Made by a program: the position numbers and the translations under genes. Below, piece after piece: positions 1 to 64,000 of a stretch of 64,000 nucleotides of DNA (positions are counted from its first letter, which is position 1; the number at the start of each line of letters is the position of its first letter). A model generated the notes under the pieces. The model was given only the letters and a program-made list of their open reading frames with translations, ran no database searches and was not told where the DNA came from. This stretch comes from an uncultured Anaeroplasmataceae bacterium (lineage in GTDB: Bacteria; Bacillota_I; Bacilli_A; Acholeplasmatales; Anaeroplasmataceae). The stretch is from NCBI GenBank assembly GCA_949840955.1, contig CATKXV010000001.1, positions 1 through 64,000 on the forward strand, given 5' to 3'.

Positions 1-120
1 AGTAGCAAAAGAGGCAAAGACAATAGAGGCTTGAACAAAGTAAAAGCCAGCGTCTTTAGGCGCTGGTCGGTATTAAAGCCTTATAGGCTTAGTGCAAACC
101 ACCCTTTTGAAGGGTGGTTA
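1..120 (+). mobile_element. Probable right end of an IS200/IS605-type (TnpB) element, omega-RNA-like
   Basis: The first bases read in frame 2 as the last ten codons of an upstream gene, stopping at 32-34. Three stem-loops follow: GCCAGCG/CGCTGGT (46-52 with 61-67), AAGCC/GGCTT (76-80 with 86-90) and AACCACCCTT/AAGGGTGGTT (97-106 with 110-119). A gene end followed by serial hairpins is the layout of the 3' end of tnpB and its overlapping guide RNA, with the last hairpin as the right-end structure of IS200/IS605 elements. The alternative is a plain tandem terminator after an unrelated gene. The rest of the element lies outside the window. Confidence 0.4.
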
Positions 121-204
121 TGATTTGTGAAGCTTTTATAGAAAATTGAATTTTAGAATCACCAAAATGCTACAATGACATATTGTAAAATATAAGGTGA
201 TATA

Positions 205-837
205 ATGCGTGCAGTGATATGCTTTCATGGCTTATTATCCACTAAGGCGGATTTTACTTATTTATTTCCTATGCTAAATCAAATGTATGATAAAATTGCG
301 TGCTATGATCTTCCCGGGCATGGGTATAATACACAAAAATTTAATACAGAAAATGTAAAAAGATTTGTGATTGAGATTTATGATTCCTTAGCGATTACCT
401 ATGAACAAATCGATATCATAGGCTATTCGATGGGTGGAATTATTGCAGCCTTTATTCAAAGCATACGCCCTGTCCATCGTCTAGTTCTACTAGCACCTAG
501 CTATCGCTACTTGAATTTAAAGAATTATCATCTCCATCCGAAGGCCAAATCCAATACAAGCATAGCAAAAGCCTTTCCTAAAAAAAACTATTTCCATATC
601 TTTCGTTTTGCAAAAATCATCTCTGATTTATCCGATGAATTTCATATCATATATCCAGACACTTTAATTCTTTGGGGGACAGATGATTATTTGGTAAAGG
701 AGGAATCTGGTATACTGCTATATCAAATGATACGAAGCCACAATCGTCAATTCATCAAGCTAAGAGATCATAATCACTTTAATATTTTAAGAAGTCCAAC
801 GGTTGCTCAATATATCTTTTCCTTTTTAATGGTATAA
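205..837 (+). CDS. Alpha/beta hydrolase (small serine hydrolase)
   Basis: A 210-aa cytoplasmic alpha/beta-hydrolase fold protein without a signal peptide. FHGLL near residues 7-11 forms the usual oxyanion-hole HG motif. GYSMGG at 73-78 is the nucleophile elbow, with Ser75 as the likely nucleophile. WGTDD in the C-terminal third supplies the acid, and DHNHF near residue 193 the catalytic His. It belongs broadly to the esterase/lipase/MenH-like group; the substrate cannot be read from sequence. AAGGTGAT lies a few bases before the ATG. It is monocistronic, with about 40 bp before the next gene, and downstream of a mobile-element-like end. Confidence 0.8.
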   Translation: MRAVICFHGLLSTKADFTYLFPMLNQMYDKIACYDLPGHGYNTQKFNTENVKRFVIEIYDSLAITYEQIDIIGYSMGGIIAAFIQSIRPVHRLVLLAPSYRYLNLKNYHLHPKAKSNTSIAKAFPKKNYFHIFRFAKIISDLSDEFHIIYPDTLILWGTDDYLVKEESGILLYQMIRSHNRQFIKLRDHNHFNILRSPTVAQYIFSFLMV

Positions 838-875
838 AATGAATTTTTTAAGGCAAACTATACTTAGGTGATAAA

Positions 876-1319
876 ATGTTTGAAAATCAAAGTTTAACCA
901 AATATCCAACCCATACTTTAGGCTTAGCAAATAGTGAAGAACTTAAATATGAAATTAAGAAATATTTAGATAATAAAACACATAGCTCAGCTTATATTAA
1001 GGTATGTGCTATGGAGCTAAAAAGATTAGGATATATGGAATTGAGTGTGGCTTTAGAAAAAATAGCAGAATCTAAAATGCATTTCGAGGCTGTATTGATG
1101 GAGGCCTTTGGGATTAAGGATGATATCCGACTCAATTTAAATAATGTGCTGATTCGTGCAGAGGAAGATGTTGTTTTTGCAAGAAAAATAGAGCTTCTTG
1201 CCAAAGATCATAATGAACATGAGGTATATACTCTAATGCATGAGCTTGCTAAAACGGAAGCAGAAAATCTTGCAGCTTTGATGGGAATTGTAAACAAAGT
1301 TATAGAAGATAGGATTTAG
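876..1319 (+). CDS. Ferritin-like (rubrerythrin-type) helical protein
   Basis: A 147-aa all-helical protein with the spacing of a ferritin-like four-helix bundle. ELKRLGYMELSVALEKIAES followed by KMHFE resembles the second helix of rubrerythrin with its metal-binding E/H pair, and further Glu residues lie in the C-terminal helices. The C-terminal rubredoxin CxxC pairs of classical rubrerythrin are absent, so it would be a peroxidase or iron-binding domain alone. It sits directly before a ferritin gene, which supports a role in iron or oxidative stress. The specific family is inferred from pattern only; it could be a degenerate ferritin-like protein without a metal site. Confidence 0.55.
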   Translation: MFENQSLTKYPTHTLGLANSEELKYEIKKYLDNKTHSSAYIKVCAMELKRLGYMELSVALEKIAESKMHFEAVLMEAFGIKDDIRLNLNNVLIRAEEDVVFARKIELLAKDHNEHEVYTLMHELAKTEAENLAALMGIVNKVIEDRI

Positions 1320-1386
1320 TCCTATTTTTTTCTTGCACTGCTTTTCCAAAAGGATTATAATATGAAATATATGGAGGATTAATAAA

Positions 1387-1896
1387 ATGATAAATGAAAA
1401 AGTAGCCAAGCTTGTTAATGAGCAGGTAAATAAGGAATTCTATTCTGCATATCTTTATTTAGATTTTGCAAATTATTTTGAGGATGAAGGTCTAGATGGC
1501 TTCGCTAATTGGTATTTCATTCAAGCTCAAGAGGAAATGGATCATGCATTAAAAATGCGTAAGTATTTAATAGATAATGGACTTCATGTTCAATTAGATG
1601 CCATCGCAAAGCCAAACAAAGTATTTAAAAATCATACCGAGGTATTAGAGGCTGGATTAGAGCATGAACGGTATGTAACTTCTTTAATTAATGCAATTTA
1701 TGATGCAGCCTTTGATGCAAGAGAATATAAGAGTATGCAATTTTTAGATTGGTTTGTAAAAGAACAGGTAGAAGAGGAAAAGAATGCAGAGGATTTATTA
1801 AAGAAAATGGCAATTTTCTCTAAGGATTCAAAGGGACTTTATTCTTTGAATCAAGAGCTAAAGGGACGTACCTTTACTCCATCTGCAAATGAATAA
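1387..1896 (+). CDS. ftnA: Bacterial ferritin
   Basis: A 169-aa non-heme ferritin that oxidises Fe(II) and stores it as a mineral inside a 24-subunit shell. The ferroxidase ligands are visible: Glu17 in NKEFYSAYLYL, and Glu50 and His53 in QAQEEMDHA, at the same numbering as E. coli FtnA, plus Glu residues in the third and fourth helices (EHERY and KEQVEEEKN). Length is normal for FtnA. A GGAGG site precedes the ATG. It follows the rubrerythrin-like gene by about 70 bp, so the two probably act together in iron handling. A strong hairpin terminator follows. Confidence 0.95.
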   Translation: MINEKVAKLVNEQVNKEFYSAYLYLDFANYFEDEGLDGFANWYFIQAQEEMDHALKMRKYLIDNGLHVQLDAIAKPNKVFKNHTEVLEAGLEHERYVTSLINAIYDAAFDAREYKSMQFLDWFVKEQVEEEKNAEDLLKKMAIFSKDSKGLYSLNQELKGRTFTPSANE

Positions 1897-1903
1897 GAAA
1901 TTT

Positions 1904-1933
1904 AGGAGTATGGATGAAGATACTCCTTTTTTT
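1904..1933 (+). terminator. Intrinsic terminator after ferritin
   Basis: AGGAGTA (1904-1910) pairs with TACTCCT (1921-1927) and is followed by a run of T to 1933. Confidence 0.85.
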
Positions 1934-1934
1934 C

Positions 1935-1963
1935 TTGACTTTATTTCTATTCTATGATATATT
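1935..1963 (+). promoter_or_regulatory. Sigma-A-type promoter of the TetR/ABC operon
   Basis: TTGACT at 1935-1940, a 17-bp spacer, and TATATT at 1958-1963. The transcription start would fall within or next to the palindrome that follows immediately. Confidence 0.7.
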
Positions 1964-1966
1964 TTG

Positions 1967-1984
1967 AATGAATATTTATTCATT
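1967..1984. promoter_or_regulatory. Palindromic operator, probable TetR autoregulatory site
   Basis: AATGAATA-TT-TATTCATT is a perfect 8-bp inverted repeat starting 3 bp after the -10 box and ending 6 bp before the Shine-Dalgarno sequence of the TetR gene. The position is ideal for autorepression; binding by that regulator is inference. Confidence 0.65.
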
Positions 1985-2001
1985 GAAATGGAGGAAGCCT
2001 T

Positions 2002-2601
2002 GTGGGAAGAAATGAAGAGCAAAATGAAAGAATCAGAAAACAAAGAAAAGAAGAAATTGAGAATGGAGCCTTATACTATTTTGCAAAATATGGATTAGCT
2101 GGAGCTAAAATTAGTGATTTGGCTAAATTTCTTGGTATATCCCAAGGTTTATTATATCGGTATTATGCTTCAAAGGAGGAGCTTTTTCGAATCTGTTCGG
2201 AAAAATGGATAGAGGATCGGGATCAGAATTTTAAAGGCCTAGTTGATGCTCCTATGTGTGCTAAGGATAAAATATTGTTTTTAACTAGGCATGTGGAAAT
2301 GAGCATGAAAAAGGATAAAAAATTTGCATCGTATTTTACCATTTTTGAAAATGACAGCTTAACCTCAGGTGTAGGAAAGGGAAGCATGTTTTCAAGATGG
2401 AGTAGTGAGCCCATTGAGATGCTTGCAGATATTATACGTCAGGGACAAGAGGAAAAGACTGTGCATGAGGGGAATCCATACCAATTATCCATCGGATATT
2501 GGGAATTGGTTTTTGCCTATTCGCATAACTATATTTCTAGTGATACCTTAGAAAATTATGATTTTAATTTACTTAATCGTCTATTAATTAAAAATGTTTA
2601 G
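2002..2601 (+). CDS. TetR-family transcriptional regulator
   Basis: A 199-aa TetR/AcrR-type repressor. The N-terminal DNA-binding domain shows the hallmark helix-turn-helix ISDLAKFLGISQGLLYRYY around residues 36-55, followed by a helical ligand-binding domain with no recognisable specificity. I chose the GTG at 2002 because GGAGG at 1990-1994 is 7 bases upstream. The gene is first in an operon with an ABC ATPase and two permeases, and a perfect palindrome lies in its own promoter, so it most likely represses this exporter until a ligand binds. Confidence 0.9.
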   Translation: MGRNEEQNERIRKQRKEEIENGALYYFAKYGLAGAKISDLAKFLGISQGLLYRYYASKEELFRICSEKWIEDRDQNFKGLVDAPMCAKDKILFLTRHVEMSMKKDKKFASYFTIFENDSLTSGVGKGSMFSRWSSEPIEMLADIIRQGQEEKTVHEGNPYQLSIGYWELVFAYSHNYISSDTLENYDFNLLNRLLIKNV

Positions 2602-2613
2602 GAGGCTATGCTT

Positions 2614-3540
2614 ATGATCGTAGAGGTTAAAAATTTAGAAAAAACATATAAAAATGGACTAAAGGCTCTAAATGGACTTTCTTTAGAGGTTAGAGAAAAG
2701 GAAATTTATGGACTCTTAGGACCTAATGGTAGTGGGAAAACAACGACGATTCATTGTATTTTACAATTATTGCAATATGATAAGGGGGAAATCATATTAT
2801 TTGACCAAGAAATGAAGCCCAATCGTCTGGATTTAAAGGCTAAAATAGGACTTGTACCTCAAAATGTTGCTGTTTTTAATGAATTAACGGTTTATGATAA
2901 TATTGATTTCTTTTGTGGATTATATATTAGAGATAAGAAGCTAAGAAAGCAATATGTAGAAGAGGCGATTTCCTTTGTCTCTTTAGAGGATTATAGAAAA
3001 TTTTATCCAAAAAAATTATCAGGAGGCTTATTAAGAAGATTAAATATTGCCTGTGGAATTGCGCATAAGCCAGAGCTAATTATTTTTGATGAACCTACGG
3101 TTGCTGTAGATCCACAAAGTAGAAATAAAATCCTAGAGGGAATAAAAAAATTAAATGAGCAGGGCTCAACAATCATTTACACCTCACATTATATGGAGGA
3201 GGTAGAGCAAATCTGCTCGTATATTGTCATTATGGATAAGGGAGAAATCATAGCTCATGGAACAAAGGAAAAGCTAAAGGAGGAAATAGATCTAGGTGCT
3301 ACAATTGTCATTGAAACGAAAGAGGAGGCTCTAGCACTTATTGAAAAGGAAGCTTATGTTTTAAATGTAGAATACAAGGATAAAGAGCTGATTATTCAGA
3401 CGATAAAAGGAGATTCTTATTTACCAAAGATAGTAGAATTGCTTACAGCCCATGGCTTTAAAATTGGTCGAATTTATTCTGAGCTTCCTACATTAAATGA
3501 TGTTTTCTTAAAGCTTACAGGAAAGGAATTGCGTGATTAA
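2614..3540 (+). CDS. ABC transporter ATP-binding protein (ABC-2 exporter type)
   Basis: A 308-aa ATPase subunit of an ABC-2 type exporter. Walker A GPNGSGKT is near residue 37, the Q-loop lies in LVPQNVAVF, the signature is LSGGLLRRL, and Walker B is LIIFDEP followed by a D-loop and switch His. The C-terminal 80 residues form the accessory domain common in drug or lipid exporters. An ATG at 2608 is only 2 bases from GGAGG (2601-2605), while the ATG at 2614 has 8-base spacing, so I use 2614. It overlaps the first permease gene, indicating translational coupling. Confidence 0.92.
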   Translation: MIVEVKNLEKTYKNGLKALNGLSLEVREKEIYGLLGPNGSGKTTTIHCILQLLQYDKGEIILFDQEMKPNRLDLKAKIGLVPQNVAVFNELTVYDNIDFFCGLYIRDKKLRKQYVEEAISFVSLEDYRKFYPKKLSGGLLRRLNIACGIAHKPELIIFDEPTVAVDPQSRNKILEGIKKLNEQGSTIIYTSHYMEEVEQICSYIVIMDKGEIIAHGTKEKLKEEIDLGATIVIETKEEALALIEKEAYVLNVEYKDKELIIQTIKGDSYLPKIVELLTAHGFKIGRIYSELPTLNDVFLKLTGKELRD

Positions 3541-4690
3541 AATGCTATTTCTTACTCGATTAAAGGTTTTATTGAAACGTAAATCCACTATATTTTGGAT
3601 TCTAGTTTTTCCTATCTTATTAGCTTCTGCGGAATTTTTTGCCTTTGGTAAATTTATTTCCTCTACCCCAATTGAAACAATATCTATTGGTGTAATAAAG
3701 GATGAGACTCCCATACTCCTACTAGATATTTTTAAAGAAGCAAAAATAGAGGAGCAAAAGCCCTTATATGAACTTATAGAATATCAAACGATAGAAGATG
3801 CCACAAAGGATTTAGAAAATAAAAAAATTGATCATTATGTCTATAAAAAAGAAACAGAAATCAAGATCATTTCAAATCAAAATAGTACAAATCTTTCTAT
3901 TACAGCCTCTCTTATTCATCAGGTAAATAGAATAGAGGATACCATAGAGGAGGCCTATCAAAGCTATTTGGCCTCAGGTAAGAATCCAGAGGAGGTAAAT
4001 GTAAAGGAAATTATAGAGAATCTAACAAAGGAGGTCTCTTATTTTAAGGATACCTCCACATCTAAAACGGCAACCTTTTATACCTTTTATTTCTATGCCT
4101 TGCTGGCTATGTCATGCTTATATGCAGCATTATTAGGAGTTGGTCTTATTCAGGATATCCGTGCTGATCGTTCAAGCTTAGGAATTCGAATTGCTTCTAG
4201 TGTGGTATCAAAACCGAAGTTGGTAGTATCCTATTTTGGTGCCTGTGGTCTATTGCAGGTGATTTCCTCCTGTATTTTATATGTTTATTTCACTTATATT
4301 TTGCATATAAGCTTAGGAGAACAGCCCCTTCTAATTCTATTGACCCTAATTTTAGGGAGTCTTGCAGGAATTACTATAGGGATGCTCATTGGTGTATTGG
4401 TTAAAGGAGGAGAGGCCAAGGCTCAAGGGATTGTTACAGCAGTTACCTTATCCTTGTCCTGTTTGGCTGGATTAATGTCTGTTGAGGTCAAGCATTTTGT
4501 AGATCACTATATGAATTTTATCAATTGGTTGAATCCAGCCTCTTTAATTACAAACAGCTTATATGCCTTATATTATTATGATACCTATACCAACTACATT
4601 CTTTACTCCTGTATTCTTTTTGGAATATCCCTTCTTGCAATTATAGGAGTACTACTTAAGACAAGAGGTGAAACCTATGCAAGTCTTTAA
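3533..4690 (+). CDS. ABC-2 type permease, subunit 1
   Basis: A 385-aa membrane protein with one N-terminal transmembrane helix (about residues 20-45), an extracytoplasmic domain of about 130 residues, and a C-terminal block of five or six helices. This is the ABC2_membrane_3 layout. The GTG at 3533 overlaps the ATPase stop and has AAAGGAA a few bases upstream; an in-frame ATG at 3542 is the alternative. It probably forms a heterodimer with the next gene product. The substrate is unknown. Confidence 0.85.
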   Translation: MIKMLFLTRLKVLLKRKSTIFWILVFPILLASAEFFAFGKFISSTPIETISIGVIKDETPILLLDIFKEAKIEEQKPLYELIEYQTIEDATKDLENKKIDHYVYKKETEIKIISNQNSTNLSITASLIHQVNRIEDTIEEAYQSYLASGKNPEEVNVKEIIENLTKEVSYFKDTSTSKTATFYTFYFYALLAMSCLYAALLGVGLIQDIRADRSSLGIRIASSVVSKPKLVVSYFGACGLLQVISSCILYVYFTYILHISLGEQPLLILLTLILGSLAGITIGMLIGVLVKGGEAKAQGIVTAVTLSLSCLAGLMSVEVKHFVDHYMNFINWLNPASLITNSLYALYYYDTYTNYILYSCILFGISLLAIIGVLLKTRGETYASL

Positions 4691-5807
4691 ATTATTTTTG
4701 AAAATTATGAAAAAAAATATTTTCCTATTTGTCTTGTATATTGGCATATTTTCCCTAATCAGTGTATTTTTGATTAAGGGACAGGATACAGCAGAGTATA
4801 AGGAAAGTAGGATTGCTACATACATTCTTGTTGAAGAGGAAAGTATGGAGTCTATCGCATGGGTTGAATTTTTAGAAAAGCAGGTTCAAGTTGTTGATTT
4901 GAAAAAAGGCATCAGTGTAGAGGATGCATTGTTTTGGGATGATATCGATTTGTATCTTTTCCTCCCAAAGGATTTTTATGAAAGAATATTACAAGGAGAA
5001 GAAGGAATTGTCATGAAGGCTAGCCCAGATTCCTTAGAGGCAATGTCTGTGATTTCTCTTTTAACCTCCTATATCAATACCATAAGAGAAACGATAAGAT
5101 TGGGTATTTGTGAAAAAGATACCGCTATATCCTATGTTGCAGAGCGCTTTGAGGAAGAAGATTCTATCTCCATAGAGCTTACCTCAAAGAAATCAACAGG
5201 TATGCTTCGAGGTATGTTTGATATGGCAGTTTATGTGGTTTGTGCATTGATTCTTGTCATTGTGGGGCTAGTTTCCTTTGAAATTCGAACAACAGATATT
5301 AACCGAAGATTACGAATCAGCTCGTATTCAACAGGAAAAAGGAATCTGGTTTTTGGAATTTGCTATGCTGTATTTTCTATCTTCTTTGTTGGGATAATTA
5401 CATGCCTAGGTATGGCCTTGTTTCCAGATCAAATTACCTCAAGAATTGGACTTTATATAATGAATATGATTCTATTTGCAATCACAATGGTCTTTATGGC
5501 TCTATTTTTATCCAGCTTGTTTAAATCAGATATGGCCTATAGCTGTATCTCCAATGTGATTCCTTTGGTATCTGCCTTTTTATGTGGCTGCTTTATAGGA
5601 CAAGAGCTATTACCCGATGCCACTAAGGCTGTTGGACATATTTTCCCTAATTTTTATATTGTGGAAGCCAACCGATATATACAAACCGCAAAAGAATTTC
5701 ATTTCCTAAATTATTTGGGAATTGTGTGGCCATGCTTCTTATTTATCCTTCTTTTCATTGGGGGTAGTATATTGATTACAAATCATATGGCAAGAAGTGA
5801 AAATTGA
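4677..5807 (+). CDS. ABC-2 type permease, subunit 2
   Basis: A 376-aa membrane protein with the same layout as the preceding permease: an N-terminal helix, an extracytoplasmic domain, then six C-terminal helices from about residue 175. The ATG at 4677 is preferred over GTG 4668 because AGAGGTGA at 4664-4671 would be its ribosome-binding site. It overlaps the upstream gene by 14 bp. With the ATPase and TetR gene it makes a complete regulated exporter, and a long perfect hairpin closes the operon. Confidence 0.85.
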   Translation: MQVFKLFLKIMKKNIFLFVLYIGIFSLISVFLIKGQDTAEYKESRIATYILVEEESMESIAWVEFLEKQVQVVDLKKGISVEDALFWDDIDLYLFLPKDFYERILQGEEGIVMKASPDSLEAMSVISLLTSYINTIRETIRLGICEKDTAISYVAERFEEEDSISIELTSKKSTGMLRGMFDMAVYVVCALILVIVGLVSFEIRTTDINRRLRISSYSTGKRNLVFGICYAVFSIFFVGIITCLGMALFPDQITSRIGLYIMNMILFAITMVFMALFLSSLFKSDMAYSCISNVIPLVSAFLCGCFIGQELLPDATKAVGHIFPNFYIVEANRYIQTAKEFHFLNYLGIVWPCFLFILLFIGGSILITNHMARSEN

Positions 5808-5847
5808 TAAAATTTTTAAAAAAACCAAGATAAAGGATGAAAAATAT

Positions 5848-5898
5848 AAAGAAAAAGCGTATATTTTCTATTTTTAAGAAATTAAACGCTTTTTCTTT
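5848..5898. terminator. Long-armed terminator after the ABC operon
   Basis: AAAGAAAAAGCGT (5848-5860) is perfectly complementary to ACGCTTTTTCTTT (5886-5898), 13 bp, with a 25-base loop. The A- and T-rich arms let it work in either direction. Confidence 0.7.
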
Positions 5899-5906
5899 TA
5901 TTTAAA

Positions 5907-5935
5907 TTGAATGAAAATGGGTTTTGTGGTAAAAT
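5907..5935 (+). promoter_or_regulatory. Promoter of the nusB operon
   Basis: TTGAAT at 5907-5912, a 17-bp spacer, and TAAAAT at 5930-5935. The open frame upstream of the nusB start overlaps this promoter, which supports the internal ATG as the real start. Confidence 0.6.
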
Positions 5936-5969
5936 TAAATATGAAATTAATGAAGATGAGGTACGCTTT

Positions 5970-6353
5970 ATGAAAAGAGAAGCAAGAGTTAAGGCGATGC
6001 AATTATTATATTCTATCGATGTTTTAGGCATAACCTATGAGGAGGCTCTAGTAGAAGAAGAGGATTTAGATGTTCTTGCAGGAGATTATGCAAAATACTG
6101 CTATCAGCATTTACAGCAGATCGATGATATAATTACTCATTCTTTAAAAAATTATACGATAGATCGGTTAAATTTAGTGGATAAGGCAATTATTCGTTTG
6201 GCCGTTTCTGAAATGCTTGAGGGTTCACAGCCAAAAGAGGTCATTATTAATGAGGCCTTAGAAATTACAAAGGAGTATAGTGATCAAGGAGATCATAAGG
6301 CAGTTAGCTTTAATAATCGTCTTTTAGATAACATTAAGAATGCATTACAGTAG
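5970..6353 (+). CDS. nusB: Transcription antitermination protein NusB
   Basis: A 127-aa NusB, the RNA-binding factor that works with NusE (S10) in rRNA antitermination. Typical features are the N-terminal REARVKAMQLLYSID helix, the central LVDKAIIRLAVSEML helix, and the INEALEITKEY segment near the C-terminus. The longer open frame starting at 5907 is rejected because it overlaps the promoter; the ATG at 5970 has GATGAGGT 7 bases upstream. It heads a tightly packed cluster with xseA, xseB, tlyA and recN, the order seen around nusB in Firmicutes but lacking folD, ispA, dxs and argR. Confidence 0.93.
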   Translation: MKREARVKAMQLLYSIDVLGITYEEALVEEEDLDVLAGDYAKYCYQHLQQIDDIITHSLKNYTIDRLNLVDKAIIRLAVSEMLEGSQPKEVIINEALEITKEYSDQGDHKAVSFNNRLLDNIKNALQ

Positions 6354-6361
6354 GTGAAGTT

Positions 6362-7579
6362 ATGGAAGAAAGATATTTAACAGTTACCGCATTAACGAAA
6401 TATATCAAATACAAATTTGACCATGATCACCATTTAGAAGAGGTTTTGTTAGAGGGAGAAATTTCTAATTTTAAGCATAATTCTCGCGGACATTTTTATT
6501 TTACGCTTAAGGATGAAGGAGCCTCTATTTCTGTTACTATGTTTTCTAGCTTTGCCCGCCAGGTTCAATTTGAGCCAAAGGATGGTATGAAGGTTTTTGT
6601 TAAAGGGAATGTAACGGTATATGAGCCATCTGGAACGTATCAGCTGAATATTAAGGAAATGAAAAGTGATGGGATTGGTGATTTATACCTAGCCTTTCAA
6701 AAATTAAAAACAGAATTGGAAAAGGAGGGATTTTTTGCTTTAGAGCATAAAAAGCCGATTCCTTTATACCCTAGCTGTATTGGTGTAATTACTTCTCCAA
6801 CAGGGGCAGCTGTCCGTGATATCATTCATACAGTTGGAAGAAGATTTCCTCTTACTAGAATCATTTTATACCCTGCGATTGTACAGGGCGAGGATGCAAA
6901 GAATACCATTGTTCAGCAAATTCATCTAGCGAATGAGCAAGGCCTCTGCGATGTGTTAATCGTTGGCCGTGGAGGTGGCTCTATTGAGGATTTATGGGCT
7001 TTTAATGAGCGGTCTGTTGCACAGGCTATCTATGATAGTTATATTCCTATTATATCTGCTGTAGGACATGAGATTGATTTTACAATTGCCGATTTTGTAG
7101 CGGATATGCGTGCTGCAACGCCTACAGCGGCTGCTGAGCTTGCTACACCTTCAATGGATGTGTTAAAGGGAAACACACAGTATTATGTTGAAAAGATGAC
7201 CAAGCTCATAAAGCAACGACTAGAAAATGCTAAGCTATATGTAGCAAATATAGATAGAAGACTGGATTCCTTAAATCCAAAAATGATGCTGAAGCATAAG
7301 GAACAAATTTTAAAGGAATATGAAAAGCAATTAAATCTGCTCATCCAACGAATCCTTTTAGAAAAAAAGAGCAATTATCGGTATATGAACGCTAAGCTAG
7401 AGGCATTAAATCCTTTAGCTATTATGGATAAGGGATATTCAATTAACAGTGTAAATGGAGTAATTATTACAGATGTTACAAAGGTGAAAAAGGATGATAT
7501 CTTGGTTACAAGAATGAAAAATGGAGAGGTTATAAGTAAAATTCTGGAGGTCAATGAAAATGGAAACAAAAACATTTGA
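6362..7579 (+). CDS. xseA: Exodeoxyribonuclease VII large subunit
   Basis: A 405-aa catalytic subunit of ExoVII, which degrades single-stranded DNA to oligonucleotides with XseB. An N-terminal OB-fold (about 1-100) is followed by the catalytic domain with VITSPTGAAVRDI, the diagnostic GRGGGSIEDLWAFN and AATPTAAAELATP motifs, then a long coiled-coil region (about 270-350) that binds small subunits. AGGTGA precedes the start. Only 8 bases separate it from nusB, and its end overlaps xseB. Confidence 0.96.
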   Translation: MEERYLTVTALTKYIKYKFDHDHHLEEVLLEGEISNFKHNSRGHFYFTLKDEGASISVTMFSSFARQVQFEPKDGMKVFVKGNVTVYEPSGTYQLNIKEMKSDGIGDLYLAFQKLKTELEKEGFFALEHKKPIPLYPSCIGVITSPTGAAVRDIIHTVGRRFPLTRIILYPAIVQGEDAKNTIVQQIHLANEQGLCDVLIVGRGGGSIEDLWAFNERSVAQAIYDSYIPIISAVGHEIDFTIADFVADMRAATPTAAAELATPSMDVLKGNTQYYVEKMTKLIKQRLENAKLYVANIDRRLDSLNPKMMLKHKEQILKEYEKQLNLLIQRILLEKKSNYRYMNAKLEALNPLAIMDKGYSINSVNGVIITDVTKVKKDDILVTRMKNGEVISKILEVNENGNKNI

Positions 7580-7778
7580 GGAGAATTTAAAAAAATTAGA
7601 AGAAATTGTTCGTAGTCTAGAGAATAAGGATATTTCTTTGGAGGACGCTGTTAAAAATTATACAACAGGACTTGAATTATCCAAGGCATGCTTTGATATT
7701 TTGAATACCAATGAACAGCTGGTTGTCCAAAAAATGACTGAAAGTGGCCTAGTGGATTTTAAAAGTGAACGAGAATGA
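7560..7778 (+). CDS. xseB: Exodeoxyribonuclease VII small subunit
   Basis: A 72-aa two-helix protein with the XseB signature: TFEENLKKLEEIVRSLE, then LEDAVKNYTTGLEL. Many small subunits coat the coiled coil of XseA. The ATG at 7560 is 9 bases from GGAGG (7546-7550), better than the in-frame ATG at 7554 with only 3 bases. The gene begins inside xseA and its stop overlaps the tlyA start, so the three are translationally coupled. Confidence 0.94.
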   Translation: METKTFEENLKKLEEIVRSLENKDISLEDAVKNYTTGLELSKACFDILNTNEQLVVQKMTESGLVDFKSERE

Positions 7779-8527
7779 GATTAGATGTATTTCTTGTTGA
7801 AAAAGGATTTTATAAAAGTAGATCTAAAGCTCAAAATGCGATAGCAGAGGGTGCAATACAAGTCTCAGGTAAAATCATTCAGAAGTCAAATTTTGAAGTA
7901 GAGGAAAAGGATACCATTGAAATAATAAAGAATGTGAATCCTTTTGTTTCTAGAGGTGGCTTTAAGCTTGAAGCAGCCATTCAGGCCTTTCATTTAGATT
8001 TTCAGGATAAAATCATATTGGATATTGGTTCTTCTACAGGAGGCTTTACGGATTGTGCTCTTACCTATGGTGCTAAAATGGTTTATGCAGTGGATGTTGG
8101 AAGCAATCAATTGGATTCATCCCTAAGGAATCGATCCGATGTGATTGTGATGGAGCAAACCAATATTTTGGCTGTAGAGAAGTTTTCTGTTCGATTTGAT
8201 TTTATTGTAATGGATGTTTCCTTTGTAAGTATCGAAAAGATTCTTCCAGCAGTTGAACGATTTTTAGAAGAGGATGCTTTCTTTATTTGTTTAATCAAAC
8301 CACAATTTGAGGTGGGAAAGCGATATTTAAAAAATGGGATTGTGAAGGATCGAGCCCAGCATATAAAGGTCTTAGAGCACGTAAATCGTGCCTTAGAGGA
8401 ATACCATATGGGAATTTTGAAGCTGATTCCATCTCCAATATTAGGTGGAAGTGGAAATAAAGAATTTTTAGCTTGTATTAAAAAAAATGCTAAGACAAGA
8501 ATGAACTGGATTGAAGTATGTAAGTAG
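7775..8527 (+). CDS. tlyA: TlyA-family rRNA 2'-O-methyltransferase
   Basis: A 250-aa protein combining an S4 RNA-binding domain (MRLDVFLVEKGFYKSRSKAQ, residues 1-60) with an FtsJ/RrmJ-like methyltransferase. SAM binding is seen at LDIGSSTGGFTDCAL, and MDVSFVSIEKILP carries the second motif. TlyA proteins methylate ribose in 16S and/or 23S rRNA; which target applies here is not visible. The old hemolysin A label is misleading. It starts with ATGA overlapping xseB and is followed closely by recN, as in Bacillus. Confidence 0.93.
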   Translation: MRLDVFLVEKGFYKSRSKAQNAIAEGAIQVSGKIIQKSNFEVEEKDTIEIIKNVNPFVSRGGFKLEAAIQAFHLDFQDKIILDIGSSTGGFTDCALTYGAKMVYAVDVGSNQLDSSLRNRSDVIVMEQTNILAVEKFSVRFDFIVMDVSFVSIEKILPAVERFLEEDAFFICLIKPQFEVGKRYLKNGIVKDRAQHIKVLEHVNRALEEYHMGILKLIPSPILGGSGNKEFLACIKKNAKTRMNWIEVCK

Positions 8528-8536
8528 GTGTTGATT

Positions 8537-10225
8537 ATGCTCAAAAGCTTAAGTGTACGTAATTTTGCCATCATAGAAGATATTCATATTGAATTTAGAG
8601 AGGGAATGACTGTTCTTACAGGAGAAACAGGTGCTGGGAAATCCTTGATTATAGATACAATTTCTCTTTTGTTAGGTCAACGAGCAGATAATGATATGAT
8701 TCGATATGGAGAAAAAAAGGCCTTTATCGAAGGCATTTTTACCTTTAATCATCCTCTTTTATCTAAGCTTTTGGAACGATTCAATATTCCTTTAGCGGAG
8801 GAAATCATTATTCAAAGAGAAATACAGGATAATGGTAAAAATTCCATTAAGCTCAACCATATTGGCATCAGCCTTACGATGCTTAAGCAGGTAGCCTCCT
8901 ATTTAGCAGATATACATATTCAAAATGATACCTTCCGATTGTTAAATCCGGAATATTATTTAACTTTAATCAGTCCTGCACAGGATATAGAATATGATCG
9001 ATTGCTGACTGCTTACACCATCGCCTATTCAAAATATTTAGATGCTTACCATAAATATGAGCATATCCTAAAGGGACAAAGGGAAAGTCAAGAAAAATTA
9101 GAATTTCTTCAATATGAGCAAGAAGAGCTGACAAATCTTCAATTGGTTCCAGATTTGGATACAAAGCTTTCCTTAGAAATCCAAAAATTAGAAAATTACG
9201 ACAAGATTTTTTCTAATATAAATGAGGCTTATACTCATTTGGACAATAGCTATTTTTCCATAGATCAAATCTATGAGGCATCTACCTATTTAAAGAAGAT
9301 TGCAAATTTAGATCCAAGCTATCAGGATGCTTATGAAAAAGCCTTAGACTGTTATTATATTTTAGATGAAATTAAAGGAAATCTATCCTCTCAGCTTAGG
9401 GATTTGGATTTTGATCAAGAAGAGCTTAACACGAAAATAGAGCAATACCAAAGGATAGAGAAGGCAAAAGCAAAATATAAGAAGAGCTTATCTGAGCTAA
9501 TCTCCTATTTAGATGAGATAACCCTACAAATCGATATGGTATATCACTATGACGATATTTTGGAGCAAGCCAAGGCCTCTTTAATTTCTACATATGAGGT
9601 CTTAAGGGAAAAGGCCTTACAGCTTTCACTTTATCGCAAAAAGGTAGCTAAAGCAATAGAATTAGGGATATTAAAGGAATGTCATGATTTAGATTTGGAG
9701 GATACTCAATTTAAAATTGTGTTTCAGGATATCACCCTAGATGATCCTATGGATTCTTCTAAATTCTTTGAATCTGGTATAGATAGTGTTGATTTTAGAA
9801 TCAGCTTCAATCCTGGAGAACCTGTAAAATCATTGCATAAGGTTGCCTCTGGGGGAGAAATGTCTAGAATTATGCTTGCCTTTAAAAGCTATTTTGCAAA
9901 TACAGCAAAGCTTTCTTTGATGGTATTTGATGAAATTGATACTGGAGTATCGGGGAGCACAGCAAAAAAAATCTCCTTAAAAATGAAGGAAATTTCTAAG
10001 GGGACTCAGGTTCTTTGTATAACCCATTTACCACAGGTTGCAGCTATGGGGGATTCTCATATTCATATTTATAAGGAAATCATCCATCAAAGAACAACAA
10101 CCCATTATAAATATTTGACGAAAGAGGAGCGCATTGAGGAGGTTGCATTAATGCTATCTGGAGACCGAATGAGTCTTTATGCATTAGAGCATGCCAAATC
10201 TATGTTCAATGAAACAAAAAAATAG
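8537..10225 (+). CDS. recN: DNA repair protein RecN
   Basis: A 562-aa SMC-like ATPase that acts early at double-strand breaks. The N-terminal Walker A GETGAGKS lies at residues 29-36; a long central coiled coil spans about 150-370. The C-terminal ATPase half has ASGGEMSRIMLAFK (signature) and LMVFDEIDTGVSG (Walker B). The ATG at 8537 is chosen over GTG 8528 because TAGGTG lies 6 bases before it. It is the last gene of the nusB cluster and is followed by a bidirectional hairpin. Confidence 0.96.
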   Translation: MLKSLSVRNFAIIEDIHIEFREGMTVLTGETGAGKSLIIDTISLLLGQRADNDMIRYGEKKAFIEGIFTFNHPLLSKLLERFNIPLAEEIIIQREIQDNGKNSIKLNHIGISLTMLKQVASYLADIHIQNDTFRLLNPEYYLTLISPAQDIEYDRLLTAYTIAYSKYLDAYHKYEHILKGQRESQEKLEFLQYEQEELTNLQLVPDLDTKLSLEIQKLENYDKIFSNINEAYTHLDNSYFSIDQIYEASTYLKKIANLDPSYQDAYEKALDCYYILDEIKGNLSSQLRDLDFDQEELNTKIEQYQRIEKAKAKYKKSLSELISYLDEITLQIDMVYHYDDILEQAKASLISTYEVLREKALQLSLYRKKVAKAIELGILKECHDLDLEDTQFKIVFQDITLDDPMDSSKFFESGIDSVDFRISFNPGEPVKSLHKVASGGEMSRIMLAFKSYFANTAKLSLMVFDEIDTGVSGSTAKKISLKMKEISKGTQVLCITHLPQVAAMGDSHIHIYKEIIHQRTTTHYKYLTKEERIEEVALMLSGDRMSLYALEHAKSMFNETKK

Positions 10226-10240
10226 GGAAATCCCTATTTT
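10217..10240. terminator. Bidirectional terminator between recN and the HAD gene
   Basis: AATAGGGA pairs with TCCCTATT, flanked by A-run and T-run. It sits between convergent stops. Confidence 0.6.
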
Positions 10241-11037
10241 ACAAAGGTTTGTAAAGCTTTAGCAACACCTGAAGCTTCATTAGAGGTAGTAATATAGTTT
10301 GCTACCTTTTTTACTTCTTCAAAGGAATTTTCCATTGCAACACCTATTCCAGCCTTTTCTATCATTGCAAGGTCATTTCCAGCATCCCCTATGGCCATGG
10401 TTTGGGTCATAGGAATATTTAAATAATGGGATAAGGCCTCTAGAGCTGAGCCTTTGTTTGTATCCCGATTTAGGAATTCTAAAAAAATGGTAGCAGAACG
10501 AACAACACAATATTGATTTTTATAGTCCTCATCCAAATGGAAAAACGCTCTATCCAGCTTTTCCTTTTTATCTACCATCATACATTTTAAAAATTCATCT
10601 TCATCCTTTAGTGATGAAAACGAAACAATATGATCTTCAATATGATTGATATGAACCTCTACATCCGTATAGGGGTTATGCTGATCCGTTATGAGCTCTT
10701 CATTTTTTCTAAAGGCATGAAAGTAGGTATTTAACCGCTGTGCCTCCTTATAAAGTGCTTTTACATCGGTTCCTTTGATGGTTGAGGAATATATTAATTC
10801 TTGAGTTCCTGTATTAAAGACCTTGGCTCCATTATAGCAAATTACATAATCATCATTGGATAGAAGCTGAAGTTCCTTAAGAATAGGATATACCCCATGA
10901 TAGGGTCTTCCTGTAGCAATCACAATCCTACAGCCTTTATTTTTTGCCTCTACTATAGCCTGCTTATTTTCCTTTGATATTTGCTTTTTTTCATCAAATA
11001 ATGTTCCATCTAAGTCTATTGCACATAGCTTTATCAT
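10234..11037 (-). CDS. Cof-type HAD-superfamily phosphatase
   Basis: A 267-aa soluble phosphatase of HAD subfamily IIB (Cof/YidA type). DLDGT gives the nucleophile Asp8 and acid/base Asp10; VIATGRPY provides motif II; GDAGNDLAMIEKAG provides the C-terminal metal-binding motif IV. A cap domain lies between. These enzymes remove phosphate from sugar phosphates and cofactors, and substrate cannot be inferred. It is a single gene on the minus strand, convergent with recN and divergent from spoIVB. Confidence 0.9.
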   Translation of the reverse strand: MIKLCAIDLDGTLFDEKKQISKENKQAIVEAKNKGCRIVIATGRPYHGVYPILKELQLLSNDDYVICYNGAKVFNTGTQELIYSSTIKGTDVKALYKEAQRLNTYFHAFRKNEELITDQHNPYTDVEVHINHIEDHIVSFSSLKDEDEFLKCMMVDKKEKLDRAFFHLDEDYKNQYCVVRSATIFLEFLNRDTNKGSALEALSHYLNIPMTQTMAIGDAGNDLAMIEKAGIGVAMENSFEEVKKVANYITTSNEASGVAKALQTFVK

Positions 11038-11131
11038 TTAAATCACCTATCTCATTATAGCATAATTGGTAATATTTGGGTATATGAAACGTAAAAGAAA
11101 TGGTAAGAATAAAGGATGTGGAGGTGTAAAC

Positions 11132-12133
11132 ATGAAAAAAATAATTGCTTTCTTTAGTTTACTGTTTCTTTTTCTTGGAATTTTTAATGCAAATGCGTAT
11201 GAGCTTTCAAGGAATGATAAAATTTATGTAGGTGGACAATCCATTGGTATTAAGCTTAATACAGGGGTTGTGATTGTAGGTTCCTATGGTATCCTAGAAA
11301 ATGGGAAAATTTATAAGCCATGGGAGGAAGCTGGACTAGAAGAAGGAGACCAAATTGTTAGCTTAAATCATACAGCCATAACAGATATTAAAAGTCTTTT
11401 AAAGGCTTTAGAGAAAACAGGCGGAAAAGAGTGCCAAATTGAGTACAAAAGAAATAAGGATAAGCTCACTGCCTCTATAACTCCAATCTATGCATCCAAT
11501 GGCTATTCCTTAGGCTTATATGTCAAGGATTCTATTCTAGGAGTAGGGACACTTACCTATTACATAAAGGAAATCAATGCCTATGGAAGCTTAGGACATC
11601 AAATTACATCCAAAGATTTTTATGAGGGTGAAATATATGAGGCCAAGGTTAATGAAATTGTTAAGCCAACTCGCAGTGAGGCTGGAGAAAAAAGAGCAAG
11701 CATTGACAGTAAAGCCATAGGTAATGTTGAAAAAAATACCAATACGGGAGTCCAGGGCTATACCAATTCCAATTTTGACTATAGTGGTATGGAAGCCTTA
11801 GAAATGAAAACAAGATCAGAGGTACAGCTTGGAGAAGCAGAAATATGGACCTGTATTCAAGGAAAGACTGTAGAAAAGTTTAAAATCAATATTACGGGTT
11901 TAGCTAAGCAAAAGACAAAGGACATTAAAGGAATTACCTTTGAGGTTACAGATGAAGCTCTTATACAAAAAACTGGAGGAATTATTCAGGGAATGTCTGG
12001 TTCTCCAATTATTCAAGATAATAAGATTGTAGGAGCAGTAACACATGTTCTACTTAATAATAGCAAAAGAGGCTATGGAATCTATTTAGAATCTATGCTA
12101 GAGGATATGGGTATAACCATAGTAGAGGAATAA
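11132..12133 (+). CDS. spoIVB: SpoIVB-like peptidase (S55), sporulation signalling protease
   Basis: A 333-aa protein with an N-terminal hydrophobic segment (5-22), a PDZ domain (about 45-115) and an S55 peptidase domain. The catalytic His is His156 in YGSLGHQ and the Ser lies in GMSGSP (Ser289 or Ser291), followed by IIQDNKIVGAVTHVLLN, as in B. subtilis SpoIVB. That enzyme is exported from the forespore and triggers SpoIVFB to process pro-sigma-K. I use the ATG at 11132 (GGAGGTG at 11120-11126), not the longer upstream frame. The position after recN matches Bacillus even though a HAD gene intervenes. This is strong evidence for a sporulation pathway or its remnant. Confidence 0.9.
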   Translation: MKKIIAFFSLLFLFLGIFNANAYELSRNDKIYVGGQSIGIKLNTGVVIVGSYGILENGKIYKPWEEAGLEEGDQIVSLNHTAITDIKSLLKALEKTGGKECQIEYKRNKDKLTASITPIYASNGYSLGLYVKDSILGVGTLTYYIKEINAYGSLGHQITSKDFYEGEIYEAKVNEIVKPTRSEAGEKRASIDSKAIGNVEKNTNTGVQGYTNSNFDYSGMEALEMKTRSEVQLGEAEIWTCIQGKTVEKFKINITGLAKQKTKDIKGITFEVTDEALIQKTGGIIQGMSGSPIIQDNKIVGAVTHVLLNNSKRGYGIYLESMLEDMGITIVEE

Positions 12134-12157
12134 AAAAAAGATGCACTTAGGCATCTT
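12132..12157 (-). terminator. Terminator of the small membrane protein gene
   Basis: AAGATGC (12138-12144) pairs with GCATCTT (12151-12157). The A-run at 12132-12139 gives the U-tract when read on the minus strand. Confidence 0.65.
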
Positions 12158-12335
12158 ATACACGTGTAACATTTACAACAATATAATAAATTAAAGTGGC
12201 TACAGAGGCTAAAGCCATTGCCATTGTTAGAATAAGGATTATAATTTTTCCCCAGTTTGTATCGGATGGATTTTTATAACCTTTTTTCTTTAATTCTTTT
12301 TTTGTTTGTTTTTTTGTTTTTTTATTTTGTGCCAT
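12156..12335 (-). CDS. Small single-pass membrane protein
   Basis: A 59-aa protein, unrecognised. The first 25 residues are very Lys-rich (QNKKTKKQTKKELKKKG), and one transmembrane helix spans about residues 31-54. The start at 12335 is chosen because TCACCT on the plus strand (AGGTGA on the minus) lies 5 bases upstream; the longer frame to 12401 lacks this. A terminator follows. Basic cytosolic tail plus one helix is common among small membrane peptides that bind partner enzymes, but no function can be assigned. Confidence 0.6.
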   Translation of the reverse strand: MAQNKKTKKQTKKELKKKGYKNPSDTNWGKIIILILTMAMALASVATLIYYIVVNVTRV

Positions 12336-12421
12336 GTCTTCACCTACTTCAATAAAAATGCTATAATATACATATAAGATTATTATATAATATTTTTTCA
12401 AAAAAGGAAAGGATTTTTTTT

Positions 12422-13612
12422 ATGAGTAACCAAAACAATGTAAAAATAATACTTCATATAGATATGAATGCCTTTTTTTGTTCAGTTGCTTGCTTAAGGA
12501 ATCCTGCTTTACGAGGAAAGGTATTTGCAATAGGAAGAGAAAATAGCTATCGCGGGGTAATTTCATCAGCCAGCTATGAAGCTAGAGCCTATGGAATCCA
12601 TTCAGCCATGAGCTTAAAGGAGGCTTATAGCTTGGTTCCAGATTTAATTGTAGTTTCCTTAGATTATTCCTATTATACATATTACCATCATCGATTTTTA
12701 GAAATAATAAGGCAATACTCTACTTTAGTTGAGGTGGCATCCATAGATGAAGCCTATGTCGATATTACAGAGATATCCAAGGTCCGGCATCCCCTGGTTG
12801 TTGCCAAGGAGATTCAAAAGCGTATATTAAAGGAGGTAGGACTTAGCTGCTCTATCGGTATTGCTCCTACCTTATTTTTGGCAAAAATGGCTTCCGATAT
12901 GAAAAAGCCTTTAGGAATCACCGTAGTAAGAAAACGAGATGTTGAGGATAAGCTTTATCCCTTATCGGTGGCGGATATCTATGGCATAGGAAAGAAGACC
13001 TATCCCATTCTTATAGATCATGGCATAAAAACAATAGCTGATTTTATGAATCCGCAGCATAAGGAAAAAATTATAGAGCTCATAGGAGATACAAGCTACT
13101 CCTATGTATATCATCATGTTTTAGGAAATTCATCCAATGTGGTTGACCCAAATAGGAGAAGTGAATCTGAAAGCATTTCAACCTCACAAACCTTTGATCG
13201 TATCATCAATTCACAAATCGAAGTACTATATGAGCTTAGAAAAATGACAAGAGAAATGGTTCAGAAGCTTAAAAAGGATCATTATTATACAAAAACGATA
13301 TCCATAACGCTTCGGAATACCGATTTTAAAACCATTACAAGATCAAAGAGCATAGATTATACCGATGATTTTGATATCATCTATGATATTGTTGTAGATT
13401 TAGTAGAGGAACATTATCATGATGAATCTCTTCGCTTATTAGGGGTTGGTTTATCGAATCTGAAGCATCAGCATGCACTTCCTAAGGAATATAATTTATT
13501 TACAATACCTTATGCTTCCGAAAAGCAGCTTGCAATCGATCATATTATCGAAGAATATCAAAAAAAATATGGAGAAAATGCATTATTTCAAAAGAAAAAG
13601 AAAAACTTGTAA
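12422..13612 (+). CDS. dinB: DNA polymerase IV, Y-family
   Basis: A 396-aa Y-family translesion polymerase. HIDMNAFFCSV carries the first metal Asp14 and SIDEAYVDIT has Asp109-Glu110, completing the catalytic triad. Fingers, thumb (helix-hairpin-helix near VADIYGIGKKT) and C-terminal little-finger domain are all present at normal length. AAAGGA precedes the ATG with an A/T-rich spacer. There is no obvious LexA box in the short upstream gap. The next gene's -35 box overlaps its stop. Confidence 0.93.
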   Translation: MSNQNNVKIILHIDMNAFFCSVACLRNPALRGKVFAIGRENSYRGVISSASYEARAYGIHSAMSLKEAYSLVPDLIVVSLDYSYYTYYHHRFLEIIRQYSTLVEVASIDEAYVDITEISKVRHPLVVAKEIQKRILKEVGLSCSIGIAPTLFLAKMASDMKKPLGITVVRKRDVEDKLYPLSVADIYGIGKKTYPILIDHGIKTIADFMNPQHKEKIIELIGDTSYSYVYHHVLGNSSNVVDPNRRSESESISTSQTFDRIINSQIEVLYELRKMTREMVQKLKKDHYYTKTISITLRNTDFKTITRSKSIDYTDDFDIIYDIVVDLVEEHYHDESLRLLGVGLSNLKHQHALPKEYNLFTIPYASEKQLAIDHIIEEYQKKYGENALFQKKKKNL

Positions 13613-13635
13613 TTTGATAGTAGAAATGGTATGAT
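13607..13635 (+). promoter_or_regulatory. Promoter of the DEAD-box gene
   Basis: TTGTAA at 13607-13612 overlapping the dinB stop, a 17-bp spacer, and TATGAT at 13630-13635. Confidence 0.5.
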
Positions 13636-13652
13636 ACAAAGGGTGGTTAAGA

Positions 13653-14954
13653 ATGAAATTTGATAATATAGAATTTAAGGATTATATTGTAAGAGCTATG
13701 GAGGACTTACAATTTAAGGCTTTAACTCCAGTTCAAAAGGAGGTTTTGAGTCATTTAAAGGGAAATAAGAATATTTTAGCAAAATCAAAAACAGGAAGTG
13801 GAAAAACACATGCCTTTCTTCTTCCTATATTTCAGGAATTAAAGGAAGAAGAAAGTACAATTTTTGCAACCATTATTTCTCCTACAAAGGAATTAGCTAT
13901 GCAAACCTATAAAATGGCTCAGCATATTGCATCCTTTTCTTCAAAGCGAATTGATATAAAGTTATTTTGTGGTGGAACAGACCGATTAAAGGAAATAGAA
14001 AAGCTGAAGAATAATACACCACAAATTGTCATAGGTACTCCAGGAAAGATAAAGGATTTAGCAATTGATGAAAATGTTTTAAAGATTTATACCTCTAAGT
14101 TTTTTATTGTGGATGAAATGGATATGGCTTTAGATGGTGGGTATGAGGATTCCTTAGATGCGATTTCAAAAATCTTAAACCAATCCAAAATGTTATTTTT
14201 TTCAGCAACTATGGAGGATAGAATTCTGCATTTTGCAAAAAAATATCTAAGCTCACCTGACGTGATTGAAATTAAAGATGAGATAACCTCAATAAAGCAC
14301 ATTTGGATTCCATTAAAGCATAAAAATAGAATGGATATGCTACTTTCATTGCTTCATACAATCCAACCTTATTTGGCTATTATCTTTGCGAATACCAAAG
14401 AGAAGGTTATGGAAATTGCAGGCAACCTAACTGCTGAAGGATATTTTGTAGGTATGATGCATGGAGATTTATCCTTAAGGGAACGAAAAAGAGTTCTACA
14501 GGATTGTAAGGCCTTAAAATATCAATATCTGGTTGCTTCTGATTTAGCAGCTCGTGGTATAGATATTGAAGGAGTTACCCATATTATAAATTATGAGCTT
14601 CCCTATAATTATGAATTCTATTTACATAGAAGTGGTAGAACGGGAAGAATGCATAGAGATGGAATTGTCTATTCCTTTTATGAGGAGGTTGATGATTCCT
14701 ATTTGGATAATTTATCTAAAAAAGGAATTAAGCCGCTTTATTATGAAATCAAAAATCAAGAGCTTATCCCCTATAAGGGACGTGCTACTCGTCAGCAACG
14801 TATCAAGCCTAAGACAGATTATCAAAAAGAAGCAGCAAAATATGTACCAAAGCCAAAGAAAGTTACACCAGGCTATAAAAAGAAAAGACAAGCTAAAATA
14901 GACGAATTAGCCGAACGTCTAAAAAGAAATTCGAAAAAGAGAAAAAGAAGATAA
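13653..14954 (+). CDS. DEAD-box RNA helicase (CshB-like)
   Basis: A 433-aa ATP-dependent RNA helicase. Q motif with Gln28, Walker A SKTGSGKT at 45-52, SPTKELAM (Ia), GTPGK (Ib), VDEMD (motif II as DEMD instead of DEAD), SAT (III), and DLAARGID and HRSGRTGR (V and VI). The C-terminal 60 residues are strongly basic (KPKPKKV...KRKRR) and likely bind RNA. Size and basic tail resemble the cold-shock helicase CshB of Bacilli; DEMD is an unusual but conservative variant. It ends at a bidirectional terminator. Confidence 0.92.
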   Translation: MKFDNIEFKDYIVRAMEDLQFKALTPVQKEVLSHLKGNKNILAKSKTGSGKTHAFLLPIFQELKEEESTIFATIISPTKELAMQTYKMAQHIASFSSKRIDIKLFCGGTDRLKEIEKLKNNTPQIVIGTPGKIKDLAIDENVLKIYTSKFFIVDEMDMALDGGYEDSLDAISKILNQSKMLFFSATMEDRILHFAKKYLSSPDVIEIKDEITSIKHIWIPLKHKNRMDMLLSLLHTIQPYLAIIFANTKEKVMEIAGNLTAEGYFVGMMHGDLSLRERKRVLQDCKALKYQYLVASDLAARGIDIEGVTHIINYELPYNYEFYLHRSGRTGRMHRDGIVYSFYEEVDDSYLDNLSKKGIKPLYYEIKNQELIPYKGRATRQQRIKPKTDYQKEAAKYVPKPKKVTPGYKKKRQAKIDELAERLKRNSKKRKRR

Positions 14955-14988
14955 AAAAAGGATGCATATGTGGCATCCTAATTTTTTT
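14952..14988. terminator. Bidirectional terminator, helicase and glgC
   Basis: AGGATGC (14959-14965) pairs with GCATCCT (14973-14979), A-run before and T-run after. It serves both convergent genes and overlaps the glgC stop. Confidence 0.85.
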
Positions 14989-16216
14989 AGCTCAAGGTTT
15001 CTCCTGAGGTAATATGCTTTTCAGTTACATTTTTTACATTGGTAGAAGAGAAAATACGAACATTTCTTTCAACAACAAGACTTTCTGGTAATATCAATTT
15101 CTTTCCTATAACGTTGATACCACTAGATAAAATTTTCGGTTTATCCTTATTTGGCTGATAATCTTTACCGGTACCAATTATAGAATTATCTCCAACTACG
15201 GTTTCTTTATCTATAATGGTATTTTCTATATGACAATTTTTTCCGATGACAACATCATTAAGAATAACAGAATCTTTTATTACAGAGCCTTCGCCAACCT
15301 GAACTCCTGGAGAAACAACAGAGTGATCTATTTTACCATCAATTTGGCAACCATTTGAAATTAAAGAGCGCTTAATCTCTGCATTTTGTCCAACCTTAAC
15401 AGGTGGTAAATCCTCACTCTTTGTATAAATCTTCCAAGAAGGATCATATAAATCCAAGGCTGTATCCTCAATTAATTCGAGATTGGTTTCTAAATATGAA
15501 TCATACGTACCAACGTCCTTCCAATAATCATAATACTCATAGGCATAAACCTTTTGTTCTTTAATCATGTCTGGAATAATATGCTTACCGAAGTCTAAAT
15601 CAACGATATCAGGATGTGCTTCTATAGCATCAATTAAAGCTTGAGTGGAAAATACATAAATACCCATAGAAGCTTTATTTGACTTAGGCTCCTTTGGTTT
15701 TTCTACAAACTTATTAATTTTCAAATTAGAATCTGTTTCCAATATACCAAATCGATCAGCTTCCTCTATTGGAACAATTTTAGCGGCAATCGTTAAATCA
15801 GCACCAGTTTGCTTATGCTGTTCAATCATTTTTGAATAATCCATTTTGTAGACATGGTCTCCAGATAGAATTAAAACATATTTAGATGCATAACGCTTTA
15901 CGAATTCAAGATTCTTACGTATGGCATCTGCGGTTCCTTCATACCAAGAGTTATTTGGCTGAAGAAGTGTTACAAATGAATCACGACGGTCTAGGTCCCA
16001 AGGCTTACCAACACCGATGTGCTCATTTAAAGAAAGTGGTAGATATTGTGTTAAAATACCAATTTGGAAAATTCCTGAATTACAGCAATTGGATAGTGCA
16101 AAGTCAATAATTCTAAATTTTCCTGCAAATGGTACAGCGGGCTTACTCCGTTTTTCAGAAAGAATGTCTAAACGGGACCCACGTCCACCTGCTAAAATTA
16201 AAGCTAAAGTTTCCAT
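14987..16216 (-). CDS. glgC: Glucose-1-phosphate adenylyltransferase
   Basis: A 409-aa ADP-glucose pyrophosphorylase making ADP-glucose from ATP and glucose-1-phosphate, the committed step of bacterial glycogen synthesis. The N-terminus has LILAGGRGSRL (nucleotide binding) and KPAVPFAGKFRIIDFALSNC, followed by the SGDHVYKMDY active-site motif. The C-terminus is a left-handed beta helix with hexapeptide repeats. AGGAGGGT is its ribosome-binding site. It lies 15 bases after glgA in the same transcript. No glgD paralogue, branching enzyme or phosphorylase is in view. Confidence 0.95.
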   Translation of the reverse strand: METLALILAGGRGSRLDILSEKRSKPAVPFAGKFRIIDFALSNCCNSGIFQIGILTQYLPLSLNEHIGVGKPWDLDRRDSFVTLLQPNNSWYEGTADAIRKNLEFVKRYASKYVLILSGDHVYKMDYSKMIEQHKQTGADLTIAAKIVPIEEADRFGILETDSNLKINKFVEKPKEPKSNKASMGIYVFSTQALIDAIEAHPDIVDLDFGKHIIPDMIKEQKVYAYEYYDYWKDVGTYDSYLETNLELIEDTALDLYDPSWKIYTKSEDLPPVKVGQNAEIKRSLISNGCQIDGKIDHSVVSPGVQVGEGSVIKDSVILNDVVIGKNCHIENTIIDKETVVGDNSIIGTGKDYQPNKDKPKILSSGINVIGKKLILPESLVVERNVRIFSSTNVKNVTEKHITSGETLS

Positions 16217-16231
16217 TTTTTTACCCTCCTA

Positions 16232-17647
16232 CTATAGCATTATTTTTTTGTATATATCTAAGTATTTCGCAGCAGAAGAAGACCAGCTATAATCCTTTTC
16301 CATTGCTTGTTTTACTAAGGTATTCCATGCATCCTTATTGTCATTATACGTATTTAGCGCTAAGAACATAACGTCCTTTAATTCTGTTGCATTAAAGTTT
16401 GTAAAGCTAAAGCCTGTTCCTTCATTTGTATATGTATTAAATGGCTCAACTGTGTCCTTTAATCCTCCTGTTTCTCGAACAAGTGGAAGTGTACCATATC
16501 GCATAGCAATCATTTGTCCTAAGCCACATGGCTCAAATTTAGAAGGCATTAGGAAGATATCACATCCCGCATAAATCTTTTGTGCCACAGAATCGGAGTA
16601 GCCTATATAGCATTTAAAGCGATCTGGATATTGAGCCTCCATTCTACGGAAGAAGTCTTCATATAAGCTATCTCCCGAACCCATTAAAATAAATTTTGCA
16701 TTACTATAGTGAATCACATCGTCCAGTATAGGCATAAGCAAATCAATTCCCTTTTGATCAACTAGTCTTGATACCAAACCAAATAAAGGAACATCCTCTA
16801 AAGATAATCCAAATTCCTTAAGTAAAGCCTCCTTATTTGCTTTTTTGCCATTCTTTACAGTTTGAATAGAGTAATTTTTGTAAATGCTTTTGTCTGTAGC
16901 TGGATCAAATTTTACTACATCTATTCCATTTACAATTCCATAGAAATCAAAATAGCGTAGGCCTAAAACATTATTTAATCGGTAGCCATAATAATCTGTC
17001 AATACCTCATTTTTATAGGTTTCAGAAACCGTTGTTACTACATTGGATTCTAAAATACCACACTTCATAAAATTAATGCAACCATCAAATTCTAAAGAAG
17101 ATGAATAAGGCATAAATAAAATGCGCATCATATCCATAGGGAAATTCCCTTGATACTGTATATTATGAATACTATAGACTGTTCTCATCCGATTATAATC
17201 AGGATAATAATGATAATTCGCCTTAAGAATATAAGGAATTAATCCTGTTTGCCAATCATTTAAATGAAGAACATCAGGAAAAAAGTTAACAACCTTTAAA
17301 GCCTCCAAAATAGCAAAATCAAAGAATGCAAAGCGTTCTCCATCATCACCATATCCATACAAACCATCCCGATTGAAATACCGATCACTATCTATAAAAT
17401 AATAGATGACATCATTATATGTTGCTTCAAACAATCCAACATATTCCATTCGTTCAGCTATTTTAACATACGCATAGCCCTTATATTCGGCGATATTTTT
17501 TTCCTTAATTTTTTTATAATAAGGCATAATCACTCTTGCATCACAAGATTTTTCCTTTAATGCCTTAGGAAGTGCGCCAATAACATCAGCAAGACCACCT
17601 GTTTTTGCAAAAGGAGCCCCTTCACTTGCACAAAATAATATTTTCAT
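16232..17647 (-). CDS. glgA: Glycogen synthase (ADP-glucose)
   Basis: A 471-aa GT5 family glycogen synthase elongating alpha-1,4-glucan. KTGGLADVIGALP at residues 15-27 holds the Lys-x-Gly-Gly ADP-glucose motif. HLNDWQTGLIPY and the C-terminal PSKFEPCGLGQMIAMRYG segment (substrate and nucleotide binding) are intact. It is first in a two-gene minus-strand operon with glgC, transcribed away from the gene at 17844. Confidence 0.96.
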   Translation of the reverse strand: MKILFCASEGAPFAKTGGLADVIGALPKALKEKSCDARVIMPYYKKIKEKNIAEYKGYAYVKIAERMEYVGLFEATYNDVIYYFIDSDRYFNRDGLYGYGDDGERFAFFDFAILEALKVVNFFPDVLHLNDWQTGLIPYILKANYHYYPDYNRMRTVYSIHNIQYQGNFPMDMMRILFMPYSSSLEFDGCINFMKCGILESNVVTTVSETYKNEVLTDYYGYRLNNVLGLRYFDFYGIVNGIDVVKFDPATDKSIYKNYSIQTVKNGKKANKEALLKEFGLSLEDVPLFGLVSRLVDQKGIDLLMPILDDVIHYSNAKFILMGSGDSLYEDFFRRMEAQYPDRFKCYIGYSDSVAQKIYAGCDIFLMPSKFEPCGLGQMIAMRYGTLPLVRETGGLKDTVEPFNTYTNEGTGFSFTNFNATELKDVMFLALNTYNDNKDAWNTLVKQAMEKDYSWSSSAAKYLDIYKKIML

Positions 17648-17755
17648 TTGCTCACCTCAATCTTTATAAATATATCCACTTTAATTTTACCATAGGTAAA
17701 ACGTTTTCTCAAGAACTTTCCACAACAAAAAAATAAAAAATTTATGATTTAATAC

Positions 17756-17784
17756 TTGCGTAATAATGCGAATTTTGATATAAT
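17756..17784 (+). promoter_or_regulatory. Promoter of the membrane thioredoxin-like gene
   Basis: TTGCGT at 17756-17761, a 17-bp spacer, and a consensus TATAAT at 17779-17784. The palindrome ATACGCGTAT at 17788-17797 follows directly. Confidence 0.6.
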
Positions 17785-17843
17785 AAAATACGCGTATATT
17801 CGTAAATATTTAATTCTTAATTGAAGAAAGGATTTAATCTAAT

Positions 17844-18476
17844 ATGGCAAAAGCGGGAAGAAGAAATAAAACAAAATTTATTTTACGTAAGGAACTTATT
17901 ATTTTAGTTTTAGTTTTAATAGCAATGATTGTAACTACAGTATGTTTATCTATTCCATCAGCAACTGAAAAGCGACTAGAAGAATTCAATACTGCAATTA
18001 CTGAGTATAATACAGCAAATAGTACATCCTATTCTACCTTAGGAGAGGATAGTGTTATTCGTAAGGCATCTTTGAAGCAGGTTACAAAGGCTATCGAGGA
18101 TTCAAAGGGAACTGAGGAAGAACCTAAGTATACTTATATATTATATGGTAGTTTAACGAATGCTACAATATGTCAATATTTATCTGCTATAGACACAGAG
18201 GCTCAAAATCGTGAAGTTAAGGTAGTTTATCTTTACTCTTCTGAAAAGGTTGATAAGCAAGAGGATAAAGATGATGCTGACTTCTTAAATGAAATTGACC
18301 AGGATGAAAAAGTATTCAATTCAGATGTATTAGAGGGAATTGATGCTGTTGATTTACTAAAAACTCCAGCTTTATATGTTTATAAAAATGGTGAGCTTAT
18401 ATTTAATTCAGTGACTGTGGAAGAGGATGGTTCCTATAATTGGGAATTAATCATCAATAAGGCTTTTTCAAAATAA
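17844..18476 (+). CDS. Membrane-anchored thioredoxin-fold-like protein without CXXC
   Basis: A 210-aa protein: basic N-terminus, one transmembrane helix (about 18-38) and an extracytoplasmic domain. Residues 93-205 read like a thioredoxin fold: strand YTYILYGS, helix ICQYLSAID, strand VKVVYLYS, then the cis-Pro-like segment TPALYVYKNGELIF. The usual CxxC after the first strand is replaced by SLTNATIC, so it would not be a normal disulfide oxidoreductase. It has its own promoter and lies before argS, a location without obvious functional meaning. The fold assignment is inference from pattern. Confidence 0.5.
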   Translation: MAKAGRRNKTKFILRKELIILVLVLIAMIVTTVCLSIPSATEKRLEEFNTAITEYNTANSTSYSTLGEDSVIRKASLKQVTKAIEDSKGTEEEPKYTYILYGSLTNATICQYLSAIDTEAQNREVKVVYLYSSEKVDKQEDKDDADFLNEIDQDEKVFNSDVLEGIDAVDLLKTPALYVYKNGELIFNSVTVEEDGSYNWELIINKAFSK

Positions 18477-18488
18477 AGAGTTAAAAAG

Positions 18489-18516
18489 AAAGATTGAGAT
18501 GGTAATCTCAGTCTTT
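18489..18516 (+). terminator. Weak hairpin terminator before argS
   Basis: AAAGATTGAGAT (18489-18500) pairs with ATCTCAGTCTTT (18505-18516) with one wobble pair. The following T-tract is short. No T-box features are present. Confidence 0.5.
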
Positions 18517-18539
18517 ATTAATTTTAAAGGAGATTTTCT

Positions 18540-20240
18540 ATGATCGAAACAATTAAGGAACAAATTAAGTTATCATTAGAGAAATTTTATAAAACGAAAT
18601 ATAATCAAGAAATTACAATAGTTGTTGAGGAACCTAAGAATCCAGAATTAGGAGACATATCTATTCCTGTTTTTAGCGTTGTTAAGGCATTAAGAAGACC
18701 TCTACCAGAGATTGTTGCAGAGGCTAAGGATGAAATTCAAAAGGCCTCCGTTGCTATAACATCCATTTCAAATGTTGGCGGCTTTATCAATGCCTGTATT
18801 GATAAAAAGCTTCTAGCAAAGGAGGTACTTACCCAAGTAAAGAATTTGGGAGCAGGGTATGGCTCCTCTGACTTAGGAAAAGGGAAAAGAGTAACGCTAG
18901 ATTATTCCTCCCCCAATATAGCTAAGAGCTTTTCTATTGGACATCTACGGTCAACTATGATTGGAAATTCCTTAAAGCTTATTCTTAATAAATGTGGTTA
19001 TGAGACCTATTCCATCAATTATTTAGGAGATTGGGGTACCCAATTTGGTAAAATGATTGTTGCTTATAAAAAATGGGGCAATTATGAGGATATTCAAAAG
19101 GATCCCATTCGTAAGCTTACGGATTTGTATGTTCGCTTTCATGAGGAAGCAAAGGAAAATCCTTCCTTAGAGGATGAGGCAAGAGAAGCTTTTCGTAAAA
19201 TAGAACTTCAGGATCCAGAATACTTAGAATTATGGAGATGGATTCGGGAGGAGTCCTTAAAGGAATCTCAACAGATTTATGAGCTTCTTGGGGTTCAGTT
19301 TGACTCCTATAATGGAGAAGCCTTTTATAATGATAAAATGGATGTTGTTGTAAAGGAATTAGAGGATAAGCATCTTTTAAAAGAGGATCAAGGGGCTCAA
19401 ATCGTGGATTTAGGAGAAGCAATGCCTCCTGCTTTAATTAAAAGAAGTGATGGTGGATCTCTATATATGACACGGGATTTGGCAGCATTATTTTATCGCA
19501 AAAAAGAATATAGATTCGATCAAATTCTTTATGTTGTTGGAAATGAGCAAAAGCTTCATTTTGCGCAATTAAAGGCGCTCGTAACGAAGATGGGATATGA
19601 TTTCTCAGAAAATGTAGAGCATATCAATTTTGGTCTATATCTTACCGATGGGAAAAAAATGTCCACACGTAAGGGTGGAGTGGTTAAGCTTTATGATGTA
19701 TTGATGAAAGCCATTCATTTAGCATATGAGCTTGTTTCATTGAAAAATCCAAGTTTAGAGAATAAAGAAGAGGTGGCAAAGGCCGTTGGTCTTGCTGCTA
19801 TTGTATTTGCTGATTTAAAAAATCATAGAAGCTTAGATATTGAATTTAATATCGAGCAAGCCGTGAAATTCGAAGGACAAACCGGTCCCTATTTGCAATA
19901 TACTAGTGTGAGAATTGCTTCTATTTTAAAGGAGAAAACCTTTGATTTATCCAAATGTAATATTGAATTATTTGAAAAGCCACATTATTTTGAATTGGTT
20001 CGTCAAATTTCATTATTTCAATCTATTATTGAACGTGCAGCTATTGAAAGGGCACCTAGTGTAATAGCAAAATATTTATTATCCTTAGCACAAAGCTTCA
20101 ATAAATTCTATTCTATAGAAAAAATCAATGTTGAGGAAGAGTCAATACGGAATTCAAATTTTGCTCTTGCTCATGCTACAAGAATCGTTTTAAATGAAGG
20201 TTTAAGACTTTTAGGCATACAATATGTCAACGAAATGTAG
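18540..20240 (+). CDS. argS: Arginyl-tRNA synthetase
   Basis: A 566-aa class I synthetase charging tRNA-Arg. The N-terminal additional domain (about 1-100) recognises the tRNA D-loop. The catalytic core has SSPNIAKSFSIGHLRST (HIGH region as SIGH) and GKKMSTRKGG (KMSK region); the C-terminal DALR anticodon-binding domain is intact. Length is normal. AAAGGAG precedes the ATG. It is preceded by a weak hairpin and followed by the glycosyltransferase gene with its own promoter. Confidence 0.96.
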   Translation: MIETIKEQIKLSLEKFYKTKYNQEITIVVEEPKNPELGDISIPVFSVVKALRRPLPEIVAEAKDEIQKASVAITSISNVGGFINACIDKKLLAKEVLTQVKNLGAGYGSSDLGKGKRVTLDYSSPNIAKSFSIGHLRSTMIGNSLKLILNKCGYETYSINYLGDWGTQFGKMIVAYKKWGNYEDIQKDPIRKLTDLYVRFHEEAKENPSLEDEAREAFRKIELQDPEYLELWRWIREESLKESQQIYELLGVQFDSYNGEAFYNDKMDVVVKELEDKHLLKEDQGAQIVDLGEAMPPALIKRSDGGSLYMTRDLAALFYRKKEYRFDQILYVVGNEQKLHFAQLKALVTKMGYDFSENVEHINFGLYLTDGKKMSTRKGGVVKLYDVLMKAIHLAYELVSLKNPSLENKEEVAKAVGLAAIVFADLKNHRSLDIEFNIEQAVKFEGQTGPYLQYTSVRIASILKEKTFDLSKCNIELFEKPHYFELVRQISLFQSIIERAAIERAPSVIAKYLLSLAQSFNKFYSIEKINVEEESIRNSNFALAHATRIVLNEGLRLLGIQYVNEM

Positions 20241-20248
20241 TTTAAGGC

Positions 20249-20278
20249 TTGCAATTTGATATGGATTTGGTGTAAAAT
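20249..20278 (+). promoter_or_regulatory. Promoter of the glycosyltransferase gene
   Basis: TTGCAA at 20249-20254, an 18-bp spacer, and TAAAAT at 20273-20278. Confidence 0.45.
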
Positions 20279-20324
20279 AATAAAGCACAGCATTCAAAGA
20301 AGAATAATTTAGGGGCAATACATT

Positions 20325-21527
20325 ATGAGAGTAGGTATATTTACCGACCAATTCTATCCATATATCAGTGGTGTGGTCACTTCAATTACAATGTTATATG
20401 AGGGCTTAACAGAATTAGGACATGAGGTATATGTGTTTTCGAGCCTAGATGAAAGAAAAGTTTCAGATAGTGAGGAGATTAAACACTTCAACTTCATAAA
20501 TTTCCCTGGTAAGCCATGGCCATTTAAAGGATTAAAGGATTATAGACTTACGAAGCATCCAAAGAAACATCTTAAAACGATTGCCTCATATCATCTAGAT
20601 ATTATTCATATTCATACGGAATATAGTGCTGCGCGATTGGCTAAATTAGCTGGAAAAAAATTAGGAATTCCCATCGTATATACCTTACATACCTTATATG
20701 AGGATTATATGAAGTATTTATCTCCATTCTTTGATAAGCACTTTCATAATATTATGTTTAAAGTACTAGCAAAGGCCTTTATGGGATCTGCTTCTAAGGC
20801 TTCAGTTATACGAATTGTTCCTACAAAAAAGGTATTAAAGCTAGCACCTAAATACTATATAAAGGGAGATATTCGTGTTATTCCAACAGGAATTGAATTA
20901 TCCCATTTCTATTCAGAGAATTTCACTGAAGAGGAAACACTTAGCTTAAAGGAGCATTTAGGAATTCCAAAGGAAAAATTTATATTTGGATATATAGGAA
21001 GAACCTCTCCTGAAAAGGATATTAAAACGCTCCTAAGAGCCTTTTCAAAATTGCAATATAAGGATAATGCAATTTTGTTAATTGTAGGAGGTGGCCCTCA
21101 ATTATCTGAGCTTATGGAGTATGCTAAGGAATTACAGATTGACCAGCAGGTAATCTTTACTGGCTTTATAGAAAGTGATCATATTCCTTTATATTATCAT
21201 ATTTGTGATATTTTTGTAAATGCTTCTAAATCAGAGACACAGGGATTGACCTATATAGAGTCTTTAGCTTCTTCCTTACCCTTATTAGTGCAAAAGGATG
21301 AATGTATAGAAGAAGTTATTGAAGATTATTATAATGGAATTTATTTTGATGGAGAAGAAGAATTAATAAAAAAAATGGAAGAAATTCAAAAGGCTCCTAC
21401 AACCTTAAATAGTATTAAGGCGAATACAAGAAAATCCTGTGAAAAATTTTCTAAGAAGCATTATGCTATTCATCTTGAAGCAATTTATCAAGCTGCAATA
21501 GAAAAATTTAATAAACAAGGTAAGTAA
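20325..21527 (+). CDS. GT4 glycosyltransferase, probably diacylglycerol glucosyltransferase
   Basis: A 400-aa GT-B fold retaining glycosyltransferase. The N-terminus MRVGIFTDQFYPYISGVVTS is typical of GT4 enzymes that glucosylate diacylglycerol, as in Acholeplasma and streptococcal glycolipid synthases. The E-x7-E motif is ETQGLTYIE near residue 304, and FGYIGRTSPEKD starts the nucleotide-binding half. It has no transmembrane helix and would bind the membrane peripherally. Making membrane glucolipids is the likely role; glycogen-related or other acceptors are less likely but cannot be excluded. Confidence 0.8.
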   Translation: MRVGIFTDQFYPYISGVVTSITMLYEGLTELGHEVYVFSSLDERKVSDSEEIKHFNFINFPGKPWPFKGLKDYRLTKHPKKHLKTIASYHLDIIHIHTEYSAARLAKLAGKKLGIPIVYTLHTLYEDYMKYLSPFFDKHFHNIMFKVLAKAFMGSASKASVIRIVPTKKVLKLAPKYYIKGDIRVIPTGIELSHFYSENFTEEETLSLKEHLGIPKEKFIFGYIGRTSPEKDIKTLLRAFSKLQYKDNAILLIVGGGPQLSELMEYAKELQIDQQVIFTGFIESDHIPLYYHICDIFVNASKSETQGLTYIESLASSLPLLVQKDECIEEVIEDYYNGIYFDGEEELIKKMEEIQKAPTTLNSIKANTRKSCEKFSKKHYAIHLEAIYQAAIEKFNKQGK

Positions 21528-21542
21528 TTACCTTGAATATAT

Positions 21543-21627
21543 GGGGGAGTGATGAAATGGTAGACATAGTTGACTCAAAATCAACCGCCCTAAAAGCGTG
21601 TGGGTTCGAATCCCATCTCCCCTACCA
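21543..21627 (+). tRNA. tRNA-Leu (anticodon CAA)
   Basis: Acceptor 21543-21549 pairs with 21617-21623, with the discriminator A and encoded CCA to 21627. The anticodon stem GTTGA/TCAAC encloses loop CTCAAAA, giving anticodon CAA. A long variable arm (class II) precedes the T arm with loop TTCGAAT. An IS element begins 8 bases downstream. Confidence 0.93.
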
Positions 21628-21690
21628 CCTATACTGAACTTACCCCCATTTATTGGACAAATATGTTACAATAAGTGGAGGTATTTTTTT

Positions 21691-22179
21691 ATGAAAATAA
21701 CAAAAGAACAAAAACTACAAATGGCAAAAGAGCATATAGAGGAAGGAATTCCATTAATAGAACTAGTAAAAAAATATAACTATAATATAACAAATGTTAA
21801 ATATCAATGCGCATTGTATCAAAGATATGGACCAGAAGCTTTTAAAGATAGAGGTATAAAAACATATACAAGAGAAGAAAAATTAGAAGCTATAAAAAGA
21901 AATACAGCAGGAACAAGTATGAGACAGATAGCACTAGAGATGGGACTATCAGATGCATCTATCATACGAGACTGGGTAAGAATGTATGAAGAAAAGGGAG
22001 AGACAGGAATAAAGGATACAAATAGTAGAGCACATTATTTAGTACATGAAGAAAGAATAAATAAGATAGCGCTAGAATCAATGCAAGATAGGATGGAGTA
22101 TTCAGAAGCGGAGAACGAATACCTAAAAAAATTATATTCCCTAATTCTAGAGAGAAGCAAACGATTAAAGAGAAAGTAA
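21691..22179 (+). CDS. IS3-family transposase OrfA (HTH)
   Basis: A 162-aa DNA-binding subunit with two helix-turn-helix modules: EEGIPLIELVKKYNYNITNV and AGTSMRQIALEMGLSDASII. It ends in the leucine-zipper-like segment EAENEYLKKLYSLI. The ATG at 21691 follows GGAGGT with an A/T-rich spacer. The run of seven A at 22125-22131, inside the EYLKKL codons, is a classic slippery site. A -1 shift there enters a frame that stays open into OrfB, producing the OrfAB transposase. Confidence 0.92.
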   Translation: MKITKEQKLQMAKEHIEEGIPLIELVKKYNYNITNVKYQCALYQRYGPEAFKDRGIKTYTREEKLEAIKRNTAGTSMRQIALEMGLSDASIIRDWVRMYEEKGETGIKDTNSRAHYLVHEERINKIALESMQDRMEYSEAENEYLKKLYSLILERSKRLKRK

Positions 22180-22217
22180 AAATTGTTTATGAATTAAGGG
22201 AAAAATATGCATTACCA

Positions 22218-23018
22218 ATGCTTCTCAAAATATCAAGACTATCAAGATCAACATACTTCTATTCATTAAAGAAAATGAACTATAAAGAAGAAAAAGATAA
22301 GGTGCTAGGAGATTTAATAGAAAGAATATATAATGAAAACCATCAAAAATATGGATATATAAGAATAACACAGGAACTAAAAAACAGAGGATATAGTGTA
22401 AATAAAAAGCGAGTAGCAAGGAATCTGTCAGCAATTACGAAGACTAGGCAATATCATTCTTATAAAGGACAAATAGGAAAAATAGTACCGAATATATTAG
22501 AAAGAGATTTTACAACGACAGGACCATATCAAAAACTAGGAACGGACATAACACAGTTTATAACACAATATGGGAAACTATATCTGTCACCAATAATAGA
22601 TTTTCATACAAGAGAAATATTAGCATATGACATATCAACACATCCAAATTTTGAACAAATAAAGCGTATGCTAAAAATGCTTAAAGATAATCATGGGAAT
22701 AAGATAAAAGGAGCGATACTTCATAGTGATCAAGGGTATCAGTATCAAATGAAAGGATATCAAAAAGCCTTAAAAGATTTAGGTATAAAACAGTCTATGT
22801 CAAGAAAAGGGAATTGCTTAGATAATTCTCCAACAGAGAATTTCTTTGGTAGGCTTAAAACAGAAATATATTATGATAAAGAGTATACATACAAATCCTT
22901 AGAAGAACTAAAATGTAATATAGAAAACTATATTGAATACTACAATAATAAAAGAATAGTGATAAAGCTTGGAATGGCGCCAATTGTCTATAGACAATTA
23001 GTTGAAAATAATTTATAA
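22218..23018 (+). CDS. IS3-family transposase OrfB (integrase core)
   Basis: A 266-aa DDE transposase catalytic part, with N-terminal HTH_21 (YNENHQKYGYIRITQELKNRG) and rve integrase core. The acidic triad lies in GTDITQF (first D), HSDQGYQY (second D) and NSPTENFFGRLKTE (E). The reading phase is open back to the A7 slippery site at 22125-22131, so the natural product is probably an OrfAB fusion and not this free ORF. The element looks intact and possibly active. Confidence 0.93.
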   Translation: MLLKISRLSRSTYFYSLKKMNYKEEKDKVLGDLIERIYNENHQKYGYIRITQELKNRGYSVNKKRVARNLSAITKTRQYHSYKGQIGKIVPNILERDFTTTGPYQKLGTDITQFITQYGKLYLSPIIDFHTREILAYDISTHPNFEQIKRMLKMLKDNHGNKIKGAILHSDQGYQYQMKGYQKALKDLGIKQSMSRKGNCLDNSPTENFFGRLKTEIYYDKEYTYKSLEELKCNIENYIEYYNNKRIVIKLGMAPIVYRQLVENNL

Positions 23019-23074
23019 TACTTGTGGGTGTTACAACCCACTGTCCAAATAAATGGGTCAAGTACAAAGAGTAC

Positions 23075-23106
23075 ACAGATAATACGTTGGTATTATCTGT
23101 TTTTTT
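23075..23106 (+). terminator. Terminator, probably the original tRNA-Leu terminator
   Basis: ACAGATAATAC (23075-23085) is perfectly complementary to GTATTATCTGT (23090-23100), 11 bp with loop GTTG and six T. It begins 9 bases after the IS and is probably displaced from tRNA-Leu by the insertion. Confidence 0.85.
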
Positions 23107-23201
23107 ATGCCTAATTTCATTCAAATTTACCAAATCAAATTGAATTAAGCAAAAAATATAATTTTGATAAGCTCCTCTCCAATTATGATATAGAAACTGA
23201 T

Positions 23202-23256
23202 ATAATAAAAGAAGAAAAATTGCAAATGGCAAAAGAGCATTTAGAGGAAGGGATTT
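23202..23256 (+). pseudogene. Remnant of a second IS3 OrfA copy
   Basis: The frame at 23202-23256 reads IIKEEKLQMAKEHLEEGISS, closely matching the N-terminus of the intact OrfA (KITKEQKLQMAKEHIEEGIP), with nearly identical DNA around caaatggcaaaagagcat. Similarity is lost on both sides. It is a fragment of a related older insertion. The rest of 23107-23450 holds A/T-rich DNA with no further gene. Confidence 0.7.
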
Positions 23257-23450
23257 CAAGTATTCTGGAATCTTTTTAATTCTCGAATAATCTCGCCAGT
23301 TTTTTCATCAATCTTTTTATGATTTTAGAAATGTGTTAAAATATTTCATACATATTTCTACTTTTTTCATTTTTTATGCTATAATTATAAATGTTAAGAA
23401 TATTTGTTTGAATGCTTTTTAAAAATAACAGTTTAATTAGGGGGGATATT

Positions 23451-24425
23451 ATGAAAAAAACACAGGAAGCATTAGAATTATCAAGTCAAATTTTAGATAG
23501 TATAGAATTAAATGAAGGCAATATTCAGGCTTTAATATTAAAAGCTTTAAGAGTATGCAGATTAATCAACGATGAAAAAGGTATACGTATTTTTACATTT
23601 GAAGCTTGTGGTTATGAAAGAGATTCTAATGGAAAACTAACAGATGATGCCAAAAGTATAATGGCAATGATAGGTAGAGATTATTATAAAAAAGAAAAAG
23701 AAGTTGTTAAATGTATAGAACCTAGGCTTATTGGAGAACTTGTTGATGAAAAAAATGCCTTAATTGAAAGAATGAAAGTTGCTTCAGATCCTCAGAATTA
23801 TGGTGATAATATGACTCCTTACATGATAAATCTTGCTAAAAATACTCAAGAAAGAGAGCAAATTACAAGGCGAATTAATCATAACAATAATTTTATTAAT
23901 GCAATAAGAGGTTTTTTATATAAATATATATTGAATATTTATACTGCTTTGAATTATGGAAATATAACAGAAAGCATATTTGAAAGTGTTCGTGATAAAG
24001 TTGACTTTAAAATTGCTTCTTTCTGTCCGACAAACATTAAGAGATTTCTATCAGTATATGAAAATTTAACATCTGAGAATAGTGAAGATTGGGCTAATGC
24101 AGTTCATTCGTGTAGAAGAATCATTATTGAATTGTCGAACAAATTGTATCCATCGAAAGAAGCAGATGTGAAAAATAATGCTGGGAAACTAATTAAAGTA
24201 AAGGAAGAAAATTATGTTAATAGATTAATGTTATATATTGAATCTAAATCAACAAGCAAGACGTTTGCCAATATAATTGGTAGTGAACTTGGTTATATCG
24301 GGCAAGTTTTAGATTCAATTACAGATGGTTTGAATAAAGGAACCCATTCAACATATTCCAGAGATGAAGCTAAAAGAGTAGTTGTATATACTTATTTGCT
24401 TATTGGTGATATATTGAATTTATAA
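23451..24425 (+). CDS. AbiTii-like abortive-infection protein
   Basis: A 324-aa protein. Residues 1-60 (ALELSSQILDSIELNEGNIQ, then ALRVCRLINDEKGIRIFTFE and ACGY) match the pattern of the AbiTii domain, found in phage-defence genes. A helical middle follows, then a C-terminal domain (about 195-324) containing WANAVHSCRRIIIELSNKLY and a final GTHSTYSRDEAKRVVVYTYL helix also seen in such proteins. The ATG at 23451 has AGGGGGGAT upstream, so the longer frame is dropped. It is A/T-richer than the housekeeping genes and lies just beyond an IS and a tRNA. The defence role is inference; the mechanism of AbiTii is not established to my knowledge. Confidence 0.65.
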   Translation: MKKTQEALELSSQILDSIELNEGNIQALILKALRVCRLINDEKGIRIFTFEACGYERDSNGKLTDDAKSIMAMIGRDYYKKEKEVVKCIEPRLIGELVDEKNALIERMKVASDPQNYGDNMTPYMINLAKNTQEREQITRRINHNNNFINAIRGFLYKYILNIYTALNYGNITESIFESVRDKVDFKIASFCPTNIKRFLSVYENLTSENSEDWANAVHSCRRIIIELSNKLYPSKEADVKNNAGKLIKVKEENYVNRLMLYIESKSTSKTFANIIGSELGYIGQVLDSITDGLNKGTHSTYSRDEAKRVVVYTYLLIGDILNL

Positions 24426-24480
24426 TGATATATATTTTTAATGTAATTAATTATAAGATAATAAAAAATAGTAGGTAAGC

Positions 24481-24879
24481 TTGATAGAAAATCAATTTAG
24501 TGAGGAATCATTAAAATAGATTATGCTGATTTATTTACTCTTTAAATCTGAAGAACATGAATGGGATAAAATGAGAGAATTAGCAAATAATGATTCAAAT
24601 GAACCCATAATAAAAAAATATTTTTCTTAATTATTTAATAATGACTATAATGTAGAAATATTGCCTTCTAATTCTCATTTTTATAGAGCCATGCAAATAA
24701 GAAAAGGAAATAATTTCACAATTGGGTATTATTAATAGAATTGGAGGAGTTCAAACGGGTGGAATGTTTTATTAGAAAGTGTTTCAGTTCCAAGAAGCAA
24801 ATTAATAACCTTCAAATTTAAAAATGATGTTGAAATAAATATTATTAGTCCAACTACAAAAATAGTGGTTGGATTTTAG
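24481..24879 (+). pseudogene. Decayed gene of unknown family
   Basis: Coding-like sequence continues in one frame from 24481 but is broken by stops at 24517 and 24628 and near 24735. It resumes in a shifted frame to 24879. Segments read LIENQFSEESLK, SEEHEWDKMRELANNDS, SNSHFYRAMQIRKGNNFTI and then WNVLLESVSVPRSKLITFKF. No family is recognised. Its place between AbiTii and a DUF6680-like gene suggests a lost partner of the island. Confidence 0.5.
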
Positions 24880-24937
24880 CTTTATTTTAAAAAATGTGAT
24901 ACAATTAAATAATATTTAGTTGAAGGAGACAAGGAAT

Positions 24938-25474
24938 ATGATTTTAGATATAATAAATATAATTGCAATAATTATAATTCCCATTATTGCTGTCATAATC
25001 GGTTATTGCTTACAAAATAGGAGTGAAAAAAGAAAAGATAAAATGAGAATATTTTCACATTTAATGTCTATTAGAGCATTTAATTATATTGATCAATACT
25101 CTGTAAATATAATTAACTCTGTTCCAATAGTTTTTTATAATGATAAGGAAGTTATAGAAAAATATAACATTTATTTAAAATCACTAAACATCAAGCCCGA
25201 AGATGTGCCACAGAAACAAAAAGAAATAGATGATAATAAAACTAATCTTTTAGTGGCTATGGCAAAAGCATTGGGATATAAAAATATTAATTGGGAATTG
25301 ATTCAAAATCCATATGTACCACAGGGCTTAATAAACGAGAAGAATAATGAAAACTTATTTAAACAATGGCAGTTAGATATTGCTAAAAAATTTTCACAAG
25401 TACCTTACCAAAATAGTGTAAATAATAGTATTAGGATAAAAAAGTCTAAATCAAATCAAAGTAATAAAAGTTAG
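24938..25474 (+). CDS. DUF6680-like membrane-anchored protein
   Basis: A 178-aa protein: a very hydrophobic N-terminal helix (ILDIINIIAIIIIPIIAVII), a basic stop (NRSEKRKDKM), and a cytoplasmic domain with IFSHLMSIRAFNY, INSVPIVFYNDKEVIEKYNI and a later KTNLLVAMAKALGY helix. This matches my recollection of the DUF6680 family, whose function is unknown. The ATG at 24938 is preceded by AAGGAG. The C-terminus is low-complexity (KKSKSNQSNKS). It sits in the same accessory island as AbiTii and the Schlafen-like gene. Confidence 0.55.
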   Translation: MILDIINIIAIIIIPIIAVIIGYCLQNRSEKRKDKMRIFSHLMSIRAFNYIDQYSVNIINSVPIVFYNDKEVIEKYNIYLKSLNIKPEDVPQKQKEIDDNKTNLLVAMAKALGYKNINWELIQNPYVPQGLINEKNNENLFKQWQLDIAKKFSQVPYQNSVNNSIRIKKSKSNQSNKS

Positions 25475-25601
25475 GGTATGCATAATTTAGACAAGAGCTC
25501 GGTTCAATATTGAATTGGGCTTTTATAATTTAATAAAGTATGTCTTCTATACTTAAAATATCCTTTATTTTATGGTATAATCAATATTAGTAGGTGATAG
25601 C

Positions 25602-26909
25602 ATGAAGTTTACTGAAACTGAATCTGTAGAATTAAAAGAAAGATTAAATGATTCCTTTGCTAAAGAAGTTGTATCTTTTTTAAATACTCATAATGGAACC
25701 ATTTATATTGGTGTCACTGATGATGGAGAAGTTATAGGTGTTAATAATGTAGATGAAACATTAAAATCTATTTCTAATATTATTGTTGATAGTATAAATC
25801 CCTCTTGTAAAGAATTTGTAAAGCCTATGGCTGTATTAGAAGAAGGTAAGCTAATTGTAAAGGTTGAAGTATCTAAAGGAACAGCTCTTTACTATATTAA
25901 ATCTAAGGGATTAAGTGAATCAGGATGCTTTATAAGAGTTGGGACAAGCTGTAGAGGATTAAATGATGCAGAAATTAAAGAAAAATATGAAGCTACTTTA
26001 AATATTCCTGAACCAAAACTTGTAGATCAAGAGACAATGAGAACAGATTTAACATTTAGAATCCTTAAGACATATTTATCAAATAATAACATTCATATCA
26101 ATGATGAAACATTTTATAAGAATTTTAATTTGCTTGCTACTAGTGGAAAATTTAATAAAATGGCTGAGTTACTTGCTGACGAAAATATGGAATCTATTAA
26201 GATTGCAGTATTTAAGGGTAAAACCAAAGCTTATTTTCTTAAAAGAAATGAGTATGGTAATACTTGTTTAATTAGTGCTTTAGAGAAAGTAACAAGATAT
26301 GCTGAAGCACTAAATGAAACATATGTTGATGTAAGTGTTAGACCAAGAAGAGAAAAACATTTATTTAATATAGAAGCATTCAAAGAAGCATGGATTAATG
26401 CGTGTGTTCATAACAAATGGACAGATGGAATTCCACCTGCTGTATATTGGTTTGATGATAGATTAGAAATAATATCATATGGTGGCATCCCTAAAGGTTT
26501 AACCAAAGAAGGTTTTTTATCTGGTGAAACACAACCAGTAAATGCAGAACTAATGAAGATTTTTTTGCAATGCGATATTGTAGATCAATCTGGTCATGTC
26601 GTTCCTATTATTGTAAGAGAATACGGAGAGAAAGCGTATAAGTTCTCTGAGAGTTCAATTACAGTAACTATACCATTCGATAGAACTGGGTTTAATGTAG
26701 AAAACACCCAAGAAAACACCCAAGAAAACACCCAAGAAAAAATATTAATTTTAATAAAGAGCAATCCACAAATAACAAGAAAGCAGATAGCAAAAGAGTT
26801 ATTAATAACAGAAGATAGTGCTAAATATCATTTAGACCAATTAAAAAAGAATGGTAAAATTATACATTTAGGATCTACAAAAGCAGGTCATTGGGAAATA
26901 AGAGAATAA
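25602..26909 (+). CDS. Schlafen/AlbA_2-domain ATP-binding protein with winged helix
   Basis: A 435-aa protein. The N-terminal AlbA_2 (Schlafen-like) domain is residues 1-125, with ESVELKERL and NGTIYIGVTDDGEVIGV. A central-to-C-terminal helicase-like ATP-binding region holds AWINACVHNKW, a HATPase_c_4-type helix, and IISYGGIPKGL. A 12-bp tandem repeat encodes three ENTQ units near 366-378, then a winged helix (ITRKQIAKELLITEDSAKYH) ends the protein. Such proteins occur in defence islands and as regulators; the exact role is unknown. The start follows TAGGTGATAGC. Confidence 0.8.
   Translation: MKFTETESVELKERLNDSFAKEVVSFLNTHNGTIYIGVTDDGEVIGVNNVDETLKSISNIIVDSINPSCKEFVKPMAVLEEGKLIVKVEVSKGTALYYIKSKGLSESGCFIRVGTSCRGLNDAEIKEKYEATLNIPEPKLVDQETMRTDLTFRILKTYLSNNNIHINDETFYKNFNLLATSGKFNKMAELLADENMESIKIAVFKGKTKAYFLKRNEYGNTCLISALEKVTRYAEALNETYVDVSVRPRREKHLFNIEAFKEAWINACVHNKWTDGIPPAVYWFDDRLEIISYGGIPKGLTKEGFLSGETQPVNAELMKIFLQCDIVDQSGHVVPIIVREYGEKAYKFSESSITVTIPFDRTGFNVENTQENTQENTQEKILILIKSNPQITRKQIAKELLITEDSAKYHLDQLKKNGKIIHLGSTKAGHWEIRE
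26700..26735. repeat. 12-bp in-frame tandem repeat (three copies)
   Basis: GAAAACACCCAA is repeated three times without change, with a partial fourth. Each unit encodes Glu-Asn-Thr-Gln in the linker of the Schlafen-like protein. Unit length is a multiple of three, so copy changes alter linker length without a frameshift. Confidence 0.95.
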
Positions 26910-27364
26910 TTAAAATAATAAATCATTAGTTATTAAACTGGTGATTTACTTATTAAAGTTGAAAAATATGCCATATACGGGTTGAAAATGCGTATTTACG
27001 CAAAAATAACTTCTTAAATACTTAAACCAAGTATAAAAAGCATTGATAAAAAAGTACGGCATATGGGATTTGAACTTCCCATTTTCAGTCGATTTTCATT
27101 AAAATTGGTATTATTTCAGTATGCCTAACCTTTTTTGAAGGTATTATTTCAGTAGACTTAAGACAAAAATTGCTTGATATTTCGCGATTTAAAGAGACGG
27201 GAGTTTTAGGAAACTTCTCATCGAAATAGGACTTGTTGGAGGTCCTATTTTTTAATTTTTTCGAAAAATGTAAAAAGAAATAGAAGAAGAGGAAGCAACA
27301 CGATATATTTGCTGTAAAGTAAAATTTTATTTTTTCACATTTACTAATTAAAAATATTTTGAAA

Positions 27365-27392
27365 GGCTTAGTTTTTAGACTAAGCCCTTTTT
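27365..27392 (+). terminator. Intrinsic terminator
   Basis: GGCTTAGT (27365-27372) pairs with ACTAAGCC (27379-27386), followed by CTTTTT. Read on the plus strand. Confidence 0.7.
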
Positions 27393-27425
27393 ATGCGTAT
27401 ATTTATTGATTTTGAAATAAATATG

Positions 27426-27454
27426 AAAAAATGAGCATCCTGAATTAGATGCTC
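27426..27454 (-). terminator. Terminator of the lysR1 gene
   Basis: GAGCATC (27433-27439) pairs with GATGCTC (27448-27454). The A-run at 27426-27430 is the U-tract on the minus strand, 40 bases after the LysR stop. Confidence 0.7.
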
Positions 27455-27497
27455 AAGTTACTCTGAATACTTAATCAAAACACCTCTTTTGAAAATC

Positions 27498-28382
27498 TTA
27501 TATATGAGAAAGATATTCTTTTAATTTTTTTAAAAAAATTTGAGCCGCAGGAGAGAAAAATTGATATTTCTTCCATACAATGTCAAGTGGAGATTCTATT
27601 ATAGGCATAAGTGGACGAAAAGCAAATGGACTATCCTGAGCTGTGCTGATAAGCTTATCTAGCCCTATGGCATATCCAATGCCCTCCTCCACTAGGATAG
27701 AGGCATTATAAATCAAATTATAGGTTGCCTTTATGTTCAGCTTTTCTGTATCTGTGTTCATCCATCTTGCAATATTACGAATAGCAAGAGAATGCTTAGA
27801 GCAGATTAAAGGCTTGTCTATTAAATCCTTAGGCTCTATATAAGCCTTGTTAGCAAGTGGAGAATCCTTTCTCATAAGAACACCCCATCTATCTTTAACA
27901 GGTAAACGCAGACAATCGTATTTGTTTAAATCATTTGCTTCAATTAGGATGCCAAAATCAAGCAATCCCTTTTCCAGCTTTTCTGATACCTCAATACTAT
28001 CTCCACTATAAAAATTGAATTGAATATTTGGATATTCCCTTTGAACTTCCTTTGCAATTTTAGCAATAATTTCTATTGCATAGGATTCACCACTACCAAT
28101 ATAGACTTCACCTGATATTGTTTCTGTGGGTGCCTCAAGAGCTTTTCTTGTTTTCTCAAATAGCTCAATCATTTCTTCTGCATGCTTTCGTAATAGAATA
28201 CCCGTTTCTGTAAGTAGCATTTTACGATTTCTCCGCTGAAAGAGTGGTCTTCCGATTTCCTTTTCCAGTGCTTGTATTTGACGTGTTAGGCTAGGCTGAG
28301 TAATATAAAGATAATCAGCAGCCTTAGAAATGTTTTCCTCCCTTGCAACAGCAAGAAAGTATTTAAGCTCTCGTATATCCAT
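27498..28382 (-). CDS. LysR-family regulator (cluster 1)
   Basis: A 294-aa LysR-type regulator. Winged helix at 1-60 (ELKYFLAVAREENISKAADY, ITQPSLTRQIQALE) and a two-lobed effector-binding domain typical of the family. It is transcribed divergently from the acetyltransferase-hydrolase-flavoprotein cluster, the classic LysR arrangement, and a TATGC-N7-GCATA dyad lies between them. It is clearly similar to the LysR at 37606, which heads a second related cluster. The effector is unknown, possibly a redox or electrophile signal given the neighbours. Confidence 0.93.
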   Translation of the reverse strand: MDIRELKYFLAVAREENISKAADYLYITQPSLTRQIQALEKEIGRPLFQRRNRKMLLTETGILLRKHAEEMIELFEKTRKALEAPTETISGEVYIGSGESYAIEIIAKIAKEVQREYPNIQFNFYSGDSIEVSEKLEKGLLDFGILIEANDLNKYDCLRLPVKDRWGVLMRKDSPLANKAYIEPKDLIDKPLICSKHSLAIRNIARWMNTDTEKLNIKATYNLIYNASILVEEGIGYAIGLDKLISTAQDSPFAFRPLMPIIESPLDIVWKKYQFFSPAAQIFLKKLKEYLSHI

Positions 28383-28431
28383 GATGTCACCTCTTTTACA
28401 AGTATAACATTAACAAATAAGAAAAGTCAAG

Positions 28432-28448
28432 TATGCTTAAAATGCATA
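28432..28448. promoter_or_regulatory. LysR-type operator (T-N11-A dyad)
   Basis: TATGC-N7-GCATA is a perfect 5-bp dyad with the T-N11-A spacing recognised by LysR proteins. It lies 50 bp from the lysR1 start and 23 bp upstream of the -35 of the divergent operon. Confidence 0.6.
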
Positions 28449-28470
28449 ATTATTTATAACATATAGGTAT

Positions 28471-28499
28471 TTGACATAGGAATAAAGCAGAAATATAAT
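28471..28499 (+). promoter_or_regulatory. Consensus promoter of the cluster 1 operon
   Basis: TTGACA at 28471-28476, a 17-bp spacer, and TATAAT at 28494-28499; both boxes are perfect consensus. Confidence 0.85.
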
Positions 28500-28521
28500 A
28501 AAAATAGAGGAGAAGATTAGA

Positions 28522-29094
28522 ATGAAAACAGAAGAATTCTTAGATTATTTAAATAGTGGAAAGAAGGTTGTTGCAGGAGGATTAGTGCATCAGCATATGC
28601 ATCAGTTATCAGAGGAAGCAAGAAAAATAACGGTAGAATTAAATCAAAAATATCATTCAAGAGAAGAAATTCAAGAATTGTTTTCCAAGCTAATAGGTAA
28701 GCCAATTGATTCTACATTTGGATTATTTCCACCTTTTTATACAGATTGTGGAAAAAATATTTGTATTGGAAATCGAGTTTTTATCAATGAAGGCTGTTGC
28801 TTCCAGGATCAAGGAGGTATTGAAATAGGTGATGATTGTCTTATAGGCCAGCAGGTCGTAATTGCTACACTCAATCATGATTTGAATCCTACACAGCGTA
28901 AGGATATGATACCGAAACCTGTTAAGCTAGGCAAAAGAGTTTGGGTAGGAGCTCACGCCACCATATTACCAGGAGTAACCATTGGAGATAATTCGGTAAT
29001 TGCAGCTGGTGCGGTTGTAGCAAGGAGTGTTCCTGCAAATGTTGTTGTTGGTGGGATACCTGCAAGAATCATAAAGAAAGTACAGGAGGATTAA
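28522..29094 (+). CDS. Maltose/galactoside-type O-acetyltransferase (cluster 1)
   Basis: A 190-aa hexapeptide-repeat acetyltransferase (left-handed beta helix) using acetyl-CoA. The N-terminal cap resembles Maa/LacA/NodL (EEARKITVELNQKYHS). The repeats and the NEGCCFQDQGGIEIGDDC and ATLNHDLNPTQR segments include the catalytic His region. The C-terminus GAVVARSVPANVVVGGIPAR is diagnostic. It probably acetylates a sugar or small molecule. It is first in an operon with a hydrolase, an Fe-S flavoprotein and a redox lipoprotein; 1-base spacing to the next gene shows coupling. Two paralogues lie in cluster 2. Confidence 0.88.
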   Translation: MKTEEFLDYLNSGKKVVAGGLVHQHMHQLSEEARKITVELNQKYHSREEIQELFSKLIGKPIDSTFGLFPPFYTDCGKNICIGNRVFINEGCCFQDQGGIEIGDDCLIGQQVVIATLNHDLNPTQRKDMIPKPVKLGKRVWVGAHATILPGVTIGDNSVIAAGAVVARSVPANVVVGGIPARIIKKVQED

Positions 29095-29095
29095 A

Positions 29096-30037
29096 ATGGA
29101 ATATTACATTACACAATTAAATGAAAAGGTACAAAGAGAGCATGTTACCTTTCCCAATCGATTTGGAATTCGTATTGCTGCTGATTTATATCTTTTGAAA
29201 AATTTGAATCAATCTCAGAAGCATCCTGCAATTATTATAGGACCTCCCTATGGCGGAGTAAAAGAGCAGGGCTCTTGTGTATGGGCAAATGAGCTTGCAC
29301 TACGTGGCTTTGTTGTTCTTGCCTTTGACCAACCCTTTATGGGAGAAAGTGGAGGTGAGCCTCGCAGAATTACTTCACCAGAAATGTTTACAGAAACCTT
29401 TTCTGCCTGTCTCGATTATTTGGGACTATTATCCTTTGTAGATCGAGAAAAAATTGGAGCCATAGGAATTTGTGGTAGTGCTGGCTTTGCTCTTAGTGCT
29501 GCTCAATGTGATATAAGAATTAAAGCAGTTGCTACGGCAAGTATGTATGATATTTCCTATGTGAGTCGTCTAGGACAAACGAAGGAGCAATTGGAGGCAA
29601 GTAAAAAAGTCCTTTCCTATAAGCGTTGGGAAGATGCAGAGAAAGGCTATCCTGAATATATACCAGCTTTTCCTGAAGCACCCCTTAAACAGGTTCCAGA
29701 GGGAATGCCAGAGCCCACCGCAGAATGGTTTAGGTTTTATGCGATTCCACGTGGACATCATCCTAATGCAAGAGGGGGCTTTACCACAGCAAGCAATCTG
29801 TCCTTCATGAATTTTAGATTGCTGGACTATCTTGATGAAATTTCACCACGTCCGATTTTGTTTATTGTAGGGGATAGGGCTCACTCTCGTTCCTTCAGTG
29901 AAATTGCTTATAAGAAAGCCTTAAGCCCAAAGGAATTGCTTATAGTTAGGGATGCAGAGCATATTGATTTATATGATAGAACAGATCGAATACCATGGGA
30001 TAAGGTTGAAAAATTTTTTAAGGAGAATTTGAAATAA
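29096..30037 (+). CDS. Alpha/beta hydrolase (dienelactone hydrolase/YcjY-like)
   Basis: A 313-aa alpha/beta-hydrolase fold enzyme. IIIGPPYGG forms the oxyanion region; the nucleophile elbow is GICGSAG at 124-130, where either Cys126 or Ser128 could be nucleophilic because the motif is not a standard GxSxG. GDRAHSRSF supplies the acid region and DAEHIDLY the His. It resembles YcjY-type hydrolases annotated as dienelactone hydrolase family. It overlaps the next gene by one base. Being cytoplasmic, it may process the substrate of the neighbouring acetyltransferase or flavoprotein. Confidence 0.85.
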   Translation: MEYYITQLNEKVQREHVTFPNRFGIRIAADLYLLKNLNQSQKHPAIIIGPPYGGVKEQGSCVWANELALRGFVVLAFDQPFMGESGGEPRRITSPEMFTETFSACLDYLGLLSFVDREKIGAIGICGSAGFALSAAQCDIRIKAVATASMYDISYVSRLGQTKEQLEASKKVLSYKRWEDAEKGYPEYIPAFPEAPLKQVPEGMPEPTAEWFRFYAIPRGHHPNARGGFTTASNLSFMNFRLLDYLDEISPRPILFIVGDRAHSRSFSEIAYKKALSPKELLIVRDAEHIDLYDRTDRIPWDKVEKFFKENLK

Positions 30038-30573
30038 TGAAAAATATGGTAATCATTAATTCAAGTTTTCGTAAAGGAGGAAATTCAGAGGCTCTTGCTG
30101 AGCAATTCCAAAAGGGAGCAGAGGAGGTAGGAAATAAGGTAACTACAATCCATTTGCGGGATATAGATTTACAATTTTGTAGGGGCTGTCTTTCCTGTCT
30201 CAAAACAGCAAAATGTGTTCTTCCCGATTGTGTGAATGCAGTGTTGCCTGTTATTCAAAATGCAGATGTTCTTGTTTTTGCAACACCCGTTTATTACTAT
30301 TCTATGTGTGGACAGCTAAAGACCTTTCTTGATCGATTGAATCCTTTATATGGACGAAACCATAGCTTTAAAAAGATATATCTGATTATGACGGCGGCAG
30401 AAGGAGATAGAAGTGCTATGGAAGGAACAATTCAAGGTGTAGAAGGATGGATAGATTGCTTTGATGGTGTAAAACTATCAGGAATAATTTATGGGGTTGG
30501 TGCAGATGCCATTGGAACGATACAAAAAACGAAAGCATATGCAGATGCCTATGAAATGGGGAAGACCATATGA
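30037..30573 (+). CDS. Iron-sulfur flavoprotein / NADPH-dependent FMN reductase family
   Basis: A 178-aa flavodoxin-fold oxidoreductase. The N-terminus VIINSSFRKGGNSEALA binds the FMN phosphate. CRGCLSCLKTAKC is the compact CX2CX2CX5C motif of iron-sulfur flavoproteins, so a [4Fe-4S] cluster is likely. FATPVYYYSMCGQLKTFLDR is the conserved flavin-binding and dimer segment. Its ATG overlaps the previous stop, and its end overlaps the lipoprotein gene by 4 bases, so all four are one translational unit. It could be the cytoplasmic electron carrier for this operon. Confidence 0.88.
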   Translation: MKNMVIINSSFRKGGNSEALAEQFQKGAEEVGNKVTTIHLRDIDLQFCRGCLSCLKTAKCVLPDCVNAVLPVIQNADVLVFATPVYYYSMCGQLKTFLDRLNPLYGRNHSFKKIYLIMTAAEGDRSAMEGTIQGVEGWIDCFDGVKLSGIIYGVGADAIGTIQKTKAYADAYEMGKTI

Positions 30574-32393
30574 AAAGAAGCTTTTATTTTTTGTTCATTG
30601 TATTTCTATTGATTTTAAGTGCTTGTAGCAATTCAGAAGCTACTGGTGAACACCAACCACCTGAAGCTAATACGCCATCGGATAAGGATCATAGCTCCTT
30701 GAGCAATGAAATTTTAGTTGCCTATTTTTCTTGTACTCAAACCACTGAAAAAATTGCCAGCTACATAAAGGAAAAGACAGGTGGAACACAGTATCAAATA
30801 CGGCCAAAAGTTCCCTATACTGAGGAAGACTTAAAATATTATACGAATGGTAGAGCTGATCAGGAGCAAGCAGATTCCTCTTCTCGTCCTGAAATTACTG
30901 GTAGCATAAGTGGCTTTGAAAAATATAAAACGATATTCCTTGGATATCCTATATGGCATGGACAAGCACCAAAAATAATCTATACCTTTTTAGAAAGCTA
31001 TGATTTTTCAAATAAAAGAGTGATTCCCTTTTGTACCTCTCATTCCAGTGGAATTGGCTCAAGTGATACCAATTTACATCCTTTAGCTCCTAATGCTGAA
31101 TGGATTGGTGGAAAAAGATTTGCAAGAGATGCTAGTAAAGAAAATGTGAGTGATTGGATTGATACCTTGAATATTAAGATAGAAACGGAAAAAGAAAATA
31201 TGCAATTTTATTTTATGATTGGAAACACGCGTCTTGCTGCAACCCTTGAAAACAATGCAGCAACAGATGCTTTAAAGGAAAAATTAAAATCAGGACCTAT
31301 TACAATTCAAATGTCAGATTATGGCGGATTTGAAAAGGTTGGTAGCCTTGGCTTTGATTTACCAGCAAGCCATGAACAAATGACTACCCAGCCCTGTGAA
31401 TTTGTCTTATATCAACAAAGCCAACTGGTAATCTTCTATGGTTCCAATCACTGGAGCTACACTCGCTTGGGAAAAATCACAGGGGTTACTCCAGCAGAAT
31501 TAAAAGCTATTCTTGGAAGTGGAAGTACAACGATAACCTTAGGAATGTCAAGTGTATCTTCCTTTGATTTGGATAGTGGTGTAAATGGAAGAGCACCAAC
31601 GATTATGCTCAATAGTGGCTATGAAATGCCTATTCTTGGTATAGGAACATATTCTTTGCATGGAGATACTTGTGTTCAATCTGTTTTATCCGCCTTGGAA
31701 AGTGGTGTTCGACTCATAGATACAGCCTATATGTATGGGAATGAAGCACAGGTTGGACAGGCAATCAGAAAATCAGAAATTCCTCGAGAAGAGATTTTTG
31801 TTATTACTAAGATTTATCCTGGGGAGCAATATTCCAATCCTAAGAAGGCCATTCAGGAAGCTTTAGATAAGCTTAATATTGGATATATTGATATGATGCT
31901 CCTACATCATCCTGGTGCAAACGACGTTCAAGCATACAAGGCAATTGAAGACTTTGTAAAGCAAGGTAAGATTCACTCCATCGGACTTTCTAATTGGTAT
32001 ATAGATGAGATTGATGATTTCATTTCAAAAGTCAATATAAAACCCGCATTGGTACAAAATGAAATCCATCCGTATTATCAAGAAAAGATGGTTGTACCCT
32101 ATATGCATAGTCTAGGAATTGTTATGCAAGCGTGGTATCCCTTTGGTGGAAGAGGGTATACTAGGGAAATGCTATCTGATAAAGCACTTGTTGCAATCGC
32201 AAACGAACATAATGTAACAACAGCACAGGTTATTTTACGTTGGCATTTACAGCGTGGAGTGGTTGCAATTCCAGGCTCAAGCAATCCCGACCATATCAAA
32301 GAAAATATATCCGTGTTTGACTTTGAGCTTACCGATACGGAAATGAATGCTATTGCTACTTTAGATAGAAATGAAAAGCATGATTGGTATTAA
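30570..32393 (+). CDS. Three-domain lipoprotein: flavodoxin + cyclophilin-like + aldo/keto reductase
   Basis: A 607-aa protein. The signal peptide ends in lipobox LSAC (Cys19), then a linker. Flavodoxin_4-type domain 47-203 (ILVAYFSCTQTTEKIASYI, LGYPIWHGQAPK, PFCTSHSSGIGSS). Cyclophilin-like domain 211-326 (MQFYFMIGNTRLAATLENNA, YGSNHWSYTRLGKI). Aldo/keto reductase 338-607 with tetrad Asp384, Tyr389, Lys414 and His446/447, and the PGSSNPDHIKEN NADPH-binding end. The frame is continuous and each domain looks intact. It is odd because reductases of this type need NADPH, scarce outside the cell. Export is inferred from the lipobox; the domain names are family knowledge. Confidence 0.85.
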   Translation: MKRSFYFLFIVFLLILSACSNSEATGEHQPPEANTPSDKDHSSLSNEILVAYFSCTQTTEKIASYIKEKTGGTQYQIRPKVPYTEEDLKYYTNGRADQEQADSSSRPEITGSISGFEKYKTIFLGYPIWHGQAPKIIYTFLESYDFSNKRVIPFCTSHSSGIGSSDTNLHPLAPNAEWIGGKRFARDASKENVSDWIDTLNIKIETEKENMQFYFMIGNTRLAATLENNAATDALKEKLKSGPITIQMSDYGGFEKVGSLGFDLPASHEQMTTQPCEFVLYQQSQLVIFYGSNHWSYTRLGKITGVTPAELKAILGSGSTTITLGMSSVSSFDLDSGVNGRAPTIMLNSGYEMPILGIGTYSLHGDTCVQSVLSALESGVRLIDTAYMYGNEAQVGQAIRKSEIPREEIFVITKIYPGEQYSNPKKAIQEALDKLNIGYIDMMLLHHPGANDVQAYKAIEDFVKQGKIHSIGLSNWYIDEIDDFISKVNIKPALVQNEIHPYYQEKMVVPYMHSLGIVMQAWYPFGGRGYTREMLSDKALVAIANEHNVTTAQVILRWHLQRGVVAIPGSSNPDHIKENISVFDFELTDTEMNAIATLDRNEKHDWY

Positions 32394-32441
32394 CGCTAAG
32401 GAGAACAATCGATTGAATTCAAAGGATGGATTTTAAAGATA

Positions 32442-32486
32442 GAAAAAAGGACTGTCTAATTTGATTTTTTAAACAGTCCTTTTTTC
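32442..32486. terminator. Strong terminator after the cluster 1 operon
   Basis: GAAAAAAGGACTGT (32442-32455) is perfectly complementary to ACAGTCCTTTTTTC (32473-32486), 14 bp. The T-rich arm provides the U-tract. Between here and the permease leader at 32686 I see only A/T-rich DNA. Confidence 0.85.
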
Positions 32487-32685
32487 TTTATCTTTTTAAA
32501 GGATGAGACAATTGCCTCAAAAAGTATAAAAAATTTATAATGGGTACTTTATAGTATAATTGAAAAAGCTTTTGAAGAAAATAGTTTATAAGGATTATTA
32601 ATAGATTTTATTTTGTTTTTCATTTTCATAAAATGTATTTATGAATATAAGAAAAATAATTCTATGAAAGCCATATTCCTTGTGA

Positions 32686-32764
32686 TATAATCTCTCGTAA
32701 AAGGTTAGGCTCTCAACCTAAAGGCCTAGCTTTTTAAAAAATTGAATAGAAGAAAGGTTTAGGT
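32686..32764 (+). promoter_or_regulatory. Leader of the NCS2 permease: -10 box and pseudoknot-like RNA candidate
   Basis: TATAAT at 32686-32691 lacks a clear -35. In the leader, AGGTT (32702-32706) pairs with AACCT (32715-32719), while loop AGGC can pair with downstream GCCT (32724-32727), an H-type pseudoknot geometry. A T-run follows. ACCTAAA (32716-32722) is also perfectly complementary to TTTAGGT at 32758-32764, just before the ATG. The exclusive pairings suggest a small riboswitch or attenuator; the class is not identified. Confidence 0.35.
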
Positions 32765-34204
32765 ATGGAAAAAGAATTAGTCTTAGACGTAGAAGAAAGT
32801 CCAAAGAAGAAGTCGCAATGGTTTTTGTTTGCAATTCAGCATATTTTGGCAATGCTGGTTGCATGTATTACTGTACCATTAATTACAGGGCTACCTATTG
32901 GTCCTACATTAGTGGCAGCAGGAGTTGGCACATTGATTTATGTATTTACTACGAAAAGAAAATCACCTGTATTTTTAAGTAGCTCCTTTGCTTATTTAGC
33001 ACCAATGTCTACAGCCCTAACTCTAGGGATAATGGATGATGGCTCTATGAATTATTTGGCAGTTATGCTAGGAATGCTTATGGTTGGTGTTGTTTATGTG
33101 ATGATTGCGTTAATTATTAAGAAGGTAGGTACAGGCTGGTTAAATAAGCTTTTACCACCAGTTGTTATTGGACCCATTATTATGGTTATTGGTTTAGGAC
33201 TTGCAGGATCTGCAATAGGAAATATTACAGGGGGGACTGCTGGGATTCAAATTTTTACATCCAATTCTGCTGAAGCGTTGCCTTGGCAATATACCTTTAT
33301 GTCCATTCTTGTTGCCTTGTTTGCCTGCTTTTTAACGGCATTTTGTGCAACATCAAAAAGAAAAAATATAACCCTCATTCCATTTGTAATTGGTATGGTA
33401 GGTGCATATGTTTTGGCCTGTGTATTGACAGGGATTGGGCATTTGGCTCATGTAGATTGGCTTAAAATTATTGATTTTTCCTTGTTTAACAAGGACTGGA
33501 CAAATGTTGGCTCATGGATTACTATAGATTTTGTGTTTGTGAAATCCTTTAATCAAACAGCAGAATTCACCTTAAAGACTGTAGGACAGGTTGCACTACT
33601 ATTTGTTCCTGTGGCTTTAGTTACCATATGTGAGCATATTGGAGATCATAAAAATCTTGGTAATATTATCAATAGAGATTTATTGGATAAGGAGCCAGGA
33701 CTTACTAGAACCTTAATTGGTGATGGAGTTGCAACGGCTGTATCAGGTGTTTTATGTGGTGCTGCCAATACAACCTATGGAGAGAATGTGGCAGTAATTG
33801 GAGTTTCTAAAATAGCTTCCGTTTCTGTTATTATTCTAGCAAGTATCTTATCTATTGTCTTAGGATTCTTTGCTCCATTGACGACCCTTTTACAAACGAT
33901 ACCTGCATGTATTACTGGAGGGGTTTCATTAATCCTTTATGGCTTTATTGCTTCAAGTGGAGTGAAGATGCTCATAAAGGAAAAAATCGATTTTGGTAAA
34001 ACGAGAAATATTGTTATTGCCTCTGTAATTTTAGTGGCAGGTATTGGTGGTCTTGCTTTAGGCTTTGGTGGTGTAGCAGGAGGAAATATCATTACCATAT
34101 CAGCAACAGCAGTAGCAATGTTTTTAGGAATTATTATGAATTTGATTTTACCTAAGGGAACCATAGAAGAGGAAATCTCAGAAGCCTTAGATTCAAAAGA
34201 ATAG
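32765..34204 (+). CDS. Nucleobase:cation symporter-2 (uracil/xanthine permease type)
   Basis: A 479-aa integral membrane transporter of the NCS2 (UraA/XanQ) family with 12-14 helices. Characteristic segments are IQHILAMLVACITVPLITG near the start, GLGLAGSAIGN, and the conserved NTTYGENVAVIGVSKIASVS loop near residue 345. Family members import uracil, xanthine, uric acid or guanine by proton or sodium symport; the substrate cannot be fixed here. It is monocistronic with a structured leader and a terminator. It lies between the two LysR clusters. Confidence 0.9.
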   Translation: MEKELVLDVEESPKKKSQWFLFAIQHILAMLVACITVPLITGLPIGPTLVAAGVGTLIYVFTTKRKSPVFLSSSFAYLAPMSTALTLGIMDDGSMNYLAVMLGMLMVGVVYVMIALIIKKVGTGWLNKLLPPVVIGPIIMVIGLGLAGSAIGNITGGTAGIQIFTSNSAEALPWQYTFMSILVALFACFLTAFCATSKRKNITLIPFVIGMVGAYVLACVLTGIGHLAHVDWLKIIDFSLFNKDWTNVGSWITIDFVFVKSFNQTAEFTLKTVGQVALLFVPVALVTICEHIGDHKNLGNIINRDLLDKEPGLTRTLIGDGVATAVSGVLCGAANTTYGENVAVIGVSKIASVSVIILASILSIVLGFFAPLTTLLQTIPACITGGVSLILYGFIASSGVKMLIKEKIDFGKTRNIVIASVILVAGIGGLALGFGGVAGGNIITISATAVAMFLGIIMNLILPKGTIEEEISEALDSKE

Positions 34205-34220
34205 TCATTATCTATATAGT

Positions 34221-34262
34221 AAAGAAAAAGCTTAGATTGTTTTAAATTTAAGTTTTTTCTTT
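34221..34262 (+). terminator. Terminator after the NCS2 permease
   Basis: AAAGAAAAAGCTTA (34221-34234) pairs with TAAGTTTTTTCTTT (34249-34262) with one G-T pair. The T-rich 3' arm continues in T. Confidence 0.7.
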
Positions 34263-34343
34263 TCTTTTTTTCTGGAATCCTTTATAATGAATATAGGATT
34301 ATATATTCTAAAAGACCTATAAGATATCAAGGGAGTGTTTTTT

Positions 34344-36995
34344 ATGAAGCATAAAATATTTTTTATTTCACTTTTCTTCTTTAGCTTATTTTTAATATCC
34401 TGTACTACGAAAGAGGATAAAATACATTTTAAGATTGAAGAGAATATAGCAATTGAACTGAATGAATATACAGAAAACTATAATTTTAGTCCGTATATTC
34501 ATGTGTTTAAAAATGATGAGGAAATTTTGAATCCAACGCTCAGCTTCTTTATAGAGGCAGGAAGCAAAATTGAAGTGGGAGAAGCAACATTTTATGTGAT
34601 ATATAAAGAGGATGAAAAAGAATACAAGGAGAAATTTGTAGTAACCTTTCAAAATAGTTATGTAATACTAAAGCTTCATTATGGTAGTGAGGTACATCAG
34701 TATGAGGTGAAAAAAGGGAGCACTCTAGCTACCTTAGACTTATCCGAGCAAATCAATCATATGAAGGTAGAGGGCTATTATTTAGATACACAGTATGAAA
34801 AGACCTTTGATATGCAGGAGGCTATAACAAAGGATTTAGAGCTATATGCTAAGCTTTCCTATACCTTATCCTATGATAAGAGACCAATTGTACCTTCTGA
34901 TGTTGCTAAAAACATGGATGACTATATTTGGGATTTGATGGAGAATACTCCGAGCTATAGACCTAGCTGGAATCAGGAAGGCTTCAAGGGAAGATGGAAC
35001 TACATTGATGGTGTATTTTTAAATTCTATTGTGAATCTTTATCATGAAACAAATAATAAGCAATATATGGCATTTTTATTGAATTACATTGATTATTATA
35101 TTGATTATGAAGGAAATTTCATCAATCCTGAAACTAAGGAACCTACAGGATATCGTTCTGGAGAATTAGATAGTGTATGTGAAAGTAGAATCTTATTTGA
35201 TGCCTATGAAATGACAAGGGATCCTCGCTATTTAAAGGCTATTGAAAAGACTTATCAAGAACTAAAGAAAATGAGTATAGCTGTAGGTAGTCAGAATTTT
35301 TCTCATAAGGAAAGCTATTTAAATCAAATATGGCTTGATGGTATGTATATGTATGTTCCCTTTCTAGCTCGATATGCTCAATTTTTTGATAAGCCTGAGG
35401 AGTTTAGCCTTATAAAAGAGCAGTATGCCTATATAAGGGAGCATATGTTTGATGAAGAAAAGCAACTGTACTATCATGGGCATGATACGACAAAGTCTAT
35501 ATTTTGGGCGGATAAGACAACAGGAAATAGTAAAAGCTTTTGGTTAAGGTCCAATGGATGGTTTATCGTATCTTTAGTTGATGGATTAGAATATTTCCCT
35601 GAGGGAGAAGAAAAGAACTACTTGCTAGAATTATTAGAGGAAGCTTTAACTGGTATTTTACAATATCAGGATGAAACAACCCATATGTTTTATCAATTGG
35701 TTGATAAAGGACCTAATGCCTTTTTGGTACATAAGGAGTATTTAACTAATTTAAAAAATTATGCCTATGGTAATGGAGATGCAACCATTAAAAATTATTT
35801 AGAATCCTCAGGCTCAAGTATGATTGCTTATGCTGCCTTGAAGGCTTCTCGCTTAGGATATTTAAAGAATTATGAACAAATTGGAATAGAAATTTTTGAG
35901 GGGATTTATGATTATAGCTTCAAAGAAAATTCCTTACACCACATTTGTATAACAGCAGGCCTTGGTCCAGACAAAAATCCTTATCGGGATGGTTCACTTG
36001 AGTATTATTTAGCAGAACCTGTAGGAGAAAATGACGCAAAAGGGGTTGGTCCCTTTATTATGGCTTATTTGGAATATGCCTTGGATAAGGCTCTACTAAA
36101 AAAGCAAATTAACATAACACAGGTATTACCTACAGGTTCAAGAGAAATTGCCTTTCCTGAGAAGGTCATAGTGGACGAAATCTATTATCCATATATTCCT
36201 TATTTTGTTTTCGTAGGCTTTTACTATGATGAAGCTTATCAATTTAAAATACCTAATGGTACCATTTTTACTAAGGATACAACAATTTATTTAAAGTATA
36301 TAAAAGAGGAAAGCTTTTATGAAAGTTTACTCAATAGTGATAATAAACTATTAGAGGAAAATTTTGATTCCTATACAAAGGAAGATTCCTTGCCAGAATT
36401 TAAAGAATGGGGAACGAAAGGGATTTATTATTATATTAATGATAAGGATGACCCAGGAATTGATATGAATTTAAATCATATTGAGCTGGGAAATGGAGAT
36501 GCTTATTTATATGATAATTCAGAATATGATGGAACACAGCTGATTATTGATGCTGGAAATATTACGAAGGGAATTGTTAAAGGATATATGGAGGTATCCT
36601 TAGAATATGCAGGTAACTCCTGGACTTTCTTTCAAATTTATGGAACAAAATCCAACGGAACCTATGGTGAAATTTTTGGAGCACGCTTTGATGAAGAAAT
36701 TTTAAAGTATCGGTTAGATGGAGGAAATGTGATTTATCCTTCTTACCCATATATTTATCCTATGGATCAAAAATATAAAATTGAATATATCTATGATTTA
36801 AATCAAAACCAATTATCCGTAAAAATGAATGATATGTATCTTGTATGTGAGTTACATATGACTTCAACGAGCTTTGGAGGCATCAAGATTGTTTCCTCTG
36901 ATAAAATGGCTTATTTTATTGATGATACTCAAGAGAAACATTATGTTCATCGACGCGCAAGAGTTGACAATATCATACTTGTAGTAGAAGAATAA
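34344..36995 (+). CDS. GH105-like unsaturated rhamnogalacturonyl hydrolase lipoprotein
   Basis: An 883-aa surface enzyme. Lipobox LISC (Cys20). Residues about 110-170 are an InlB B-type (Listeria-Bacteroides) repeat ending EAITKDLELYAK. The (alpha/alpha)6-barrel catalytic region is about 185-590, with LNQIWLDGMYMYVPFLARYA and SFWLRSNGWFIVSLVDGLE, matching GH105/GH88 landmarks. A second InlB-type repeat (FVGFYYDEAYQF, TKDTTIYLKY) follows, then a laminin-G-like C-terminal domain. It would cleave unsaturated uronic acid from pectin fragments. The ATG at 34344 has GGGAG 8 bases upstream. Family call is by motif; GH88 is the close alternative. Confidence 0.75.
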   Translation: MKHKIFFISLFFFSLFLISCTTKEDKIHFKIEENIAIELNEYTENYNFSPYIHVFKNDEEILNPTLSFFIEAGSKIEVGEATFYVIYKEDEKEYKEKFVVTFQNSYVILKLHYGSEVHQYEVKKGSTLATLDLSEQINHMKVEGYYLDTQYEKTFDMQEAITKDLELYAKLSYTLSYDKRPIVPSDVAKNMDDYIWDLMENTPSYRPSWNQEGFKGRWNYIDGVFLNSIVNLYHETNNKQYMAFLLNYIDYYIDYEGNFINPETKEPTGYRSGELDSVCESRILFDAYEMTRDPRYLKAIEKTYQELKKMSIAVGSQNFSHKESYLNQIWLDGMYMYVPFLARYAQFFDKPEEFSLIKEQYAYIREHMFDEEKQLYYHGHDTTKSIFWADKTTGNSKSFWLRSNGWFIVSLVDGLEYFPEGEEKNYLLELLEEALTGILQYQDETTHMFYQLVDKGPNAFLVHKEYLTNLKNYAYGNGDATIKNYLESSGSSMIAYAALKASRLGYLKNYEQIGIEIFEGIYDYSFKENSLHHICITAGLGPDKNPYRDGSLEYYLAEPVGENDAKGVGPFIMAYLEYALDKALLKKQINITQVLPTGSREIAFPEKVIVDEIYYPYIPYFVFVGFYYDEAYQFKIPNGTIFTKDTTIYLKYIKEESFYESLLNSDNKLLEENFDSYTKEDSLPEFKEWGTKGIYYYINDKDDPGIDMNLNHIELGNGDAYLYDNSEYDGTQLIIDAGNITKGIVKGYMEVSLEYAGNSWTFFQIYGTKSNGTYGEIFGARFDEEILKYRLDGGNVIYPSYPYIYPMDQKYKIEYIYDLNQNQLSVKMNDMYLVCELHMTSTSFGGIKIVSSDKMAYFIDDTQEKHYVHRRARVDNIILVVEE

Positions 36996-36997
36996 GA

Positions 36998-37032
36998 AAA
37001 TTGACCAGCCAAATTTTGACTGGCCAATTTTA
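36998..37032 (+). terminator. Terminator after the GH105 gene
   Basis: AAAATTGACCAG (36998-37009) pairs with CTGGCCAATTTT (37021-37032) with one wobble. Confidence 0.7.
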
Positions 37033-37080
37033 CTTTATTGATACCTTTATTTAGATTTTATGCTATAATATAAAAGCAAT

Positions 37081-37157
37081 CGGAAAGTAGCTTAGTTTGG
37101 CAAAGCGCTAGCTTCGGGAGCTAGAGACCGTGGGTTCAAATCCCATCTTTCCGACCA
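37081..37157 (+). tRNA. tRNA-Pro (anticodon CGG)
   Basis: Acceptor CGGAAAG (37081-37087) pairs with CTTTCCG (37147-37153), discriminator A and encoded CCA. The anticodon stem CTAGC/GCTAG encloses loop TTCGGGA, giving CGG. The T loop is TTCAAAT. Short variable loop, class I. Confidence 0.94.
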
Positions 37158-37170
37158 TTTTAATCTTACA

Positions 37171-37308
37171 CAGAGAAAACGACAAGCAATGGGAATTGAA
37201 AATACGTTGAAATTTTGCGATATTTTCAATTCCTAATTTTTATTTTTTAAGCCAAAACAGACAAAAACATAAAACGATCATCTATTTTATTAAAAATAGG
37301 ATAGTAAC
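37171..37308. repeat. Copy A of a divergent 135-bp block (copy B at 47157-47289)
   Basis: Shares with 47157-47289 the start CAGAGAAAACGA, then TGGGAA, AAATACGTTGA-ATTTTG, ATAAAACGA, and the end ACTAAAAAT-type/TAGTAAC. Inside it, GGAATTGAAAATA (37192-37204) and TATTTTCAATTCC (37221-37233) form a perfect 13-bp hairpin followed by T-runs, which could terminate tRNA-Pro. The conserved flanks indicate a common origin beyond a terminator. Confidence 0.6.
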
Positions 37309-37347
37309 ATCCGAGGAGCGTGGAAATCAAACAGGGTTGATAAAATA

Positions 37348-37512
37348 GTTCTTTCTGCCTTTATAACTAAAAATGCAGAAGTAGCTAAACATTCTATGCA
37401 AGCTCATATGAAAGATTTGTTTGATAAATATAAAAAAGGTAGAAGTATCAAAGTGTTAGTTTTTAAATCATTTGTCAAAATAGAAGTTAATATTTATCAT
37501 ATACTTAAATAA
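37348..37512 (+). pseudogene. Fragment resembling the C-terminus of a GntR/FCD regulator
   Basis: The open frame reads VLSAFITKNAEVAKHSMQAH, then MKDLFDKYKKGRSI, ending at 37510-37512. The pattern (alternating helix with D/N-A-E-A and M-x-x-H) resembles the last FCD helices of FadR-type regulators. No start or DNA-binding domain is present and a stop lies just upstream of 37306. Identification is tentative. Confidence 0.35.
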
Positions 37513-37605
37513 GATAGAGAAATATTTACATATTTATTAAAATGATGATATAATTAAAAGGTATATGAAGAGAATTAAATGCCTTTCAACTATAAGGAGG
37601 ATTTT

Positions 37606-38502
37606 ATGGAATTAAGAGTTTTGCGTTATTTTTTGTCCGTAGTGAGAGAAGAAAATATCTTAAGAGCAGCTGAAGTATTACATATTACACAGCCTTCCTT
37701 ATCTCGTCAGCTTGCTCAGCTTGAGGAAGAATTAGGGGCTAAGTTGTTTGAAAGAGGAAATAGAAAAATCACGCTTACTGAGGCAGGACTATTATTAAAG
37801 CGTCGTGCAGAAGAGATGGTTTCTTTAGCTGATAAAACAGAACAAGAATTTTTAACTTTGTCTGGTGGCGATGATATCACAGGTGTCATTTCCATTGGAA
37901 GTGGAGAATTAAGTTCTGTAAGTGAGCTTTCTAAAATGATTTTTTCTTTTAGCCAAAAATATCCTCATATCCATTTTAATTTCTTTTCTGGAAATGCTGA
38001 CACAATTAAAGATCAAATTGATAAAGGTCTTCTTGATTTTGGGCTGTTTCTAGAACCTGTTGATGTTGATAAATATGATTACTTGAGAATGCCAATAAAA
38101 GAACATTGGATAGTTGTGGTTCCTAAGGACTCTCCACTTGCAGAAAAAGAAAGCATAACCCCAGAAGATCTTTCCGACAAGCCTTTAATCTTACCAAGTC
38201 GTAATCGTATCAAATCTGAGCTTGCTAGTTGGTTTGGTGTTTATTTTAAAGAAAAGAATGTTTTTTCATCAAATAATCTCATCAATAATGCTGCCTTGAT
38301 GGTGGAAGAAGGTCTTGGGTATGCTCTGGCTGTTGAAGGCTCAGTTGCGATGTATGGCAACAATAAAGTCCTTGTAAAAAGACTATATCCAGATTTGATT
38401 TCAACTTCTGTAATAGCTTGGAAAAAACATCAGCCAACTGGTGTAGCTGTGACAAAATTTCAAAATCACGTTCGTATGTCTATAGAGCATAAGAAGGTAT
38501 AG
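37606..38502 (+). CDS. LysR-family regulator (cluster 2)
   Basis: A 298-aa LysR regulator closely resembling the one at 27498-28382: both begin with x-LR-L-YFL-V-REENI and ITQPSLSRQLAQLEEELG and share later KYD-LR-P-K--W and EEG-GYA segments. The ATG at 37606 is used because AAGGAGG (37594-37600) is 5 bases upstream; the longer frame from 37579 is not needed. It is transcribed in the same direction as its cluster, with a promoter and dyad between it and the flavodoxin lipoprotein gene. Confidence 0.92.
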   Translation: MELRVLRYFLSVVREENILRAAEVLHITQPSLSRQLAQLEEELGAKLFERGNRKITLTEAGLLLKRRAEEMVSLADKTEQEFLTLSGGDDITGVISIGSGELSSVSELSKMIFSFSQKYPHIHFNFFSGNADTIKDQIDKGLLDFGLFLEPVDVDKYDYLRMPIKEHWIVVVPKDSPLAEKESITPEDLSDKPLILPSRNRIKSELASWFGVYFKEKNVFSSNNLINNAALMVEEGLGYALAVEGSVAMYGNNKVLVKRLYPDLISTSVIAWKKHQPTGVAVTKFQNHVRMSIEHKKV

Positions 38503-38512
38503 ATAATAGGTA

Positions 38513-38542
38513 TTAGACATATTAAATAAAAATGACTATAAT
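38513..38542 (+). promoter_or_regulatory. Promoter of the cluster 2 operon
   Basis: TTAGAC at 38513-38518, an 18-bp spacer, and TATAAT at 38537-38542. The start site would fall inside the dyad that follows. Confidence 0.55.
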
Positions 38543-38574
38543 GTAAGTGTAAAGGTTGACACTTACATTTTTTT
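38542..38574 (+). terminator. Dyad with T-run: lysR2 terminator and possible operator
   Basis: TGTAAGTGT (38542-38550) pairs perfectly with ACACTTACA (38559-38567), followed by seven T. It would terminate read-through from lysR2. A transcript from the promoter above would begin inside the left arm and escape it. GTGT-N8-ACAC could also be bound by a LysR protein. Confidence 0.6.
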
Positions 38575-38592
38575 ATACGATGGAGGACATTT

Positions 38593-39240
38593 ATGAAACA
38601 TTTAAAAAATTTACTTTTAGTAGTAGTTACACTTTTCTTTGCAGTATCACTTATATCCTGTGGTAAAACAGAGGATCCTATTGAATCTGAAAATGAAAAT
38701 AATAATTCAAATAATGAAAATAATTCAAATGGTTCCAACGAAAAGCCCAATGAAACTAGTGAGCATAAAATTTTAGTAGCTTATTTTTCTGCAACTAATA
38801 CAACTAAGCGTATTGCAGAGCTTATTCAAGAAGAAGTAGAGGGAACTCTATTTGAGATTGTTCCTGTAGTTTCTTATACATCAGCAGATTTGAACTACAA
38901 CAATTCAAACTCAAGAACAAGTTTAGAAAATCAAGATGATTCTATCCGACCTGAGATTAAAGGAATGGTAGAGAATATGGACCAATATGATGTTGTATAT
39001 ATAGGCTATCCAATTTGGTTTGGAAAAGCCCCAAAACCAGTTTATACTTTCTTTGAGTCTTATGATTTTTCTGGGAAAACAATCATACCTTTTTGTACCT
39101 CTGGAAGTAGTAGCATAGGTTCTAGTGCGACTTACTTGGAGAAATTAACAAAGTCTTCTACTTGGTTAAGTGGAACACGTTTTTCTTCAACTGCAACCCA
39201 AAGCACAATAGCCTCTTGGATTAAAGGACTAAAGTATTAA
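38593..39240 (+). CDS. Flavodoxin-domain lipoprotein (cluster 2)
   Basis: A 215-aa lipid-anchored flavodoxin. Signal peptide with lipobox LISC (Cys23), an Asn/Glu-rich low-complexity linker (about 30-55), then a Flavodoxin_4-type domain: ILVAYFSATNTTKRIAELI for FMN phosphate, YIGYPIWFGKAPKPVYTFFE, and FCTSGSSSIGSS. The domain is closely similar to the first domain of the three-domain lipoprotein at 30570, so one derives from the other or from a common ancestor. It leads an operon with two acetyltransferases and a second redox lipoprotein. Confidence 0.88.
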   Translation: MKHLKNLLLVVVTLFFAVSLISCGKTEDPIESENENNNSNNENNSNGSNEKPNETSEHKILVAYFSATNTTKRIAELIQEEVEGTLFEIVPVVSYTSADLNYNNSNSRTSLENQDDSIRPEIKGMVENMDQYDVVYIGYPIWFGKAPKPVYTFFESYDFSGKTIIPFCTSGSSSIGSSATYLEKLTKSSTWLSGTRFSSTATQSTIASWIKGLKY

Positions 39241-39256
39241 GACTTAAAGGTGAAAA

Positions 39257-39826
39257 ATGAAAGATATTTTACAAAGAGAATTAGATGGCGAAGAAATCAA
39301 AACCTCTGATCCGGACTATCATAAAATCAGTGATATCATTAGAGAAACGATGCGCCTTGCCTATCAATTCAATCAACAGGCTCCTTTTGATGAAAATAAT
39401 CAAAATTTATTGAATCAGATTTTTGGAAAAGATATTGATGAAACAACAACGATATTGCCACCATTTTATATTGATTATGGAAAAAACGTTACATTAGGAA
39501 AACGTGTATGGATTCAGCAGGGGTGTACCTTCTTTGATCGTGGAGGAATTATAATAGGAGATGATGTGTTTATTGCTCCTAAAGTAAATCTCATCACACT
39601 GAATCATATTAGGAATCCATATGAGCGAAGTACTACGGTAGCTAAACCCATCAAAATAGGAAATCGGGTATGGATAGGTATTGCAGCAACAATCCTGCCT
39701 GGAGTAACCATTGGCGAAAATGCAATTGTTGCAGCAGGAGCTGTTGTTACACATGATGTTCCTGCAAATGCAGTAGTTGCAGGAAATCCAGCGAGAATCA
39801 TTAAAAAAATAGAAGAAAGAGAATAA
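39257..39826 (+). CDS. Maltose/galactoside-type O-acetyltransferase (cluster 2, first)
   Basis: A 189-aa hexapeptide acetyltransferase with the same architecture as the one at 28522. The N-terminal cap [20 protein letters not shown] is followed by the [20 protein letters not shown] strand, [10 protein letters not shown] (His region) and the C-terminal [20 protein letters not shown] coil. Acetyl-CoA dependent; acceptor unknown. It starts 16 bases after the flavodoxin gene with AAAGGTG as ribosome-binding site, and its stop is 2 bases before the next acetyltransferase gene. Confidence 0.87.
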
Positions 39827-39828
39827 AC

Positions 39829-40380
39829 ATGAAGGAAACTAGAATCAATTTAAGAGAAGTAGGAAAACAACGATTTGAACAGACAAAGAAAACCTCTGAT
39901 AAACTATTTGAGTTAAATCACACGATGCCATTTACAGAAAAATATAATCAATTGATAAAAGAATTTTTTACTGGTGGTTTAGGGGAGAATTGTTACATTC
40001 TTGTTCCTCTTTATATTAATCTTGTTGAAAATATTCATATAGGAAATAAAGTATCAATAAATCCTTACTTTAAATGTATGTCAGCAGGAAATGTTTTTAT
40101 TGAGGATAATGTTCAAATTGCAATGAATGTTTCTCTAATTACAAACAATCATGATTTTTATGAGCGATCTATTTTAACTGTAAAAGATATTCATATAAAG
40201 AAGAATGCTTGGATAGGGGCAGGTGCTACAATATTACCAGGAGTTACTATCGGAGAAAATGCAGTTGTTGGTGCTGGAAGTGTTGTTACACATGATGTTC
40301 CTTCAAATACAGTAGTTGCAGGAAATCCTGCACGTATTATCAAAACCTTAGATTCAAATCGGTTTAATTCCAATCACTGA
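39829..40380 (+). CDS. Hexapeptide O-acetyltransferase (cluster 2, second)
   Basis: A 183-aa paralogue of the preceding gene with the same cap and beta-helix plan. It shares [10 protein letters not shown] and [17 protein letters not shown] with it, but the catalytic region [12 protein letters not shown] differs, implying a different acceptor. The two may form heterotrimers or act in sequence. The stop is followed 14 bases later by the second redox lipoprotein gene, with AAGGAGG between them. Confidence 0.85.
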
Positions 40381-40394
40381 TAAGGAGGAAAAGA

Positions 40395-41435
40395 ATGAAA
40401 AAGTTTATTTTATTTTGTATTACAATACTTTATCTTTTAGGATTTGTTTCTTGTAAAAATACACCAAAAGAAGAAATACCAGCAGAGGAAAATACTCCTA
40501 TAGAAAACGAACAAAAACCAAATCAAGAGGCACCTATTTCTTCAAACAAAAAGGTTCTTATCGCCTATTTTTCCTTAGCGGAAAATATGGTAAATGAAGT
40601 AGATGCCGAGGCTTCTGCAAGTATGTCTTTACCTGGAGATGTAACAAGATTAGCCTATTACATTCAAAAATATACTGATGGAGATATATTTTCTATTCAT
40701 ACTATTAAAAAATATCCAAATGATTTTCAGGCAGTAGTAGATGAAAATCATAGTGAAAGTACAAATCCTAAATTAGAAAAAAAGGTAGAAAATTTAGATC
40801 AGTATGACACAATATTTATTGGATATCCTGTATGGGCTACAAATGTTCCAAGAGCGATACGTACTTTTTTGGAAGAAAATAATCTTTCTAAGAAGACAGT
40901 TGTCCCTTTTTGCTCTCATAATGGCTATGGAGCTGGAAGTAGTTATTCTACAATTAAAAGTTTGAGTGGTGCAAATACATTAGATGGCTTTGCAATACTT
41001 GGAACACAAACTGCCTCTGCTCAAAACTCTATAAATGAATGGTTAGAAAAAATAGGGATAAAAAAAGCTACCTCTATAGTACCAATTGAACTTGTTATAG
41101 GAGATATCATTTTAAATGCAAATCTAAACAATACAGCAGTAGCAAAAGAATTTTTAAAGCTATTACCCCAATCTATGCGACTTTCTCGTTATGGAGACAG
41201 AGAATATTACGGTTCCATACAGGGAAGTATTAGCGTAGAAGGTGAAAGAAAACGAAATTTTACGAAAGGTGAAATTTCTTATTGTCCTGCCAATAATACT
41301 TTTGCGATATGGTTTGATAAAGAGGAACAAATGTTGGGTATGGATATTATAAAAATTGGAGAAATCACATCTGATTACAATGTGCTAAAAACTTTGGAAT
41401 CAGGTATCGAAGTTCTAGTAAGAAAAACAAACTGA
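40395..41435 (+). CDS. Flavodoxin + cyclophilin-like lipoprotein (cluster 2)
   Basis: A 346-aa lipoprotein: lipobox GFVSC (Cys20), an acidic linker to about 50, then a flavodoxin domain (VLIAYFSLAENMVNE, FIGYPVWATNVPRAIRTFLE, FCSHNGYGAGSS) to about 225. A cyclophilin-like domain follows (IPIELVIGDIILNANLNNTA, then a YG-x-IQGSISVEG segment). The Asn/Glu insert in the FMN loop (ENMVNEVDAEASASM) resembles extended flavodoxin families. It shows the first two domains of the cluster 1 protein without the aldo/keto reductase. A terminator follows at 41492. Confidence 0.83.
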   Translation: MKKFILFCITILYLLGFVSCKNTPKEEIPAEENTPIENEQKPNQEAPISSNKKVLIAYFSLAENMVNEVDAEASASMSLPGDVTRLAYYIQKYTDGDIFSIHTIKKYPNDFQAVVDENHSESTNPKLEKKVENLDQYDTIFIGYPVWATNVPRAIRTFLEENNLSKKTVVPFCSHNGYGAGSSYSTIKSLSGANTLDGFAILGTQTASAQNSINEWLEKIGIKKATSIVPIELVIGDIILNANLNNTAVAKEFLKLLPQSMRLSRYGDREYYGSIQGSISVEGERKRNFTKGEISYCPANNTFAIWFDKEEQMLGMDIIKIGEITSDYNVLKTLESGIEVLVRKTN

Positions 41436-41491
41436 TAAAAAAATTCATACTGTCCATTTTTAGGAAATTTTATTATAAAACATTCATGATT

Positions 41492-41532
41492 AGCCGTTAT
41501 AGACAACATAAGTCTATTAACGGCTCTTTTTT
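41492..41532 (+). terminator. Terminator of the cluster 2 operon
   Basis: AGCCGTTA-TAGAC pairs with GTCTA-TTAACGGCT around an AACATAA loop, with a T-run to 41532. Confidence 0.8.
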
Positions 41533-41559
41533 ATTTTCCAACACTTAACTAGAACATCT

Positions 41560-41912
41560 ATTGGAACATACAAAAAAAATGACATTATACTCATTTATGC
41601 TGCCCTTAGAAATCCAGCTTATCTATTAATGAGAATCTGTGATTGGTTTGATAGTTTCTATTACTTTAAGCTCACAACTATTTTATCACAAGAGGATAAG
41701 AAAAAGGTACAGTAAAGAAGTTCTATATCAATATTAGAGATCTAACCCATAATGGCTCTAATCTCTATGGTTCTACCTTCTTAAGCTATGCCTATCTCCA
41801 AAAGAAAAATAAAGCCTTCAAAGACTTAGACACTTTCACAAGTCTAACTCCAAGTTTAGAAGAGCTTAGCAAATGCAGTTCTAGATTTTATGATAAAATA
41901 AATCAAAAATGA
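41560..41912 (+). pseudogene. Frameshifted gene remnant, unrecognised
   Basis: One frame to the stop at 41713-41715 reads ILIYAALRNPAYLLMRICDW then FDSFYYFKLTTILSQEDKKK. The next segment in another frame (41721-41912) reads FYINIRDLTHNGSNLYGSTF and LSYAYLQKKNKAFKDLDTF, ending in TGA. Together they look like the C-terminal part of one protein broken by a frameshift, without a start. No family recognised. Confidence 0.4.
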
Positions 41913-41916
41913 GAAA

Positions 41917-41952
41917 AAGGAGGAACAAAACCCTCCTATTTTCTATTTTTTA
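41917..41952 (+). terminator. Small hairpin terminator
   Basis: AGGAGG pairs with CCTCCT around a short A-rich loop, then a T-rich stretch. It follows the gene remnant. Confidence 0.5.
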
Positions 41953-41973
41953 ATATAAGTTTCCAAAAGGCTC

Positions 41974-42002
41974 TTGATTTGTTACAGTTGTTACAGTATA
42001 AT
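41974..42002 (+). promoter_or_regulatory. Promoter of the GntR-ABC operon with direct repeats in the spacer
   Basis: TTGATT at 41974-41979, a 17-bp spacer, and TATAAT at 41997-42002. The spacer contains GTTACAG twice, separated by TT, a candidate repressor site. Confidence 0.7.
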
Positions 42003-42017
42003 AAAAGTGTGAAAGAT

Positions 42018-42383
42018 ATGGAAATCAAAATTACAACAAAACAATCTATCTATTTGGAATTGGCTGAAAAGATAGAATCTTTAATAAAGTTAGGTGTTTA
42101 CAAGGAAAATGAAAAATTGCCATCTTGTAGAAAACTTGGAGTTCAACTGGGCGTAAGTCCAAATACGGTTGAGCGTGTTTATTCCTTATTAGAAGAAAGA
42201 GGTGTAATCTATAGCTTACCTAAAAAGGGAATTTTTGTTAAAGGTTCACAATCCAAGTATGCTTTTCGAAATGAGATTATACGAACTTTAGAGCATTTTA
42301 AAGAGAATAATGTTACACAAGATGAGTTAGAAGAATATATCAAATATGTGTATAAAAGTAAAGGAAGCGATAATAATGATTGA
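42018..42383 (+). CDS. GntR-family regulator, YtrA subfamily
   Basis: A 121-aa repressor: winged helix-turn-helix (SIYLELAEKIESLIKLGVY, LPSCRKLGVQLGVSPNTVER) with only a short dimerisation tail. This is the YtrA type that controls ABC transporters. The in-frame GTG at 42009 is the alternative start. The promoter -10 ends at 42002, so the 5' leader is at most about 10 bases and no good Shine-Dalgarno is visible, suggesting near-leaderless translation. It overlaps the ATPase gene it presumably controls. Confidence 0.85.
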   Translation: MEIKITTKQSIYLELAEKIESLIKLGVYKENEKLPSCRKLGVQLGVSPNTVERVYSLLEERGVIYSLPKKGIFVKGSQSKYAFRNEIIRTLEHFKENNVTQDELEEYIKYVYKSKGSDNND

Positions 42384-43266
42384 AATTAAAAATCTGACGA
42401 AGAGCTTCGATGGAAAAATAGTTTTAGAGGAAATTAACCTCACTATTCCAAAAGGGAGCATTTTTGGATTAATCGGAATTAATGGTGCAGGGAAATCCAC
42501 ATTAATGAGAATTATGACAACTGTATATAAGCCCGATTCTGGTGAAGTTCTATTTGAGGGAATAAGTCTTTTTGAATCTAAGGAGATTAAGAAAAAAGTA
42601 TTCTTTTTACCGGATGAACCTTATTATTCTTTAAATGCATCAGTGAAGTCATTACTTCAGCTATATCAATCTTTTTATAAGGACTTAGATAAAGATAAGT
42701 TCTATTATTATATGGATAAATTTGATTTAGATCCAAACAAAAAAATAATTAATTATTCAAAAGGAATGAAAAGAAGATTTTTTATCTGTATAGCTTTAGC
42801 GTGTAAAGTTGAATATATTATTTTAGATGAAGCTTTTGATGGACTTGATCCACTTGCTCGTATTGAATTTAAAAATATGATTACGGATATTTATGAAGAA
42901 TATGAAGATATGACAATTATTTTATCTTCTCATTCTTTAAAAGATTTAGAAGATATTATTGACTCTTTTGCTATCTTAGATAACAAAAAAGTTATTTCTA
43001 GTGGGAATACAAATAATCAATTTGAGCAATATATTAAGTATCGACTTGCTTTTAAAGAGAACAAAGTTCAGCAGAACTTTGATTTTCTCAAGCCTATATC
43101 AGTGAGTATAGAGAATAAGATAATTGAATTAGTATTTAAAAAAGTAGAATCCATATCTTATTTAGAAGAACTTCAAAAAATGAAACCTGTATTTATAGAG
43201 GAGATACCTATTAGCTTTGAAGATTATTTTACGACAATAATAAAAGAAAGCGGGTATATAAAATGA
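42376..43266 (+). CDS. ABC transporter ATP-binding protein (YtrB/EcsA-like)
   Basis: A 296-aa ATPase. Walker A GINGAGKST near residue 36, Walker B IILDEAFDGLDP, switch His in LSSHS. The signature is YSKGMKRR instead of LSGGQ, common in YtrB/BcrA-type exporters. The ATG at 42376 lies inside the regulator's last codons with AAGGAAG 8 bases upstream. A C-terminal domain of about 80 residues follows the nucleotide-binding fold. It functions with the permease that overlaps its stop. Confidence 0.9.
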   Translation: MIEIKNLTKSFDGKIVLEEINLTIPKGSIFGLIGINGAGKSTLMRIMTTVYKPDSGEVLFEGISLFESKEIKKKVFFLPDEPYYSLNASVKSLLQLYQSFYKDLDKDKFYYYMDKFDLDPNKKIINYSKGMKRRFFICIALACKVEYIILDEAFDGLDPLARIEFKNMITDIYEEYEDMTIILSSHSLKDLEDIIDSFAILDNKKVISSGNTNNQFEQYIKYRLAFKENKVQQNFDFLKPISVSIENKIIELVFKKVESISYLEELQKMKPVFIEEIPISFEDYFTTIIKESGYIK

Positions 43267-44291
43267 AAGATGTTTTCAAGTACGAATTAAAAAGAAGTAT
43301 GCCTTTTTTTCCGATATTACTAGGTGTTGGAATTGTCATTTATTTCTTTGTTTTATTAGGAAGTTATTTTGTATCTGTGAGTAGTTTTACGGGCTTTATA
43401 GGTTATTTTACTTTTGCAAGTATTCTTTTATTAATATTCTATAATTTTGGATACAACAAAAAAAGAATTTCCTTAGATTTATATTATGCATTGCCTGTTA
43501 CGCATAAGGAATTATTTTTAGCAAAGTACTTATTTACTTTGGTAGAGATTGTTATTATGTTTATTGTCTTGATGCTATGTTCCTATGTATTTGCTGGATT
43601 GTTAAGTGTTGGAATATCCTTTAGTGGAGAGCATATTTATCTAAAGCATACAGAATTATTGCAGATATTTTACGCAATATTAATTCAACTTATATCAGGA
43701 ATAAGTTTAATGAATGTAATATTATTGTTTTTTAATAGAGCAAATCATTATATAGATGCCATTTTATATATTTTGATTATACTTTTTATCCCTAAAATTC
43801 TTTTAATGAACATAGCCTATATCATTGAACAGACCCAACTCAATGACTTATGTAATTCTGCATTAGATTTTGGATTATATACTATGCTAGGTAGTTGGTG
43901 CAAGTATTATGTATGTAATACATCTGATAATTTTTATACCTTTAATACAGCCTTTGGATTGATTATTACTACAGGGTGTGGCTTATCATTTATCCCACTT
44001 TATATTCATGCAAAAAAATCATTTGCAGAAAAGGTAGAATTACCAGATACAAAAATATTTGGGTATAAAATCCTAATACCAATATTAATTGTATTAGTTC
44101 TCATTTATTTTAGTCTAATAGTGAATTATATCCCTTTAAATCTAATATTATTAGGAGTAGTACTATTACTGCAATATGGTGGTTATGTACTTTTTGAAAG
44201 AACAATAAAGATATCAAAAATAAATTTAATATTAATTGTATCAACCATAATTTTAGGATTGATATTAATGTTTTCTATTAATATAAATTAA
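43263..44291 (+). CDS. ABC transporter permease (ABC-2 like, with YtrA-type system)
   Basis: A 342-aa membrane protein with about 8 hydrophobic segments: FPILLGVGIVIYFFVLLGSY, YFTFASILLLIFYNFG, and the rest spread evenly to the C-terminus. The N-terminal segment ISLDLYYALPVTHKELFLAKY is typical of ABC-2 permeases acting on peptides or cell-envelope stress. ATGA overlap with the ATPase gene. It may export or resist an antimicrobial peptide, or serve the peptidase-lipoprotein pair downstream; the substrate is not visible. Confidence 0.85.
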   Translation: MKDVFKYELKRSMPFFPILLGVGIVIYFFVLLGSYFVSVSSFTGFIGYFTFASILLLIFYNFGYNKKRISLDLYYALPVTHKELFLAKYLFTLVEIVIMFIVLMLCSYVFAGLLSVGISFSGEHIYLKHTELLQIFYAILIQLISGISLMNVILLFFNRANHYIDAILYILIILFIPKILLMNIAYIIEQTQLNDLCNSALDFGLYTMLGSWCKYYVCNTSDNFYTFNTAFGLIITTGCGLSFIPLYIHAKKSFAEKVELPDTKIFGYKILIPILIVLVLIYFSLIVNYIPLNLILLGVVLLLQYGGYVLFERTIKISKINLILIVSTIILGLILMFSININ

Positions 44292-44372
44292 TAATATAAT
44301 TTTAAATCCATTAGAAAGCTTTTATACTAGTGATAAATGTTTAAAAAATTTTAAACAAGGGAGGTAATAAGT

Positions 44373-44414
44373 ATGAAACTTCGATTACTTGTTAGTATGT
44401 GTTTTTTAGAATAA
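44373..44414 (+). CDS. Possible 13-codon peptide with a strong Shine-Dalgarno
   Basis: AAGGGAGGTAATAAGT precedes the ATG. The frame encodes MKLRLLVSMCFLE and stops. It starts like a signal peptide and could be a leader peptide, a tiny hydrophobic peptide, or the truncated 5' end of an older secreted-protein gene. The next real gene starts 78 bases after its stop with a similar GGAGGT site. Confidence 0.3.
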   Translation: MKLRLLVSMCFLE

Positions 44415-44491
44415 TTTAATGTATTTATCTTTAAAAGATTATTCAAACGCAAAAAAACGGTAACTATTTCAATAAGAAGATGGAGGTAAAT

Positions 44492-45745
44492 ATGAAAAAA
44501 TTATTGATTTCAGTATTCGCTTGTGGTCTTGCAGTTCTTACTTTAATGGGAACAGGATCAGTTAAAGCAAACGCACAAACTTTTGAATTTGATGAAAATT
44601 CCTCAAAAACTGTGCAATTGAGCAGTAACTTAACTGCGATAGAAAATAAGAAGCAAAGAGTCAATTTACTTAATTTGATACAATGCCATATTGATTATGC
44701 AATGGAAGATGACGGACAAAGAGAAATTGATAAAGTCAAGGAATTAAAAGATTTCACAGGTTCTATATACACTTTGTTTGAATTAAATCCAGTTGGATAT
44801 ATAATTTATCACAATGATTCAGGTATAGTATTTGAATATGCTTCAAAAAGTGAATCTCCATATTTAGGTTATAATGATAATTTATATTATGGTGGTATGA
44901 TGAATTATTTTTATAAAGAAAATAATACGTATTATAATACTCTTATCAAGTATGAAATTGTTCAAGAAGAAGAAAGTCAATATTTGATTGATAATTCTAG
45001 TATTATATATAATAAAAATCTAGAATTACCTGATCAAACTAATTTAGATTTTGTGAATGGTAAAACAGATGTTTTAACGGTAGTCTCATCATGGAAAAAT
45101 GATGTGGAAATAATGCCATTAGCAACTAACGATCAACCTAATATATCCATGGAGGAATTTTTTAAGCCTCTTATATATAGAGATGAAATGGGATATATGG
45201 CTGGTGGGGTATGTGGCTATATAGCTGCAAATTTGGTTTTAGCCTATAATACATTTGCCTATGATGATTCTTTAGTTTCAGATACTTATTTGGATAAGTC
45301 AAATAAAACTATAAAAGGAGATTTACTTACAAGGGAGTTAATTCATCAACACGGGAAAGATCCAGATTCAAGTAATATATCAGGTACAACAGCCGATAGT
45401 ATGGGAGATTGCGTTAGAAATTATTTGAAAAATGTTAGCGGGGGAACTAAATCATGGAAAGTAACAACTTGGTGGGGTAAAATAAATTCTACAGGTGCTA
45501 TCAAGAAAAATCAGCCACCAATTTTGTTCGGTAACATGAAGTATCCTACAAGTAGTAGCAGTACTTATGAAATTATGAATAATGCTACATCTGGGGATGG
45601 AGCTCATGGTAGTGGAAATCATGCGGTTGTCGCTTATGGCTATACAAACTCTAAATATCGAGTGCATTATGGCTGGTCTGGTTATTCGGATGTTATTCTA
45701 AGTTATAATGCCATTGGTGGAACTATGATTTTGAGTTATTTTTAA
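44492..45745 (+). CDS. Secreted papain-like cysteine peptidase (C10/streptopain-like)
   Basis: A 417-aa exported protein: signal peptide to about residue 28 (VKANAQ), a propeptide-like region of about 180 residues, then a papain-fold catalytic part. GGVCGYIAANLVLAYN gives nucleophile Cys241 followed by a helix. GSGNHAVVAYGY gives His377, and the downstream HYGWSGYSD carries the usual aromatic and Asn/Asp region. This resembles streptopain (C10) and related C39-like putative cysteine peptidases. The ATG at 44492 is preceded by GGAGGT. The next gene is a lipoprotein that could be its inhibitor or partner. Confidence 0.75.
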   Translation: MKKLLISVFACGLAVLTLMGTGSVKANAQTFEFDENSSKTVQLSSNLTAIENKKQRVNLLNLIQCHIDYAMEDDGQREIDKVKELKDFTGSIYTLFELNPVGYIIYHNDSGIVFEYASKSESPYLGYNDNLYYGGMMNYFYKENNTYYNTLIKYEIVQEEESQYLIDNSSIIYNKNLELPDQTNLDFVNGKTDVLTVVSSWKNDVEIMPLATNDQPNISMEEFFKPLIYRDEMGYMAGGVCGYIAANLVLAYNTFAYDDSLVSDTYLDKSNKTIKGDLLTRELIHQHGKDPDSSNISGTTADSMGDCVRNYLKNVSGGTKSWKVTTWWGKINSTGAIKKNQPPILFGNMKYPTSSSSTYEIMNNATSGDGAHGSGNHAVVAYGYTNSKYRVHYGWSGYSDVILSYNAIGGTMILSYF

Positions 45746-45776
45746 TAACATTAATTTGGAAAGGAAAGTTAGTTAT

Positions 45777-46433
45777 ATGAAAAAATATATTTTATGCTTA
45801 CTATTTTGTTTGGTTTTATTAGCGTCTTGTGTAGCAGGTGGGGGTTCTTCATCAAACACTTTACATTTTAACAATGATATAGGAGAATCTTTTGAAATGA
45901 AATTGTATGTAGAGAAATATATACCTAATGGTCATGGTGGACAATTTACATCAGAAAAGACTCTTCAAGAAATAGAAAAAGAAATTCTTGAAAAAAATGA
46001 GTGTAAAATATCTATTAACGAAAATACTTTAGTAGTAGAGAAGACTATGAGTGAAACATCACAAATAGTTACTATTAGTAAATATAAAGATATTTATATT
46101 TTTGAACAACCTCATATAAGTCTTTTAGAAACTGATGATAAGCATGCATCTGAAAAAGCATCATTTTTTGCTCCAACATTTTACATTGATACAGATAGAA
46201 ATACTCATACACATGATTATCATTTGGTTAAAGATCAATGGTATAAGATTAATTGCTCAGAAGAAGAATATATGAATTTTTATAAAAAAACAAATATGTT
46301 TACAATTTTAGAATCAGATTTCTATACTTTGAATATCAAATCTTCTGTTACAAATCGCTTTGATAAGCAAACAAGCATTCAAATAGAATTTAAAGTTGAA
46401 AACAATTTGACTTACATAAAATATAGTATTTAA
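45777..46433 (+). CDS. Lipoprotein of unknown function, next to the cysteine peptidase
   Basis: A 218-aa lipoprotein: lipobox LLASC (Cys18), a Gly/Ser linker (VAGGGSSSN), and a soluble domain without recognisable family. Extended strand-rich segments (ESFEMKLYVEKYIPNG, SQIVTISKYKDIYIFEQ) suggest a beta-sandwich. The ATG at 45777 has AAAGGAAAG upstream; the longer frame begins with TTG and is not supported. It is 31 bases after the peptidase gene, so the two are cotranscribed. In Streptococcus the C10 peptidase gene is followed by its inhibitor gene, a suggestive but unproven parallel. Confidence 0.6.
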   Translation: MKKYILCLLFCLVLLASCVAGGGSSSNTLHFNNDIGESFEMKLYVEKYIPNGHGGQFTSEKTLQEIEKEILEKNECKISINENTLVVEKTMSETSQIVTISKYKDIYIFEQPHISLLETDDKHASEKASFFAPTFYIDTDRNTHTHDYHLVKDQWYKINCSEEEYMNFYKKTNMFTILESDFYTLNIKSSVTNRFDKQTSIQIEFKVENNLTYIKYSI

Positions 46434-46455
46434 CTAGTTTTCCATTTTTCATACT

Positions 46456-46495
46456 ATCCCCTAGCAAATTCATTATGAAAATTTTGCTAGGGGAT
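46456..46495 (+). terminator. Terminator after the peptidase-lipoprotein operon
   Basis: ATCCCCTAGCAAA (46456-46468) is perfectly complementary to TTTGCTAGGGGAT (46483-46495), 13 bp. Confidence 0.75.
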
Positions 46496-46573
46496 TTACT
46501 TATTTAAAAATATGCAAATTTTAATGTATTACTTTAAGTAATTCGTTAAGGGCTTTCTTTTCTATCTAATCAG

Positions 46574-46690
46574 TAGGAACTTTAGTTCCAACCTTTTTCT
46601 CCTCGGGAAACCCACTGGCAAAATACCTAATTGAGGGGAAGAATATTTATTTCTTAGTATTTATACTAAGTAGTAAATAAGAGGCACTAG
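46574..46690 (+). ncRNA. Candidate structured RNA region
   Basis: Three consecutive pairings with no coding: GGAAC/GTTCC (46576-46580 with 46585-46589); TTCTCCTC (46597-46604) with GAGGGGAA (46633-46640), enclosing GGGAAACCC; and CTTAGTAT (46653-46660) with ATACTAAG (46663-46670). Unlike nearby intergenic DNA it is locally G/C-rich. No known RNA class is recognised. Confidence 0.3.
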
Positions 46691-46706
46691 GTTCGGGGTC
46701 AAACAA

Positions 46707-46781
46707 GCAAGCAGAAACTCTAGTTTTAAAAGTTTAATGCATATAAAATGTAAAAACATATGCATTAAACACCATTCATCT
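46707..46781. repeat. 75-bp palindrome-containing repeat, copy 1
   Basis: Begins GCAAGCAGAA and ends ACCATT-ATCT; nearly identical to 48409-48483 except for nine bases after the start and two near the end. It contains TTTAATGCATAT (46733-46744) and ATATGCATTAAA (46758-46769), a perfect 12-bp inverted repeat. It lies 30 bp upstream of the -35 box of the DUF262 fragment. Confidence 0.9.
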
Positions 46782-46811
46782 TTGCAATACAATTGTATGA
46801 GGTAGTAAAAT

Positions 46812-46840
46812 TTGACTATTTATGCTATAATAATTATATA
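46812..46840 (+). promoter_or_regulatory. Promoter of the DUF262 fragment
   Basis: TTGACT at 46812-46817, a 17-bp spacer, and TATATA at 46835-46840. Confidence 0.45.
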
Positions 46841-46866
46841 TTTTTGCTGAAAGGAAAATAAATAAT

Positions 46867-47196
46867 ATGAAGAATATGGTTTCACTTTCAAAATTATTCA
46901 AAGACAGTATTTTTAGAATTCCAGATTATCAAAGAGGTTATGCTTGGGACAATAATCAATTAAATAATTTTTGGGATGACTTGTATAATTTAACAGAAAA
47001 TAGGTATCACTATACTGGTATGTTATCTCTAAAAGAATTAACTGAAAAAGAATACTCAAAATGGGATGAAGGAGAGAAATGGCTTATTGGTAGTGGTTCA
47101 ACTCCATATTATATAGTTGATGGTCAACAAAGTGTCTTGGCCCTTTTAATTTCACCCAGAGAAAACGATGAGTTGTGGGAAATTAAAATACGTTGA
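46867..47196 (+). pseudogene. Truncated DUF262 (GmrSD-like) gene
   Basis: A 109-codon frame holding the N-terminal DUF262 motif: FRIPDYQRGYAWDNNQLNNF and WDDL, then YYIVDGQQSVLALL, where the usual VDGQQR Arg is replaced by Ser. Complete DUF262 proteins run to several hundred residues with further catalytic motifs. Here the reading frame enters the repeated block at 47157 and stops at 47196. DUF262 proteins occur in type IV restriction systems and other defence systems; this one is very likely dead. Confidence 0.75.
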
Positions 47197-47289
47197 TATT
47201 TTGTGCAATTTCCTTTCTCTGCTTTTTTATTTTCATAGGGCAAACAAATAAAACGACTATATCAATCATACTAAAAATGTCTTAGTAAC
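47157..47289. repeat. Copy B of the divergent 135-bp block
   Basis: Homologous to 37171-37308. CAGAGAAA (47157-47164) pairs with TTTCTCTG near 47214-47221, and GGAAATT with AATTTCC inside it, followed by a T-run, so a large terminator-like hairpin is present. It begins exactly where DUF262 similarity ends. Confidence 0.6.
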
Positions 47290-47423
47290 GCCTATATTCG
47301 TTTTATAATATAAGTATCGTCGTTTTATATATAATGTACTAATACATTCAAAAAATAGTTTTGTATCTTACAACCTTTGTCAGCTATTTACTTTTACAAC
47401 TAACTATAAAAGGAGATGGAAAA

Positions 47424-48152
47424 ATGCAAGAATTTATTTGTCCAATTTGTGGTAAAATTCATATGATTATTCTTTATAAATGTGAATGTGGATATGAGGA
47501 AATTCAACGTCCTTTAAGAGACTATAGCGATTATAATAAAATATTATTTTCAATTTATAAATTTTCAAAAGGAATTTTCAATAAAAAAATAGAATGGAAC
47601 CAAAGCAACTATGATTTAGTCAACTATAGTGATAACAGAATTGGCATTTACGAAATTTATGATGATAGAGCGATTGCTTTTGTTGATTTACAAATAAATG
47701 ATAAAATTATAGAAGCCACCAACGGAATTTTGGCTCTTAACCATAATGTAAAATCATTAATTATTAATGCTGATAACTTAGATAGTGAAATGTTAGATGA
47801 ATCTAATGTAAGAATGTTATTCATAGGAAATAGAGTAAAATCAATCTTATCATTTACCAATGCAAGTTTAAAATATCTTGAGGTTGACAAAAACAATTCC
47901 TATTTTACATCCCAAAATAACGTTTTATTTGATAAGAATATGACGCGATTAATTTTTTATTGTAACCTAAAACCAGATGAAGAATATACTATTCCAGAAA
48001 CCGTCAAAGTTGTAAGTGCTCGAGCATTTACAAGATGTTCACAAAAAGATGACCTCTTGAAAGTAATTCACTGTTCTAAAAATGTTAAATTCGAAGATCC
48101 AGGTTGTACTCCATCGCCATATGAATTTATCAAAATTATTCGTAATAAATAA
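47424..48152 (+). CDS. Zinc-ribbon plus BspA-like leucine-rich-repeat protein
   Basis: A 242-aa protein without signal peptide. The N-terminus has a small zinc ribbon: CPIC at 5-8 and CECG near 22-25. A linker follows, then a BspA-type LRR_5 region (about 100-235) with SLIINADNLDSEML, SLKYLEVDKNNSYFTSQNNV and YTIPETVKVVSARAFTRC. The pattern resembles intracellular zinc-ribbon/LRR proteins of gut Firmicutes, unlike the usual surface BspA proteins. The ATG at 47424 is preceded by AGGAGATGG. Function unknown. Confidence 0.7.
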   Translation: MQEFICPICGKIHMIILYKCECGYEEIQRPLRDYSDYNKILFSIYKFSKGIFNKKIEWNQSNYDLVNYSDNRIGIYEIYDDRAIAFVDLQINDKIIEATNGILALNHNVKSLIINADNLDSEMLDESNVRMLFIGNRVKSILSFTNASLKYLEVDKNNSYFTSQNNVLFDKNMTRLIFYCNLKPDEEYTIPETVKVVSARAFTRCSQKDDLLKVIHCSKNVKFEDPGCTPSPYEFIKIIRNK

Positions 48153-48408
48153 TAAAAATCATGCTTGCTATTCGATTGAATAGATATTGATTTTATTAAT
48201 TCATTATAAGACTCAAGTTGTGTTTTTTAATTTTTATAGAATATTATATAGTCTATAATTTCATTGTTTTTTCCTTAATAAGCTTTAAATCATACCTTTG
48301 AAAATTGAGAAATCCAATATTTTTTATGGTGCTAGTTATCAAAATCGACAGATAGCATTCATAGCATAAATATTTAATATAAAGGTTGTTTTTTGTGGCA
48401 AGTATTTT
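48153..48408. other. A/T-rich intergenic stretch, nothing recognised
   Basis: No open frame of note, no strong hairpin and no clear promoter are visible up to the 75-bp repeat at 48409. Confidence 0.6.
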
Positions 48409-48483
48409 GCAAGCAGAAGATATAGGTTTAAAAGTTTAATGCATATAAAATGTAAAAACATATGCATTAAATACCATTAATCT
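48409..48483. repeat. 75-bp palindrome-containing repeat, copy 2
   Basis: Nearly identical to 46707-46781. Its perfect 12-bp inverted repeat is TTTAATGCATAT (48435-48446) and ATATGCATTAAA (48460-48471). It abuts the -35 box of the Fic promoter at 48485. Confidence 0.9.
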
Positions 48484-48484
48484 A

Positions 48485-48513
48485 TTGACTTTCTGCATAT
48501 AAAATGATATATT
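48485..48513 (+). promoter_or_regulatory. Promoter of the Fic gene
   Basis: TTGACT at 48485-48490, a 17-bp spacer, and TATATT at 48508-48513. Confidence 0.75.
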
Positions 48514-48524
48514 ATATGCAGAAA
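48490..48524. promoter_or_regulatory. Perfect palindrome covering the Fic promoter
   Basis: TTTCTGCATATAA (48490-48502) is perfectly complementary to TTATATGCAGAAA (48512-48524), 13 bp, spanning spacer, -10 and start site. The core TGCATATAAAATG is shared with the 75-bp repeat. It fits an operator for autorepression by the Fic protein's own winged helix. Confidence 0.75.
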
Positions 48525-48537
48525 AGAAGGCTTTAGT

Positions 48538-49587
48538 ATGAAAAAATTTGATTACTCATTTTTAAAAAATGGTTTACTACCTGCTAAATTAGTCAATTTG
48601 ACAAGCGGTATCTATTCATTAAAGACAATGGCTAATTTAAGAAAAGAAGAATATGAGAAAATATTTACTGAGCTTGAATCAATTGCTAAGATTCAATCAG
48701 TTAAAAGTTCAAATGCCATTGAAGGTATAGTGACAAGCGATGAAAGAATTAAAGAAATCATCAATGGCGACAGTGCTCCGTTAAATCATGACGAAGCTGA
48801 AATCGTTGGGTATAGGGATGCATTAAATCAAATTCATTCTAATTATGGACATATTGAATTTTGTGAGCGAGATATTTTGAGCTTACATCAAATAATGATG
48901 TCTTATGCAGGATATGAATATGGAGGAAAATACAAAGATAATGACAATGTCATCATGGAAATTGATCCTTCTGGTAATAGAAAAGTAAGATTTAGACCTA
49001 CACCAGCATCGGAAACAAAAGAAGCAATGGAACAATTGACTTTGGCTTATGCTGATGCAAGTAGTGATGCCAACATCAACCAACTTCTTTTGATCCCTTG
49101 TGTTATTCTTGATTTTTTGTGCATTCATCCATTCCGTGATGGAAATGGTAGAATGTCAAGACTTCTTTCTTTGCTGTTGCTGTATAAAAACGGATTTGAT
49201 GCTGGTAAATATGTATCATTTGAAGAACAAATCAATAATTATAAAGGTTATTACTATGAAGCTTTGAGATTATCTTCTGATAAGTGGGCTGAAAATGGAA
49301 ATTCCTATTTTCCATTTATTGAGAATTTTTTATCCACACTTTATATGTGTTATAAAGAGCTTGATAAGAGATTTGCAGTTGTAAATGGTGGTAAAGTAAC
49401 GAAGAAAGCAAGAATTGAAGCAACCATTCTCAATAGTTTAATACCAATATCAAAAGCTGAAATATGTAAAATTCTTCCTGATGTTAGTCCAACAACAGTG
49501 GAATCGGTGTTAAGTGCAATGTGTCGTGAAGGTTTAATAATAAAAATTGGAGCATCAAGATCAACAAGATATATAAGAAATAAATAA
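48538..49587 (+). CDS. Fic-family protein with C-terminal winged helix
   Basis: A 349-aa Fic protein, predicted to transfer AMP (or another nucleotide part) to protein hydroxyls. The active motif HPFRDGNGRMSR is intact at 197-208 with catalytic His197. SSNAIEG near 57-63 is the inhibitory (S/T)xxxE(G/N) motif on the N-terminal side, giving a class II Fic with Glu62. The C-terminus (about 285-349, ISKAEICKILPDVSPTTVES) is a winged helix typical of Fic proteins that bind DNA. AGAAGG is 7 bases before the ATG. The palindrome in its promoter supports autoregulation. Confidence 0.93.
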   Translation: MKKFDYSFLKNGLLPAKLVNLTSGIYSLKTMANLRKEEYEKIFTELESIAKIQSVKSSNAIEGIVTSDERIKEIINGDSAPLNHDEAEIVGYRDALNQIHSNYGHIEFCERDILSLHQIMMSYAGYEYGGKYKDNDNVIMEIDPSGNRKVRFRPTPASETKEAMEQLTLAYADASSDANINQLLLIPCVILDFLCIHPFRDGNGRMSRLLSLLLLYKNGFDAGKYVSFEEQINNYKGYYYEALRLSSDKWAENGNSYFPFIENFLSTLYMCYKELDKRFAVVNGGKVTKKARIEATILNSLIPISKAEICKILPDVSPTTVESVLSAMCREGLIIKIGASRSTRYIRNK

Positions 49588-49818
49588 AAACAAATACGAT
49601 TATTACAGCAATTATTATTTACGAATTTAAAATTTGAAAGAAAGATAAAATAACGCAAAATAAAGAAATAGAAAAGGGAGAAGACTACTTTGAACTTTTA
49701 CAAGATAAAAATATAGAGCAATTTATTTCAATGTTTGAAAAATTGGAGTAATTTAAATCTATAATAAAAAAAGATTGCTAATCAATTCAAGTTGTGCTAA
49801 AATACATTTGGGTATTTC
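49588..49818. other. Intergenic stretch with a short coding-like remnant
   Basis: The frame around 49653-49751 reads ITQNKEIEKGEDYFELLQDK then NIEQFISMFEKLE and stops, with no start or domain. It may be the C-terminal scrap of a lost gene. Otherwise nothing until the riboswitch. Confidence 0.35.
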
Positions 49819-49944
49819 CAAGTTATAGGGGAGTAGTTTGCTAGCAATAGTAGTTGGCCTACATCATGGGTTATCCCAGGTTCAACTTTAAAAAACGAGA
49901 CTTATGCTTATTATAGAGATATAATAGGTATAGGTCTTTTATTT
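49819..49944 (+). ncRNA. yybP-ykoY-type manganese riboswitch with terminator
   Basis: The aptamer contains the conserved GGGGAGTAG (49828-49836), a first hairpin around TTGCTAGCAA, then AGTTG with ACATCA (the CGUCA-type loop), TGGG/CCCA, and CAACT closing the second arm. CGAGACTT (49896-49903) closes P1 against AAGT at 49820. AGACTTATGC onward (49898) also forms a long terminator with TATAATAGGTATAGGTCT and a T-run to about 49944. The two structures compete for AGACTT, so Mn binding should block termination. Downstream genes are cation exporters. Confidence 0.82.
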
Positions 49945-49960
49945 TTAGGAGGTAGTAAAA

Positions 49961-50998
49961 ATGTTGCCAAGCTTAGATATGTTTCAATGGTGGAGCTGGA
50001 TTGTTTGTATTGTATTGCTTATTTTAGGAATATTTTTCTTAGTCAAGTTTTCAGATATATTTGTAGATGCATCCTCATCTATCGCTAAAAGATTTCATAT
50101 ATCAGAAATGATTATTGGACTTACTATCGTGGCCTTTGGCACAAGCTGTCCTGAGCTTGCCGTTTCCGTTTCTGATTCTATAACCTGCCTTTTAGAGGGT
50201 GGAAATGCAAATGTTGCTATAGGAAATGTAGTTGGATCTAATATTTGTAACCTATTGCTTGTATTAGGCTTTAGTGCTATTTTTACACCCATTCTAATAA
50301 AAAAGACAGTATGTAAAAAGGAATTTCCAATTTTGGTATTTGTAACAGCATTACTCGTAATTTTTGGATTATGCTTTAATTTGAATGGAGTTTATGCCAT
50401 ACTCCGGTGGGAAGGAAGCATCTTCATTTTACTTATTCTTGTTTATGTAGTTTACCTTGTATTTGATGCAAAGCGAATGATGAAATCAGGAATTGAAATG
50501 GAGGCAGAGGAAATTGCATTAATGCCAACGTGGAAATCCATTGTATTTGTTTTACTTGGGCTTGTAGGAATTGCTGTTGGTGGGGAAGCTGTTGTATATG
50601 GTGCTAAAAATATTGCTGTTGGGGTTGGAGATATAGCTCATTTAAATCATGATTTGGTGGAATCCCTGGTGGGATTGACAATCGTTGCTGTAGGCACCTC
50701 ATTACCTGAGCTTGTTACAAGTATTGTTGCAGCGAAAAAGGGACAAAATGATATGGCCTTAGGAAATGTGATCGGTTCAAATATATTCAATATTTTATTT
50801 GTTTTAGGTATTGCTGGTACGATTAATCCTTTGACCGTAGGAAATCAAATTGTATTTGATTTGACAGTTATGATGATTTCTACATTGCTTGTATTTGGCT
50901 TATGTTTTTTCGGGAAAATCAATCGGAAATGTGGCGCTGCTTTATTAGGGTGCTATGCAGGATATTTAATATATTTAATCTGTAGAACGGTAATGTAA
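49961..50998 (+). CDS. CaCA-superfamily cation antiporter (YrbG-like), probably Mn/Ca exporter
   Basis: A 345-aa membrane antiporter of the Ca2+:cation type with about 10 helices. The two inverted alpha repeats are clear: TIVAFGTSCPELAVS with GNVVGSNICNLLLVLG near the start, and TIVAVGTSLPELVTS with GNVIGSNIFNILFVLG in the second half. Bacterial members exchange Na+ or K+ for Ca2+. Control by the Mn riboswitch suggests that it also, or mainly, exports Mn2+. AGGAGGTAG precedes the ATG, and mntP starts 1 base after its stop. Confidence 0.92.
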   Translation: MLPSLDMFQWWSWIVCIVLLILGIFFLVKFSDIFVDASSSIAKRFHISEMIIGLTIVAFGTSCPELAVSVSDSITCLLEGGNANVAIGNVVGSNICNLLLVLGFSAIFTPILIKKTVCKKEFPILVFVTALLVIFGLCFNLNGVYAILRWEGSIFILLILVYVVYLVFDAKRMMKSGIEMEAEEIALMPTWKSIVFVLLGLVGIAVGGEAVVYGAKNIAVGVGDIAHLNHDLVESLVGLTIVAVGTSLPELVTSIVAAKKGQNDMALGNVIGSNIFNILFVLGIAGTINPLTVGNQIVFDLTVMMISTLLVFGLCFFGKINRKCGAALLGCYAGYLIYLICRTVM

Positions 50999-50999
50999 T

Positions 51000-51599
51000 A
51001 TGTGGCAGCTTATACTTAATGGTCTTTTTTTAGGAATTGCTTTAACTATGGATGCCTTTAGTGTATCGATAGCTGATGGGCTTAATGAGCCAAATATGAA
51101 AAGAAGAAAAGCACTTATGATTGCTTCTACCTTTGCATTATTTCAATTTGCTATGCCTCTAATTGGATGGCTATGTGTTCATACGGTGATGGAAAGGTTT
51201 ATGGCATTTCGCTATTGGATACCCTGGATTGCATTAGTATTGCTCAGCTTGATTGGTGGCAAAATGATTTATGAAAATTTTAAGAAGAGGATACATCCAA
51301 TAGAAGAACAGAAGCCTCCTATGTCATTAGGCTATCTTGCTTTAGTTGTTCAAGGTATTGCGACCTCAATCGATGCACTATCTGTTGGTTTTACCATTGC
51401 AGAATATACTGTATATCAAGCTTTACTTACCTCAACAATTATTGCTGTTGTTACAGTTTTATTTTGTTTATTTGGCTTGTTTTTTGGAAAAAAAATATCA
51501 AATAAGTTATCTTCCTATGCAGAGCTAATCGGAGGAGTTATTCTTATAGGGATAGGCTTAGAAATCTTTATAAGCAATATGATAGAGCTTTATGGATAA
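51000..51599 (+). CDS. mntP: Manganese efflux pump MntP
   Basis: A 199-aa six-helix MntP exporter (formerly YebN/DUF204). The repeated Asp motifs are ALTMDAFSVSIADG in helix 1 and VQGIATSIDALSVGFT in helix 4, both needed for Mn2+ export in E. coli MntP. It is translationally coupled to the CaCA antiporter and lies behind the same Mn riboswitch, so the assignment is well supported by context. A terminator follows at 51638. Confidence 0.95.
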   Translation: MWQLILNGLFLGIALTMDAFSVSIADGLNEPNMKRRKALMIASTFALFQFAMPLIGWLCVHTVMERFMAFRYWIPWIALVLLSLIGGKMIYENFKKRIHPIEEQKPPMSLGYLALVVQGIATSIDALSVGFTIAEYTVYQALLTSTIIAVVTVLFCLFGLFFGKKISNKLSSYAELIGGVILIGIGLEIFISNMIELYG

Positions 51600-51637
51600 C
51601 GTATTAGGAAGTAAAATTAGAAATAGAGTACGAATAT

Positions 51638-51671
51638 AAACCGTTAAGACGACAAATCGTAACGGTTTTTT
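51638..51671 (+). terminator. Terminator after mntP
   Basis: AAACCGTTA (51638-51646) pairs perfectly with TAACGGTTT (51660-51668), with a T-run. Confidence 0.8.
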
Positions 51672-51680
51672 CATTTATCA

Positions 51681-51709
51681 TTGAAATCATAGGCTATTCA
51701 TTGTATAAT
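51681..51709 (+). promoter_or_regulatory. Promoter of the XRE-pot operon
   Basis: TTGAAA at 51681-51686, a 17-bp spacer, and TATAAT at 51704-51709. ATTGT-T-ACAAT (51713-51723), a perfect dyad, lies at the start site and may be the regulator's operator. Confidence 0.75.
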
Positions 51710-51788
51710 AGCATTGTTACAATAATTGTTTAGGAATTTCTAACCAAAAGTTTAGTAATAATAAACAAAAGGGGAGGTCTACTTTGGA

Positions 51789-52322
51789 ATGAATCTCGGA
51801 CTTAAAATCAAAGAAAAGAGAACCTTGCTGATGCTTACACAGGAGGAGCTAGCCAATCGATGTGAGCTTACAAAGGGATATATATCACAGCTTGAAAACA
51901 ATAAGGTATCCCCTTCGATAGAAACGTTAGAAATTATCTTAGATGTTTTAGGAACAAATTTTTCTGATTTTTTTCATGAAGAAACAGAAGAGCGAATCAT
52001 TTTTACGGAAGAAGAACAATATACAAAAGAATTTGACGGATATCGACAAACATGGCTCGTCCCCACCTCACAGGAGCATGCCTTAGAACCAATTTTCGTC
52101 GTTATTGATCCCCATAAGTTTACAATCCATGATTATCCTCATCCTGGGGAGGAATTTGGATATGTTATAGAAGGTGAAATCATGGTGCACTATGGGAATA
52201 TAAGGAAGCTTTGTAAAAAAGGAGAATCCTTTTATATCACGACAAACTCAACGCATTATTTAGAAAATCGTACGAATGCTCCTGCAAAACTGGTATGGGT
52301 ATCCACACCACCAAATTTTTAA
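51789..52322 (+). CDS. XRE-cupin regulator of polyamine transport (PuuR-like)
   Basis: A 177-aa protein with an N-terminal lambda-repressor-type HTH (LGLKIKEKRTLLMLTQEELA, LTKGYISQLENNKVSPSIET) and a C-terminal cupin domain (HPGEEFGYVIEGEIMVHYGN, KGESFYITTNSTHYLENRT). This fusion directly before potABCD is the common polyamine-responsive regulator of Firmicutes. GGGAGG lies about 10 bases before the ATG. potA begins 17 bases downstream, so it is first in the operon and probably autoregulated. Confidence 0.93.
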   Translation: MNLGLKIKEKRTLLMLTQEELANRCELTKGYISQLENNKVSPSIETLEIILDVLGTNFSDFFHEETEERIIFTEEEQYTKEFDGYRQTWLVPTSQEHALEPIFVVIDPHKFTIHDYPHPGEEFGYVIEGEIMVHYGNIRKLCKKGESFYITTNSTHYLENRTNAPAKLVWVSTPPNF

Positions 52323-52339
52323 TATATGAGGTATAGCAC

Positions 52340-53875
52340 ATGGCAAATAAATTAATTGAATTAAAGAATATACATAAGGAATTTAATGGAAATGTTGTTA
52401 TTGATGATTTTTCTTTATATGTCAACGAAAATGAATTCATTACCCTAGTTGGTCCATCTGGCTGTGGGAAAACGACAATTCTAAGGATGATCGGTGGCTT
52501 CGAAACACCGGATTATGGACAAATTGTTTTGGATGGAGTAACAATAAATAATATCCCTGCATATCAAAGGCCAATTAACACCGTTTTTCAGCGATATGCT
52601 CTGTTTCCCCATTTAAATGTTTTTGAAAATGTGGCTTTCGGATTGAAAAACTTTAGTAGAATTTTATCTGATTTGAAGAATAGTGTTGCAGCAAAATATG
52701 AGGAAGAAAAAACAAAATGCTTAAAAGAACTTCAAAGCAATCTCATATCTAAGGAAGAAAAAACAAGTCTTAAAAATCGTTTAAAGGAAATAAAAAATCA
52801 AATCAAGCAGGAAGTAAATGTTGAGAAAAATAAACTCATTGAAAGAAAGCTAGAAGAGGTTGAAAGAAAATATACTCCGTTACTTGAGGAACTCGATGCT
52901 CAAATTGATGTGGAGTGGGAAAAGGATGAAGAGGTAAAGGAAGCCAAAAAGAGAATCAAGGAAATTGAAGCCTTAATTGAAGAGCAGGTAAGCCAGGGAG
53001 TTTCCAATTCTAAAGCAACGAAGCCCTATGAGGCTGAGCTGAAAAAGTTGAAAAAGGTTGCTGTATGGAGTGAGCTAGAGCGCCTAGAATCCTTAAAAAA
53101 GCAAGCTTTAAAGGATAAGGCTTTAGAAATCAAATCGGCTAAGTCCTTAATGCTAAATAAAAAGCAAATTAAAGAAAAGGTTTTGGAAGCCTTAAAAATG
53201 GTTAAGCTTGAAGGCTATGAGGATCGTAGGATTGATAAAATGAGTGGAGGCCAGCAGCAAAGAGTTGCGATTGCTAGAGCAATCGTAAATCGGCCTAGAA
53301 TTTTATTACTAGATGAATCCTTATCAGCTCTTGATTTAAAGCTACGTCAAGAGATGCAATATGAGCTTAAGGAGCTACAAAGAAAAGTAGGAATTACATT
53401 TATTTTTGTTACCCACGATCAGGAAGAGGCTTTGACTATGTCAGATACCATTGTTGTTATGGATAAGGGTGTTATTCAACAAATTGGTACACCTATGGAT
53501 ATTTACAACGAACCAAAAAATCGATTTGTTGCAAACTTTATTGGAGAATCAAATATCATCCGAGGTACCTATTTGGGAAATAAAAAGGTTCAATTTATGA
53601 ATCAGGTATTTGATTGTGTCGATGAGAATTTTGAAGTAGGAGAAGCCTGTGATGTTGTCATTCGGCCAGAGGATTTTGACAGGCTTGATCCAGCTAAGGC
53701 TAAGCTGGTCGGGATAGTTACAGATATTGTATTTAAGGGAGTACATTTTGAAATCTGTGCTGATGTTTGTGGAATGGAATTTGTTATCCATGATTATGAA
53801 ATTGCTAAGGTAGGAGATAAGATTGGACTTTCTGTAGATCCTTATGAAATCCATCTTATGAAGGTTCATGAATAG
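52340..53875 (+). CDS. potA: Spermidine/putrescine ABC transporter ATPase with large insertion
   Basis: A 511-aa PotA. Walker A GPSGCGKT at 38-45, Q-loop FQRYALFPH near 83-91, signature MSGGQQQR at 301-308, Walker B ILLLDE at 321-326, and a C-terminal TOBE-type domain ([12 protein letters not shown]). Between GLKN (about 104) and [11 protein letters not shown] (about 275) lies a Lys/Glu-rich coiled-coil insertion of about 165 residues replacing a short linker of usual PotA. The frame is continuous and motifs intact, so it is not a frameshift. I recall long PotA proteins in mycoplasmas, unchecked. Its last codons overlap potB. Confidence 0.93.
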
Positions 53876-54713
53876 CTTTAAAAAATATTCGATACCCTAC
53901 TTTGTATGGATGATTATTTTTACAGGAATCCCTTTGCTCCTGATGATTCTTTTTGCATTTTCCACTATAGAAACCTTTTCTGTTTATAATTTCAGCTTTA
54001 CAGAGTATGAGTTTACCTTTCAAAATTTTGCAACCTTAGCGGATATGGCCTTTTTAAAGGCTTTTGGAAGAAGTATTTTTTATGCGCTTATTGCAACAAT
54101 TTTATGCATTCTCATTGGATATCCCATTGCTTATTTTTTATCCACCTCTAAGTTCAAGCATAAATATTTGTTATTATTGATTTTCATAATGCCAATGTGG
54201 ACGAATATGCTTTTAAGAATTCAAACCATCAATAACCTGTTATCTGAAAATAGCTTTTTATCCAATGTGTTTCATATTTCAATCAATTTAACGAATTATA
54301 AGTCTTTAAAAATTATATTTGTTATGACAATTGTGTATTTACCCTTTATGATTTTACCGATTTATACAGTGCTAGAAAAAATCGATAAATCCTTTGTAGA
54401 GGCTTCAAATGATTTGGGTGCAAATTCAAGGAAAAGCTTTTTAAAAATAACCCTTCCTTTAAGCTTTAAGGGCGTTGTTTCGGGAATTATGATGGTATTC
54501 CTACCCGCCGCTATGGGCTTTACTATTCCTCAAATTGTTACCAATGGAGATCCGTCATACCGTATGGTCGGTCAGCTGATAGAGCGACAGTTTAAATCCT
54601 CTCATACCTTCTTTAATATAGGAAGCTTGTGGAGCTTGATTATAATTATTTTTGTTTTAGGATCCTTATATATTATTTCAAAAATTGATGAGGAAGGAGA
54701 GACATTGCTATGA
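53868..54713 (+). CDS. potB: Polyamine ABC transporter permease PotB
   Basis: A 281-aa six-helix permease of the spermidine/putrescine importer. The cytoplasmic EAA loop reads [20 protein letters not shown], contacting PotA. The start overlaps the potA end and the stop overlaps the potC start (ATGA), so PotA, PotB and PotC are translationally coupled. Confidence 0.93.
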
Positions 54714-55573
54714 TGGAAGAAAGAATTCGAGTTGAAATTCCCAAATCAGCCATTGCGAAAAATGTTGCGAAAAAAATAGCCATTGCCTTATTTTTTGCTG
54801 TTGTTTTAGCGATTACCTATATTCCTATCCTTGTTATTGCCTTGACCTCCTTTTCTACACATACAAGCGGGTATCAAATGCCAGGAGTTACGGCAAAATG
54901 GTATGGGATGCTTATTACAAATAAAACCTTATTCAAGGCGATTTTATTTACCCTAGAAATTACGGTTTTATCTACTATTATTTCCACCATTTTTGGTACC
55001 TTTTCAGCCATAGGCATCAATGCCTTAAATAGAAAAAGAAGAAAGCAGATGATTATGCTAAATAATGTTCCAATATTAAATGCGGATATTGTAACAGCAG
55101 CATTTCTCTTACTTATTTTTCAGGTTTTATCTATTGTATTCCAGGTGAATTTGATTTCTCAATATGGTAAGCTTACGACCTTAATAGCACATGTTTTGTT
55201 TTCAACACCATATGTCGTATTATCGGTATTGCCTAAGCTTTCTAAGGATAATGATTTATATGATGCAGCCTTAGATTTAGGCTGTAGTCCTAAGGAGGCC
55301 TTAGATAAGGTGATTCTTCCTAATATTAGAACAGGAATATTTTCAGGAGCACTGCTTGCCTTTACCATGAGTATAGATGATTTTATAATTACCTATTTTG
55401 TAAGCGGAAGTCAGCAAAATTTTTCTACTTGGCTTTACGGGAACCTGAAGCAACAAAGAAACGGCCAGTGGAATCAGGCCTGTGCCTATAATACAATTCT
55501 TATGGGAATTACCTTCGTAGGAATTATCGCTTATCAGCTGATACAATATCGAAAGAAGGTGGAAAAAAAGTGA
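54710..55573 (+). CDS. potC: Polyamine ABC transporter permease PotC
   Basis: A 287-aa partner permease of PotB with six helices. The EAA loop is DAALDLGCSPKEALDKVILP, followed by a helix with ALLAFTMSIDDFIITYF, a hallmark of PotC. The start at 54710 overlaps the potB stop (an adjacent in-frame ATG at 54713 is equally possible). The stop overlaps the GTG of potD. Confidence 0.93.
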   Translation: MMEERIRVEIPKSAIAKNVAKKIAIALFFAVVLAITYIPILVIALTSFSTHTSGYQMPGVTAKWYGMLITNKTLFKAILFTLEITVLSTIISTIFGTFSAIGINALNRKRRKQMIMLNNVPILNADIVTAAFLLLIFQVLSIVFQVNLISQYGKLTTLIAHVLFSTPYVVLSVLPKLSKDNDLYDAALDLGCSPKEALDKVILPNIRTGIFSGALLAFTMSIDDFIITYFVSGSQQNFSTWLYGNLKQQRNGQWNQACAYNTILMGITFVGIIAYQLIQYRKKVEKK

Positions 55574-56688
55574 AAAAGCTTTTTGGACTTTTAGCCTTAG
55601 CTGTCATTGTTTTAGTTTTTGTTTTTACTGGAAGCGGAAAAGGAGCAGATCTCCTTATCTTAAATTGGGGAGATTATTTATCAAGTGAAATCGTTCAGGC
55701 CTTTGAGGAAGAATACGGTGTAACTGTAAAAGAAGTCAACGTTGAATCTAATGAACAAATGTATCAAAATATTATCAACCAAAATGCGGAATATGATTTA
55801 GTTATTCCTTCAGACTATATGCTAGATCAAATGAAGGAGGAGGGATTAATTTTAGAATTGGATTATTCGAAGCTAGATAATTATAGGGAGGATATCTTTG
55901 TTCCTGAATTACAAAAATTAATGGATTCAAAGGATTGTGAACGATATAAGGGATATTATATTCCCTATTTTTGGGGCTCCCTAGGACTGATGTATTCTAC
56001 AAGAAAAGCTGGTGTAGAAGAGGCAGTATTGGCAAATGGATTTAAGGTTCTGTTTGAGCAAAACCTTCTTCCAACGGGATCAAAGGTGGGCATGTATAAT
56101 GTTTCTAGAGATGCTTTGGCAGCAGCAGAGCTCTATATGGGGTATTCCTTAAATACAACAGACGTAAAGAAAATTGAAGAATGCCTGATGCTATTAAAAA
56201 ATACACACTTTGATTATTGGGGTACAGATGAATTGAAAAAGGACATTTCTCAAGGAAATCTAGATGTTGCTTTAGTATATTCAGGAGATTTCTTTGATGC
56301 CTATTATTCAGATGTGGAAGCAGAACAATACCAAAATTTAGAGCATTACAATATCTATGCACCTAAGGAGCATAATAATGTTTTTTTTGATGGTATGGCA
56401 ATTCCTATAACCTCAACCAATCCAGAATTAGCCTATAAATTAATTGATTATATGCTGGTTTCAGAAAACTCATTGGAAAATACAAGTTTTGTAGGCTATT
56501 GTCCAACCTTGAATTCAGTATTCGAGGAGGTATTTCAATCTGAGGATTGGGAGGATGTAGCCTCAATTGATGCCTATAATCCAACATTGATTATGAATCA
56601 TCCAGATTCTATCGCTGAGGTTTATTGCTATTTAGGTGAAGAGGTTTACGCTTATATCGAATCCTTATTTATTACCATCACAAGCTAA
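55570..56688 (+). CDS. potD: Spermidine/putrescine-binding protein PotD
   Basis: A 372-aa substrate-binding protein: LNWGDYLSSEIVQAFEEEYG, VIPSDYMLDQMKEEGLILEL and YIPYFWGSLGLMYSTRKAG match PotD/PotF. The N-terminal hydrophobic segment (4-20, LFGLLALAVIVLVFVFTGSG) has no Cys, so no lipobox exists. It would remain anchored by an uncleaved helix or be released. This contrasts with the other surface proteins here, which have lipoboxes. The GTG start overlaps potC. Confidence 0.93.
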   Translation: MKKLFGLLALAVIVLVFVFTGSGKGADLLILNWGDYLSSEIVQAFEEEYGVTVKEVNVESNEQMYQNIINQNAEYDLVIPSDYMLDQMKEEGLILELDYSKLDNYREDIFVPELQKLMDSKDCERYKGYYIPYFWGSLGLMYSTRKAGVEEAVLANGFKVLFEQNLLPTGSKVGMYNVSRDALAAAELYMGYSLNTTDVKKIEECLMLLKNTHFDYWGTDELKKDISQGNLDVALVYSGDFFDAYYSDVEAEQYQNLEHYNIYAPKEHNNVFFDGMAIPITSTNPELAYKLIDYMLVSENSLENTSFVGYCPTLNSVFEEVFQSEDWEDVASIDAYNPTLIMNHPDSIAEVYCYLGEEVYAYIESLFITITS

Positions 56689-56689
56689 G

Positions 56690-56720
56690 AAATTCCCCTT
56701 AATGCTCTTAAGGGGAATTT
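56690..56720 (+). terminator. Terminator after potABCD
   Basis: AAATTCCCCTTAA (56690-56702) pairs perfectly with TTAAGGGGAATTT (56708-56720), 13 bp with a 5-base loop. The T-tract beyond the arm is short. Confidence 0.75.
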
Positions 56721-56782
56721 TATATAAAGGATTTAAAATTTTGGAAGAATATGTTACAATAGAATAGACTTGGAGGTGTACA

Positions 56783-57733
56783 ATGAAAAAAATTAAAAAG
56801 GATCGCTCAAAATATTTATATTATGTGATTGCCATTGGAGTTCTCCTTCTTTTTTTAATTATATTGATTAGCTCCTTATTGGATATAGGTGAAAAAATAA
56901 GAAAAATATCTCCTTATTTGGAATATGGATTTTATGCACTTGTCGTGTTATTATTTTATTTGGTTATCCTACAGCCGATTCTTATCATAGTGAAATCTCC
57001 TTCACTGTCTATAGCAACCTCCTTAGATCAAAATGATCCTAAGGCGGTAGCCATATATAAGAAGGTGGCTAAAAATATAGTAAGAAGCAATGAATTACCT
57101 CAGGAAGAGCAAATTTTGTTAACGCAATACAAAAACAAGCAAGAGCTTCTATTTAATCTGCAATATGTATTTGAGCATACGGTAAAGAACCAACTGAATC
57201 ATATTATTATTCATGATGCAAAAACGGTAATGATTTCTACAGCAATATGTCAAAGTGCAAGATTTGATATGGTTACTGTATTTGCAGTGAATGTCAAGAT
57301 GATTAAGGAGCTGGTTGTTCAATGTGGCTTTAGACCCTCAATGAAAAATTTGAGTAAGCTGACCATCAATGTTTTTGGTACAGCCTTAATTGCAGAAGGA
57401 TTAGAAAATTTAAAGCTAGAGGATATTATGCCAAAAAGCTCTTTAGATTTTTTAAACAATATGCCTTATTTAGGTGTTGTCCTAGAAAGCGTAATTCAAG
57501 GTGCTGCAAATGCTTTAATGACGCTTCGAATTGGCTGTGTATGCAGAAGATATCTTTTTAGTGATGGATCAGTTATTACAAAGGAAGATATAAGGAAGCA
57601 GGCCTATAAGGAAACCTTAAAGCTATTGCCTATGGTTGTTGCAGATACGATTGCCTTTTTCCCAAAAAGAATTGTACGCTTCTTTACAAATCGTAGAAAG
57701 CCTAAAGAGGAAGCAGAAGAAGTAGCTGATTGA
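56783..57733 (+). CDS. DUF697 (YcjF-like) membrane protein
   Basis: A 316-aa protein with two N-terminal helices (about 12-32 and 46-70), then a DUF697-type helical domain (about 150-300): AICQSARFDMVTVFAVNVKM, LSKLTINVFGTALIAEG and GAANALMTLRIGCVCRRYL. The C-terminus is basic and acidic in turn (RRKPKEEAEEVAD). Function unknown; E. coli YcjF is stress-linked. Start has GGAGGTG upstream. The convergent HD gene shares a bidirectional terminator. Confidence 0.7.
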   Translation: MKKIKKDRSKYLYYVIAIGVLLLFLIILISSLLDIGEKIRKISPYLEYGFYALVVLLFYLVILQPILIIVKSPSLSIATSLDQNDPKAVAIYKKVAKNIVRSNELPQEEQILLTQYKNKQELLFNLQYVFEHTVKNQLNHIIIHDAKTVMISTAICQSARFDMVTVFAVNVKMIKELVVQCGFRPSMKNLSKLTINVFGTALIAEGLENLKLEDIMPKSSLDFLNNMPYLGVVLESVIQGAANALMTLRIGCVCRRYLFSDGSVITKEDIRKQAYKETLKLLPMVVADTIAFFPKRIVRFFTNRRKPKEEAEEVAD

Positions 57734-57759
57734 AAAAAAGCCATTATTTGGCTTTTTTT
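57733..57759. terminator. Bidirectional terminator
   Basis: AAAAAAAGCCA (57733-57743) pairs perfectly with TGGCTTTTTTT (57749-57759). It overlaps the HD gene stop. Confidence 0.9.
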
Positions 57760-58241
57760 AATGCTCTTTTTTTAAGCTTTAGAGCCTTATAATCGGATTT
57801 TGCAGCAACTTTATCAAAGATGCAAATCAGCCATCCCTCCCTTGTTGTGGGTGGAATGAGGGTAAGAGGAAACATATGATGAGCCATATGTCTTTGCTCC
57901 CTTTTATTGATTTGAAATAGCCTTTTGGCATTCTTTATTGCCTTTTTTGGATGAAATAATCCATGCAAATGAACTCCATTATGCTTATCATGCCAATCAT
58001 AAAAATATAAATCATGAAATAAGGCAGCTCGAATGAGCTCCTTTAAATTCACTCTTTTTTTATGCTTTATGGCATAGACATAGGAAAGATAGGCAACCTT
58101 AATCACATGAGTATAAATGGAAATATTTCCATGATGGCGAAATTGCTTTAGTCTTAAAAAATCCTCTTTATAAATAATTTTATTTATGGTAGCAAAGAAG
58201 AAGTCCTTTTCTTCCTTTGATAGGTTATATTTTGTTCTCAT
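57744..58241 (-). CDS. HD-domain metal-dependent phosphohydrolase
   Basis: A 165-aa HD-domain protein. The metal-binding residues are visible: H in IYTHVIKVA near residue 44, HD in AALFHDLYF near 75, more His in HLHGLFHPK, and the final D in AAKSDYKAL. The HD domain fills nearly the whole protein, with a basic C-terminus. Such proteins hydrolyse nucleotides or phosphate monoesters; the substrate is unknown. It is on the minus strand, convergent with the DUF697 gene and divergent from an ABC operon. Confidence 0.85.
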   Translation of the reverse strand: MRTKYNLSKEEKDFFFATINKIIYKEDFLRLKQFRHHGNISIYTHVIKVAYLSYVYAIKHKKRVNLKELIRAALFHDLYFYDWHDKHNGVHLHGLFHPKKAIKNAKRLFQINKREQRHMAHHMFPLTLIPPTTREGWLICIFDKVAAKSDYKALKLKKRALKKAK

Positions 58242-58283
58242 ATTTATATTATATCTTATTTTTTTGATTTGAAAAGAAAAAAC

Positions 58284-58321
58284 TTATAAATTTATTGATG
58301 GGATAGTCCATAAATTTATAA
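58284..58321. promoter_or_regulatory. 12-bp inverted repeat between divergent genes
   Basis: TTATAAATTTAT (58284-58295) is perfectly complementary to ATAAATTTATAA (58310-58321), separated by 14 bases. It lies 16 bp upstream of the -35 of the ABC operon and 42 bp from the HD gene start. A bound regulator could affect either side; A/T-rich chance palindromy is the alternative. Confidence 0.4.
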
Positions 58322-58336
58322 AAAATGGTTCAAGCA

Positions 58337-58366
58337 ATTGTCATAATTTATTCTTTAGTGGTATAA
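58337..58366 (+). promoter_or_regulatory. Promoter of the MacB/FtsX-type operon
   Basis: TTGTCA at 58337-58342, an 18-bp spacer, and TATAAT at 58361-58366. Confidence 0.65.
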
Positions 58367-58398
58367 TAATTTATATTTTGTTTTTGAGGTGAAAAACT

Positions 58399-59100
58399 AT
58401 GCCTTTTATTGAAGTGAAAGAATTAAAAAAAGTATATGGTATGAAGGATACAATCATAACCGCATTAGATGGTGTATCTTTTACTTTAGAGCAGCATGAG
58501 TTGGTTGTAATTTTAGGAGCAAGTGGAGCTGGGAAATCGACCCTGTTGAATTTATTAGGTGGTATGGATTATGCAACGAGTGGTACCTATTTAGTAAATG
58601 GGAAGAATGTAACAGAGTATAGGGATAAGGAGCTTGCATTATTTAGAAGAAATCATGTAGGCTTTGTTTTTCAATTTTATAACCTGATGCCAAACCTTAC
58701 AGCCTATGAAAATGTAAAGTTGTCTATAACCCATACGAAGGATTCCATTGATCCAAGGGAGGCTTTAGAGCTTGTAGGCTTAGGAAATCGATTAAACAAT
58801 TTTCCTTCTAATCTATCAGGAGGAGAGCAGCAAAGGGTCTCTATAGCTAGAGCAATAGTGAAGAAGCCAGATATTTTACTATGTGATGAGCCAACAGGTG
58901 CATTAGATAGTAAAACAGGGAAAAGTATTTTAAAGCTTTTAAAAAGCTTAAGTGAAACAGGAAATCAGTGTGTTATCATTGTAACCCATAATGCCAATAT
59001 AGCTTTAGTTGCAGATCGGGTTATCCATCTAAGCGATGGAAAAATTATGAAGAATATAAAGAATGAACAGCCTCTTGATATTGAGGAAATCGAGTGGTAG
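58399..59100 (+). CDS. ABC transporter ATPase (MacB/LolD type)
   Basis: A 233-aa ATPase: Walker A GASGAGKST near residue 40, Q-loop FVFQFYNLMPNL, signature LSGGEQQRVSIARAI, Walker B ILLCDEPTGALDS. The LMPNLTAYENV pattern is typical of type VII ABC systems (LolD, MacB, BceA), which drive mechanotransmission and not transport across a channel. It overlaps the permease gene by 7 bases, and GAGGTGAAA precedes the ATG. Confidence 0.92.
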   Translation: MPFIEVKELKKVYGMKDTIITALDGVSFTLEQHELVVILGASGAGKSTLLNLLGGMDYATSGTYLVNGKNVTEYRDKELALFRRNHVGFVFQFYNLMPNLTAYENVKLSITHTKDSIDPREALELVGLGNRLNNFPSNLSGGEQQRVSIARAIVKKPDILLCDEPTGALDSKTGKSILKLLKSLSETGNQCVIIVTHNANIALVADRVIHLSDGKIMKNIKNEQPLDIEEIEW

Positions 59101-61403
59101 GAAATGTTTTAAATGTTAAGGTAGCAAGAGAAATAAAGAATAATTTTAAAGCCTATTTATCCGTTATTTTAATTGCCACTTTAGCAGTAACTCTTTTTAC
59201 AGGGATCTATGCCAATTATAGAAATTTTGATGAGCGCCTAGCATACATTTATCAAGAGGCAAATATGTGTGATGGTATCATCATGACCAAGACCTATAAT
59301 GAGCAAGTTAAGGAGTTTTTAGATGAAAAGAATGTAGCCTATGAAAGTCGTATCTATATGGTAGGTAGCTATGGAAATATGGATTTATATTTAGCCACCT
59401 TTACGAAGGATTCGAATTTAAATCTACCTTATGAAACCTCTTTAGAAGAAGAGCTTACCTCCAATCAGATTTTAGTAGATAATACCTTTTTATCTCGAAC
59501 AGGGCTTCTCATTGGAGACAGCTTTGAGGCAAGTGTTCCTCTTGGAGGCTTATCCATGACTTTAAAATTAAATTTTAAAATTTCAGGGACAATGACTCAT
59601 CCAGAATCCTTAGAAAATTCTGTTTATAACCCATCCTTTATTTATGTTGGCTATGATGCTTTAAAAAAATCAATTCAAGAGAAGTATTCTTTTTTAAACA
59701 TCTCAACCATAGATTCTATGCTTAAGGACTATCATAATCAATTTTTGATACAGGCAGAAGATCATATTTTTGCTGAGGCTAAGGAAGCCTTTATGGATCA
59801 GGAGAATTTCATTTATTCCTTAAAAAGAAGTGATCTTCCTTCCAATATGACAGTAGATGCTGATGTCTTGCAGGCCAAGCAATTAATTTATATTTTTCCT
59901 GTAATCTTTTATTTGGTTGCAGTGTTAATTATTTTGACCTCCATATCCCAGCTGATTCATAAGGAAGGAAAAAACATAGGAATTTTAAAGGCTTTGGGCT
60001 TTTCTAAAATGGAAATATTATTTCATTATATGAAAATATTTATGGTATTAAGCATCATTGGATCTCTATTGGGGATGATCCTAGGCCCCATCATTGTTCC
60101 TAATGTAATGGGAAATAAATATAACATATTATATCAGCTCCCAAAAATGAAATTACCTTTTTTTCGTTGGGAATATTTGCTCAGTGTACTTATTTTACTT
60201 CTTATCACTGCTGTAACGAGTATATTGGCCTGCTATGAAGCAATGAATAAGGTGCCTGCCTCTTGCTTAAGAGGAGATAATTCTGTTCCTATGCGGATTT
60301 CTTTTTTGAATCGTTTTAAGCTTTTTAGGAAGGTACCCTTACCTATTTTAATGGCCTTTAGAAATATGAAGCGTAAATGGAGTAGAACTTTAATGGTATT
60401 GCTGGGGGTTTTGGGCTGTAGTGCTTTGCTTGTTTGTGGCTTTGGAATAGAGGATACGATACAGTATGGACTTGATTTAGAAATCGAGGAATTGATTCCC
60501 TATGATGTATCAGCTACCTACTCCAGCTATTCCTCAAAGGAAGAGGAAATGTTAAAAATAGATAAGGTTGTTTCCCTTGATGAATATGCTAAATATTCCG
60601 TGAATATAGAAAAGAAAAATTTGATTTCCTCTTATTTATATGTATTGCCAGAGGAGGCTTCTATATTTCAGGTAGAATATGATAAGGAAAGCTGCATTAT
60701 TTCAAGAAGAGTTTCTGAGGAACTTGATGCTCATATTGGTGATGAAATTAGCTTTATCTATAATAGTCAAAGATATCGGGTGAAAATTACAGATATTGTT
60801 GATTTTTGCATTTCACAGGGAATATTTCTTTCTAAAAATCATTTTGAGGATATTCCTTTTCAGCCAAATTATGCTTGGATAAAAACAGAAGCTAAGGAGT
60901 ATAATCATAGCATTGGAGAAGAAGTAAATAAAATCGATGGTGTACTTTCTAGTCAATCGATTCAAGATATGAGAGCCCATGCAAATGATGTTATTTCCTC
61001 CATTAAGGTTATGACCTGGACAGTTAAGATTTTTGCTATATTGCTAGCAGTTGTTGTGCTATATAATTTGGCATTGTTGAATTTTAAGGAGCGAATGAAG
61101 GATATTGCAACACTGAAGGTTTTAGGCTTTTCTCGGTTTGAGGTTGCCTCCTCTTTCATTATAGAAATTCTCTTTTTAACCTTTATTGCTTCCCTTATAG
61201 GATTAGCCTTTGGATATCCTCTTTTGGTTTCTGTATTATCTATTAATGAAAATCCATTAATCAGCTATATTTATCACATTCATCCACGATCTTATATTTT
61301 AACGATTTTGATCACCTGTGGTAGTATCCTATTTATTAATATGATTTTTGCTTATTTAACAAATAAGGTTGAAATGGTAGAATCATTGAAATCAGTTGAA
61401 TAA
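59094..61403 (+). CDS. FtsX-like ABC permease
   Basis: A 769-aa membrane protein with two FtsX domains. An N-terminal helix at about 17-38 (LSVILIATLAVTLFTGIY) is followed by a 220-residue extracytoplasmic domain. Three helices near 255-385 precede a second unit starting at RTLMVLLGVLGCSALLVCGF, another extracytoplasmic domain, and three C-terminal helices. This ten-helix BceB/YknZ-type plan suits peptide sensing, lipoprotein handling or cell-wall hydrolase control. GTG is the only plausible start near the overlap and has GAGGAAA upstream. Substrate unknown. Confidence 0.87.
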   Translation: MVGNVLNVKVAREIKNNFKAYLSVILIATLAVTLFTGIYANYRNFDERLAYIYQEANMCDGIIMTKTYNEQVKEFLDEKNVAYESRIYMVGSYGNMDLYLATFTKDSNLNLPYETSLEEELTSNQILVDNTFLSRTGLLIGDSFEASVPLGGLSMTLKLNFKISGTMTHPESLENSVYNPSFIYVGYDALKKSIQEKYSFLNISTIDSMLKDYHNQFLIQAEDHIFAEAKEAFMDQENFIYSLKRSDLPSNMTVDADVLQAKQLIYIFPVIFYLVAVLIILTSISQLIHKEGKNIGILKALGFSKMEILFHYMKIFMVLSIIGSLLGMILGPIIVPNVMGNKYNILYQLPKMKLPFFRWEYLLSVLILLLITAVTSILACYEAMNKVPASCLRGDNSVPMRISFLNRFKLFRKVPLPILMAFRNMKRKWSRTLMVLLGVLGCSALLVCGFGIEDTIQYGLDLEIEELIPYDVSATYSSYSSKEEEMLKIDKVVSLDEYAKYSVNIEKKNLISSYLYVLPEEASIFQVEYDKESCIISRRVSEELDAHIGDEISFIYNSQRYRVKITDIVDFCISQGIFLSKNHFEDIPFQPNYAWIKTEAKEYNHSIGEEVNKIDGVLSSQSIQDMRAHANDVISSIKVMTWTVKIFAILLAVVVLYNLALLNFKERMKDIATLKVLGFSRFEVASSFIIEILFLTFIASLIGLAFGYPLLVSVLSINENPLISYIYHIHPRSYILTILITCGSILFINMIFAYLTNKVEMVESLKSVE

Positions 61404-61458
61404 AAGGTATAAGTTAGATATCAATCTAAAGAATAAAAATCAAACTGAATCATAAAGA

Positions 61459-61502
61459 AGTCATGAATATAGGAAAATTCCTTGTATTTTATGACTTTTT
61501 CT
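61459..61502 (+). terminator. Terminator after the FtsX-like gene
   Basis: AGTCAT and inner GGAA pair with TTCC and ATGACT to form an interrupted hairpin ending in a T-run. Confidence 0.6.
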
Positions 61503-61525
61503 TTCGTATTTAAGAGCATAATGAA

Positions 61526-61554
61526 TTGACAAATTGAAAATAGTTTGCTATACT
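61526..61554 (+). promoter_or_regulatory. Promoter of glyS-dnaG
   Basis: TTGACA at 61526-61531, a 17-bp spacer, and TATACT at 61549-61554. Confidence 0.8.
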
Positions 61555-61588
61555 AATAAAATGGAATTTAATCGTTTGGAGGGTTAAT

Positions 61589-62968
61589 ATGCAGAAAATA
61601 ACTTTAGAACAATTGGTTGCATTTTTAAAGGAGCAGGGCTTTGTTTTTCAAGGCAGTGAAATCTATGGTGGTCTTGCAAATGCTTGGGATTATGGTCCTT
61701 TAGGTGTAGAGCTTATAAACAACATCAAGCAAGCTTGGTGGAAAAAATTTGTAAAGAATAATCGGTATAATGTTGGACTAGATTCAGCAATTTTAATGAA
61801 TAAAGAGGTATGGGTTGCTTCTGGACATATTGGCTCCTTTAGTGATCCTTTAATTGATTGTAAAAAATGTCATGCAAGATATCGTGCAGATAAATTAATT
61901 GAGGATTATACAAAGGGTGAGCTAACTGGAGATGGAATGGGGAATGAGGAATTATTGGATTATATTTATTCTCATAAAATTACATGTCCAAGCTGTGGTG
62001 GATTAGATTATACAGATATTCGTAAATTCAATTTGATGTTTAAAACGCATCAGGGTGTAGTAGAGGATAATAAGAGTGAGGTTTATTTGAGACCTGAAAC
62101 AGCTCAAGGTATATTTGTTAATTTTAAGAATGTTTTAAGAACATCAAGAAAAAAATTACCTTTTGGTATAGGTCAAATAGGGAAAAGCTTTAGAAATGAA
62201 ATCACACCTGGAAATTTCATTTTTAGGACGCGTGAGTTTGAGCAGATGGAGCTTGAATTTTTCTGTAAGCCTGGAACAGAGCTAGAATGGTTTTCCTATT
62301 GGCGTAAATATTGTATGGACTTTTTAATTCACTTAGGTGTGGATGCTTCAAAGCTTCGATATAGAGATCATGAGCAGGAAGAGCTTTCCTTTTACTCTAA
62401 TGCTACAACGGATATCGAATTTGAATTCCCATGGGGCTTTGGTGAGCTATGGGGAATTGCTTCTAGAACAAATTATGATTTAAATGCGCACCAAACCCAT
62501 TCGAAGGAAAATTTGGAATATTTAGATCCTGAAACAAATGAACGCTATTTGCCATATGTGGTAGAGCCATCTGTTGGTGTTGGTAGAATGCTATTGGTGG
62601 TTTTATTTAGCTCTTATGATGAGGAGATTAATGAAAAGCAAGAAAAACGTGTTGTGCTTCGATTGGCTCCAGTATTAGCACCATATAAGGTTGCTGTATT
62701 GCCTCTTATCAAAAAGACCCATGCAGAAAAGGCAAATGAAATATTTGAATTATTGAATGAGCATTTTAGTACGGTTTATGATGAAACTGCAAATATTGGG
62801 AAACGCTATAGAAGACAGGATGCAATTGGTACACCATACTGTATCACAGTAGATGATACCACGCTTGCCTCTGGAGTAGTTACGGTAAGAGATAGAGATA
62901 CTATGGAGCAAATTACTTTAAAAATAGAAGAAGTAATTCCATATATTGAACAAAAGCTTAAGTTTTAA
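61589..62968 (+). CDS. glyS: Glycyl-tRNA synthetase, single-chain (alpha2) type
   Basis: A 459-aa class II synthetase of the homodimeric type. [20 protein letters not shown] and [13 protein letters not shown] open the catalytic domain. [17 protein letters not shown] is motif 2-adjacent, and [14 protein letters not shown] contains motif 3. Two Cys pairs (CKKCHARY near 92-99 and CPSCGG near 134-139) form a probable zinc site. The anticodon-binding domain occupies the last 100 residues. GGAGGG precedes the ATG. It is followed 24 bases later by dnaG, the order common in Mollicutes and Erysipelotrichia. Confidence 0.96.
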
Positions 62969-62992
62969 ATTGTATTTTAGGAGGGGATAAGC

Positions 62993-64000
62993 GTGCCAAC
63001 CCAAGAAGAAATCACAAATATTGTTGAAAGCACAGACATGGTAGAGCTCGTATCTCCTTATGTAAAATTATCTAAGCAGGGAAAAAGCTATAAGGGATTG
63101 TGTCCATTTCATGATGAAAAAACACCTTCCTTTGTCGTTTCACAGGATAAGCATTTGGCCCATTGCTTTGGCTGTGGCAAGGGAGGAAATCCCATCCAAT
63201 TTTTAATGGATATTAAAAGAATTTCTTTTATGGAGGCCGTAGCTGAGCTTGCTAAAAAAAATGGGATTCCCTTAAAGGAAGCCTATAAGCCTAAGCAAAA
63301 ACAGGATTATTCTTTGTTTTATGAAATGCTAGAAACCTCAGCCCGATTTTATCATCAAAATTTAACCTTAACCAAGACGGGGAAGGAAGCTTTAGCGTAT
63401 CTTTACAAGCGTGGAATTGATGACGAAACCATAAAAAGCTTTGGAATAGGTCTTGCACCGAAACAAAAGGATTCCTTATATAAGGTTTTAAAGGAAGCCA
63501 ATTATTTAGAAATCAATATGATGGATTTAGGACTGATTGAGCATAATGATCAAGGCTATTATGATTTGTTTTCTAAAAGAATTACCTTTCCTATAAAGGA
63601 TGAGGATGGACATGTTCTTGGCTTTAGTGCAAGAATTTATGATAATCCAGATTCCAATCAGCCAAAATATATCAATACAAGAGATACATTTTTATATCAT
63701 AAGGGCTCAGTTTTATACCATTTGGATGTTGCAAAAACAGAGATTTTAAGAAAAAAAAGAGTTATCCTACATGAGGGTCAAATGGATGTTATAGCTTCTG
63801 TCATAGCGGGGCTCAAGGAGGCTGTTTGTACTATGGGAACAGCACTGAGTATGGACCAAGCCTATGCCCTAAAGCGGTATGCCAATCATGCAATTCTATG
63901 CTATGATGGGGATAAGGCAGGAATTCAGGCCTCATTAAAGGCTATACAAATATTTAAACAGGCCCGAATGAGTGTACATTTGGTTCTCCTTCCTAATGGA
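62993..64000 (+). CDS. dnaG: DNA primase (5' part, runs off the window)
   Basis: The first 336 codons of DnaG, still open at the window end. The zinc-binding domain has CPFHDEKTPSF and CFGCGKGGNP. The RNA polymerase core contains GFSARIYDNPD and KYINTRDTFLYHKG. The TOPRIM acidic motif is LHEGQMDVIA with the DGDKAG motif near residue 305. The GTG start follows GGAGGGG by 7 bases. Usually rpoD lies next. Confidence 0.97.
   Translation, partial: MPTQEEITNIVESTDMVELVSPYVKLSKQGKSYKGLCPFHDEKTPSFVVSQDKHLAHCFGCGKGGNPIQFLMDIKRISFMEAVAELAKKNGIPLKEAYKPKQKQDYSLFYEMLETSARFYHQNLTLTKTGKEALAYLYKRGIDDETIKSFGIGLAPKQKDSLYKVLKEANYLEINMMDLGLIEHNDQGYYDLFSKRITFPIKDEDGHVLGFSARIYDNPDSNQPKYINTRDTFLYHKGSVLYHLDVAKTEILRKKRVILHEGQMDVIASVIAGLKEAVCTMGTALSMDQAYALKRYANHAILCYDGDKAGIQASLKAIQIFKQARMSVHLVLLPNG

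Follow-up and report, generated by a model that had tools for sequence, protein, structure and literature searches.

The window, a stretch of 64,000 nucleotides from an uncultured Anaeroplasmataceae bacterium, encodes a protein in which a flavodoxin, a cyclophilin-like domain and an aldo/keto reductase (AKR) are joined behind a predicted lipoprotein signal. It belongs to an exported AKR family that is widespread and apparently undescribed. The fusion gene (30570..32393, plus strand, as all features below unless stated otherwise) is one uninterrupted frame of 607 codons, coding for 607 amino acids, and its ATG start overlaps the upstream stop by 4 bp. The signal peptide (30570..30626) is followed by a Flavodoxin_4 domain (residues 48-199, 30711..31166; PF12682, E-value 3.2e-44, 150.6 bits against a gathering cut-off of 24), a Cyclophil_like2 domain (residues 216-324, 31215..31541; PF18050, 1.2e-21, 77.3 bits against 22.7) and the AKR domain (residues 341-607, 31590..32390), in which Aldo_ket_red (PF00248) matches residues 357-598 (E-value 9.3e-49, 166.5 bits against 24). 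The first-pass annotation had placed these three domains on one frame from the letters alone, and Pfam profiles now recognize each segment.

The fusion is a real three-domain protein. Its AlphaFold2 model contains three confident domains (mean pLDDT 85), with low confidence only at the two ends of the chain and in short loops; the pTM of 0.64 for the full model makes the relative domain placement too unreliable for judging an electron path. Comparison with L010 and L011, two relatives, shows synonymous change that has reached or nearly reached saturation, against non-synonymous differences of 9-35% in all three domains, which indicates purifying selection on each of them. The search of other genomes that the first-pass annotation had suggested retrieved the same domain order from eight further loci. 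An assembly join is ruled out by this recurrence, and chance or a frame artefact by the recurrence together with the Pfam matches and the purifying selection.

The fusion is not an isolated case; it is one arrangement within a large, shuffling family. Scanning one genome per species gave 392 encoding stretches, and the best 79 loci, which were retained, hold 84 AKR-bearing frames: 46 flavodoxin-AKR, 20 AKR alone, 10 cyclophilin-like-AKR and 8 with all three domains. Here, "AKR alone" means no partner by BLAST, and some of these 20 frames have a cyclophilin-like domain by Pfam. Flavodoxin is by far the commonest fusion partner (54/84 frames), and 30 of the 84 frames have no recognized flavodoxin domain. 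The hosts are mostly gut bacteria, from Bacillota, Mycoplasmatota and Bacteroidota, with an Akkermansiaceae and an Anaerolineaceae member. In an even draw from the phylum of the window, 14 of 392 genomes, including the window's own, encode a close family member. At least 21 architecture changes (8 of the cyclophilin-like domain, 15 of the flavodoxin) map onto the AKR tree, which was built by a quick method, has SH-aLRT values as its only support and shows the phyla intermixed. Three loci (L054, L104, L128) have a disrupted or split AKR frame, through frameshift, deletion or sequencing error, and the AKR rows of two others (L098 and L021) are identical. The literature searched, mainly open-access, yielded no description of an AKR-flavodoxin fusion or of an exported AKR. 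Known families account for each domain; the novelty lies in their combination and location, with a predicted NADH-type pocket outside the cell.

The N-terminus of the fusion, MKRSFYFLFIVFLLILSAC, carries the lipobox reported at first reading, LSAC with Cys19, preceded by a hydrophobic stretch beginning with MKR. The genome encodes the lipoprotein signal peptidase LspA, and the fusion is thus a predicted lipoprotein. By a simple rule, an export signal is present in 77 of the 84 AKR-bearing frames, as a lipobox in 55 and as another hydrophobic N-terminal segment in 22. Among the seven others are two frames whose start is shortened, LTTSACS being still visible in one of them; the remainder are fragments, paralogues and two frames truncated by contig ends. 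Furthermore, relatives carry surface-type modules: SLH (L013, L017), Cu_amine_oxidN1 (L084), choline-binding repeats (L069) and Big_2 Ig-like domains (L068). The predicted cell-surface location is therefore well supported, and retention in the cytoplasm was not indicated computationally. The window's genus includes MAGs labelled Anaeroplasmataceae, yet penicillin-binding-protein-type transpeptidases encoded in the genome suggest that a wall is probably present.

Some members are signal-less and apparently cytosolic (L102, L125 and L119, the last with separate flavodoxin and AKR genes), which indicates that the pair can also function inside cells and, from the solo members, that the AKR chemistry does not need an extracellular location. 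The L119 locus (genome G378, 2-2304; a genome in which TGA seems to encode Trp) is a soluble version of the system, with hydrolase, flavodoxin and AKR each encoded by its own signal-less gene. These few solo members and this cytosolic operon would fit a protein of the window whose signal goes unused and which is simply a cytosolic NADH-dependent enzyme. However, the several types of export signal found among family members, their SLH, choline-binding, Cu-amine-oxidase-N and Big_2 modules, and the presence of LspA make such a protein highly improbable.

TatC was not detected in the window's genome; the same search was positive in 11 of 14 control genomes. Searches of the genome were made one family at a time. 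The assembly is 97% complete, which makes the absence of TatC likely, not certain. Without a detected TatC, export is expected to proceed through Sec, unfolded and with no pre-loaded cofactor, so that the cofactors of the fusion are probably bound outside the cell.

The AKR part of the AlphaFold2 model resembles solved AKRs with TM-scores (target) of 0.74-0.92. The full catalytic tetrad claimed earlier, D384, Y389, K414 and H446, is intact, as it is in practically every member of an alignment of 90 relatives. In the same alignment S474, Q496, W522, E578 and N579, at the nicotinamide and adenine sites, are invariant or nearly so. A purely non-redox use of the fold, which the first-pass annotation had left as an option, is disfavoured by the conserved tetrad and dinucleotide pocket. 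Almost all members end in the nearly invariant sequence DRNEKHDWY (32366-32390 in the window), which is possibly part of a substrate loop. The scores stay below the NCBIfam equivalog cut-offs for DkgA (204 vs 425 bits) and DkgB (189 vs 327 bits).

The assumed dependence on NADPH, in its strict form, has to be given up. In the cofactor loop PGSSNPDHIKEN (residues 568-579, 32271..32306), Gly569 and His575 occupy the positions of the Lys and Arg that bind the 2'-phosphate in NADPH-type AKRs, and they do so in 90 of 90 relatives; basic ligands of the K232/R238 type (numbering of 2,5-DKG reductase A) are absent. The replacement of both ligands, Lys by Gly and Arg by His, predicts an NADH-type rather than an NADPH-type domain. 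The best PDB match of the loop is 1M9H (PGSVRREHLEEN), ahead of wild-type 1A80. The PDB sequence of 1M9H has Gly and His at positions 232 and 238, and this entry is presumably the NADH-active 2,5-DKG reductase mutant F22Y/K232G/R238H/A272G. Position 361 of the fusion is Tyr, as is position 22 in 1M9H. In xylose reductases, which are also AKRs, K-to-G and R-replacing changes are listed among the NADPH-to-NADH switches (review, PMC5817062), in a loop that, by our reading, is equivalent to the cofactor loop of the fusion. A cytosolic AKR on another contig of the same genome (C2) retains Lys and Arg. More distantly related cytosolic AKRs (L106 and L108) have the Gly/His loop too, which makes it a trait of the subfamily, not of export, and weakens its interpretation as an export adaptation.

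A pocket that is fully conserved despite the export direction, and exported members that have no flavodoxin, would also suit a redox-neutral enzyme, for example an epimerase, dismutase or transhydrogenase, in which a tightly held NAD(H) is oxidized and re-reduced in each cycle with no external cofactor. Exported glucose-fructose oxidoreductase works through such a cycle on a tightly held nucleotide. However, the known exported proteins of this sort, with tightly bound nucleotides, travel folded via Tat, for which no TatC was found here, and the frequent flavodoxin would be left unexplained. We regard a redox-neutral enzyme as quite improbable.

The close solved homologues of the flavodoxin domain are 3KLB (the nearest), 4J8P and 4ICI, and 3KLB is described as FMN-bound (PMC11334425). 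Among 65 aligned flavodoxin domains S54, T59 and W129 are invariant, and T56 is present in 61; by homology to 3KLB, these residues likely form the FMN phosphate loop and aromatic positions. The domain scores below the curated NCBIfam cut-off of the PRK07116 subfamily (NF005501; 179.4 vs 198 bits). The ApbE flavinylation motif ([S/T]GA[S/T]-like, in a beta1-alpha1 insert) was not found in the fusion, so flavinylation by ApbE was rejected, although the genome has two ApbE homologues. Together with 3KLB as nearest structure, the missing motif leads us to expect non-covalent FMN. The two ApbE homologues (L089 and L090, on contigs C9 and C2) both have lipoprotein-like N-termini; L090 is a weak match (62 bits) and may be degenerate. 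A Rnf-like locus in the genome may account for one of them. A paralogue in the window, at 40395-41435, has a flavodoxin insert with DAEASAS, similar to the flavinylation motif.

The linkers between flavodoxin and AKR are mostly 11-24 residues long, and the two are encoded by separate adjacent genes in L119, L118 and L085, as well as on contig C2 of the window's genome. Fusion or adjacency in many lineages and the short linkers support a functional coupling. In L069 (2491-4740), flavodoxin and AKR are about 300 residues apart, separated by a stalk of choline-binding repeats; this spacer, and the 30 of 84 frames that have no recognized flavodoxin, indicate that flavin recycling is not obligatory in cis. 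The coupling could take the form of a direct relay, in which a membrane or extracellular donor reduces the flavodoxin FMN and this hands electrons on directly to a nucleotide that the AKR holds permanently, giving a flavin-driven carbonyl reductase. Besides the short linkers at many loci, the two ApbE homologues and the Rnf-like locus would agree with this, as would published extracytosolic Flavodoxin_4 proteins tied to ApbE and DUF4405 cytochromes (PMC11334425). Against it stand the long spacer, the many members with no flavodoxin and an operon that contains no membrane electron donor. The relay would also have to serve a nicotinamide that, in AKRs, sits deep in the barrel and requires a hydride, not single electrons, and we consider it rather unlikely.

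The model of the middle domain (pTM 0.86) has a cyclophilin-like fold, with a TM-score of 0.7 to TM1367 (1ZX8) and a Foldseek match to KslB over 0.65 of the query length. A PDB sequence search with this domain returned chance matches only. In a sequence alignment of 29 such domains no Arg is invariant, as the catalytic Arg of cyclophilins would be; the best candidate, R299, is present in 21. A role as peptidyl-prolyl isomerase was therefore set aside, and the domain is probably a ligand- or substrate-binding accessory module; its resemblance to KslB is a lead only.

The fusion gene is the fourth and last of a same-strand set, with gaps of 1 bp or short overlaps. It follows a maltose O-acetyltransferase-like hexapeptide acetyltransferase (28522..29094), an alpha/beta hydrolase of the dienelactone-hydrolase type (29096..30037) and a presumably cytosolic protein of the FMN_red family (NADPH-dependent FMN reductase/flavodoxin-like; 30037..30573), all identified by profile matches. 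A LysR-family regulator (27498..28382, minus strand; Pfam HTH_1 and LysR_substrate) diverges from the operon. Between the two lies a promoter-like site of sigma-70 type (28471..28499) that matches TTGACA-17-TATAAT in 12 of 12 positions, a consensus match only. A strong hairpin resembling an intrinsic terminator, with a T-run (32435..32494; folding z -4.1), follows the fusion gene; the pattern scan for promoters and terminators did not list it, probably owing to its long loop. Homologues of these neighbours recur in the flanks of the 79 related loci (hydrolase 44, LysR 42, acetyltransferase 35, FMN_red 18), an iron alcohol dehydrogenase lies near 18 and a cupin/carboxymuconolactone decarboxylase near about 10, in counts over loci many of which end early at contig ends. 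In two genomes of the window's genus (L111, L115) the order is LysR, acetyltransferase, hydrolase, flavodoxin-AKR and a separate cyclophilin-like lipoprotein, and a short contig of a third (L112) has acetyltransferase, flavodoxin-AKR and the cyclophilin-like gene. These parts thus recur in the window, where the cyclophilin-like domain belongs to the fusion.

Such neighbourhoods, with hydrolase, acetyltransferase, and iron alcohol dehydrogenase or cupin/carboxymuconolactone-decarboxylase genes, would also be expected if flavodoxin and AKR were catalysts in their own right within a shared detoxification or degradation pathway, joined only for location and regulation and each using cofactor scavenged from the gut lumen. 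The roughly 21 architecture changes on the AKR tree fit this as well. However, the prevalence of flavodoxin among the fusion partners and the narrow range of linker lengths speak against it, and we consider this explanation unlikely.

Further LysR islands lie in the same genome. The second, in the window (37579-41435), consists of LysR, a lipoprotein flavodoxin (38593-39240), two maltose-acetyltransferase-like genes and the flavodoxin-cyclophilin lipoprotein already mentioned (40395-41435). The third (L009, contig C2, 5402-8619, minus strand) encodes a 592-residue lipoprotein with three tandem flavodoxin domains, beside the cytosolic NADPH-type AKR and a single flavodoxin. A transposase-like gene pair (21598-23018) abuts a tRNA gene (21543-21624) in the window.

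Architecture and location of the fusion are strongly supported, and its two cofactor sites are intact, one of them NADH-type; its catalysis is inferred. The fusion would be an enzyme held by a lipid anchor at the outer surface of the cell membrane, and its AKR domain would bind NAD(H), not NADP(H), and interconvert carbonyls and alcohols outside the cell. The non-covalent FMN of the flavodoxin would be the redox partner that re-oxidizes or re-reduces the NAD(H) of the AKR, so that a small captive or scavenged pool could suffice. WrbA-like flavodoxins, which act as NADH:quinone oxidoreductases, are the model for this proposed role. The cyclophilin-like domain would be an accessory, probably binding ligand or substrate. 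Expression probably responds to the substrate through the divergent LysR regulator; this substrate is plausibly an aromatic compound or a reactive carbonyl that the co-encoded hydrolase and flavoproteins also handle. Cofactor occupancy, reaction direction, electron path and substrate are all deduced. We tentatively favour this surface NAD(H)-dependent carbonyl reductase or dehydrogenase with an NAD(H)-recycling FMN domain, while giving it somewhat less than an even chance. It is possible, though doubtful, that it represents a widespread class of surface NAD(H)-dependent AKRs that run their own extracellular cofactor cycle through a fused FMN flavodoxin, independent of Tat export or cytosolic NADH supply.

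Nicotinamide-dependent reductases are normally cytosolic, where NAD(P)H is made, and the exported AKR family departs from this rule. Surface AKRs with an NADH-type pocket raise the question of cofactor supply outside the cell: if they are active, either NAD(H) serves as a cofactor outside gut bacteria or a self-contained FMN/NAD cycle operates. An active family would also be a candidate for converting carbonyl compounds within the gut lumen.

The closest published parallel to the flavodoxin part are the ApbE-flavinylated Flavodoxin_4 proteins, extracytosolic electron-transfer proteins found mainly in Firmicutes (mSystems 2024, PMC11334425). Like them, the fusion carries a Flavodoxin_4 domain in a protein directed outside the cytosol, but they have a beta1-alpha1 insert with a flavinylation motif and the fusion has neither; the words "aldo" and "cyclophilin" are absent from the main text of that study. 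The flavodoxins 3KLB, 4J8P and 4ICI are insert-free like that of the fusion and were solved as single-domain proteins (159-171 residues). The middle domain shares its fold with TM1367 and the Pictet-Spenglerase KslB at about 15% identity, at which a transfer of function is unjustified. The AKR domain, about 40% identical to 1VP5, resembles the 2,5-diketo-D-gluconate reductases and DkgA (1VP5, 1A80, 1MZR) in fold, tetrad and adenine-binding Glu/Asn. These reductases are cytosolic and NADPH-dependent, single-domain and with Lys and Arg at the 2'-phosphate site, whereas the fusion is multi-domain, with Gly and His. The laboratory-made 1M9H shares the Gly/His loop but has neither signal nor fusion. 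The E. coli aldehyde-detoxification locus yqhC-yqhD-dkgA also encodes a Dkg-type AKR, and some relatives of the fusion have an iron alcohol dehydrogenase nearby. In E. coli, however, the regulator is of the AraC type and the AKR is neither exported nor accompanied by a flavodoxin, whereas the fusion locus is associated with a LysR regulator.

What the first reader, a model, noticed from the sequence alone, without database searches (positions are those of the whole stretch)
46707..48524. A palindrome family recurs three times around a Fic gene and a DUF262 fragment
A 75-bp repeat occurs at 46707-46781 and 48409-48483, each with a perfect 12-bp inverted repeat. The second copy abuts the Fic promoter, which is itself covered by a perfect 13-bp palindrome sharing the core TGCATATAAAATG and the closing ATATGCA. 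The first copy lies just upstream of the DUF262 promoter. Three related sites suggest a local regulon bound by one protein, perhaps the Fic winged helix.
Basis: partly seen in the sequence, partly recalled or inferred. Interest (0 to 1): 0.66.

Follow-up and report, generated by a model that had tools for sequence, protein, structure and literature searches.

The report
Self-repressing Fic enzyme's paired operator
A bacterial Fic (AMP-transferring) enzyme very probably switches off its own gene by binding two matching DNA palindromes over its promoter; the same paired sites sit in front of its relatives in dozens of bacteria, and the third, distant copy in this genome looks like a leftover duplicate rather than part of a wider gene network.

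Summary
The palindromes are real and correctly placed. TGCATAT-N13-ATATGCA occurs exactly three times in the whole 2.1-Mb genome, all here, so this is not a transposon family. In 80 Fic orthologs (74-91% identical) from Clostridia, Erysipelotrichia and Anaeroplasma, nearly every gene has the same palindrome (TTTCTGCATATA-N-TATATGCAGAAA) over its promoter, and 70 of 81 loci have a second one 53-55 bp (or about 44 bp, one helical turn less) upstream. In more distant Fic relatives the palindrome keeps its position but changes sequence. Those changes follow the Fic winged-helix recognition helix, not the catalytic core (partial Mantel r=0.32, p<0.0005, versus 0.05, p=0.26). No other neighbour is conserved. 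The Fic protein is therefore very probably the binder and an autorepressor, as shown for one Fic protein, Yersinia CccR (PMC9755527). The 'regulon with DUF262' half of the reading is not supported. The DUF262 ORF is a 109-aa remnant, its relatives lack the site, and whole-genome scans find sites almost only at fic. The copy at 46707 is most likely a relic duplicate of the Fic upstream operator. New variant of a known kind.

The parts
48538..49587 (+). fic gene, 349 aa: class II Fic AMP-transferase with C-terminal winged helix
   Evidence: Pfam Fic 57.8 bits; Fic motif HPFRDGNGRMSR and inhibitory motif SNAIEG; PADLOC SoFic 112.7 bits
49402..49584 (+). winged helix-turn-helix domain (residues 289-349); recognition helix about residues 318-330 (PTTVESVLSAMCR)
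   Evidence: AlphaFold pLDDT about 70-93 here with H-H-H-E-E order; VIA-align Z about 9-11 to Fur/PerR, TtgV-operator and BlaI winged helices
48490..48524 (.). promoter-proximal operator TTTCTGCATATAA-N9-TTATATGCAGAAA, covering spacer, -10 and start region
   Evidence: conserved in nearly all 80 orthologs
48435..48471 (.). upstream operator TTTAATGCATAT-N13-ATATGCATTAAA (inside the second 75-bp copy), 54 bp centre to centre from the proximal one
   Evidence: a counterpart site in 70 of 81 loci
48485..48490 (+). -35 element TTGACT of the fic promoter
   Evidence: sequence; 17-bp spacer conserved in 63 of the 64 near homologs with a detectable -35/-10 pair
48508..48513 (+). -10 element TATATT of the fic promoter, inside the palindrome
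   Evidence: sequence
48409..48483 (.). 75-bp repeat, copy 2
46707..46781 (.). 75-bp repeat, copy 1: duplicate of the fic upstream operator region without the promoter-proximal site; palindrome 46733-46769 intact
46867..47196 (+). DUF262/GmrSD N-terminal remnant (109 aa), homology lost after VDGQQ near 47130
   Evidence: Pfam GmrSD_N profile positions 1-68 of 199 only; full-length relatives of 600 aa or more
46812..46840 (+). candidate promoter of the DUF262 remnant (TTGACT-N17-TATATA), not overlapped by a palindrome
   Evidence: sequence; consensus match only

Best explanation
The palindromes are the operators of the Fic protein itself. A Fic dimer binds each palindrome through its C-terminal winged helices. 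The proximal site covers the spacer and -10 of the fic promoter, so binding there blocks RNA polymerase. The second site, five helical turns upstream on the same DNA face, lets two dimers bind cooperatively. The result is tight negative feedback on an autoinhibited, potentially toxic AMP-transferase. The 46707 copy is a relic duplicate of the upstream operator left by a local rearrangement; it could still bind Fic, but there is no sign that it controls a working gene. Shown here: sites, positions, conservation, spacing, covariation with the winged helix, absence of dispersed copies. Inferred: binding, repression, cooperativity, toxicity.
For: Three exact sites in the genome, all here. Same palindrome over the promoter in nearly all of 80 orthologs of other families and orders. 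Second site at 52.5-55.5 bp in 65 loci and 43.5-44.5 bp in 5, none between; the short class arose at least twice on the tree. No neighbour is shared by more than 12 of 80 loci, so a separate local regulator is unlikely. Among 11 genomes of the genus only the two with this Fic have the site. De novo palindromes at the promoter in 48% of distant homologs (under 55% identity) versus 4% of shuffles, with different sequences. Operator distance follows the recognition helix after removing Fic-core distance (r=0.32, p<0.0005); the core adds nothing after the winged helix (p=0.26). Winged helix modelled with confidence. Experimental precedent: CccR represses its own promoter through palindromes (PMC9755527).
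Against: No binding or expression data for any protein of this clade. Some distant homologs show no clear palindrome. The evidence for helical phasing rests on two independent changes only. The partial Mantel test cannot fully remove shared ancestry. Copy 1 has kept its palindrome unchanged while its flanks diverged (P=0.014), which hints that it may still be used.
Confidence: 0.87

Rival explanations
1. A local regulon: Fic binds all three sites and controls both fic and the DUF262 gene (a defence cassette).
For: Copy 1 keeps a perfect palindrome, with no mismatch inside 37 bp against 6 outside, and lies 5' of a GmrSD-type ORF. In L094 an extra site lies before a KilA-N gene, itself a defence candidate family.
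Against: The DUF262 ORF is a dead 109-aa remnant; full-length relatives lack the site. The site is about 50 bp upstream of the candidate promoter and does not overlap it. The L094 extra site is a decayed copy of the fic promoter itself, and KilA-N relatives lack sites. Whole-genome scans of 50 fic-bearing genomes find few convincing sites outside fic loci.
Confidence: 0.07
2. Copy 1 is a distant auxiliary operator of fic, held by DNA looping over 1.7 kb, as lac auxiliary operators do.
For: Intact palindrome with diverged flanks; same orientation and the same sequence as the upstream operator.
Against: Found in no ortholog; the Anaeroplasma relative L020 has only the two proximal sites.
Confidence: 0.06
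3. Miniature transposon or other dispersed repeat.
For: 75-bp repeat with inverted repeats.
Against: Only these copies in the genome; orthologous position before fic in dozens of species.
Confidence: 0.01
4. The palindromes are bound by another, unlinked regulator that happens to control fic.
For: Binding by Fic itself has not been shown; no tool result favours this.
Against: The operator sequence changes with the Fic winged helix and moves with fic between families; genus members without this Fic have no site.
Confidence: 0.05

Closest known systems
CccR (Yersinia pseudotuberculosis), a class II Fic protein with C-terminal HTH that represses its own promoter (PMC9755527)
   Same: Fic domain with N-terminal inhibitory helix, C-terminal HTH, palindrome near -35/-10 of its own gene, dimer needed for repression
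   Different: CccR uses one operator AGATAATCAT-N26-ATGATAATCT; here there are two operators about 54 bp apart, half-site TTTCTGCATAT, arms separated by N13/14 (measured between the TGCATAT and ATATGCA cores). No secretion system was seen or sought here
SoFic / Sofic anti-phage Fic proteins (PMC12249575; PADLOC SoFic)
   Same: Class II Fic with C-terminal domain; PADLOC SoFic match; several orthologs lie next to defence genes
   Different: Far below the NCBIfam SoFic equivalog cut-off (35 of 550 bits); no AS1-like small gene downstream. The Sofic paper treats the CTD as a regulator of toxicity and, in the passages read here, does not mention DNA binding
CbFic2 (Coxiella burnetii; PMC10628234)
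   Same: Class II Fic with winged HTH; DNA binding shown
   Different: Its specific DNA target is unknown; random DNA was used. Here the target can be predicted
Fido domain-containing protein of PDB 8uqu
   Same: Closest solved sequence, E 1e-64, covering both Fic and winged-helix parts
   Different: Function not stated in the record; DNA target unknown

Membership tests
[quoted passage not shown]
   HPFRDGNGRMSR; motif present in 135 of 138 homologs checked
Class II Fic AMP-transferase | Inhibitory motif [S/T]xxxE[G/N] N-terminal to the Fic core | tested here: met
   SNAIEG at residues 58-63, ahead of the Fic motif at 197-208
Class II Fic AMP-transferase | Transfers AMP to a protein target | not testable with these tools
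   needs biochemistry
CccR-type autorepressing Fic | C-terminal (winged) HTH DNA-binding domain | tested here: met
   model residues 289-349, winged-helix matches Z about 10
CccR-type autorepressing Fic | Palindromic operator over its own -35/-10 | tested here: met
CccR-type autorepressing Fic | Same operator sequence and spacing as CccR | tested here: not met
   TTTCTGCATAT with N13/14 versus AGATAATCAT with N26
CccR-type autorepressing Fic | Shown binding and repression | not testable with these tools
   EMSA or reporter needed
SoFic anti-phage system | NCBIfam SoFic equivalog score above cut-off | tested here: not met
   35 bits against 550
SoFic anti-phage system | Small AS1-like antitoxin gene downstream | tested here: not met
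   only a 20-aa + strand ORF before the next gene
Miniature transposon (MITE) | Many dispersed copies in the genome | tested here: not met
DUF262/GmrSD restriction gene | Intact N- and C-terminal domains | tested here: not met
   109-aa fragment matching positions 1-68 of 199 of the N-domain versus 600 aa or more in L102

The most novel reading that the evidence does not exclude
The C-terminal domain of Sofic-like defence Fic proteins is, family-wide, a sequence-specific repressor with its own operator, and bound operator DNA also acts as an allosteric brake on the enzyme. The paired, helically phased operators would then hold the toxin both unexpressed and inactive until infection disturbs the complex. 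Orphan operators such as copy 1 would be residual or captured binding sites that titrate the protein.
Probability: 0.2. Interest if true: 0.75.

Novelty: new variant of a known kind. Interest (0 to 1): 0.5.

Why it matters
Class II Fic proteins are by far the largest Fic class (about 80% according to PMC9755527), yet how they are controlled is almost unknown. One case of self-repression has been shown (CccR). The sequences here predict self-repression for a large set of Fic proteins, give exact binding sites to test, and give a first table of recognition helix against operator half-site (for example VSPTTVE with TTTCTGCATAT, SLSISSIEG with TTTCCCTTAAA, ISDTTIQRT with TTTAATTTAGTCAT). The table should be portable to other members.

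Tried and rejected
MITE or dispersed repeat: rejected. Known RNA element: no Rfam match in 43000-52000. DUF262 as co-regulated gene: relatives lack the site. KilA-N as a co-regulated gene (from the L094 extra site): 20 relatives lack sites. Extra sites in other genomes: a broken fic copy in L202, a fic fragment beside the site in L249, and otherwise weak or chance-like sites (L198-L203) or unexplained orphans. AlphaFold of the whole protein failed (single sequence pLDDT 37; with 43 orthologs 46 overall), so no dimer geometry could be argued; only the winged helix is reliable. An AS1-like antitoxin downstream was not found. The local mismatch-tolerant scan is uninformative because three mismatches are met by chance about 8.5 times per window.

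Full report
OBSERVATION. Copy 1 (46707-46781) and copy 2 (48409-48483) differ at 6 of 75 positions, none inside the 37-bp palindrome. The third palindrome, TTTCTGCATATAA-N9-TTATATGCAGAAA (48490-48524), lies on the fic promoter: -35 TTGACT at 48485, 17-bp spacer, -10 TATATT at 48508. The exact pattern is found only at these three places in the 2.1-Mb genome, with no hit for the reversed control, and the 75-mer has no other copy. Of 11 genomes of the genus only two have the pattern, this one and G001. The G001 locus (L100) carries a fic gene 86% identical at DNA level with the same two sites.

THE SITE BELONGS TO FIC. A scan of about 85,000 species genomes gave 80 orthologs at 74-91% identity, mainly in Lachnospiraceae, Oscillospiraceae and Erysipelotrichia, with Anaeroplasma the nearest. 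Reading the 90 bases before each start codon shows the same palindrome over the promoter nearly everywhere. A half-site matrix built from them (TTTCTGCATATA) found no hits in 0.64 Mb of shuffled sequence and, besides fic promoters, only a few extra sites in the loci. In 70 of 81 loci there are two sites: 65 pairs have centres 52.5-55.5 bp apart and 5 have 43.5-44.5 bp, with none between (one further pair at 22.5 bp is a low-scoring call). The difference is one turn of B-DNA. A maximum-likelihood tree needs at least two separate origins of the short class (a seven-row clade and L090), although three of the seven rows (L031, L043, L065) were labelled short from weaker upstream sites. In L063 both sites have moved 35 bp further from the start codon together, keeping their 55-bp spacing. 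These facts fit two dimers bound cooperatively on one DNA face; cooperativity itself is an inference.

THE SITE FOLLOWS THE WINGED HELIX. In Fic homologs of 31-66% identity from 392 genomes of the phylum the palindrome often stays at the same place but has other sequences: TTTAATTTAGTCAT (e.g. L157), TATTCTCACAAA (L177), TTTCCCTTAAA (L167, L186, L189), TCGTCCAAAA (L182). A palindrome score of 8 or more near the promoter is seen in 88% of close and 48% of distant homologs, against 4% of shuffled upstream sequences. Across 44 non-redundant homologs, operator distance correlates with recognition-helix distance after removing Fic-core distance (r=0.32, 0 of 2000 permutations as high), while core distance adds nothing once the winged helix is removed (r=0.05, p=0.26). 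No other gene is conserved beside fic (at most 12 of 80 loci). The binder is therefore most likely Fic itself. The C-terminal 61 residues are modelled as a winged helix with high confidence and resemble Fur/PerR, TtgV and BlaI domains; the rest of the model is poor and was not used. Some viral contigs carry relatives with the same or diverged promoter palindromes.

WHAT IT IS NOT. The DUF262 ORF is a 109-aa remnant: homology to full-length relatives stops near VDGQQ, where L102 and L103 continue to 600 aa or more. None of the related DUF262 loci has the palindrome. Copy 1 lies about 50 bp upstream of a candidate promoter and does not overlap it. Pattern scans of 50 genomes with this fic found one to three sites each, nearly always at fic. 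Of the exceptions read, one adjoins a broken fic copy (L202) and the rest are weak or chance-like. In a 392-genome scan 13 genomes had a site, six of them at an intact fic and one beside a fic fragment. The strongest in-locus exception, L094:8076, is a decayed duplicate of the fic promoter region. Tandem fic pairs exist in other genomes (for example G367 contig 3, G390 contig 2). A duplicated, decayed fic promoter region is thus the simplest source of copy 1. Its intact palindrome (P=0.014 for no mismatch inside) leaves room for a residual binding role.

COMPARISON. CccR of Yersinia is the experimental precedent: a class II Fic with C-terminal HTH that binds AGATAATCAT-N26-ATGATAATCT at its own promoter and represses it as a dimer (PMC9755527). 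Here the half-site, the spacing and the number of operators differ, so this is a variant and not a copy. CbFic2 binds DNA and changes between AMPylating and deAMPylating states (PMC10628234), which suggests that operator binding could also silence the enzyme; that is speculation here. Sofic proteins are anti-phage toxins whose C-terminal domain is needed for toxicity (PMC12249575). The window protein matches the PADLOC SoFic profile but is far below the NCBIfam SoFic cut-off and lacks an AS1-like gene. In 12 of 80 loci fic is directly followed by an SLFN_AlbA_2 gene (PADLOC PDC-S50), in seven loci then by a PycC-like cyclase and in three by a PycTM effector, so a defence role is plausible but untested.

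VERDICT. Ordinary in outline (a self-repressing gene), but a new variant of a kind with one proven example, with predicted binding sites and a specificity table for a large and poorly understood protein class.

Noticed in passing
window 46554-46716: Interspersed repeat of the genus: 46617-46716 matches contig C5:54913-55012 at 85%, and 46554-46641 matches L020:431-516 at 81%. It ends where copy 1 of the 75-bp repeat begins; no Rfam match.
   Followed up: partly
L024:5054-8197, L027, L047, L064:2463-5050, L067: fic is the first gene of a run fic - SLFN_AlbA_2 (PDC-S50) - PycC-like cyclase - PycTM: a possible Fic-led Pycsar-type defence operon under the Fic operator.
   Followed up: partly
L248:1502, L256:1502 (and L249:1502 beside a fic fragment): Orphan copies of the Fic operator with no fic gene detected beside them (L248, L256), or with only a fragment (L249).
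   Followed up: partly
L197 (G000 contig C5:46400-48200): A second, distant Fic gene in the same genome has a different palindrome, TTTTGTGCA...GTGCACAAAA, enclosing its TTGACA box.
   Followed up: no
window 47424-48152: 242-aa protein with an N-terminal zinc-ribbon-like Cys pattern and no Pfam match, lying between the DUF262 remnant and fic.
   Followed up: no
window 44480-45745: Secreted protein with a sub-threshold match to the mycoplasma-type cysteine peptidase family (NF045837, 40.2 of 45 bits).
   Followed up: no
L237, L238, L239 (viral contigs): Fic homologs (41-42% identity) with palindrome TCTGCATCA...TGATGCAGA just upstream, suggesting the arrangement extends beyond the clade studied.
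   Followed up: no
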